A stretch of DNA of 28,782 nt, from IMG/VR virus record IMGVR_UViG_3300008113_000819, positions 1-28,782 of that record; one strand, 5' to 3'. Origin of the DNA: a virus. Each line of letters opens with the position of its first letter. The first letter of the stretch is position 1. The notes below the pieces were generated by a model, which had not been told where the DNA came from, searched no databases, and saw only the letters and a program-made list of their open reading frames with translations. This document shows positions 1 to 28,782 of the stretch, in pieces. The position numbers were made by a program, and so were the translations under genes.

Positions 1-17
1 GGGAGGCTGCTACGGAT

Positions 18-206
18 ATGAAAGACCTTGTGGTGGTGTACTACGCGGCCATCGCGGTGGCCACGTTTACTTTTCTTGCCATTGGCTTGCCCGAGCCCAA
101 GGGGCCTACACCGATGGAGTGCACGTCGAAAGACATGACCGTGTGGCAGACCACACGCGACCGTGTCATCTGCCAGCAGTTACGCGAGCATCGTTACCGC
201 ATGTGA
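18..206 (+). CDS. Small putative membrane protein (62 aa), unknown function
   Basis: Residues about 3-23 form one hydrophobic stretch (VVVYYAAIAVATFTFLAIGL), followed by a polar tail with two cysteines (C35 and C52). This suggests a single-pass inner-membrane or secreted protein. A GGAGG lies 11 bases before the ATG, which supports the start. It is the only plus-strand gene at this end and its last 27 bases overlap the end of the endolysin gene on the other strand, so the two transcripts converge. There is no lipobox, so it is not an obvious outer-membrane spanin. It could be a lysis accessory or an early membrane protein; I do not recognise the family. Confidence 0.5.
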   Translation: MKDLVVVYYAAIAVATFTFLAIGLPEPKGPTPMECTSKDMTVWQTTRDRVICQQLREHRYRM

Positions 207-692
207 CTTAGCCTCGTCTACTCGACGTAGCCACCCCTTGCCGAAGGTGGCGAACGTCGGGAGCGCCTTGTAGAACAGTTCTTTTTCTACGCTGAACTTG
301 GCGATCAAATCCGTCGGGTCTGCGTCCTTCAACGCCTGCATTGTCTTCGGGCCGATGACGCCGTCAGGATTTGTTCCGATCGCCTTCTGCATGGTGCGGA
401 TCGCCCGTCCCGGCCCCGCGTTGATCGCAAAGTCGAACATCAGGTAGTCCAGCCCCGACGGCAGCTCGTCGCCCTTGACTGCATCCCAGTACTTTCTCCT
501 GTACATCGGCGCCACCGTTTCTGGCGTCAACGCCCGCATCTCGCTTTCGCCAACAGGATGACCGACCCATTCTTCCCATACCTTTTTGGTGACGCCCAGG
601 TTAGTCATGCCGCCTGGGTCTTTTGGATGGTTAACGAACCCGCCTTCGTGCAACAAAACGGCCTGCAAAGCTTCGCGGAAATTGTCGATCAT
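180..692 (-). CDS. Endolysin, glycoside hydrolase family 108 (N-acetylmuramidase)
   Basis: This is a muramidase-type endolysin that cleaves the peptidoglycan glycan strand at the end of infection. The N-terminal part carries the GH108 signature: E16-G-G followed by DPGGMTNLGVT at residues 25-35, where Glu16 is the expected catalytic acid. The C-terminal half (about 85-165) resembles the predicted peptidoglycan-binding domain that usually follows GH108 and contains DGVIGPKTMQAL. The length of 170 aa is normal for the family. No signal peptide or SAR domain is visible, so export should depend on a holin. The ATG overlaps the stop of the holin gene by four bases (ATGA), a standard lysis-cassette arrangement. 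Confidence 0.93.
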   Translation of the reverse strand: MIDNFREALQAVLLHEGGFVNHPKDPGGMTNLGVTKKVWEEWVGHPVGESEMRALTPETVAPMYRRKYWDAVKGDELPSGLDYLMFDFAINAGPGRAIRTMQKAIGTNPDGVIGPKTMQALKDADPTDLIAKFSVEKELFYKALPTFATFGKGWLRRVDEAKSHAVTMLA

Positions 693-1093
693 TTCTTTGC
701 TCGCATATCAATAATTTTCTCAAGCGTCCTGCCGCCGAAGTAGAAGGACATCACAAGCATACCCCACTGTCCTAGCAACTCTACGAACGAGTCCGCGATA
801 TCCAACGCCGCGGCGTCGAGGATGGCCAGCGCCATGTACGCCACCAGAATGTACACCAGCGTTAGCGGGCGGATGTTCTTCGACAGCCAGCTATCGCTGC
901 CCATGTCGGCCTTTAGGCGCTCGGTCAGATTGTTTTGCTCAGTCTTGTACAAGTCGGTTTCGTTGGCCATCTTGGCCAGCTCGCCGTCCTGCGCCATCTT
1001 GGCGAGCTCTAGCTGCGCCTTGGCCTTCTGTTCCGGGTCAGGGATCAGTTTGTCGATCAGCTTGCCGCCGATATTTAATAGAGCATCTAGCAT
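689..1093 (-). CDS. Holin, 3TM / gene-transfer-agent holin type
   Basis: This 134-aa protein would form the inner-membrane lesion that releases the endolysin. An open frame extends upstream, but the start at 1093 is preferred because AAGGAGG lies five bases before that ATG and the protein then begins MLDALLNIGGKLIDKLIPD, typical of this family. Residues about 20-65 form an amphipathic, charged helix. SWLSKNIRPL at 68-77 leads into hydrophobic helices at about 78-98 and 101-121, and the C-terminus is basic (DMRAKK). It lies one base downstream of the 205-aa membrane protein gene and overlaps the endolysin start by four bases. Family assignment is from memory of the GTA_holin_3TM pattern. Confidence 0.85.
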   Translation of the reverse strand: MLDALLNIGGKLIDKLIPDPEQKAKAQLELAKMAQDGELAKMANETDLYKTEQNNLTERLKADMGSDSWLSKNIRPLTLVYILVAYMALAILDAAALDIADSFVELLGQWGMLVMSFYFGGRTLEKIIDMRAKK

Positions 1094-1094
1094 G

Positions 1095-1712
1095 TCAACC
1101 TCCTTGTTGAAACATCCACCACATACCCCAGCAGAAGCCCGCCACGATAACGGCAAGAATAACCGCCGTGACTAACATCTCTATATGGGCCATGATTTCT
1201 TGTTTAGCGCGCCGTTGCTTCATCTCGGCGACTTTGGCCTGCAGGCGCTTCTCTGTCTCTGCCTTGCGCAACGCCTCGGCTTTGGCTTCCCGTTCGCCTC
1301 TGAGCTTACCCATACGCGCCCAGAACTCGTCCCACATGCCTGCTTCTTGGAAGTGGTAGATGAAAATATGTTTGATGTCGTCGTAGTACTGTTTGATCTG
1401 GCGATCAATGATCATCATCTCGATGACGTACTCGGCGTCTGAAATGTATTCCGGCACCGTGTGGCCTTTAGCGACCGCGGCCTCTTGAGCTGCGCGGGCT
1501 TCCTCTAGCTGTGTGCGCTGGGTTTCGTATTTGCCTGCGGCAGAGAAGAACTTAGTGACGCCCGACATGGAGTCGGCCAGCGTCTTGCCGGACTCCACCG
1601 CGCCGTTGATTTCGTCAAAGGCTTCGCGAGCCAGTGCGGCGGCCTCTTTGACGCCAATAACAACCGCCTTGACGCCCGCAACCGCCAAACCGATTGTCAC
1701 CGGATCGATCAT
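1095..1712 (-). CDS. Coiled-coil protein with C-terminal membrane anchor, lysis cassette
   Basis: This 205-aa protein begins MIDPVTIGLAVAGVKAVV, a weakly hydrophobic N-terminal helix. A long, strongly charged, Ala/Glu/Lys/Arg-rich helical region (about 60-175) follows, then a single strong membrane segment at about 177-200 (TAVILAVIVAGFCWGMWWMF). The pattern matches an uncharacterised family common in T7-like marine podoviruses, usually near fibre and lysis genes; that is recollection, not a search. It overlaps the upstream 73-aa gene by four bases and ends one base before the holin ATG, so it is translated with the lysis genes. A spanin-like or holin-regulating role is possible, but no lipobox or classic Rz/Rz1 pair is visible. 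Confidence 0.7.
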   Translation of the reverse strand: MIDPVTIGLAVAGVKAVVIGVKEAAALAREAFDEINGAVESGKTLADSMSGVTKFFSAAGKYETQRTQLEEARAAQEAAVAKGHTVPEYISDAEYVIEMMIIDRQIKQYYDDIKHIFIYHFQEAGMWDEFWARMGKLRGEREAKAEALRKAETEKRLQAKVAEMKQRRAKQEIMAHIEMLVTAVILAVIVAGFCWGMWWMFQQGG

Positions 1713-1930
1713 TTGTCTTGCTTATGCTCCAGCCTGTCAAAAATCTTACCTAGCATCTCGCGGATATCGCGGATGTCGTCCTTGTAGTCCTCGCGGGTAA
1801 CGTAGGTGTGCGGCATGGCACGCACGTCGGTGTCCAGACGGTCGATCGAGCGGTGGATGTTGTTCAGCACCCACCCACCGAAGAAACCCGCGATCGCTAC
1901 TGCGATATTGAATAGCACTTGTGAATCCAT
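1709..1930 (-). CDS. Small N-terminally anchored membrane protein (73 aa), lysis cassette
   Basis: The start is placed at 1930, giving MDSQVLFNIAVAIAGFFGGW; the frame is open further upstream, but the preceding gene stops one base before this ATG (TAAGATG). Residues about 5-21 are a membrane helix. The rest (HRSIDRLDTDVRAMP, then YVTREDYKDDIRDIREMLG) is a charged, heptad-like helix, probably a coiled coil. One N-terminal membrane helix followed by a soluble helix resembles inner-membrane spanins or small phage holin-associated proteins, but the length is short for a spanin. It is the first gene of the four-gene cassette leading to holin and endolysin. Confidence 0.68.
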   Translation of the reverse strand: MDSQVLFNIAVAIAGFFGGWVLNNIHRSIDRLDTDVRAMPHTYVTREDYKDDIRDIREMLGKIFDRLEHKQDK

Positions 1931-1931
1931 C

Positions 1932-2576
1932 TTACGCCCATGTACCAACGCTAGTGTTTGCCCCAGATGCACCGATTGGGTAGATCAGGAAATAGCTACC
2001 TACTGCTGTGGTGTACGCGCCGCCTGGCGCCGCTGAACAAGTATATTGCGGGATGAATGTGCCACCGACGTTGACAGAGACTGTACCTGTTATGCGAAGT
2101 GTTCGCGCCAAAGTTGCAGACGTAGATGCGAGTGACGAAGCCGTATTAGACGCTGTCTGTATATAGAACCCGCCTAGGTTACCTGCTGTTCCGGCATACG
2201 CAAATGTTGACTCAGTATCAGAAAAACCCCAATAGCCTATGTTATTAATGGTCGCTGTTCCACCAAACCCTAACCCTACGGTATGTGATGTTGTGCCAGC
2301 AGTTTTGCTTAAGCCATAAAATGCCTCAAACGCATACACCGTACTGGCCGACAGCGTTACACCTACCCCAAGTACGCTCTGTGCTGTGTTGACGTTAGTG
2401 CCTAATAAGCTGGAATTTAGACGGAAGAACTGCGCGCCGGGAACGACACCGCGCTCTGTGCTTTGCGGCGTGGCGTAAAACACCTTGCCGTCATAGTTAA
2501 ATTCGCCGGGTGCTGCTGTACCTAACGTATCAACGTTAAGAACAAAGTTATCTGTACCGCTAATGACTACTGGCAT
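1932..2576 (-). CDS. Probable tail fibre / receptor-binding protein (214 aa)
   Basis: The sequence is rich in Gly, Ser, Thr and Ala, has few charged residues and almost no predicted helix. This composition is typical of beta-structured distal tail-fibre domains. It starts MPVVISGTDNFVLNVDTLGT and contains short aromatic strands (YWGFSDTESTFAYAG and GGFYIQTA). Proteins of this kind in environmental phages often form the last receptor-contacting subunit. The ATG lies two bases after the stop of the preceding fibre gene and its stop is one base before the lysis cassette. It does not share the ILYE ending of its two upstream neighbours. No enzyme motif is seen. Function is inferred from composition and position. 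Confidence 0.62.
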   Translation of the reverse strand: MPVVISGTDNFVLNVDTLGTAAPGEFNYDGKVFYATPQSTERGVVPGAQFFRLNSSLLGTNVNTAQSVLGVGVTLSASTVYAFEAFYGLSKTAGTTSHTVGLGFGGTATINNIGYWGFSDTESTFAYAGTAGNLGGFYIQTASNTASSLASTSATLARTLRITGTVSVNVGGTFIPQYTCSAAPGGAYTTAVGSYFLIYPIGASGANTSVGTWA

Positions 2577-2578
2577 GA

Positions 2579-3196
2579 TCAGCCCTCGTACAAGATGTTG
2601 ATGGAGCCAGCGGTAAACGTAGCCGCACCGCCAGATGTGGTTATTCTTATTCTGTCAAGAGTGCCCGATAATGTTCTTGAGCCACCGCAAGTCTGCACGC
2701 CCGTAAAACTTCCTGGCGCTAAACTTGTGCTGCCACTGGCCGCCCATAATCCTGTCGCAGAATCTACAAGACAAATTGACAAAGTGCCGTTGTATTTTTG
2801 GTCGGCGTTACCCACGGCGGCTCCCATACCAAAGCCATTTGTATAAGACGCAACGGTCATTATGTTTCCGGTGTTAGCTACACCGCCAGCAGTGCCTGAA
2901 TACAACGTACTAGCAAAACTCCCCGCACCAATTTGAATAATAATTGGGCTTGTACTGCTGGTGGTCACGCCAGCTAACATCACGGTAACCCGCCTAACCC
3001 ACGTTGGCAACCCTGTGAAGTCAACAGAAGTACCACTAGTTGGCGTCACAACGGTGCTTGCTTTTAGCTGGCCATACGCGCCTGTAGACGAGACAGTAAG
3101 CTGCGTCGTGCCGTTACTTTGCAGCGCTAAGTCGCCGCTGGTGTCCGCCGTCTGTATAAAGCCGGACGAGGTTGATGCATTAAGAGTCACTGCCAT
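2579..3196 (-). CDS. Tail-fibre-like protein, paralogue A (205 aa)
   Basis: This protein and the product of 3349-3933 share the same architecture. Both have a beta-rich N-terminal segment, then DFTGLPTWVRRVTVML here against DFTGIPSWVKRITLIF there, a beta-rich centre with IQIG, and the ending LDRIRITTSGG..INILYEG against LDRVSVTRTG..INILYE. They are therefore paralogues, probably from a tandem duplication. DFTG(I/L)P(S/T)WV(K/R)R followed by INILYE recurs in phage fibre proteins as I remember them. The ATG comes two bases after the stop of a 46-aa gene, and GGAG within the end of that gene can serve as ribosome-binding site. Role: virion surface or fibre, by composition and position. Confidence 0.68.
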   Translation of the reverse strand: MAVTLNASTSSGFIQTADTSGDLALQSNGTTQLTVSSTGAYGQLKASTVVTPTSGTSVDFTGLPTWVRRVTVMLAGVTTSSTSPIIIQIGAGSFASTLYSGTAGGVANTGNIMTVASYTNGFGMGAAVGNADQKYNGTLSICLVDSATGLWAASGSTSLAPGSFTGVQTCGGSRTLSGTLDRIRITTSGGAATFTAGSINILYEG

Positions 3197-3198
3197 AA

Positions 3199-3339
3199 TT
3201 ATTGCTCCGCAGGTTGTTCAGGTGCAGGTTCAGCAGGCGGCTGTTCTGCGTTAGCTGCTTCGATCGCCGCAATTTCTTCCGCAGTCAACTCGACTTGAGT
3301 CACTCGACCCGTTTGTACGTCAACAATGATTCTGTGCAT
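3199..3339 (-). CDS. Small acidic protein (46 aa) between two fibre genes
   Basis: The protein reads MHRIIVDVQTGRVTQVELTA and then EEIAAIEAANAEQ, ending in a Pro/Glu/Ala-rich tail (PPAEPAPEQPAEQ). AAGGA lies just before the ATG and is part of the upstream stop (TAAGGA), so translation is tightly coupled to the preceding fibre gene; the next gene starts two bases after the TAA. Short proteins with an IIVDV-x2-G-x-V-x2-VELT-x2-E motif are common next to phage fibre genes and resemble a detached piece of tail-fibre assembly protein. A chaperone or fibre-associated role is plausible but unproved. It fills the only gap in the fibre cassette. Confidence 0.72.
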   Translation of the reverse strand: MHRIIVDVQTGRVTQVELTAEEIAAIEAANAEQPPAEPAPEQPAEQ

Positions 3340-3348
3340 GATCGTTCC

Positions 3349-3933
3349 TTACTCGTAGAGGATGTTGATGGTGCCAGCGTCAAAGGTGTTTGTGCCTGTA
3401 CGGGTTACGCTAACGCGGTCTAACTGCGCCGAAAGTGTTTTATTACCGCCGCCGCCACTAAATGCGGCTGCGTTTGAAAACCCACCTGAAAATGAAGACA
3501 CCCAAGTGTTGCCTGTTAAGTTAACTATCTGCATAGTTCCAAAAAACACGCCAGATGCGCTGCCTACGGCAATGCCCCACCCTGTCGTAAAATTACCTGC
3601 TACGGTTGCAGCACCGGATATAGCGTAACCGTTAGCGCCTAAATAGCCAGTTGTTTCTAGGCCTCCAGAATCACCAATCTGAACAAGAACATTATCCGAT
3701 CCACTTAAACTAATATCGGAAAATATAAGCGTAATCCGTTTTACCCAAGAAGGTATTCCAGTAAAGTCAGCTGAAGTCGTAAAGTTTGTGACTGCTGTTA
3801 AGGCTGTACCCGACACAATCGGAGCTAACGTACCTGTGACATTCACCAACGTCTGTGTCGTACTACCCGCTACCGCAGGGGCTGACACCGTAATCGAGCC
3901 GGATGTATCGCCTGATAGAACTAAAGAAGCCAT
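3349..3933 (-). CDS. Tail-fibre-like protein, paralogue B (194 aa)
   Basis: This is the partner of the 205-aa fibre protein at 2579-3196, with the same central motif (ADFTGIPSWVKRITLIF) and the same ending (AGTINILYE). The N-terminus (MASLVLSGDTSGSITVSAPA) resembles the start of many phage fibre or structural proteins in which a repeated value-list pattern (SGSITV...AGSTTQTLVN) precedes the body. It is Gly/Ser/Thr-rich, beta-type, and has no enzyme motif. AAAGGG lies seven bases before the ATG, inside the 13-base gap after the tailspike gene. The paralogues have diverged most in the middle, where receptor contact would be expected. Confidence 0.68.
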   Translation of the reverse strand: MASLVLSGDTSGSITVSAPAVAGSTTQTLVNVTGTLAPIVSGTALTAVTNFTTSADFTGIPSWVKRITLIFSDISLSGSDNVLVQIGDSGGLETTGYLGANGYAISGAATVAGNFTTGWGIAVGSASGVFFGTMQIVNLTGNTWVSSFSGGFSNAAAFSGGGGNKTLSAQLDRVSVTRTGTNTFDAGTINILYE

Positions 3934-3946
3934 GATTAACCCTTTA

Positions 3947-4837
3947 TCAAATCACAACCCAGCGTGAGCCGGTAGAGACGGTGACCACGACTGGCGCGGT
4001 GATCGCGGTCAGCGACACCGACTGCGAGTTATTCACCTCGTACGTACCTTCGCCGCCGGTGCCGGTGCCCAACACCGTGATCGTCGTGTTAGCGCTAATG
4101 CCCGAACCCAAGATCACCGAACCCACACCCACAACCCCCGAGGTGACGCTATCAATCGTCAGCGTCGTGCCTGCGATACTACCGGTGCCAACGAAGCCGC
4201 CACCCAGCGTAATCGGGCCGGTGGTCATGGCATTCTTGGTCGAGGGGATTGTATAGCTGATCGTGACCACCTGGTCGTTCTCGATGAACACCTCATCAGG
4301 CCCACCGCCGGTGGCACCCGCATCGCCGCCTACCTGACCCCAGGCACCATTGATGTAACCCTCGAACAGATCGAGCGTGGTGTTGTAGCGGAACATGCCT
4401 TCCGATGGCGAGGCAGGCCGGTCAGTCGTTGCCCCCACGGGCATCTGCACGTAGCCGGTGCCGGAGAAGGTGACATCCAGCGTGGCTGAGAGCGTCGTGA
4501 ACGCGCCGCTGTTCGGCGCCACGTCGCCAATCGCTGGCGGCGAGCCGAACGACAGGTTGTCCACAGGCACCAGGATGTTGTCGGTGGTGTACTGCTGGAC
4601 GTCGTTGCTGTCAGTGACTAAGAACTTGTACGCGATGGTCGGCTGCAACCAGATGTTGGCCATGCCGCGCGAATCCAAGATGATCGGGTTGGTGTTAGCA
4701 GTCGCACCCGTCTGGCTGGTATAGGTCGCAATCGGCGTGGTCGTGCCGCCTGCGTAGGTGTAGACCTTACCAGCGACGAGCGGGTCGCCGTTAGCGTCGA
4801 AGAATTGCTGCTTGGGTGTTGGGGTCAAGGATGCCAT
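3947..4837 (-). CDS. Tail fibre/spike with head-binding-like N-terminus (296 aa)
   Basis: Residues 1-92 match a widespread phage tail-attachment domain: TPTPKQQFFDANGDPLVAGK, then VYTYAGGTTTPIATYT, then ANTNPIILDSRGMANIWLQP. This block anchors many spikes and fibres to the virion. The middle is a short linker with a fibre-type motif (RPASPSEGMFRYNTTLDLFEGYINGAWG, residues about 140-167). The C-terminal module begins VTISYTIPSTKNAM and ends VVVTVSTGSRWVVI. It is interrupted at about 212-281 by a domain common in phage structural proteins (GSIAGTTLTIDSVTSG..GTGTGGEGTYEVNNSQSV). The same C-terminal module, uninterrupted, ends the large fibre at 9802-11289. Two bases separate its ATG from the preceding ejection gene's coding end. 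Confidence 0.83.
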   Translation of the reverse strand: MASLTPTPKQQFFDANGDPLVAGKVYTYAGGTTTPIATYTSQTGATANTNPIILDSRGMANIWLQPTIAYKFLVTDSNDVQQYTTDNILVPVDNLSFGSPPAIGDVAPNSGAFTTLSATLDVTFSGTGYVQMPVGATTDRPASPSEGMFRYNTTLDLFEGYINGAWGQVGGDAGATGGGPDEVFIENDQVVTISYTIPSTKNAMTTGPITLGGGFVGTGSIAGTTLTIDSVTSGVVGVGSVILGSGISANTTITVLGTGTGGEGTYEVNNSQSVSLTAITAPVVVTVSTGSRWVVI

Positions 4838-6937
4838 TTAATTCCTCAATTCGTTGCGATTCTGGGGCGCCAACATATTCGACACAGACGCAGCACCGGT
4901 AAGTTGCGCTCGGTTGACCTTCTGCAGCGCATTGTAAACCCTGCCTCGGTCGCCAAACGGCACTTCGTTTAACATGTCCTCAAAGTTTTTGCCTGACTGA
5001 AACCCGCGCTCCAAAATCTGCATGGTTTTGTCATTGATGCGTCCCGACAATTCTTTTAGCACCGCGTTACCGACAGTGGCTTTCAAACCAAAAAAAGGCA
5101 GTCTAAGCGTCGGGGTAGTTTCTTTTACAATGTCTTTTAAGTGAGCAGCGCCAGTTTCTGCCCCAGCTTTTATTTTTCTAGCTTGTTCCAGTTCATGCGC
5201 AACATTGTCTAGCGCTTGGAACTTGCTGCCCATTTCGCGTTTTAGATCAATACGACCGCTACCAAAAATTTCTTCGACCAAATCGGGTCGCTCACCACGC
5301 ACCAACGCGACAAATTCATCGGGGCTTTTCTTGTACAAGTCGCGGGCGGCCTGCGCCATCTTGCGCTGGTTGATGACGTCCATGCCGTGCGAGAAGGTAT
5401 CGAGGTAATCTTTCCAACCGGTGCCACCCGCTTTGATAATCGCATCATCAATCAACGGGCGTACTTCACCCAACAATTTAGATGCGTATTTGGCTGACGT
5501 TTTAGGGTCTTTACCTAAACTCTCAACAACTTCAGTAATGGTGCCTTTACGAATTTCGTACAGCGCGCGCGCATCAATAACGCCGCCATTGCGAGCTGTC
5601 CATTCTTTAATTTTGTTGGATACCGCAGACAGTACCTGGCGGTTAATGTCCGACACGCCAATCTTAGGGTCGTTTAGTTTAGCGTTGATGTCACGGATGA
5701 CACCGTCCGTGTCTAGCGGCGACAGCCCTTCCGCTTTTAAGCTATCCGCACGGCGTTGAGCAAAACGAGAACCTTCACCATACAAACGCGATTCTTCGGC
5801 AGCGCGGGTAGCTACGCGTTCTGCCGCATCCTCCATTTCGCCGGTAAATTTCAACCTATCCGCACTAACGTTTGGCGATAAATCGGCCTGAGTTTTAGCG
5901 GCGTTAAGTCGTTGACGCGCAGCCGTAAACCGGCGCACATCATCTACCTTACTAGCCGCTATCTCCCCCAACGTGGTAGCTTGGCGTTCTAGCCGCTGCT
6001 TGTATTTGCCGGTGTTAGCAGCGGCTAATTCAGCCTCACGCATCGGTGTGGTGACGTTCGTCAGCGCATCTTTGGATTTGGCTAGGTTGTTCAGGATTTC
6101 CGTGTTGGTCGCACCACCCGCCAAGTTGTCTAGCGTGGACTGGCGCGTCTGTTCGCGCAGTTTGTTTAACTTGGAATAGAAATTGGTGGTGTCCTTGGTG
6201 CTGGCTAACTCACCTAACGCATGGATTTGATTGCGGTCAAGATCGGCCAACAGTTCTGCAACTGTCAATCCGGTTTTATCTTGATCTAAAATTGCGCGTA
6301 TCTTGCTAAGGTCTTCGCCTGCGGCTTTACGTGCAATCGTTGCAGCAGCTTTTTCGGCTTCCGGCACCAATTTGCCGTAGGCGTACTTACCCGCGCCTGC
6401 TATGGGCGTTAGTGGGTTAGTGTAGGTAGCCGCCTTAGTTAATGCGCCTGCCGTTGTCGTTGCGCCTGCTTTACCTGCGACTCCGGCGCCGCCGCTAAAA
6501 ATAGTGGATAGGTCACCCAAAAAGCCTACAGGGTCTTCAGCAACGGTTCGCTTAAGATTTTCGTAGCCGCCATATCTATCCGCCATCAAATCCGCAAACC
6601 CGCCGCGAGCTTGTTTTGCTCGTGCCAACGAATCGCCACCATACAGAAAGCTAGGCGTAACCGGCTCCATTACGCCGCCTAAGATGTCACCTAGCGCGGT
6701 TACAGTTTGAACAGGGCTGGTGACGGCGGTGACTAAGTTGGATCCAAATTCAACGGCACTTTTTGGCAGGTTGCGCAAAGCTGCGCCTGGCACATCGCTT
6801 AACCCATATTTGCGAGGAGCGGGGATTTCGCTAACCGTCATAGACGTTGGCGTAACCGTAACCTCCGGCAACGACTGCGCCTGTTCTAACTCTAACCGGC
6901 GCCGAAACTCAAACTCTTCTTGTTCGGTCATGGCCAT
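4838..6937 (-). CDS. Putative DNA ejection (internal virion) protein, P22 gp16 position
   Basis: This is a 699-aa, largely helical protein. The N-terminus is charged (EFEFRRRLELEQAQ), followed by a Pro-rich segment and a Gly/Ala-rich, weakly hydrophobic region at about 135-190 (FSGGAGVAGKAG..PLTPIAGAGKYAYGKL). The remainder is long amphipathic helices. It is the third of three consecutive genes lying where P22 has genes 7, 20 and 16, whose products leave the capsid with the DNA and build a channel across the cell envelope. No lytic transglycosylase motif is seen. The role comes from gene order and composition, since sequence similarity to gp16 is not obvious by eye. A second in-frame ATG is at codon 3. 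Confidence 0.62.
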   Translation of the reverse strand: MAMTEQEEFEFRRRLELEQAQSLPEVTVTPTSMTVSEIPAPRKYGLSDVPGAALRNLPKSAVEFGSNLVTAVTSPVQTVTALGDILGGVMEPVTPSFLYGGDSLARAKQARGGFADLMADRYGGYENLKRTVAEDPVGFLGDLSTIFSGGAGVAGKAGATTTAGALTKAATYTNPLTPIAGAGKYAYGKLVPEAEKAAATIARKAAGEDLSKIRAILDQDKTGLTVAELLADLDRNQIHALGELASTKDTTNFYSKLNKLREQTRQSTLDNLAGGATNTEILNNLAKSKDALTNVTTPMREAELAAANTGKYKQRLERQATTLGEIAASKVDDVRRFTAARQRLNAAKTQADLSPNVSADRLKFTGEMEDAAERVATRAAEESRLYGEGSRFAQRRADSLKAEGLSPLDTDGVIRDINAKLNDPKIGVSDINRQVLSAVSNKIKEWTARNGGVIDARALYEIRKGTITEVVESLGKDPKTSAKYASKLLGEVRPLIDDAIIKAGGTGWKDYLDTFSHGMDVINQRKMAQAARDLYKKSPDEFVALVRGERPDLVEEIFGSGRIDLKREMGSKFQALDNVAHELEQARKIKAGAETGAAHLKDIVKETTPTLRLPFFGLKATVGNAVLKELSGRINDKTMQILERGFQSGKNFEDMLNEVPFGDRGRVYNALQKVNRAQLTGAASVSNMLAPQNRNELRN

Positions 6938-6939
6938 GG

Positions 6940-8589
6940 CTATTTAGCCTTTCCTTGGTTAGCTTTCCACTCCTGATACCGACGCTCTTTTTCTGCGTCG
7001 GTATACGGCGCTACTGCGTTTGCAGGCGGTTTAGTTGTACCTCGTATTGCGCCAGTCAACTCAGCTTTTTGTTCTTTAAAGCCCGCCATTCGGTTTTGCG
7101 TTTCTTCCCGCATGGTGTTAAGCACCGCTTGAACATCCTGCGGTGTTTGTGCTGCGTTCAGCAGCTCTTCCATACGTTTAATTTCAGACACTGCTACCGC
7201 TGTGTTGCCCATACTGCCGGACACAATCTTGCCGTATTCGTTTTGTACGGCCTTAATAGCTACAGCCAGCGCAGCCAAATTAGGGTCGCCAGATGAGGCT
7301 TTCTTGCCGACGTTAATCCATTTCTGCAACAAAGGCACGCCGGTGTTATCCGTTTTTTTGCTTAGTCGATCAACAATGTCGACGTTCTTGACAAAGTTCT
7401 TTTCAAACGCGCCGACCATCGTTTCTTGCTTAGTCAGCTGCGTTAGCGCTGAAGTATTAGCTTTATTGGCAAGCTGAGAGACGCGGTCGGGGTTGATACC
7501 TTTTTCTTTAGCTAAAGCCGCCGCGCGGTCTACGATAGCGTCACGATTAGGTCTGCTAACCGATGGCAACGTACCATCAGTTAAGAAACGATCAGCCGCC
7601 ATGTCCAGCGCATCTTTAGATAACGTCGGGGCGGTAACAACCACCGAAGGTTTCCATTCCGTGTCCTTGCGGATGTCTGCTCTGTACTCTTTAATGCGCT
7701 GTATCAGCTTGGGGTTCTTGGGGTCTTGCGCCAACGCGTCTTCCAGCTTGACCAACTCATCCTGCTTACGCGCCAAATCAGACAAGTGTTCCGAAGGGTT
7801 AACCAGCTTCGAGATACGCGCGTCGTATTGCGTTAGCCGAGGATCGTTAGCATCTTTAGCCGCAATTTCACCGCGCTCACGCTGCAGCCGCGCTAGGTCG
7901 CTTTCGTTTTCGCGTGCCGGTGCACGGAACAATTCTTCGCCGGTAGGCGACACAAGCACACCGCCAGGAGCCACCGATATAGGCTTGTTAGCTTCACGGC
8001 GCTCTTTTATCATGTCGAACAACTCTTTTGGGTTGGCCGCCATTGCCTGCATACGCCAGTTTTCTGGGTCGCGGTAAAACTCTTGCGTGTTAGATTCAAT
8101 CGCGCGCTCAAGCGGCTGAATAGCCTCTAAATACGGTTTTAGGTGAGGGTTGTTATACGCCGCAGTGGTGTACTCAACAACGTCATATTCATTTCGAATG
8201 CTGGGTACTAACGTCTTAAACGAGCTAAACGTGTTCGTAAAGTTTTTAAACTTGTTAGCCTCTATTTTTTCTTCCAACTCTGCGCGCTTTTGCCCACGCG
8301 TCATTACTTCTTCAAGCAAATCAGGCGCTTCTGCTTGCACCCGATTGAGGTATTCTGGCGACCCAATTTGCAGTTTTGGGTCGGCATGAATGCGCGATAG
8401 CGCGTTGCGCTGTTGACTTACGCGCTGCGCGTCCGCCATCTTTATTTGCTGGTCTTGCATCCGCAAGGCATTCAAATTTGACGCTTCTTGCAACCCGCGC
8501 AGCTCCATAGCGCGCGCCATAGCGTTCATCGGCGGTTCAATCTGAATGCCTTTGAGCTGCCCTGGGATGGTGTAATCGATAGTCGCCAT
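6940..8589 (-). CDS. Putative DNA ejection (internal virion) protein, P22 gp20 position
   Basis: This 549-aa protein is almost entirely helical and rich in Ala, Gln, Lys and Glu. The N-terminal region (GIQIEPPMNAMARAMELRG, then LQEASNLNALRMQDQQIKMA) is a pattern I recall in internal virion proteins of short-tailed phages. Long helices continue to about residue 510, and the protein ends in a charged tail (TDAEKERRYQEWKANQGKAK). There are no clear membrane segments or enzymatic motifs. It sits between the gp7-like and gp16-position genes and is two bases from the latter, so the three are co-translated. By position it corresponds to P22 gp20, one of the ejected proteins that help move DNA into the cell. 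Confidence 0.62.
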   Translation of the reverse strand: MATIDYTIPGQLKGIQIEPPMNAMARAMELRGLQEASNLNALRMQDQQIKMADAQRVSQQRNALSRIHADPKLQIGSPEYLNRVQAEAPDLLEEVMTRGQKRAELEEKIEANKFKNFTNTFSSFKTLVPSIRNEYDVVEYTTAAYNNPHLKPYLEAIQPLERAIESNTQEFYRDPENWRMQAMAANPKELFDMIKERREANKPISVAPGGVLVSPTGEELFRAPARENESDLARLQRERGEIAAKDANDPRLTQYDARISKLVNPSEHLSDLARKQDELVKLEDALAQDPKNPKLIQRIKEYRADIRKDTEWKPSVVVTAPTLSKDALDMAADRFLTDGTLPSVSRPNRDAIVDRAAALAKEKGINPDRVSQLANKANTSALTQLTKQETMVGAFEKNFVKNVDIVDRLSKKTDNTGVPLLQKWINVGKKASSGDPNLAALAVAIKAVQNEYGKIVSGSMGNTAVAVSEIKRMEELLNAAQTPQDVQAVLNTMREETQNRMAGFKEQKAELTGAIRGTTKPPANAVAPYTDAEKERRYQEWKANQGKAK

Positions 8590-8606
8590 AACTAACCCGT
8601 GTCTTT

Positions 8607-9320
8607 CTAGTATTTAGAGTAATCGCTAGTAGAGCTGCCAATTTGCATTAAGCGGGGGTCGGGCGCGCCGTAATTCTGTTGCTTCGGAAAAAACCGATCC
8701 ATCATCTGCTGATTCTGGTAGTAGTTCACGCCTTGGCCTAGCGCGTTAGTCAACGCGTTTGCAGTGTTCACGTAGCCCGACGCGCGGATGTTGCCCATCG
8801 CAACAGCGTTTGCCGCTTGTGCTTGCCCTAATTGACCGGCTTGATTAGCAATATTTTGCGAGGTTGTTTGGCCCATGCCTGCCAAACTTTGCAGCGGGTT
8901 AAGACGTGCGTTACGTTCAGCTTGATAGCGGTTAAATGCGTTAGTGAATTCATCCGATGCAAGCTCTTGGCCAAAACGCGTAGTGCCCCGTAAAGTAGCG
9001 CCGGACTGACCCATACCTCTTGCTAATGCGCTGTTTTCTAGGGCGCGTAGGCCTTCTTTCAACCGAAATCCGTAGCCGGGGTCACGCTGAAATTTCTCCA
9101 TTGTGAAGGGCTCGTAACGAGACGCCGCCACCAGCTCGGGCAGCGCGTTGACGCCTACTTGACGAAACGGCTCTTGCAGCTCAACCTGCCGATTGAACAT
9201 ACGCTCTTGCGCGGCTGTGCTTTCACGCGTAGCCGCAGCTTGCGCTTTAGATGCTCTGTTGCTGGCGCTTGCGCCAATAGCCGCGCCGCCTACAATTGCT
9301 GCTGCTGTCCATCCAGCCAT
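8607..9320 (-). CDS. DNA transfer (ejection) protein, P22 gp7-like
   Basis: This 237-aa protein starts with a hydrophobic Ala/Gly segment (WTAAAIVGGAAIGASASN) followed by a helix (ASKAQAAATRESTAAQERMF). P22 gp7 is known to lose a short N-terminal peptide during maturation, and this start could be treated the same way. The core motifs PGYGFRLKEGLRALENSALARG (residues about 77-98, read with its flanking RD) and GATLRGTTRFGQELASDEFT are characteristic of this family as I know it. The C-terminus is Gln/Asn-rich with NQQMMDRFFPKQ. AAGGAGA is seven bases before the ATG. The start lies 31 bases inside the upstream cupin-like gene, so that overlap is real. Confidence 0.82.
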   Translation of the reverse strand: MAGWTAAAIVGGAAIGASASNRASKAQAAATRESTAAQERMFNRQVELQEPFRQVGVNALPELVAASRYEPFTMEKFQRDPGYGFRLKEGLRALENSALARGMGQSGATLRGTTRFGQELASDEFTNAFNRYQAERNARLNPLQSLAGMGQTTSQNIANQAGQLGQAQAANAVAMGNIRASGYVNTANALTNALGQGVNYYQNQQMMDRFFPKQQNYGAPDPRLMQIGSSTSDYSKY

Positions 9321-9817
9321 AATACTTCTCCTTCGGTTTCGTTCGTAAGTGCTAGACGTTTGCGGGCGTCACCCAATCCGCACTCCGGCACGACGTAAAG
9401 CCGTTCTTCAAGTAAATCTAAATCTTGGCAGTCGTCTGGGTTGTCGTATATATCCACCCAAACCACTTCATCTTCAAACACCCGCCCTGCCCGCTGTTCG
9501 CCTGCTTTAGCATCAAACTCGCATGGCGCGTTTAGTATGACGACATCAGTATCAATATTGACCGCAATCTTGCCTTTTTCCAACCGTACGCGGTAGCCTG
9601 TCTTATGCGCTGCGCCTGTCAAAACCGTCCACGGCGGCACCGTAATCTTTCGCTCATACACGCCCGGCAAAAATGTGTGTGTCGTTACAATATCTGCTTG
9701 CGGCGCCTGCAACAGCTCATCTTGTAGTGCAACAACCTTTTGCCTCATTAACTCCGGCGTAACAAGCTGCGTGCCGTCGGGGTTAAATATCTCAACCGCG
9801 TTCACATCACCACCCAT
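9290..9817 (-). CDS. Cupin-like virion-region protein (175 aa)
   Basis: The central part (about 44-140) has the strand pattern of a phage cupin-like family: THTFLPGVYERKITVPPWTV, then TGAAHKTGYRVRLEKGKIAV, then an APCEFDAKAGEQRAG strand and VVWVDIYDNPDD. The usual family sequence is close to PGVYAREI-x-PAGT-x2-x-G-x2-HK, so the fold call is reasonable although cupin metal ligands are not all present. Members sit among tail and ejection genes in many podoviruses, with no defined function; a structural or sugar-binding role is possible. The ATG overlaps the end of the fibre gene by 16 bases and the 3' end overlaps the gp7-like gene by 31, both unusually long for this operon. Confidence 0.72.
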   Translation of the reverse strand: MGGDVNAVEIFNPDGTQLVTPELMRQKVVALQDELLQAPQADIVTTHTFLPGVYERKITVPPWTVLTGAAHKTGYRVRLEKGKIAVNIDTDVVILNAPCEFDAKAGEQRAGRVFEDEVVWVDIYDNPDDCQDLDLLEERLYVVPECGLGDARKRLALTNETEGEVLWLDGQQQQL

Positions 9818-11289
9818 CGTGAGCCGCTGGCTACTGTCACCGTCGTGCCGCTCGCCACCGTAACCGGCCCAGCTGACATGCCCGACGTACCTGCTGCAAT
9901 GGTATAGCTGACATCAATCGTTAGATTATTGACAAATATGCCATTGCCCGCTATGAAATGCTCAGATGTTAATTCACCTGTGCTGGGTTTGTACAGATAT
10001 TTGGCGTTGCTGGTATAGATGGTCGACAACGCGCCGGAGGTGGCTGCCGCAAAGGTCGGGTAGACATTTGTTGCGGTTGTGGTGTCGTTCGTAATCGTCG
10101 CGCCCGAGCCAGTAGCCAACGCCCAGACAGCCGTCGTGCCATTCGAGGTCAGAACGTAGTTGTTCGCCCCAATCGGCAGGCGGGTCGAGCTGTTGGCACC
10201 GTTGCCAATGATCAGATCGCCCGTGCTGGTGACTGGCGACAAGGCATTAAAGGCTGCGCTGGCAGTTGTCTGGCCTGTACCGCCGTTAGCAATCGGCAGC
10301 GTACCCGTCACTTGGGTAGTCAGGTCAACCCCAGTCAGCGTGCCACCGAGTGTCAGGCTGCCGCTGGATGTCACCGTGCCCGACAGGCTGATGCCGTTGA
10401 CCGTACCGGTGCCAGAGACGCTGGTCACCGTACCGACGTACTGATCATTGGAGGTGATGGTGAAGTTTGGGTACGTGCCGGTAACGCTGGTCGTACCTGC
10501 GCCTGTCAGCGATACGATCTGGTCGGGTGCGGTGTTGGTGACGGTAAAGCTGGGGTATGTGCCTGTCACGCTCATACCCGTGCCAGCCGCTATGGAAACG
10601 ACTTGGTCTGGTGCGGTATTAGTTACGGTAAAGCTGGGGTAAGTGCCTGACGTGCTAATACCTGTGCCACCAGTAAGTGACACCACTTGATCAGGCGCCG
10701 TATTTGTAATGGTAAAGCTAGGGTACGTGCCCGAGGTGCTGATGCCTGTGCCGCCGGTCAGCGACACCACCTGATCTGGCGCCGAATTATCAATCGTGAC
10801 CGCCACCGAGCCGTCATAGGTTGTACCAACGCTGTACGAAATGCCAGTGCCCGCCGTCAACGCATTGGCTACACTGCCTGCTTGGCCGGTTGTGTTTTGG
10901 TTAAGCGTTGGCACGTCGGCAACCTGAATGGCGCTCAAAGCCGCGTTAGTGCCGTTTGAGCGCAGGTAGTAGCCTGACGTTTGCGTGCCTGTTAGCGCGG
11001 TAATGGCGGCGGCTGCCGTAGTCTGGCCTGTGCCACCGTTATCGACATCCAGCGTGCCTGCCAGCGTGATGGTGCCTGATGTTGTGACAGGGCCGCCTGA
11101 AGTCGTCAGGCCTGTCGTGCCGCCGGAGACATTGACCGAAGTGACCGTGCCAGAACCGCCGCCTGTATTGGCTTTGTTCAGCAGGTTTAGGAAGAACCGG
11201 TACCAATCACGCGACACCATCCCCGTCCGGTCGTCGGTGATTGGCGACTGGTTCTTAGGTATCTGCGGTTCGTTATCGGCGTTAGGCAT
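9802..11289 (-). CDS. Repeat-rich tail fibre protein (495 aa)
   Basis: The N-terminal segment (PKNQSPITDDRTGMVSRDWY, then RFFLNLLNKANTGGG) is a common anchor in phage fibres. Two NGGTGQTTA(S/A) motifs (about residues 84-92 and 335-343) are also typical. Between them lie four near-identical units of about 31 residues with the pattern APDQ(V/I)VS(L/I)-x5-G-x-(S/T)-x2-GTYP-x-FT(I/V)(T), and a fifth diverged one. The C-terminus (VSYTIAAGTSGMSAG, then ending VASGSRWVVM) is the same module found, interrupted, in the spike at 3947-4837. Its position just after the gp10-like gene is where P22 encodes the gp26 needle, so a needle-like role is an alternative. Almost no charged residues occur in the repeats. 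Confidence 0.85.
   Translation of the reverse strand: MPNADNEPQIPKNQSPITDDRTGMVSRDWYRFFLNLLNKANTGGGSGTVTSVNVSGGTTGLTTSGGPVTTSGTITLAGTLDVDNGGTGQTTAAAAITALTGTQTSGYYLRSNGTNAALSAIQVADVPTLNQNTTGQAGSVANALTAGTGISYSVGTTYDGSVAVTIDNSAPDQVVSLTGGTGISTSGTYPSFTITNTAPDQVVSLTGGTGISTSGTYPSFTVTNTAPDQVVSIAAGTGMSVTGTYPSFTVTNTAPDQIVSLTGAGTTSVTGTYPNFTITSNDQYVGTVTSVSGTGTVNGISLSGTVTSSGSLTLGGTLTGVDLTTQVTGTLPIANGGTGQTTASAAFNALSPVTSTGDLIIGNGANSSTRLPIGANNYVLTSNGTTAVWALATGSGATITNDTTTATNVYPTFAAATSGALSTIYTSNAKYLYKPSTGELTSEHFIAGNGIFVNNLTIDVSYTIAAGTSGMSAGPVTVASGTTVTVASGSRWVVM
9802..11289 (-). repeat. Four or more ~31-residue tandem repeats within the fibre gene
   Basis: Within the fibre gene, about 10440-10800, units with APDQ(V/I)VS..GTYP-x-FT recur at intervals of about 93 bases. 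The protein copies are nearly identical, while the DNA copies differ at many third positions, so the repeats are old and kept by selection on the protein, with little recent DNA-level copying. Confidence 0.78.
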
Positions 11290-11767
11290 TGGTGCCGGTC
11301 AACACTAACTCGGCACCCATGATGGCGATCTTGACGGGGTCGGTGCCGGACACCTCGTACACGCGGTCACGCAACTTGTCGGTCATGCCCAGCCGCCGCC
11401 AGAAGGCACGGTAGCCGTAGTTGCCGATCTTGCCCATGCCCGTCCAATGCTCGTTTGACCAGGTGTGGCCACCGTCATCCGACCAGCGCATGATGACCTG
11501 CGGGTCGTTGCCTTGGCCGGTGATCAGACCAACACCTGTCTCGCACTCAAGCTGCAGCGTGTGCTGGGCAGTACGCTTTAGGTTGTTCTGGCGGGTGGGC
11601 AGTGCCCGCCACGACCGCAACCAGGTTGTCGTCAGCAAACACGTCCAAGTCGTACGCGTAAATCTTGCCGTTCTGGAAGTCCCCAACGACGACCTCGTTG
11701 TTGTAGAACATCTGGCAGTTGGCACGGTGGCGAATAAAGTCACCGTTGGCAAAGCCTGCACGCTCAT
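11282..11767 (-). CDS. gp10-like stabilisation protein, C-terminal part in shifted frame
   Basis: From about position 11625 leftward this frame encodes the conserved C-terminal end of the P22 gp10-like family: WLRSWRALPTRQNNLKR, QLECETGVGLITGQGNDPQV, WSDDGGHTWSNEHW, RRLGMTDKLRDRVYEVSGTD. Upstream of about 11625 the frame (MSVQALPTVTLF..) is an artefact read in the wrong frame, so the ATG at 11767 is probably not a true start. Joined to the first 360 residues of the preceding frame, these 113 residues give about 473 aa, close to the 472 aa of P22 gp10. The joint needs a +1 shift, meaning one extra base or a ribosomal frameshift. It overlaps the fibre gene start by eight bases. Confidence 0.75.
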   Translation of the reverse strand: MSVQALPTVTLFATVPTARCSTTTRSSLGTSRTARFTRTTWTCLLTTTWLRSWRALPTRQNNLKRTAQHTLQLECETGVGLITGQGNDPQVIMRWSDDGGHTWSNEHWTGMGKIGNYGYRAFWRRLGMTDKLRDRVYEVSGTDPVKIAIMGAELVLTGTNA

Positions 11768-12704
11768 GCCATGCGCCGGTAGCTACGTCAAACACCCAAG
11801 TGCGTTGGGCGCTTGGAAAGCTCAGCACGTAAAAGGCATGGCCGTCTTGCTGATAGGTAAAACCAATGGCGTCCGAGATGGAGCCGTAGCTCTGGATAGC
11901 GAATTCGACCGCATGGGTCGAGACACGCTGGCCTGTATAGCCTTGAGCACGGAACACCACGCCTTGACCACGGGCGTCAGACCCAAGCCAAAACAGCGAG
12001 TTGTCCATCTTGGCAACCGAGTAAGTAGCTGCGCAGCCTAGCTCGTTGACGGCACCTTGGATGCGAGCCAACGGGAAGGGTGAGGTGCCTGCGTTGTACC
12101 AGACCTCAACCGACTGGGTGCCAAACAGCCACACCTCGCGGTGGTCGACAAACAGCGACACCAAGTTGTCCGGCATACCTTCGGCGCTGGCAAAGCTCAG
12201 CGGGTCAAGCTGCGTGCCATCCAGCAGCTCAGACACCCAAAACTTCTGGGAGTTAGGCTCTTGGAAGATAAAGTAGCCATCCAAATAGCCGACTGTTACC
12301 GCGCCGGGAAAGTCTACGTCCGTGATCTCGGCGTACTCTTCGGTTGACGCGTCGTAGATAAACCCTTCAGGGTTTGCCGCGATGAAGAGCTGCGTGCCGT
12401 TGTCAACCATCGACACAGGCCCAGTGCCCGACACGCCGCCGATCTGGGTAACCGTCCAGTTGGTGTCAACCCGATACAGCCGAGAGCCCGACACCACGTA
12501 GCCATAGCCGCCGTACGACCACAGGCCACGGATTGGGCCCGTACCGACGGTGGCCAATCGGCGCAAGCCTGGCGCGCGGTTCAGGTACGCAGGCTCGTTG
12601 CCTTCTGGCGACGGGGTAATTTCTGGGTACAGGTTGACCATACGCGCCGCCGCAGCGTTCAAGCTGCGCGCGACGTACGATTGGCCTAAGATGGGCGTCT
12701 TCAC
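11547..12704 (-). CDS. P22 gp10-like packaged-DNA stabilisation protein, N-terminal part (frameshifted)
   Basis: The gp10 family forms the tail hub that closes the portal channel and holds packaged DNA. The start (GTG at 12704, KTPILGQSYVARSLNAAAAR, then MVNLYPEI) and later motifs (NRAPGLRRLATVGTGPIRGL, QSVEVWYNAG, NELGCAATYSVAKMDNSLFW, GDFIRHRANCQMFYNN) are family-typical. The frame is good to about residue 360 (DLDVFADDN). After that it reads a low-quality tail (VAGTAHPPEQPKAYCPAHAAA) and stops, while the real C-terminus continues in the +1 frame. The GTG overlaps the stop of the 53-aa gene (GTGA). A GC-rich inverted repeat at 11591-11611 lies beside the break. Either a sequencing or assembly error, a mutation, or frameshifting explains it. 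Confidence 0.85.
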   Translation of the reverse strand: MKTPILGQSYVARSLNAAAARMVNLYPEITPSPEGNEPAYLNRAPGLRRLATVGTGPIRGLWSYGGYGYVVSGSRLYRVDTNWTVTQIGGVSGTGPVSMVDNGTQLFIAANPEGFIYDASTEEYAEITDVDFPGAVTVGYLDGYFIFQEPNSQKFWVSELLDGTQLDPLSFASAEGMPDNLVSLFVDHREVWLFGTQSVEVWYNAGTSPFPLARIQGAVNELGCAATYSVAKMDNSLFWLGSDARGQGVVFRAQGYTGQRVSTHAVEFAIQSYGSISDAIGFTYQQDGHAFYVLSFPSAQRTWVFDVATGAWHERAGFANGDFIRHRANCQMFYNNEVVVGDFQNGKIYAYDLDVFADDNLVAVVAGTAHPPEQPKAYCPAHAAA

Positions 12705-12862
12705 TCTGCACCTAACTTACGTAAACCTTTGCCAGTAGACCAAAGCCAATCGCCAAACCGGGCGGCTAACTGGGGCGGCAAAAAGATTTCGAGCGCGGGC
12801 GAGTACATGCGTTTAGTGCGCGCGTTGAACTCAAACCAGCGAGAACGAAAAGTAACCTCCAT
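12701..12862 (-). CDS. Small basic protein (53 aa) between gp4-like and gp10-like genes
   Basis: The frame encodes MEVTFRSRWFEFNARTKRMY and continues SPALEIFLPPQLAARFGDWL, ending in a basic tail (STGKGLRKLGAE). It is exactly fitted between its neighbours: its ATG shares one base with the stop of the gp4-like gene (TGATG) and its stop overlaps the GTG start of the gp10-like gene (GTGA). Such double coupling strongly favours a real gene. The aromatic, basic composition could suit a small virion or head-completion component, but I do not recognise a family. There is no membrane segment or signal peptide. Confidence 0.7.
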   Translation of the reverse strand: MEVTFRSRWFEFNARTKRMYSPALEIFLPPQLAARFGDWLWSTGKGLRKLGAE

Positions 12863-13572
12863 CAGAAGTTACCTGCGTAGATGTTGTAACGCTGGTGGGT
12901 TGCAACCAGCGAGTACGGCATGGACATCACGTCATCTGGGTTGTTGATGCGCTTCAGATTCCGCTTAGATGTCATTGCGATCCGCGTTACCTGCGGCATG
13001 GGCTCAACACCAAACTCGTTGGCAATCTCCATCGCCAAGTTGTACTTAAACGCCCGCAGGTAGCCCGGCGGGAAGGATAATACGGTGTTGAGCGTAGCTG
13101 GCTTATCCAGCTGCTGCACCGACACAAAATGCCATTCCAAAAGCCGCGTAGGCTTTGGATAGATGGTCATCGTGATGTTGGGGAACGTATTGTTGACGAA
13201 CATGACCTGCGGATACGTGCTGGTCACGGTCTTAACCGCAATGCCATCGTACTGCTGCTGGTTGATCAGCTTAATGCCGTACGAGACGTTGGTCTGCGGG
13301 TCACGGAAATACGTCGCATCGTCAATCAGAATCGGACGATTGCCGACAAAGTTGCCGGTCGGCCCTAACGTGCGGGTAATCGTATCGGTTGGCCAGTTAA
13401 ACACCTGATCTTCCGTACAGAAGACGGCCAAACGCTCGGTATTCCACGAATCAATCATCTGATTCATGGCGGTCAGCGCATCTTGCGCTGCTTGCGGGGA
13501 AGGCTCTTCACCTTCAGCCAGCTGGCCGATAAGCCGGAGGGCCGCTTTAATCTGGTCGAAGGCGGTTGCCAT
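12862..13572 (-). CDS. Head-tail connector / head completion protein, P22 gp4-like
   Basis: This 236-aa protein fits the P22 gp4-type tail accessory family, which assembles as a ring under the portal before gp10 is added. The N-terminus (IKAALRLIGQLAEGEEPSPQ, then AAQDALTAMNQMIDSWNTER) is the family-typical helical bundle. It is followed by a beta-rich middle (FNWPTDTITRTLGPTGNFVG, IYPKPTRLLEWHFVSVQQLD) and a helical C-terminus (GYLRAFKYNLAMEIANEFGV, KRNLKRINNPDD). It is longer than P22 gp4 (166 aa). AAGGAG overlapping the upstream TAA (TAAGGAG) lies five bases before the ATG. Order gp4-like then gp10-like matches P22. Confidence 0.83.
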   Translation of the reverse strand: MATAFDQIKAALRLIGQLAEGEEPSPQAAQDALTAMNQMIDSWNTERLAVFCTEDQVFNWPTDTITRTLGPTGNFVGNRPILIDDATYFRDPQTNVSYGIKLINQQQYDGIAVKTVTSTYPQVMFVNNTFPNITMTIYPKPTRLLEWHFVSVQQLDKPATLNTVLSFPPGYLRAFKYNLAMEIANEFGVEPMPQVTRIAMTSKRNLKRINNPDDVMSMPYSLVATHQRYNIYAGNF

Positions 13573-13581
13573 TCAAGCTCC

Positions 13582-13782
13582 TTATTCTGCCGCTGCTACC
13601 TCTACAGGTGGGCGGCTACGACGACGTTTGGGTTCCAGCTCGTTGACTGGCGCCGCTTCTTCGAGAGCCGAAGGCGTGTCGGGATTATACCGTTCCCATC
13701 CGTTTTGTTCATCAAATTCGGCTTCCATCGCCATTGTGGCTACTTTGGATCCGTGAACCGGGTGTCGGAGATAAATTGTCAT
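13582..13782 (-). CDS. Small acidic/basic protein (66 aa), unknown
   Basis: The protein starts MTIYLRHPVHGSKVATMAME and continues AEFDEQNGWERYNPD, an opening I recall from many uncultured phage genomes near the coat gene. The C-terminal half is a Glu-rich stretch followed by a basic patch (EPKRRRSRPPVEVAAAE). NGWERYNPD resembles the short motif found at head-tail genes of siphoviruses and podoviruses in which the protein recognises or caps neighbouring virion parts, but no function is established. Its start follows one of the three UUCG hairpins, and its stop overlaps the ribosome-binding site of the gp4-like gene. Confidence 0.66.
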   Translation of the reverse strand: MTIYLRHPVHGSKVATMAMEAEFDEQNGWERYNPDTPSALEEAAPVNELEPKRRRSRPPVEVAAAE

Positions 13783-13790
13783 AGGGTGTA

Positions 13791-13808
13791 TAGGGGCCGA
13801 AGCCCCTA
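13791..13808 (-). promoter_or_regulatory. UUCG-tetraloop hairpin after the 94-aa gene (copy 3)
   Basis: In the minus-strand transcript this reads UAGGGGC-UUCG-GCCCCUA, a perfect seven-pair stem closed by the very stable C(UUCG)G tetraloop. It begins four bases after the stop of the 94-aa gene. The run of six A's lies upstream of the stem in this direction and no U-run follows, so it does not look like an intrinsic terminator for the operon. RNA stabilisation, processing or attenuation is more likely. Confidence 0.72.
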
Positions 13809-13812
13809 TTTT

Positions 13813-14097
13813 TTAAGCAACAACAGCAAATTGCCACTTCGTGCCGTCAGACACAAACAGCTTGCCAGCGCCTGTTGCGTTGCTGGTGGTGCCGATTGAA
13901 CCTTTAGGTGCGGAAGTAGTGGTGGAGTTAGCGGTAATTGCGGTAGTCAGAAAATACAAGCCAGCGGTTGCATTAGCGACGACTGCACTTGTGGTAGCAG
14001 TAGACGTAATGGTCGGGGCAGTAATTGCACCGGTAACCGATACGCTTTCAAACTCTGGATCTGAGTACGCAACACCAACAGCTTTAGTGTTAGGCAT
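13813..14097 (-). CDS. Small Thr/Ser/Ala-rich virion protein, decoration- or head-fibre-like (94 aa)
   Basis: The sequence (MPNTKAVGVAYSDPEFESVS, then TGAITAPTITSTATTSAVVA) is beta-type with almost no charge and ends GKLFVSDGTKWQFAVVA. The G-K-L-(F/Y)-V-S-D-G-(T/S)-K-W ending is typical of short repeats in phage head-fibre or decoration proteins. It lies second after the coat gene and carries a UUCG hairpin just after its stop, as the coat gene does, which suggests it is among the abundantly made structural products. Exact position on the particle is unknown. Confidence 0.65.
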   Translation of the reverse strand: MPNTKAVGVAYSDPEFESVSVTGAITAPTITSTATTSAVVANATAGLYFLTTAITANSTTTSAPKGSIGTTSNATGAGKLFVSDGTKWQFAVVA

Positions 14098-14115
14098 GAT
14101 CTATCCTTTAAATAA

Positions 14116-14133
14116 CGGGGGCCGAAGCCCCCG
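14116..14133 (-). promoter_or_regulatory. UUCG-tetraloop hairpin after the 137-aa gene (copy 2)
   Basis: The minus-strand transcript contains CGGGGGC-UUCG-GCCCCCG, a perfect seven-pair stem with the same loop and core as the hairpins at 13791-13808 and 14582-14599. It begins five bases after the stop of the 137-aa gene. No U-run follows it. Confidence 0.72.
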
Positions 14134-14138
14134 AGGTT

Positions 14139-14552
14139 TTAGCCGATGCGGTACAGAGTCCAAGTACCAACGCCGCTCTTGCGAGCACGGAAGATTTGCG
14201 CCGTGCCAGCAGTTGCAACAACGGTCATCAGACCAACCAGTGTCCAACCAGTGTTGGTTACCAGTGTGATCACACCTGAGCTGGAGCCGTCAACGTTAAC
14301 TACCGAGAAGTCAAACGAAACGCCTGGCTTGTCGGAGTTAGGCAGTGCAGCTTCCAGATCAGCTACGGTTGGCAGCGTGTAGCTGGCAGCCGATGCGCCT
14401 GGGCTGCCGAGCAGAATGCCGTTAAGCACTTGCGCTGCGGTCAGCGTTGCGGTTGCAGTAGCCGTTGCCGGTACTGGGATAACTTGAAAATTGGTTTCGT
14501 TGAGGTTGCCATCACCAATCTGATAGCCGCCTGCGCCGTTAGGAAGAGCCAT
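14139..14552 (-). CDS. Probable capsid decoration / minor head protein (137 aa)
   Basis: The protein starts MALPNGAGGYQIGDGNLNET and continues NFQVIPVPATATATATLTAA with further beta-rich stretches (SFDFSVVNVDGSSSGVITLV, TGWTLVGLMTVVATAGTAQI) and ends RARKSGVGTWTLYRIG. Composition is low-charge, Gly/Thr/Ala/Val-rich, with a typical size for a decoration protein. It is encoded directly after the coat gene, from which it is separated by 54 bases holding a UUCG hairpin and a ribosome-binding site (AAAGGAATTC before the ATG). The GTWTLYRI ending is common to this protein type in environmental phages. A stabilising head-surface role is inferred. Confidence 0.66.
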   Translation of the reverse strand: MALPNGAGGYQIGDGNLNETNFQVIPVPATATATATLTAAQVLNGILLGSPGASAASYTLPTVADLEAALPNSDKPGVSFDFSVVNVDGSSSGVITLVTNTGWTLVGLMTVVATAGTAQIFRARKSGVGTWTLYRIG

Positions 14553-14581
14553 GATGAATTCCTTTCAAATAGAGTCGTCAA

Positions 14582-14599
14582 TGGGGGCCGAAGCCCCCA
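14582..14599 (-). promoter_or_regulatory. UUCG-tetraloop hairpin after the coat protein gene (copy 1)
   Basis: The minus-strand transcript contains UGGGGGC-UUCG-GCCCCCA, a perfect seven-pair stem with a C(UUCG)G loop, beginning seven bases after the coat stop codon. The core matches the two hairpins that follow the next two genes. No U-run follows, so full termination is unlikely. Confidence 0.72.
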
Positions 14600-14606
14600 C
14601 CAGTGC

Positions 14607-15809
14607 TTAGCCCCAGAGGCGGCAAGCCATTTGTGGACGGATGGTGCTGTAGCCGTACAGAACGTCGATACGGCAAGGCAGACGGTCGTTGTTGATGTCG
14701 TACTGACGAACAACACGCATCGAAATACCGTTGTGAACTTGGCGAGAAGCCATGTCCACGCCTTGTGGCATCAACAGGTCGGCGGTTGCGAAGGTGATCG
14801 CATCCTTGTGATAGACCAAGTTCTGTGGGTAGGCAGTAGCAGCCGAACCCAACATAGTGACTACAGCGCTTGCTGCAGGCAGCGTGGTCACGGTAGCCAG
14901 TGCTTGGCTTGCCGAGTACAGCGCTGGGAAGATCGACAGGGTTGCAGTCGACGAACCGGTAGCAGCAGCAGTTACGGTGAACTGTTGCAGCGAACCAGTC
15001 GACTCACGGGTTTGTGGGTTGACAGCAAACACGCCAGCGATGGTGAACACGTCGCCAACGTTCCAAGTCTTGCTCGAGCCGGTAAAGCTGATTGGCAGAG
15101 TGGACTGACCTTCGGTCGTAACAGTTGAAGTCACGGTGATCGAAGTACCCCAGTCACCGTTGGTGTGCTGCTTGATCGACTGAGACATGTTGACTTCGTC
15201 AAAGCCGAGCACGCCCATGCCCATCATGCCGTTCTTGAACTGGCGGCTGATGGTGTCGGTTGGGTTGAACAGACCTTTCATGCCTTCAACCAGACCAGCG
15301 TTAGCGGCTGGGTTAACGGTTGCGTAGCGTGGCGCCATCACAGCAGCGTTTTCGTTCAGCTTCTGCTGAGCTTGCAACAGAACGAGCGAAGTTGATGGGG
15401 TGGTGCCAGGTGTGCCGACCGAGTTACCGATGTTTTTGTATGCGTTAGCAACGTCAGCATCGATGCTGGAGGCCAGCTGCGAAATACGAGGCTTCAATAC
15501 ACGCTCTGCAAAGTCATCCAACTGCATGGTGAGTTCAGCGGAGGTGAAGTTCACGCCGATGTGCTTCTGCGAAGCAACAGTCAGGGTGGTGAACTGTTCG
15601 TTGTCGTCCTGCACTTGCAGAGCGGCACCGTCGGTTACCAACGCGCGATCTGGTAAACGGATACGCAGTGTGGAACCAATTTTTGCGCCTTCAACGGCGA
15701 AAGAGTCGTCGTATTGACGGTTAACGTTACGAGTGAGCACCAGGTTGTTCTCGAGGATTTCGAGAGCTTTACGGGTGATCATGTCGATGGTAAGAATCGA
15801 GTTTGCCAT
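14607..15809 (-). CDS. Major capsid (coat) protein, P22 gp5-like
   Basis: This 400-aa protein has the P22-coat pattern: an N-terminal segment ANSILTIDMITRKALEILEN, then NLVLTRNVNRQYDDSFAVEG, GSTLRIRLPDRALVTDGAAL and the E-loop-like stretch QFTTLTVASQKHIGVNFTSA followed by ELTMQLDDFAERVLKPRIS. The region about 220-320 is beta-rich and Thr/Ser-heavy, which fits the inserted domain of P22-type coat proteins. The C-terminus (HNGISMRVVRQYDINNDRLP, then CRIDVLYGYSTIRPQMACRL) is the family ending. P22 coat is 430 aa, so size fits. It is preceded by the scaffold gene and followed by a stable hairpin. Expected to be the most abundant virion protein. Confidence 0.92.
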   Translation of the reverse strand: MANSILTIDMITRKALEILENNLVLTRNVNRQYDDSFAVEGAKIGSTLRIRLPDRALVTDGAALQVQDDNEQFTTLTVASQKHIGVNFTSAELTMQLDDFAERVLKPRISQLASSIDADVANAYKNIGNSVGTPGTTPSTSLVLLQAQQKLNENAAVMAPRYATVNPAANAGLVEGMKGLFNPTDTISRQFKNGMMGMGVLGFDEVNMSQSIKQHTNGDWGTSITVTSTVTTEGQSTLPISFTGSSKTWNVGDVFTIAGVFAVNPQTRESTGSLQQFTVTAAATGSSTATLSIFPALYSASQALATVTTLPAASAVVTMLGSAATAYPQNLVYHKDAITFATADLLMPQGVDMASRQVHNGISMRVVRQYDINNDRLPCRIDVLYGYSTIRPQMACRLWG

Positions 15810-15828
15810 GATTTATATCCTAAAAAAG

Positions 15829-16614
15829 TTAGCGATTACGTTGAGCTTCCCACTTCTTCATTTGGCGCTGGCGATCCGCCTCAATCCACTCAGACGTACT
15901 CATGTTTTTAATTGCACGAGGGTCAGTCGTATCATAAGACGGCGATCCAGAGCCTCTACCCGATATGGGCGCGATAGGCGGTGGGGCGCTTGTCGTTTTC
16001 TTCAAAACCGGCTCAGAAGCAATCTTTGCTTCAATTCGGCCAATTTCTTTAGCCTGTAAGATGGGCGAATTCAGTGCGGCAATACGCGCGGCTTCTTTCG
16101 GATTTGAGCCCAAGTAATACGCAATATCAGGGCCAATATCCGACGCTTGAATCGTCTCAGCCATCGCGTTAGAGATTGGCAGCTTTGGGTTGTAGGCGAC
16201 TTGTTCAAAGTCGTCGTACTTACCTCGCGCCTCTTCTTCCCTATCGTGATACGCCTCAAGCAGATCCATTTTCTGCCGTTCGAGTTCACGCTGAGCCAGC
16301 AGCTCTTCAGCTTTGCGCGTTGCTAGTGCATCGGCATACGCATCGACTGAATCAAACTGTTCTGGCGGCGGTAACTCTGCAGGTGCAGGTGCTGTTTGCA
16401 CTTTGCGACTCTGCTCGCGTTCCCACTTCCTTTGCTCTCTTGCAAGCCTTTTGCCTACGATGGCATCCAATTCTTCTTGTGTGAAGGTCTTGGTCTGCTG
16501 CTCGTTTGGCTGGTCATTCTCCGGCGCTAGTGTTTCTTCAGCTACAGGCTCTGCCGTCGGTGCCTGTTCTGGCGCGGGTGAATCCGCTAACTGATTTTGA
16601 AGCTCGTCTGACAT
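15829..16614 (-). CDS. Scaffolding protein (P22 gp8-like role)
   Basis: This 261-aa protein is highly charged and helical. The N-terminal 45 residues are acidic and Pro/Glu/Gln-rich. FTQEELDAIVGKRLAREQ at about 44-61 followed by RKWEREQSRK is a motif widely seen in phage scaffolding proteins, and it continues into a long coiled coil (RKAEELLAQRELERQKMDLL). The C-terminal end is a basic helix (WIEADRQRQMKKWEAQRNR), comparable in character to the coat-binding C-terminus of P22 scaffold. It lies immediately upstream of the coat gene, in the P22 order portal-scaffold-coat. AGGA precedes the ATG. The scaffold would template procapsid assembly and then leave. Confidence 0.86.
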   Translation of the reverse strand: MSDELQNQLADSPAPEQAPTAEPVAEETLAPENDQPNEQQTKTFTQEELDAIVGKRLAREQRKWEREQSRKVQTAPAPAELPPPEQFDSVDAYADALATRKAEELLAQRELERQKMDLLEAYHDREEEARGKYDDFEQVAYNPKLPISNAMAETIQASDIGPDIAYYLGSNPKEAARIAALNSPILQAKEIGRIEAKIASEPVLKKTTSAPPPIAPISGRGSGSPSYDTTDPRAIKNMSTSEWIEADRQRQMKKWEAQRNR

Positions 16615-16668
16615 TGTCGATTCCTAAAGAATCCCTAACGTACCGCGTTAGTTCGGTTTGGGGAGAAT

Positions 16669-16935
16669 TTACTCCCAAATTACTGTTGCAGCAACTGTTC
16701 CGCCAATCGCCACATAAATTCCGTCTCGGGCGTACGCCCCGTCAAGCGGCAACATATACGATGTCGCGGCGGCGGGGGTAAACACGCCCAGAATAGTTTT
16801 GGTGGTTGTCGCAGCTGCCGAGTCGTAGACCGTGATGGTCGGCGTGCTCGATGCGGCGCTAACGAATATGCCTTTCAGCTTACCGGCCATCGGCTTGATG
16901 TTGGTAGACGCGGTGATGTAGGTGTAATTTGCCAT
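16669..16935 (-). CDS. Small beta-rich structural protein (88 aa), unknown
   Basis: MANYTYITASTNIKPMAGKL, then KGIFVSAASSTPTITVYDSA, then IYVAIGGTVAATVIWE at the end, gives a compact beta-sandwich-like pattern. Proteins with KGI-x2-SAAS-x-PT(I/L)T(V/I)YDSAA and the ending VTV-x-W are common short virion proteins in environmental phages. It follows the 259-aa gene by two bases and precedes the scaffold gene by 54 bases. That gap holds two short inverted repeats (GATTC..GAATC and TAACG..CGTTA). A decoration or connector-associated role is possible; function is not known. Confidence 0.62.
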   Translation of the reverse strand: MANYTYITASTNIKPMAGKLKGIFVSAASSTPTITVYDSAAATTTKTILGVFTPAAATSYMLPLDGAYARDGIYVAIGGTVAATVIWE

Positions 16936-16937
16936 GA

Positions 16938-17717
16938 TTAGTTTGTGGTGTTTTTAACCAAAAGAATAATGAACATGCAAGAAACGCCATTGTTAGCCGC
17001 GCTGCCTACACCGGTAGCTTCAATATCGGTTTTCTCTTCTATCCGCAACGGGTACTCAAACACATAGTCTGCTACACCGTTGTTGACCGTGGTGACCGCT
17101 GCGGTGCGACGGATACCGTCGGTGCCTGCAGTTAACAGCCGCCCGCGAACTTGGGTTGAGCCGGTAACTTGGCCCGCAGAAAACAGCCCTTGCGACAGAT
17201 AGCCGGTGTAGCCTGCCGGAATCGTGTAATGGCCGGTAACGGTGTTATTAAAGTCGTACTTGATAATGTTGTAGGTGGTTGCCGGTACACCGGAAGTCAC
17301 CGTGCCGGTGCCAATATAGATGTCACCTGCGGCTGACTCTGTGCTACCTGCGGTCGCTACATAAGCGTAATTGACCCGCAAAAACGACTTCGACGTCAGC
17401 ACTTCGGTTAACCCGTTTAGCGTCACCGTGTCCGTTATTTCGGCGTAGTTGGCGTCAAGCCCTTGAATGACGATCGTTCTTGCGCCAGTGCCTGCCGAGG
17501 TGTCGTTGGCGTTGGTCGAACTTACCTTCATCTGCAACGCAGCGTTTGGGTGCGCGATGATGGACGGCAGCGGCCAGACGGTTACTTCAGTCGTGTCAAC
17601 ATCCGCGTTGTAACCAAACACGGTGACATTACGGTGGTTAGGAATCTCGCTGCGTGAGACTTGTAGCTCAAACGGCTCGTTCTTACCAAATTTTGTCTGA
17701 GAAACCGGTGCGGTCAT
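16938..17717 (-). CDS. Probable virion structural protein (259 aa)
   Basis: The protein is beta-rich with a regular alternation of hydrophobic and Thr/Ser residues. Recognisable pieces are NVTVFGYNADVDTTEVTVWP, QGLDANYAEITDTVTLNG, TSKSFLRVNYAYVATAGSTE, GDIYIGTGTVTSGVPA and YTIPAGYTGYLSQGLF. The pattern VQGLD-x2-Y-x-E(I/V)-x-(E/D)TV-x-LNG..S-x2-(F/W)-x-R(V/I) recurs in a large, uncharacterised family of phage virion proteins from marine and freshwater samples. Its start overlaps the stop of the 120-aa gene by four bases (ATGA). The lack of any enzymatic motif and the position between portal and scaffold suggest a head or connector component. Confidence 0.68.
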   Translation of the reverse strand: MTAPVSQTKFGKNEPFELQVSRSEIPNHRNVTVFGYNADVDTTEVTVWPLPSIIAHPNAALQMKVSSTNANDTSAGTGARTIVIQGLDANYAEITDTVTLNGLTEVLTSKSFLRVNYAYVATAGSTESAAGDIYIGTGTVTSGVPATTYNIIKYDFNNTVTGHYTIPAGYTGYLSQGLFSAGQVTGSTQVRGRLLTAGTDGIRRTAAVTTVNNGVADYVFEYPLRIEEKTDIEATGVGSAANNGVSCMFIILLVKNTTN

Positions 17718-18076
17718 GCCAAGAACCTTAGTTTGTACAGCGTGGACAGGTACAGCCCAACAATTTCATCGATGATGTTTTGCAGCGGGCTGTCCGACTT
17801 ATCGACCACCTTGTACCGCATCTCTTCAATTTCTTCAAGCTGGTCTTGCAAGAATTCCACAATGTTGCCTGGCTTTTTGGTTGACTGCAGCGAAATAGCG
17901 CCGATCAGCCCGTGACGGCCTTGGTAGGCTTCCGCAAACTTGTCCGCCAGATCAACAATCTCGTCGTAAAACGTGTTCAGCGCCATGTGCTTCGAGAAGC
18001 TACGGGTGTTCAGATGCACCGAATGAGCCACATCGCGGCCCAAAAACAGGATGCCTACAAAGTTTGCGCAGCTCAT
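17714..18076 (-). CDS. Helical phage protein, DUF5856-like (120 aa)
   Basis: The sequence (MSCANFVGILFLGRDVAHSV, then HLNTRSFSKHMALNTFYDEI, then VDLADKFAEAYQGRHGLIG) is a strongly conserved phage family that I recall as DUF5856. The HLNT-x-S-(F/Y)-x2-HMAL-x2-FYD-x(I/V)-x2-LAD-x-(F/Y)-AE-x-YQGR-x-G pattern is helical, with His and Glu residues spaced in a way reminiscent of ferritin or Dps-like four-helix proteins. Metal binding has not been shown. It overlaps the portal gene by four bases at its start and the next gene by four at its end, so it is made with the head proteins. No function can be stated. Confidence 0.72.
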   Translation of the reverse strand: MSCANFVGILFLGRDVAHSVHLNTRSFSKHMALNTFYDEIVDLADKFAEAYQGRHGLIGAISLQSTKKPGNIVEFLQDQLEEIEEMRYKVVDKSDSPLQNIIDEIVGLYLSTLYKLRFLA

Positions 18077-20361
18077 AGTCGTGGTTCCTCAGGCGGCATA
18101 TTCAGCATTTCAGGTGGCATTTCAGCCGATTCTGGGGGCATCATGCCCATTTCCGGCGGCATTTGTTGCATGTCAGGGGGCATCATGCCCATTTCCTCGC
18201 CCATCATGGGCATTTCGCCCGGCAGCTCTAGCCCACCTTCGCTCATCGCCAAGTCGCCGGTGCTCATGATGTCGCGCAGGGTCTGCATGACGACGTCCTG
18301 CACCTGATCGGGCGACATAGCGGCGCCAACAGCCGACAGGCGCTGTGTTTCGGCCTGATACGCCTTGATCTCGGCTTCGAAGTTCTTGCGCTCCATATCC
18401 TGCACCTCGACCGACTGGCCGACGTTTTGCAGCATTTGTTGCATTTGCTGCAGTTCTTGGCCCATCGCTTCCATCTGCTGCTTGGCCATCTGCATCTCGG
18501 GCGACTCGTCGCTGCCTTCCATAATCTTCGGATCGATGATCTTGGCAAAGCGTGCTGCCATCTCCTGCGCACCAGGCCAGTCCATGTTCTTGATGAACAA
18601 GTCGCCTGCAACCTGCCAGAGTTGCGGGTTGGATTGCAGGATCATGCCCATTGCGTCCAGTGCTTCCTGACGCTTGGTCAGATAGGACGGGCCGGTGGTC
18701 ACCACCACGTCGTACTTACCGACGCTGGGGTTGTAAATCTTATCGATGACGATGTCGTTCTGGTCACGAATCTCTTTGACCGCTTCTTGCTGCATCGGGT
18801 CGAGCTTGACCATCTCGGTGTCACCATCAACACCGATAATGCGAGCAATGCGTTGGGTGTCGTAAATCTTCGGGATCAGGCCAACAATTTGACGGGTAAC
18901 GTGCCTAATAGCCCGCGCCAGATTGTCCACGTAATGATAAGTGCCAGTATCAGACTGACGCTCGCGCGCCAAAATCGCTTTGCCGGATCGCTCGTTAGAC
19001 GTTGCGCCCAAGCTCGTATCGTACTGGCCAGTCGTTGACTTGATATCATCAGACGCCCCCATCTTGGCTTGGATCAGCCCTGTCTGCGGCAGCGGCGGTG
19101 CGGCGCGCTGCGGTAGCGGCAGCACGGCACCCGAACCATCCGTTACATCAGGGTTGACCTCCAAATACGGCCAGTTCTGCGTGTTGGCCGTCTTCCACTG
19201 CATCTCATAGCCTTCAAACTGGCCGCCATACCCAATAAACGGTGCCTTGGGCGCCAAGGCCAGCATTTCAGCTTCTTGGCTTGTCCAGTAGTTGTACATG
19301 CGCTGGGCATCCTTGGCGTTACGCACCAGACCCGATATGTACAGCTTACCGTCAACTTCAAATTCGTTACCAATGACACGCACCACCGGAATCCAGTGGC
19401 CTGCCCAGTCGTTTGACTCGAGCATCTCGTAGCCGTTGGTCTTGCACCACTTGACCCGTTTGGCATTCACCTCGCGAGTGCGGATAGGCTTGATGCCCAT
19501 CTGCTTCATCTGCTTGGCCTCGGGCGAACCTTCAAACGCCGTGATGTTGCCGGGGTACAGGTGCAGCGTGGCCTTCTCATACTCGATGTAGTAATACTCA
19601 GCAATCCTCACGGTATCCTGGTTGATCCAGACCGAGATCGACTGGTCGCCCACGCCTTGCGCCTGTAGCGTCGAGAGCGGGCTGGCGTCTGGGAACATGC
19701 GCTCGTAGTCGGAACGCTGCAAATCTTCGGTGATGAAGCACCATTTAGCATCCGCACCGCATGGGTCTTGAATGGTTGGGTCCATGTAGACCGAAAAGCT
19801 GTTGCGGATGCGTGCGATCTTGATGTCTTGATCGAACGTGTCGTCGTCGCAGTATTCCGTCAGGATGCGGATGTACCCTTCGCCGTAGCTGACTTGGTTC
19901 TCGCAGGCGGTGTCGTAGGCGACGTCGGCGTCCGAGATGTACTCGATGTGCCTGACCATGCCGTTGTAGATTTCGGCAACTTCAGGGTCGGCGCGGTCGT
20001 CAGCGGGTATAACTTTGCCGCTCGGACGGTTTTGTCTTTGGTCATTGGTGACCTGCCGTACGTGCTGGGGCAGCTTGTTGATCGTCAGCGTCGGGCGGGC
20101 GTTGATGGTCTGCCCTTGCACGGCGCCACGCGTTGCCAACACGTCCGCTGGCCACTGCCAGTGGTTATCAGGTGATCCTGCATAGAAGCGCAGGTCGTCT
20201 AGTTCGTCTTCTCGGCTCTCAGACAGCGCAGAAATGGCCATAGTCAGCCGCTTGCGCATGGTCGACAACACATCCTGTGTGTCTTTCTTCATGTCGTCTG
20301 ATGGCGGGTTTCCGCCAATATCAGCGACTTTTGCTGCCTTATTTATGCCGGTGTAGTCCAT
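18073..20361 (-). CDS. Portal protein, P22 gp1-like
   Basis: The portal is the twelve-fold ring through which DNA is packaged and ejected. At 762 aa it is close to P22 portal (725 aa). Family motifs are PTLTINKLPQHVRQVTNDQR then QNRPSGKVIPADDRADPEVA near residues 90-130, YDTACENQVSYGEGYIRILT, and NERSGKAILARERQSDTGTY then HYVDNLARAIRHV around 460-495. Residues about 620-680 form a Gln/Met-rich helical barrel-like segment. The last 45 or so residues are a low-complexity run of PP(E/D)M units (MPPEMGMMPPESAEMPPEM), which is unusual. It lies three genes and about 560 bases below terL and begins directly after the stop of the 109-aa gene. Confidence 0.92.
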   Translation of the reverse strand: MDYTGINKAAKVADIGGNPPSDDMKKDTQDVLSTMRKRLTMAISALSESREDELDDLRFYAGSPDNHWQWPADVLATRGAVQGQTINARPTLTINKLPQHVRQVTNDQRQNRPSGKVIPADDRADPEVAEIYNGMVRHIEYISDADVAYDTACENQVSYGEGYIRILTEYCDDDTFDQDIKIARIRNSFSVYMDPTIQDPCGADAKWCFITEDLQRSDYERMFPDASPLSTLQAQGVGDQSISVWINQDTVRIAEYYYIEYEKATLHLYPGNITAFEGSPEAKQMKQMGIKPIRTREVNAKRVKWCKTNGYEMLESNDWAGHWIPVVRVIGNEFEVDGKLYISGLVRNAKDAQRMYNYWTSQEAEMLALAPKAPFIGYGGQFEGYEMQWKTANTQNWPYLEVNPDVTDGSGAVLPLPQRAAPPLPQTGLIQAKMGASDDIKSTTGQYDTSLGATSNERSGKAILARERQSDTGTYHYVDNLARAIRHVTRQIVGLIPKIYDTQRIARIIGVDGDTEMVKLDPMQQEAVKEIRDQNDIVIDKIYNPSVGKYDVVVTTGPSYLTKRQEALDAMGMILQSNPQLWQVAGDLFIKNMDWPGAQEMAARFAKIIDPKIMEGSDESPEMQMAKQQMEAMGQELQQMQQMLQNVGQSVEVQDMERKNFEAEIKAYQAETQRLSAVGAAMSPDQVQDVVMQTLRDIMSTGDLAMSEGGLELPGEMPMMGEEMGMMPPDMQQMPPEMGMMPPESAEMPPEMLNMPPEEPRL

Positions 20362-20691
20362 TTATTCGGTGGCCTGTTGAGGTCTTGCGGCGTAATCACG
20401 CAAATCCTGCTCCATAATCTGATGCAGGCGTTGTTCAGCAGCTAAGGCTTCCTTAACTGTTTTGTACGTCGGAAATTTTATGCCGGATTTTATGGCAAAT
20501 CGCATGGCTTGCGGAATATCTCGCACTTGGCCGTGCCAATATGTCGGCAAAATCATGTGCCCGCCGTCCGCGCCAATCACAGACCCTTTAAACGTCGTCA
20601 TCGACCCGTCAGGGTTGCGAAGCCCTTTACCTTGATACAGGTTCGACCGGTGGTAGTCGATGACTGCTTGTTCGGAGGGCGAAAGTTCCAT
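20362..20691 (-). CDS. Conserved phage protein upstream of portal (109 aa), unknown
   Basis: The protein reads MELSPSEQAVIDYHRSNLYQ, then GKGLRNPDGSMTTFKGSVIG, GHMILPTYWHGQVRDIPQAM and KSGIKFPTYKTVKEALAAEQ. The NPDG-(S/T)-x-TTFKG and (L/M)PT(Y/I)W-x-G(Q/E)(V/I) motifs occur in a family often found beside portal genes in environmental phages. The same kind of segment can also appear in large internal virion or protease-like proteins, so a structural role is possible, but no catalytic residues stand out. It ends flush against the portal ATG (TAAATG) and starts immediately after the 48-aa gene's coding end. Confidence 0.68.
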   Translation of the reverse strand: MELSPSEQAVIDYHRSNLYQGKGLRNPDGSMTTFKGSVIGADGGHMILPTYWHGQVRDIPQAMRFAIKSGIKFPTYKTVKEALAAEQRLHQIMEQDLRDYAARPQQATE

Positions 20692-20838
20692 TTATTTCAT
20701 CTTTTTGGCGGGTTTTGCCGCTGCCCGCTTGGTTGCGTACGCGATTGCGACTGCCTGTTTGACCGGCTTGCCGCTCTTGACCTCGGTACGGATGTTCTGT
20801 TTGAAGGCTTTTTCCGATTTTGACTTCATCAGCGGCAT
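20692..20838 (-). CDS. Small basic protein, DUF6496-like (48 aa)
   Basis: Read from the ATG at 20838, this gives MPLMKSKSEKAFKQNIRTEV, then KSGKPVKQAVAIAYATKRAA and a Lys/Ala tail (AKPAKKMK). The pattern KS-x-SEKAF-x2-N(I/V)-x-E(M/L/V)-x3-GKP-x-KQAVAIAY is well known among phages as a very small uncharacterised protein. An upstream in-frame ATG at 20952 would add 38 Arg-rich residues, but those overlap another gene read in a different frame and lack a family match, so 20838 is preferred. GGGGAAG precedes this ATG. High basicity would suit nucleic-acid or head interior binding. Confidence 0.76.
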   Translation of the reverse strand: MPLMKSKSEKAFKQNIRTEVKSGKPVKQAVAIAYATKRAAAKPAKKMK

Positions 20839-20839
20839 G

Positions 20840-21001
20840 TTACTTCCCCTTCTTCGCCGTTTTGGCCGATTGCTTGAACGCTTTAGCCGTCGGTGCGCCA
20901 GCAGCGCCCGGCTTACGCATCTTTTCGCCGCTTCCGGCCTTGATGCGCTCACGTTTAGCGTGAATGTTTGCGTACAGTCCTGGGCCGCCTGGCTTTTTCA
21001 T
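20840..21001 (-). CDS. Small basic protein (53 aa)
   Basis: The frame encodes MKKPGGPGLYANIHAKRERI, then KAGSGEKMRKPGAAGAPTAK and a Lys-rich end (AFKQSAKTAKKGK). The opening GLYANI-x-AK-x-ERI-x-AGSGE-x-MRKPG is highly conserved in many phage genomes. Its ATG overlaps the stop of the 85-aa gene by one base (TGATG) and its TAA lies one base before the 48-aa gene's ATG, so it fits exactly between them. With its neighbours it forms a set of three short, strongly basic proteins between the terminase and portal genes. Function unknown. Confidence 0.78.
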   Translation of the reverse strand: MKKPGGPGLYANIHAKRERIKAGSGEKMRKPGAAGAPTAKAFKQSAKTAKKGK

Positions 21002-21258
21002 CAGCATTTCCACCTTTTCAATGACGCTTTGGCACGTTCGCCATCTTTTGCCTTCGCCGCTACGGCACCCATGCGGGCACAGAACGACTTCTTTCTGCCT
21101 TCATCCGCTTTCGTCTTCGGACTCGGCGCAGGCGGCTTCAAATTCGAGCCCGTCTCGCGGTTGTACTTCTCCCGCCCCTTGGCGGTCAGCCCTGCACCTT
21201 TACTGACGGGCAGCTTCTCACCTCGTCCAACGCTTAGCGACACGCCTTTCTTAGCCAT
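21001..21258 (-). CDS. Small basic protein, DUF6321-like (85 aa)
   Basis: The protein reads MAKKGVSLSVGRGEKLPVSK, then GAGLTAKGREKYNRETGSNL, KPPAPSPKTKADEGRKKSFC and ends ARMGAVAAKAKDGERAKASL plus KRWKC. GLTAKGR-x-KYN-x-(A/E)TGSNLK-x-P and RKKSFCARM followed by W-x-C are hallmarks of a conserved phage family I recall as DUF6321. Two cysteines (one in KSFCARM, the other at the C-terminal end) could bind a metal with partner chains, but this is speculation. Its ATG overlaps the terL stop by one base (TAATG). It is part of the terminase-portal small-gene block and probably acts in head assembly or packaging. Confidence 0.78.
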   Translation of the reverse strand: MAKKGVSLSVGRGEKLPVSKGAGLTAKGREKYNRETGSNLKPPAPSPKTKADEGRKKSFCARMGAVAAKAKDGERAKASLKRWKC

Positions 21259-22796
21259 TACGCACCCATCCAGCCGGTCGCGGCTGCTACGCGGGGCGTG
21301 TAGCCATCACTGCGCCGTGCCGCACGCTCGTAACCCGACTCGCGGCTGGCCACCGGGAACGCGAACGTCACCGCGAGGGCGTCTGCTGCATCCGGCGAGG
21401 CGAGGCCGCGTGACTTCATCTCTTTCTTGCCTTCCAAATAGATCGTACCCGACGAGTCGGGCTTCTTCATCGGGCCGGTCAAGTCCGCTTTTAACTGCCG
21501 ATCATTCGGGATGCTGGCCGTCTTCAGCCACTCCTTCATCGCGCCCCACATCTCGGCGCGCTTGTTACCCCACATGACCGGCTTGCTGGACTTCCAGCCG
21601 AAGTTCACTCCCCGCACCTTGTATCGCTGTTCTTTTAACCTGTCAAGTATGCCGTAGCCAAGACCACCTTCGTCGATAATTGTCAGTGCTGGCCGGTACT
21701 CTTCAATCGCGTCGATCACCCGTCCGACGGTCGTCATGGTGTCCTCGCCGTGGTAGCGTTTGATCGCTACCAAGTCGCGTCCTTGCCGGACGACGATGAC
21801 GGTTGCGTCCGCGCCGCCGCGAGCTGGGTCAACGCCGATAACAATTGGCGCCGTTTCGTCCTTGTAGCGTGGCCGACCGGCGGCGTCGTCGATAGCACTC
21901 GCACCAATAAACTGATCTTCGCCAGCCGATGGAAATTCACCGTAGACTTCAACCCGAGCCTGCGGCGAATCTTCGCCATACTCCGCAATGATCTGCTCAT
22001 AGATTTGCTTGTCCGTATCTTCGACTGTGCGTGAGTCGATGTTCTCCGTCTGCCAGAAGTTGCGCTTGGCGTGGAAGCACTCGTAGAAGTAGCCCTGGTT
22101 ACGCCGCGGGTTGGAGAACGCAAACCAATACCGGTCTAGGATCGGTTCCGTAAAGAAGCCCGCACCCACCGACCAGATGGCGTCGGGGATACCCGAGGCC
22201 TCATCGAAGATCAGCATCATGCCGTCGTGGTTGTGCACACCCGCGTAGCTGTCGGGATTCTCTTCCGACCAGAGCTTGCCCTCCGCTGCCCAGTAACGCG
22301 TACCCTTCTTCAAGTCGCGCTCGACCAGCTCAGTCAGCCACTTGGCAGGCGTCAGCTTAGTTGCGCTGATCTCCCACCAGTGGTTGTTGATCACCATCGC
22401 CTGCCACTTAGTCAGCTCACCCCAGGTGACTGACCGGAGCTGCGCTTCACTGTTGGCGGACACGATGACGCTCGATCCGATGCGGGTGGTCAGCATCCAT
22501 AACACGAGCCAGCTGACTAGGGCCGACTTGCCGATACCCCGGCCAGACGCGACCGCTGTGCGCAGGGCGTCCATGTCGACTTGACCTTTGTTGGTCTTGA
22601 TGTGCGTGGCGATCCTGCGCAGTATCTTGCGCTGCCATGTGCGCGGGCCTTTGAACTTAGCGAGCGGTGTGTTGGGTTGCCCCCACGGGAAGGCGAACAG
22701 CACGAACGCCTCGGGATCATCTGCGAGCTGTGGCGCCCACAGCCGGGTCATCAGTAACTGCTCGCCCTCGGCGTCATAAATGGGTTGCTGGGCCAT
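21258..22796 (-). CDS. terL: Terminase large subunit (packaging ATPase/nuclease)
   Basis: This 512-aa motor protein pumps DNA into the procapsid and cuts concatemers. The N-terminal ATPase has a Walker A of the form SGRGIGKS (residues 84-91) and a Walker B LIFDEA (195-200). The C-terminal RNase H-like nuclease shows VIGVDPARGGAD (D323), LTIIDEGG (D375) and SPDAADAL (D469 and D472) as likely metal ligands. An adaptor-like VSANSEAQLRSVTW follows the first strand. Length is normal for the family. The ATG overlaps the preceding stop by one base (TAATG). The immediate upstream gene is an unknown protein instead of terS, which sits one gene further up. Confidence 0.95.
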   Translation of the reverse strand: MAQQPIYDAEGEQLLMTRLWAPQLADDPEAFVLFAFPWGQPNTPLAKFKGPRTWQRKILRRIATHIKTNKGQVDMDALRTAVASGRGIGKSALVSWLVLWMLTTRIGSSVIVSANSEAQLRSVTWGELTKWQAMVINNHWWEISATKLTPAKWLTELVERDLKKGTRYWAAEGKLWSEENPDSYAGVHNHDGMMLIFDEASGIPDAIWSVGAGFFTEPILDRYWFAFSNPRRNQGYFYECFHAKRNFWQTENIDSRTVEDTDKQIYEQIIAEYGEDSPQARVEVYGEFPSAGEDQFIGASAIDDAAGRPRYKDETAPIVIGVDPARGGADATVIVVRQGRDLVAIKRYHGEDTMTTVGRVIDAIEEYRPALTIIDEGGLGYGILDRLKEQRYKVRGVNFGWKSSKPVMWGNKRAEMWGAMKEWLKTASIPNDRQLKADLTGPMKKPDSSGTIYLEGKKEMKSRGLASPDAADALAVTFAFPVASRESGYERAARRSDGYTPRVAAATGWMGA

Positions 22797-23482
22797 TATT
22801 TACCTTGCAGTCGCTTCAAGTCTTGCAGGTGGTCGGAGCCTATAAAGTACACACCTTTAGGCTGCGACAGCAGCCAGCGTTGGCGGTGTTCGTTAGCTTT
22901 GTTGGCCATCTGACGTGCGGGCGTGTCGTCAGCATCCCACATCTCTTGCTCACCCCGGTCTAAGAACGCCGCTACGTTTTCTTTTGACGCCGGGCGCTGG
23001 GCTTCTTGCAAAAACTCCGGCCCCATGTTTTGCAGAAAAGTCGCCAAGGTTTTGCTGTCAAACTTGCGGTCTTTGAAATACCCAAACTTGTCTTGGTTTT
23101 CCAAGATGCTGTCAAATATCGTCTTGTCGCTAGGCAGCACGTCTTTTTGCTTGTTTACGTCCGTGTTGGTAAACAGCGTAAACAGAAATTCTGACGGGTA
23201 CCCTTTGACTGCTTTAGCGGCTGCGTCGTCCCACGACCCTTTGTACGCTACGCCCGGCAGCTTGTCGCCGCCCGTGCCTTCGTAGTACGCGCCGTGTTGC
23301 GCAGCTTCTGCTTTGATGCGAGCAGGCAGTGTCATGGGCTCACCATGCACTTGTCCGACAAAGGTTACGCCAGGGCGCGGCGAAAAGGTTTGTAGCGGCG
23401 TGGTGGGTGCGGTGTACGCGTCAGCGCCGACTGCTTGTCGCAGTACGTTAACCGGCGTAGGTGCGAGAGCGTTCTGTGGCAT
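22796..23482 (-). CDS. Unknown 228-aa protein between terminase genes, possible TraB/Tiki-like fold
   Basis: I do not recognise this as a known packaging protein. It shows GVTFVGQVHGE at 38-48 (hydrophobic strand then G43-x-x-H46), a helix, then AYYEGTGGD with E68. Near the C-terminus NEHRQRW (R200) is followed by VYFIGSDHLQDL (G215-x-x-H218). A GxxH..E..R..GxxHL arrangement is what the TraB/GumN and EreA/ChaN (Tiki) superfamily shows, so a distant relation is suggested; the middle segment (about 90-180) is unrelated in appearance. The start overlaps terS by 35 bases and the stop overlaps terL by one base. It could equally be an accessory packaging factor. Confidence 0.6.
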   Translation of the reverse strand: MPQNALAPTPVNVLRQAVGADAYTAPTTPLQTFSPRPGVTFVGQVHGEPMTLPARIKAEAAQHGAYYEGTGGDKLPGVAYKGSWDDAAAKAVKGYPSEFLFTLFTNTDVNKQKDVLPSDKTIFDSILENQDKFGYFKDRKFDSKTLATFLQNMGPEFLQEAQRPASKENVAAFLDRGEQEMWDADDTPARQMANKANEHRQRWLLSQPKGVYFIGSDHLQDLKRLQGK

Positions 23483-23900
23483 GTTCCAGATACTCCGGTT
23501 TCTGTTCCGTGATCAGCCCGTCGATGACGCGGGACTGCGCCTGTTGCAGCGCCTGGGTGATACTGATCTTGTTCGTGACGTCGACGCTGATCTCCTGACG
23601 CGCCGTCCAACCGTGGGCGTGCTGCAGGATCGCTAACGCCGCCTTGGCGTCACCATTACGGGCTGCGTCGTGCAGCAGCGCAGACGCCTCCAACTCGCCG
23701 TCAGCGCGCCCCTTTTGCTCAGCCATCGTCGCCACCGGATCCATCTCGCAGAGGTGCCGGTACTCCTGCGGCAACATGCCTGCAGCTAACGCCAGTGTGT
23801 CGCCCTTCAGTCCGAGCTTAGCTGCGTCGTAGATGGCCTGTAGGCGCGACTCCGTGGCCTCGAGCTTGCGAACCGTCAGCGGTAACGAATGTATGCCCAT
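23448..23900 (-). CDS. terS: Probable terminase small subunit
   Basis: The 150-aa product is helical. Residues about 10-55 (LEATESRLQAIYDAAKLGLK, then GDTLALAAGMLPQEYRHLCE) look like a helix-turn-helix DNA-binding region. DGELEASALLHDAARNGDAK then AALAILQHAHGWTARQEI, at about 67-105, is the central motif of a common phage small-terminase family. The C-terminal segment (ITQALQQAQSRVIDGLI) is helical and could contact TerL. It is the first gene of the leftward operon, 35 bases overlapping the next. No good ribosome-binding site lies just before this ATG, so either the start is inefficient or the message is partly leaderless. Confidence 0.72.
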   Translation of the reverse strand: MGIHSLPLTVRKLEATESRLQAIYDAAKLGLKGDTLALAAGMLPQEYRHLCEMDPVATMAEQKGRADGELEASALLHDAARNGDAKAALAILQHAHGWTARQEISVDVTNKISITQALQQAQSRVIDGLITEQKPEYLEHATERSRTYAG

Positions 23901-23994
23901 GGCGGCATGGTAATGGATTTTTTAAAAAAATAAAAAATTTTGTGTAACACCTCCGTGGACGTGACCGCCCGGCCGCGGGCCCCCCACCCCCCAT

Positions 23995-24110
23995 GTTAGT
24001 AAGCACTCACTCTTTTTGTTGTCAGCCTAGTAAGTTAGTAAGCACTCACTAACTTTTGCCAGATTAGTAAGCACTAACTAACTTGCCCAGGTTAGTGAGC
24101 ACTTACTAAC
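23995..24110. repeat. Four 20-bp imperfect palindromic repeats (iteron/operator-like)
   Basis: Copies at 23995-24014, 24034-24053, 24063-24082 and 24091-24110 follow the consensus GTTAGTAAGCACTCACTAAC. Each has the inverted half-sites GTTAGT and ACTAAC around an eight-base centre; copy 1 lacks most of the right half. Start-to-start spacings are 39, 29 and 28 bases. A dyad-symmetric binding site repeated in tandem suggests a dimeric repressor or an initiator protein. The sites lie between the terS start and the DnaA-box cluster. Confidence 0.85.
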
Positions 24111-24123
24111 CGATGTTAGCGAT

Positions 24124-24472
24124 TGTGGACCATGCAAATTGTCCACACAAATTAGCGCCAGCGCGAACGTAAAAGTGTTATCAAAAAAGAATCGAATCTG
24201 TGGATAACTTTTTGCCGGACAAAATGTTGCCAAAAAGCTATGTGGACAATGTGGACAATCGTAGAGGCCGTTTTAAATCGCTGCGCGTGCGAGAGCGTGC
24301 GCTCATCCGGACAATCTATTAGCAGTATGATAACATTTTTAAGTTCCTATAGTTCAACAGATTTTATTGTCCACATTGTCCACAAATAGCTAAAACCCGC
24401 ACTGTCCCTCGAATGTGGCGTGGACAATCGCGCCGATTTTCATAGTCCACACTCTTGTCCACGCTGTCCACA
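24124..24472. other. Cluster of DnaA-box-like 9-mers, candidate replication origin
   Basis: A perfect E. coli-type box (TTATCCACA on the minus strand) is at 24199-24207. Exact TTGTCCACA occurs at 24139-24147, 24367-24375 and 24376-24384, and its complement at 24241-24249 and 24250-24258. One-mismatch copies are at 24124, 24419, 24443, 24455 and 24464. Three of the groups are head-to-tail pairs with 9-base spacing (24241/24250, 24367/24376, 24455/24464). Eleven sites in 349 bases is far above chance. TTGTCCACA is the preferred box in some bacteria, which makes host DnaA binding reasonable; a phage-encoded protein is the alternative. Confidence 0.7.
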
Positions 24473-24501
24473 AAAAAGCCGAAAAAAGTGTAAAATAATC
24501 C

Positions 24502-24529
24502 TTGACACTTTTCTTTTCTCTGCTATACT
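24502..24529 (+). promoter_or_regulatory. Strong sigma70-type promoter for the rightward operon
   Basis: A perfect -35 TTGACA (24502-24507) and -10 TATACT (24524-24529) are separated by 16 bases, and TG at 24521-24522 extends the -10. Transcription would start near 24536, about 58 bases before the first ATG (24594). It lies just right of the DnaA-box cluster, and box copies at 24455-24472 come within 30 bases of the -35, so protein binding there could influence it. Confidence 0.85.
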
Positions 24530-24593
24530 TTGTCTTGCAGCAAAACAATGTAGTGCAAATCAGCTGACTAATTTTTAAGCAAAGGGGTCGAAA

Positions 24594-24758
24594 ATGTACG
24601 CACACATATACAAAGCGCCAAAGAAAACCTGGAAATTAATTATTTCCCGCAGCGCTGAAATTACCGCCGAGCACGTAGTGATTGAATATCAGGTAGAAAG
24701 CAAAACCGAAGCGAAGCGAATCGCCAAAGCGCACGGCGCCAAACCTTGGAATTACTAA
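24594..24758 (+). CDS. Small basic protein (54 aa), first gene of rightward operon
   Basis: The frame encodes MYAHIYKAPKKTWKLIISRS, then AEITAEHVVIEYQVESKTEA and ends KRIAKAHGAKPWNY. A purine-rich AAAGGGG lies ahead of the ATG and the strong promoter is about 90 bases upstream. The alternating pattern (KLIISRS..HVVIEYQVES followed by a Lys/Ala helix) suggests a small beta-beta-alpha fold with a basic surface, which could bind nucleic acid. The protein is a plausible early-expressed host-takeover or regulatory factor, but no family is recognised. A stable GCAA-loop hairpin follows its stop by eight bases. Confidence 0.68.
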   Translation: MYAHIYKAPKKTWKLIISRSAEITAEHVVIEYQVESKTEAKRIAKAHGAKPWNY

Positions 24759-24766
24759 ACCAAACC

Positions 24767-24784
24767 GGCCGGCGCAAGCCGGCC
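24767..24784 (+). promoter_or_regulatory. GNRA-tetraloop hairpin after the 54-aa gene
   Basis: GGCCGGC-GCAA-GCCGGCC is a perfect seven-pair GC stem capped by a stable GCAA tetraloop, starting eight bases after the stop codon. AUCAUUAGGG follows, with no U-run, so it is not a classic intrinsic terminator. It echoes the post-stop UUCG hairpins in the capsid gene region and may protect or separate the 54-aa message. Confidence 0.65.
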
Positions 24785-24803
24785 ATCATTAGGGAAAAAC
24801 ATC

Positions 24804-24890
24804 ATGAAACAAACAATTTTCGAAATGTTATTAGGTCTTATCGCTTTTCTGTATTTGTGGGCATTTCTTTTTGTTTTGATGTCATTCTAA
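24804..24890 (+). CDS. Small membrane peptide (28 aa)
   Basis: The peptide starts MKQTIFEMLLGLIAFLYLWA and ends FLFVLMSF, so nearly all of it is one hydrophobic helix after a short polar start. AGGGAA precedes the ATG at normal distance. Size and composition fit single-pass membrane micropeptides, which in phages can act as holin-like, exclusion or regulatory factors. The frame is short enough that chance must be considered, but the ribosome-binding site and the tight placement between genes favour a real product. Confidence 0.6.
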   Translation: MKQTIFEMLLGLIAFLYLWAFLFVLMSF

Positions 24891-24914
24891 AAACTTGTTA
24901 TAGGTGATCCGACC

Positions 24915-25667
24915 ATGCAAAACCCTTTCAAACTGCAGTTAAAACGTGAAAGCCTGGAATACCGGCCGATTCTCGGCGAATCATCCGCCAAAACCGTTAA
25001 GGGTGAAAAAATCGGCTACTTAACGGCCATTTGCTACCTGGTACCTGATAAAAAGCTTTGCCCGTTCGCAATACAAGCGGGATGTTTTGACCCTTGCCTA
25101 AACTCGGCCGGACGTGGCGCTTTTAACAGTACACAAAAAGCGCGCGCGGCCAAAACCGCATTTTTCAAAGAAAATCAGCGCGCTTTCATGCTCTCGCTTT
25201 GCGCTGATATCTGGACGCATCAACGCCGAGCCGAAAAGCTCGGCTTGATACCGCTCGTTCGGCCGAACGGTACAAGCGATATCCCGTTCGAAAACATCCA
25301 AATCGACGGCCGGACGATTTTCCAAATCTTTGCGGACGTTCAATTCTACGATTACACCAAGCACCCGAGCCGAAACTTGGCCGGAAAAACGGCCGGTAAC
25401 TATGATTTAACGTACTCATTCAGCGCGATAACGCCGAAACCAATCAGTATCAAGGGTCTGACGAATCCGGCCAATAAACGGACGGCCGTCGTATTCCAGC
25501 GCCAAGCCGATATTCCGGCCGAGTTTCGCGGATGGCCGGTAGTGGACGGTGACGATACAGATGTTCGACATATTGAGCCCGAGCGCGTGGTAGTAGCCTT
25601 GTATGCAAAAGGCAAGGCCAAGCGCGATACCGGCGGATTCGTTCAAATCAAGGGAAGGGATTACTAA
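24915..25667 (+). CDS. GP88 / DUF7227-like phage protein with conserved cysteine cluster (250 aa)
   Basis: The order of motifs matches a family common in phages, known as gene-product-88-like: KIGYLTAICYLVPDKKLCPF, AIQAGCFDPCLNSAGRGAFN, then STQKARAAKTAFFKENQRAF, VRPNGTSDIPFE, FYDYTKHPSRN and a closing ALYAKGKAKRDTGGFV. C49, C57 and C61 form C-x7-C-x3-C, with C40 and C96 as further candidates, which looks like a metal or iron-sulphur site. The biochemical role is unknown. It is the largest gene of the rightward operon and is preceded by AGGTGAT. Length matches the family. The sequence has many CGGCCG stretches unlike the late genes. Confidence 0.85.
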   Translation: MQNPFKLQLKRESLEYRPILGESSAKTVKGEKIGYLTAICYLVPDKKLCPFAIQAGCFDPCLNSAGRGAFNSTQKARAAKTAFFKENQRAFMLSLCADIWTHQRRAEKLGLIPLVRPNGTSDIPFENIQIDGRTIFQIFADVQFYDYTKHPSRNLAGKTAGNYDLTYSFSAITPKPISIKGLTNPANKRTAVVFQRQADIPAEFRGWPVVDGDDTDVRHIEPERVVVALYAKGKAKRDTGGFVQIKGRDY

Positions 25668-25668
25668 A

Positions 25669-25944
25669 ATGAAAAACTATTTTTGGTGCGACGGTTCCGG
25701 CCGCGTTGAATTCACAATCACGCAAGCGCAAATTGATAACGTATGCCATACCGGCGCGAATGATGCGGCCGTTGCGGCCGAATTAAAACCCGATATCGAC
25801 CCGGCGCTTTTGAAAAGTATTTTGCGCGAATACGGCGCATGGGATGACGCCGAATTGTCGGATCACGCGGCTAACCTGGATCGGGTTTTCTGGCTCGCTT
25901 GCTGGGATTGTTTCGAGGATCCTGAAACTTATCTAGAGGGTTAA
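25669..25944 (+). CDS. Acidic protein (91 aa), unknown
   Basis: The start at 25669 follows AAGGGA in AGGGAAGGGATTACTAAAAT, and an upstream in-frame ATG inside the GP88-like gene is rejected because it has no such site. The protein reads MKNYFWCDGSGRVEFTITQA, then DNVCHTGANDAAVAAELKPD, LLKSILREYGAWDDAELSDH and ends CWDCFEDPETYLEG. It is acidic, with helical segments and four Cys (about 7, 27, 79 and 82). I do not recognise the family; an acidic small early protein could be an inhibitor or DNA mimic, but nothing proves this. Its stop is two bases from the next ATG. Confidence 0.65.
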   Translation: MKNYFWCDGSGRVEFTITQAQIDNVCHTGANDAAVAAELKPDIDPALLKSILREYGAWDDAELSDHAANLDRVFWLACWDCFEDPETYLEG

Positions 25945-25946
25945 TT

Positions 25947-26174
25947 ATGAAAACAATTACCGCCAAATATGACGGCTTTTGCGCGGCCACTGGCGCGCGC
26001 ATATTGCCCGGGGATGTCATCCAGTGGGAGCGCGGCCGCTCGGTGCTATTGGAGCGCAAAGCGGCCCGTATCGACACTATCACGCTAGTGGGTGAACACG
26101 GGCCGCGCGATTATTACCGCAACGCGCGCGGCCGCTGCATTGATGCGCCTTGTTGCGGATGTTGCACAATCTAA
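25947..26174 (+). CDS. Small Cys-containing protein, possible zinc-binding fold (75 aa)
   Basis: The opening MKTITAKYDGFCAATGARIL followed by PGDVIQWERGRSVLLERKAA is a pattern I recall in phage and bacterial small proteins with a zinc-ribbon-like fold (KY-x-G-x-C-x-x-(T/C)G-x-(R/K)I-x-PGD-x-I). C12 and a C-terminal cluster (DAPCCGCCTI) provide further possible ligands. RGRCIDAP adds another Cys near residue 64. AGAGGG precedes the ATG. It could bind DNA or a host protein. The function is unknown. Confidence 0.62.
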   Translation: MKTITAKYDGFCAATGARILPGDVIQWERGRSVLLERKAARIDTITLVGEHGPRDYYRNARGRCIDAPCCGCCTI

Positions 26175-26192
26175 ACTAATGGAGGGTAAACA

Positions 26193-26471
26193 ATGGGTAA
26201 ATTAAAAGATGCGCTTATCGGTGCTCAAGAAACGGCCGCGCTCAGTGGCGCGAATGAAGCATTACTTTGGCAAGCGCAAGCGGCCCTATCGGCCGCGCTC
26301 TATAACCTGGGCGAGCCTGACGAAGGCCTGGCAAGCGCCGAGCACGCGCTGCAGCTGCTGATGGGACCCGGTCATATCGACGGCCGAATATATCAAGCGG
26401 TTCGACAATCTAAACAATTTACAGGCGGTTCAATACGCTGGCGCCAGCGCCGAAACGGCCGCGCAATATGA
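26193..26471 (+). CDS. Helical protein (92 aa), unknown
   Basis: The protein is Ala/Leu-rich (MGKLKDALIGAQETAALSGA, then NEALLWQAQAALSAALYNLG, then EPDEGLASAEHALQLLMGPG), which resembles a tetratricopeptide-like helix pair. The last part (SIRWRQRRNGRAI) is basic. GGAGGG lies a few bases before the ATG (ATGGAGGGTAAACA). Its stop overlaps an ATG (ATGA) that could start the next gene. No known family is recognised. It may serve as a small adapter in the early operon. Confidence 0.6.
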   Translation: MGKLKDALIGAQETAALSGANEALLWQAQAALSAALYNLGEPDEGLASAEHALQLLMGPGHIDGRIYQAVRQSKQFTGGSIRWRQRRNGRAI

Positions 26472-26500
26472 CCCAACGATCCCATTATGCGAGGTTTTCA

Positions 26501-26770
26501 ATGATGACTAATACCGCTGCAGCGGCCGGTACCAGCGGCCGCCCCTATCCGCACTATTTGGAGCGCGTCGACGTGCTACTAGACGATACCTGGTGGTCTA
26601 TTTGGGTCGATTATGAGCCCGCTGATGCCTCTGTAGGGCTACCGGCCACCGCTTGGCTAGTCCATGCGCATGTCGCCGAGCATTACGCCGATATCGCGGA
26701 CTATTTGAGCGAATCGACGATCAAGCGCTTGGAAACGGAAGCGGCCGATTATCTGTCGGAGGGCCGCTAA
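26501..26770 (+). CDS. Small acidic protein (89 aa), unknown
   Basis: The ATG at 26501 is chosen because GAGG (26491-26494) lies six bases before it; another in-frame ATG at 26468 overlaps the previous stop (ATGA) and would add 11 residues. The product reads MMTNTAAAAGTSGRPYPHYL, then ERVDVLLDDTWWSIWVDYEP, WLVHAHVAEHYADIADYLSE and ends TEAADYLSEGR. It is acidic with Trp-rich strands and helices, and no signal peptide. Its TAA overlaps the ATG of the next gene by one base. I cannot name the family. Confidence 0.62.
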   Translation: MMTNTAAAAGTSGRPYPHYLERVDVLLDDTWWSIWVDYEPADASVGLPATAWLVHAHVAEHYADIADYLSESTIKRLETEAADYLSEGR

Positions 26771-26829
26771 TGTTTGCGCTCTTAGGATTATTACTTGCGG
26801 CCGCACTTGCTATCGTGTTAGGTTTATAG
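26770..26829 (+). CDS. Tiny membrane peptide (19 aa)
   Basis: The peptide is MFALLGLLLAAALAIVLGL, a single uniform hydrophobic helix. GGAGG sits seven bases before the ATG, inside the previous gene, and the ATG overlaps the preceding stop by one base (TAATG). The terminator lies 32 bases downstream, so this is the operon's last product. A 19-codon frame can arise by chance, but the SD and the coupled start support translation. Confidence 0.5.
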   Translation: MFALLGLLLAAALAIVLGL

Positions 26830-26861
26830 CGCGTCACTCTCCAAGCGCGTTTCACCCTTTG

Positions 26862-26887
26862 ACCCGCCCTCCGGCGGGTTTTTCTTT
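26862..26887 (+). terminator. Intrinsic terminator of the rightward operon
   Basis: ACCCGCC-CTCC-GGCGGGT forms a perfect seven-pair stem with a four-base loop, followed directly by TTTTCTTT. It ends the rightward small-gene operon and lies next to the stop of the converging primase gene. Read in the opposite direction no U-run follows, so it acts mainly on the plus strand. Confidence 0.9.
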
Positions 26888-28782
26888 ATTTGACTAAGCG
26901 AACAGCGGCCGGAACCGGTACCTGTTCGACCATGCGCCTAAGTTCTGATTTCGGCGTGTCGGCGAGCTCTGGCGCGCAGAATATGTGCTTTTTGGCGTCA
27001 TACTCGCGTGACTTCAAGCGCCCCATGTCGACCCAGCCCGCCTCTTTGAGCGCGTGCAAGAGCGCCGCTTGCGGTATCTTCACCCCTGATGGCGCGCCAT
27101 GCACAATACGCTCACAAAGCGCGTAGAAGGGCGAAGCAACTACGCCGGTTGAGAACTCACCCAAGCGCGCGCGCATCATGTCGACCAGATAAGACTCGGC
27201 AGTCGAGCGCCCCTGCTCGACCATGATCATTTTCGCCTCGGTCAACGGCGGCGCAGCGCCTGGATTAAATCGGCTCACGTCACGCTGATAGAGCCATCCT
27301 GCGGCCGTGGCCACGCCACCGGCGGCGTACCAGTCCCATATCGCCTGCGCGTCACGCTCGGCCATCCTCGGCGCGTCTGAGTACGTTACAAACCAGCGCC
27401 GATCGTCCGATGGCAACGACAGCGGCACGCGCTCATTAGAGAACGCTAGAACGAAAATGCGGTTCAGCGCCTGATATGGGTGCAGGCCCTTGCGGTTCAC
27501 TTGCAGGAACTCGGGCGGCGCTGCAATGATGGGCTTTAGATGGTTCTCAAGCGCGCGTCGATCTTTCGCTTCCGCTTGGCGCAGCTCTTCGAATACCATC
27601 ACTTCCGACTCGAGCGCGTAGCCCCACTGCGACATAATTTCTTCGTTACGCACAATCGACACGTTCGCGAGCGACTCGCCACCGATGCCCCATAGCAGCG
27701 GTTGCCACATAGTGTCTTTGCCCGACCCTGGGTTACCGATATGCAGCACCGCATGGTTAATCTTTTTGTTCGGGTTCTGCAGCTTGTAGGCCATCACGTT
27801 TAGCACATGCTCGCGCTCAGACACGTCCGGGATCATCCGCTCGACATGCTCGAGCCAGACGCGCGGGTTACCAGTAGCCGCCGCCGGTCGGTGATCAATC
27901 CAGCGGTTACCGTACACCTGCCCCTCGCGCGCCACCTGAACGCTCTCGCCTGCCGCGTAGGTGATCCCGGCCAACGTCAAGGCGCCCAGCTTCTGGCGGT
28001 TCTCATCAAAACAGACTGACGCTTCAATCCGGCGCTTGTAACGGCTCGGGTGAATCGAGAAACAGGTCACATGCCGGTAGAGCGCATTGAAGGTGCTGCG
28101 CGCGACTTCCCGGCGGTCGTGCAGGTCGAAGTACGCGGTCACATGCCGGTAGAGCGCATTGAAGGTGCTGCGCGCGACTTCCCGGCGGTCGTGCAGGTCG
28201 AAGTACGCATCCTCGGACTCGATATACGCGTAGCGGGTATACCAGTCGGCCTTTTCGACCCGGTCGCGCTGCTTTTTCTCAACATCGGCGATTATCTCGG
28301 CCGCGGTATCGGGAAATGCTTCGGTCGGTGTTAGTTGCGACAACGTGTGGCTCATCGTCTGCGCCAGCAGCTCGTCACGCAGCCCAGGCGCGTGCTTGGG
28401 GCCGCCATTGGCCGCGACCCAATCGAGGAACACGTTCGAGTCCAAGTCGATGCAGTGGCTGTGCAGGCAGCAGTAAGAACGCGTAGCAGGGCTATAGCGC
28501 CCTTCCGGGTTGCCATCGCTATGCTCGGCACTGTTCGGGCAGATGACGCCCGCCCATCCTGCAGGGTTCGGTAGCGACAACAGCAGCCCCTGCCCCGAGA
28601 GCCACGCCATCACGTCATCCGCCCCATCGTCCGACAAACGGATCGGACGCACACCAAGCGACTCGGCAGGCGCTGGCGTGACACCAAGCGCGTCGCAGAT
28701 AGCCTCAAGGGTGTACTCGCGCTCGGGGTGGAACTCGACCAACTGCGCAGCGAACCGCTCGCGTCCGGGCTTTAGATTGATC
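26886..28782 (-). CDS. Primase-helicase (SF3/DUF5906-like), 5' end beyond window
   Basis: The gene is open to the right edge; the reading frame continues upstream as INLKPGRERFAAQLVEFHPE, so the TTG at 28742 is probably not the start and the true start may lie just outside. Numbered from 28742, a zinc-ribbon-like region has ICPNSAEHS (67-75) and CCLHSHC (91-97). The helicase core shows Walker A GNPGSGKDT (336-344), a Walker B-like VMVFEEL (382-388), FVLAFSNERVPL (430-441) and SDDRRW (445-450). Residues 179-202 are repeated exactly at 203-226, between the zinc region and the helicase. The protein would prime and unwind DNA in phage replication. It converges on the rightward operon. Confidence 0.86.
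   Translation of the reverse strand, partial: INLKPGRERFAAQLVEFHPEREYTLEAICDALGVTPAPAESLGVRPIRLSDDGADDVMAWLSGQGLLLSLPNPAGWAGVICPNSAEHSDGNPEGRYSPATRSYCCLHSHCIDLDSNVFLDWVAANGGPKHAPGLRDELLAQTMSHTLSQLTPTEAFPDTAAEIIADVEKKQRDRVEKADWYTRYAYIESEDAYFDLHDRREVARSTFNALYRHVTAYFDLHDRREVARSTFNALYRHVTCFSIHPSRYKRRIEASVCFDENRQKLGALTLAGITYAAGESVQVAREGQVYGNRWIDHRPAAATGNPRVWLEHVERMIPDVSEREHVLNVMAYKLQNPNKKINHAVLHIGNPGSGKDTMWQPLLWGIGGESLANVSIVRNEEIMSQWGYALESEVMVFEELRQAEAKDRRALENHLKPIIAAPPEFLQVNRKGLHPYQALNRIFVLAFSNERVPLSLPSDDRRWFVTYSDAPRMAERDAQAIWDWYAAGGVATAAGWLYQRDVSRFNPGAAPPLTEAKMIMVEQGRSTAESYLVDMMRARLGEFSTGVVASPFYALCERIVHGAPSGVKIPQAALLHALKEAGWVDMGRLKSREYDAKKHIFCAPELADTPKSELRRMVEQVPVPAAVRLVK
28065..28208 (-). repeat. 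Exact 72-bp in-frame tandem duplication in the primase gene
   Basis: The 72 bases at 28065-28136 recur without any change at 28137-28208. The duplication adds 24 codons (AYFDLHDRREVARSTFNALY plus RHVT, twice) without breaking the frame. It lies between the zinc-ribbon-like and helicase regions. Confidence 0.95.

Follow-up and report, generated by a model that had tools for sequence, protein, structure and literature searches.

For SaPI Rep it has been reported, and for Cch2, the D5-type helicase of SCCmec, it has been shown in vitro, that the C-terminal domain binds iterons downstream of the protein's own gene (PMC7581432), and the alpha protein of phage P4 reportedly uses a winged helix to bind the repeats of its origin (PMC4234260). 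In the PLE satellites of Vibrio cholerae, the DNA-binding domain of RepA has been shown to be specific for its cognate origin, with which it covaries, and a swap of this module has been inferred at least twice (PMC8263062). The NrS-1 genome has been reported to contain only two copies of its 8-nt recognition sequence (PMC7102993).

Here we analyse an array of 9-mers in a virus contig that resembles each of these systems in part. The comparisons described below make it quite probable that the array is an iteron origin read by the phage's own primase-helicase, with one conserved DnaA box as a probable accessory, and by analogy we claim that such an origin would work like that of phage P4 or SaPI. 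With P4 it would share a primase-helicase initiator and the head-to-tail, 9-bp period of the crr type I repeats (ACTGTTCAC ACTGTTCAC); P4, however, has two separate cis regions (ori and crr), compared with the one array found here, and its primase is of the Toprim type (PMC4234260). A profile comparison (hhalign) with P4 alpha gave a probability of 1.8%, in the P-loop region only, and as it lends no support beyond the P-loop we do not claim membership of the P4 alpha family. The likeness to SaPI Rep, PriRep1 and Cch2 lies in a helicase of the same broad fold and in a C-terminal iteron reader, here predicted, but our array lies ~2.4 kb past the 3′ end of the gene with other genes between, its units are 9 bp long, and many words are sampled in one phage family. 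As in PLE RepA, the predicted DNA-binding domain of the putative initiator covaries with the probable origin; PLE have a RepA_N domain, ~30-bp iterons and two replicon types, whereas here about eight residues change, over at least ten words, in free phages. The C-terminal helicase of the NrS-1 primase-polymerase is the closest solved structure of the helicase part, although NrS-1 is reported to have only its two 8-nt copies. Lastly, the locus is like chromosomal and plasmid DnaA-box clusters in that each of its eleven 9-mers differs from a DnaA box at no more than one position, but only one of them is conserved as such.

Some other phages were also considered. In BPP-1, the interval from small terminase to primase contains no array. 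Rhodoferax phage P26218 carries its own series of 9-mers, of the TTGTAGCAG type, between repA and the presumed small terminase gene (L457 2668-3010), and a series in this position, with repA on one side and the gene preceding the large terminase on the other, suggests that the layout may extend beyond the phage family studied here. A DnaA domain-IV-like protein that stands on its own is encoded by phage MW202483 (L202 7083-7379; Bac_DnaA_C E 1.1e-17), which has a 48% identical primase; the nine near relatives tested have no such protein.

The window is the entire 28,782-base virus contig, and its gene content is that of a podovirus with a P22-type portal. Structural genes occupy the minus strand up to 23,900, a short block of rightward genes starts at ~24,590, and the array sits between divergent transcription units (Table 1). 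We named the small terminase gene from its position ahead of the large terminase gene, as in phage DSL-LC05. A complete close relative, G001, comprises 37,030 bases with a 114-base terminal repeat and is 99.8% identical over 27 kb. The packaged-DNA stabilisation (gp10-like) product at 11282-12704 is broken across two overlapping frames in the contig, which is probably frameshifted there, as G001 has a single open frame of ~476 codons. A product of 228 aa with no family matches (22796-23482) is encoded between the two terminase genes; it occurs in only some near relatives and is insertion-like.

Table 1 Coordinates of the array, the genes and promoter beside it, and the proposed initiator. Positions refer to the window.
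Feature	Position	Strand	Remark
Small terminase subunit gene	23448..23900	-	Immediate left neighbour of the array; its sequence does not follow that of the iteron
Iteron TGGTCCACA (one mismatch)	24124..24132	-	
Iteron, exact TTGTCCACA	24139..24147	+	
TTATCCACA, probable true DnaA box	24199..24207	-	Stays where relatives' iterons have changed
Iteron of pair A, exact TTGTCCACA	24241..24249	-	
Iteron of pair A, exact TTGTCCACA	24250..24258	-	
Spacer between pairs A and B	24259..24366		Candidate unwinding region
Iteron of pair B, exact TTGTCCACA	24367..24375	+	Faces pair A
Iteron of pair B, exact TTGTCCACA	24376..24384	+	
Iteron TTGTCCACG (one mismatch)	24419..24427	-	
Iteron TAGTCCACA (one mismatch)	24443..24451	+	
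Iteron of pair C, TTGTCCACG (one mismatch)	24455..24463	+	
Iteron of pair C, CTGTCCACA (one mismatch)	24464..24472	+	
Sigma-70-type promoter TTGACA-16-TATACT (11/12)	24502..24529	+	For the rightward genes; kept in close relatives
Primase-helicase (DUF5906, NrS-1-like helicase)	26886..28782	-	Proposed iteron-binding initiator; cut off at contig end
C-terminal domain, predicted winged helix (fragment residues 552-619)	26925..27128	-	
Variable wing GRLKSREYDAKKHIFCAP (fragment residues 587-604, 18 residues)	26970..27023	-	Sequence tracks the iteron sequence

An earlier note on this DNA had described a dense cluster of DnaA boxes beside palindromic repeats, and had proposed a replication origin that recruits host DnaA. 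All 11 sites of the cluster lie at exactly the coordinates given there, and the clustering is extreme: 11 of 15 sites fall within 349 bp, compared with a maximum of 1-3, and never more, per 349 bases in 100 first-order simulations. The total over the window is not above chance, with 18 9-mers within one mismatch of TTNTCCACA against 19.05 expected, and a single exact TTGTCCACA lies outside the array, at 4557. The complete genome of G001 has the same single cluster. The three head-to-tail pairs with 9-bp spacing were likewise confirmed, as was the facing orientation of pairs A and B, tandem short repeats that flank A+T-rich DNA; the most A+T-rich part (24320-24379) is 72% A+T versus 45% for the window. 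Such tandem pairing had been called unusual, which may hold for DnaA boxes, but it is ordinary for initiator iterons, those of the P4 crr type I also being 9 bp apart. The region also contains a perfect 19-nt inverted repeat (24241-24259 versus 24366-24384, separated by 106 nt), for which a long hairpin was considered and rejected because the arms are not complementary in the relative L210. Annotated phages searched at the DNA level with the array region yielded no match.

The palindromic repeats are real, comprising four imperfect copies of TTAGTAAGCACTnACTAA at 23996-24112 with a spacing of 28-39, but several relatives lack them despite having the 9-mer array: L209, L210 and L212 have them, while L208, L211, L214 and L216 have unrelated sequence instead. 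They look like operator sites of some regulator.

Comparison with relatives (GP88-type and primase relatives, metagenomic contigs drawn from IMG/VR) bears directly on how the 9-mers should be read. In the closest group, whose small terminases share 97-98% identity, every site still reads TTGTCCACA in some phages, and in L210, L212, L214 and L216 the aligned positions of the left group read TTGCC[GT][AT]CA and those of the right group mainly TGACGTGCA. Around the exchanged 9-mers, the stretch containing TTATCCACA and the TTGACA...TATACT promoter still align; in L210 and L212 the iterons are 44-51% identical, while the flanks reach 70-79% and the TTATCCACA box 100%, and among relatives that share the same word the iterons are 94-96% identical. 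Across the wider family, with each array assigned a word by counting from a list built on the same data, there are at least ten words, including TTGCCCACA, TGACCCACA, TAGCCAACA, TTGCCTACA, TTGCCCTCA, TGACTAACA, TGACCCAAA, TGACCATAA and TGACCATTT, and L210, L212 and L154 mix two words within one array. Absence of conservation in relatives, which the earlier note named as a refuting observation, is half borne out: positions and architecture are kept, but the sequence is not.

That the array is a cluster of DnaA boxes bringing host DnaA to a phage origin would fit the fact that every one of the 11 sites matches TTGTCCACA or TTATCCACA with no more than one mismatch, and that the TTATCCACA at 24199 is a classical, conserved DnaA box. 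Relatives, however, carry words that are not DnaA boxes (TGACCCACA, TAGCCAACA, TGACTAACA, TGCACGTCA) at ten sites on otherwise conserved DNA, and the word follows a phage protein (see below). Several conserved DnaA 9-mers are therefore not what we observe: ten of the 11 sites are replaced in close relatives by quite different 9-mers while the flanks and TTATCCACA stay, which leaves host-DnaA recruitment unsupported for those ten and this explanation as a whole highly improbable. As judged from these alignments, ten sites behave as phage-specific iterons and one as a DnaA box, and TTGTCCACA would be this phage's own iteron word, resembling a DnaA box by chance.

The remaining site does behave as a DnaA box. 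Among 43 relatives with other iterons, TTATCCACA is present in 30, always on the same strand and in the context GTTATCCACAG, and its distance from the start of the small terminase gene is mostly 284-368 bases; single-substitution control words had a median of 0. At least one DnaA box is thus conserved, and in L216 its position reads TTGTCCACA. We conclude that TTATCCACA at 24199 is probably a conserved host-DnaA box with an accessory role.

The phage protein in question is the primase-helicase encoded at the end of the contig. Its helicase part (DUF5906) is of the SF3/D5 type and matches the C-terminal region of the NrS-1 primase-polymerase by sequence profile (E 6.7e-12) and Foldseek (5e-11), and PriRep1 with dsDNA by Foldseek (1e-6). 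An AlphaFold2 model of the C-terminal 330 residues has a mean pLDDT of 84.5; the last 80 residues are modelled as helix-helix-strand-turn-strand-helix with pLDDT ~90, and the variable residues map to the turn that joins the two strands and to its flanks, where a wing would lie. The winged helix is only a prediction, as a Foldseek search of the PDB with the C-terminal domain by itself gave no significant match (best E 0.43). The gene also has an in-frame tandem duplication of ~72 bp at 28065-28208 (AYFDLHDRREVARSTFNALYRHVT twice), present as a single copy in the 99.8% identical G001 and possibly an assembly artefact.

When 15 gene products were compared between the two groups of near-identical phages that differ in word, the primase-helicase had the tightest cluster of diagnostic sites, six of them falling within positions 730-737 in full-length numbering (LKS..YDA to INT..HAT). 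The large terminase had a small cluster at its C terminus (488-496), based on few sequences, and the small terminase had none. Another candidate binder, a 214-aa product that differs strongly between L213 and L212 and whose gene precedes that of the polymerase, was rejected because the TTGTCCACA relative L206 has the L212-like form. In a scan of 328 protein columns over 105 phages, stratified by identity of the remaining protein, K590 (0.83) and D595 (0.71) ranked first and second (mean -0.03, sd 0.14). Nearest neighbours in the wing predicted non-majority words with an accuracy of 0.58-0.81, depending on how near the neighbours were allowed to be, compared with 0.04-0.57 for the rest of the protein and 0.27-0.50 for the small terminase. 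By covariation, then, the C-terminal domain appears to set iteron specificity.

These data also address whether the array might be a packaging site (pac/cos) for the small terminase, whose gene start adjoins it, at a distance of ~600-800 bp or less in most relatives. Small terminases that are 97-98% identical lie beside different words without a diagnostic residue, and their nearest neighbours predict the word poorly, so the small terminase does not covary with the array and we give a packaging site very little credence.

For the reading by the primase-helicase, particular wings accompany particular words: KSR..[DE].KKH with TTGTCCACA, mostly KSREFDTRKHII with TTGCCCACA, ASR....KKH with TAGCCAACA, NTRE with TGCACGTCA (in two lineages ~65% identical), [GA]TRE with TTGCCCTCA, MSREFS.RKHVFAA with TGACTAACA, and HSAE.Q with TGACCATAA and TGACCATTT. 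The words TTGCCCACA and TTGTCCACA often both pair with KSR, and nearby residues then differ (RKHII versus KKHIF). Exceptions such as L153, which has a TGACCCACA array with an ASR wing, could stem from chimeric metagenomic contigs.

Predictions were then fixed in advance and three scans of IMG/VR made by DNA pattern alone. New loci with a primase carried NTR in 5/5 cases for TGCACGTCA and ASR in 29/29 for TAGCCAACA, and earlier pattern-only TTGTCCACA loci had KSR in 54/54; TGACCCACA loci were mixed, with HSR and RSR commonest and ASR and KSR also seen. For the TGACCCACA word, only 16 of 25 were as expected. A host search returned seven distant matches in metagenome-assembled genomes; a single Rhodoferax genome contributed two of these as separate contigs, one of which has TTGTCCACA twelve times together with a KSR wing, matching expectation. 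Some metagenome-assembled genomes carry relatives, a weak pointer to freshwater Burkholderiales as hosts.

A FastTree phylogeny of 156 phages was estimated from the primase-helicase after leaving out the wing; on it, at least 43 changes of motif class are needed, and they go in step with the wing. KSR..[DE] is found in 56 of 56 TTGTCCACA phages, with nine independent pairs all in one direction (p 0.004); NTR is found in 12 of 12 TGCACGTCA phages versus 0 of 144 others, with 5/5 independent pairs; and ASR with TAGCCAACA holds in about 5.6 of 8 independent pairs, none opposite, and in 33/33 phages of the one-to-one table. The p-values are modest given a FastTree tree and few pairs, and the one-to-one table (56/56, 12/12, 33/33) is stronger than they are, though its rows are related.

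All of this evidence is comparative, and covariation alone cannot separate an origin from an operator of the same primase-helicase. The protein could bind the array mainly as an operator of divergent promoters, with the origin elsewhere, given that divergent transcription units lie on either side and that 29 bp separate the end of pair C from the downstream -35 box of a strong promoter that is conserved. However, a conserved DnaA box and facing pairs with A+T-rich DNA between them look origin-like, and the putative binder is a replicative helicase; we regard a mainly regulatory role as unlikely, and operator and origin functions are not mutually exclusive. A replication origin, as first proposed, is still the best reading of iteron pairs flanking A+T-rich DNA, a conserved DnaA box and an array that covaries with a replication helicase, although cumulative GC skew does not point to this region and gives no confirmation.

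From these patterns we infer binding, unwinding and origin activity along the following lines. Ten of the eleven 9-mers would be iterons for the C-terminal winged-helix domain of the primase-helicase, with the word set by about eight wing residues (K590, D595 and neighbours). In the simplest model, two primase-helicase assemblies would load on the facing pairs A and B, open the A+T-rich spacer, probably helped by host DnaA at 24199, load themselves, and then carry out bidirectional unwinding and priming.

Because an origin and its initiator have to change in concert, switches of specificity are expected to be rare; here, the inferred changes of iteron class include some between genomes that share more than 90% identity in most of their proteins, and the switch maps to few residues. 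Tentatively, and at somewhat less than even confidence, we suggest a large phage family in which the origin has been repeatedly re-addressed, the wing and up to ten dispersed 9-bp sites changing together to yield mutually orthogonal replicons, with conflict between co-infecting phages, satellites or origin-directed nucleases as the driver and a wing-iteron pairing that may be readable as a recognition code. One practical warning is that clusters of TTGTCCACA should not be called DnaA boxes before relatives have been looked at. The family offers a natural data set on how a DNA-binding domain can acquire a new target at many sites simultaneously, relevant to the protein-DNA recognition code and to whether conflict among mobile elements drives origin diversity, as has been argued for the V. 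cholerae satellites (PMC8263062).
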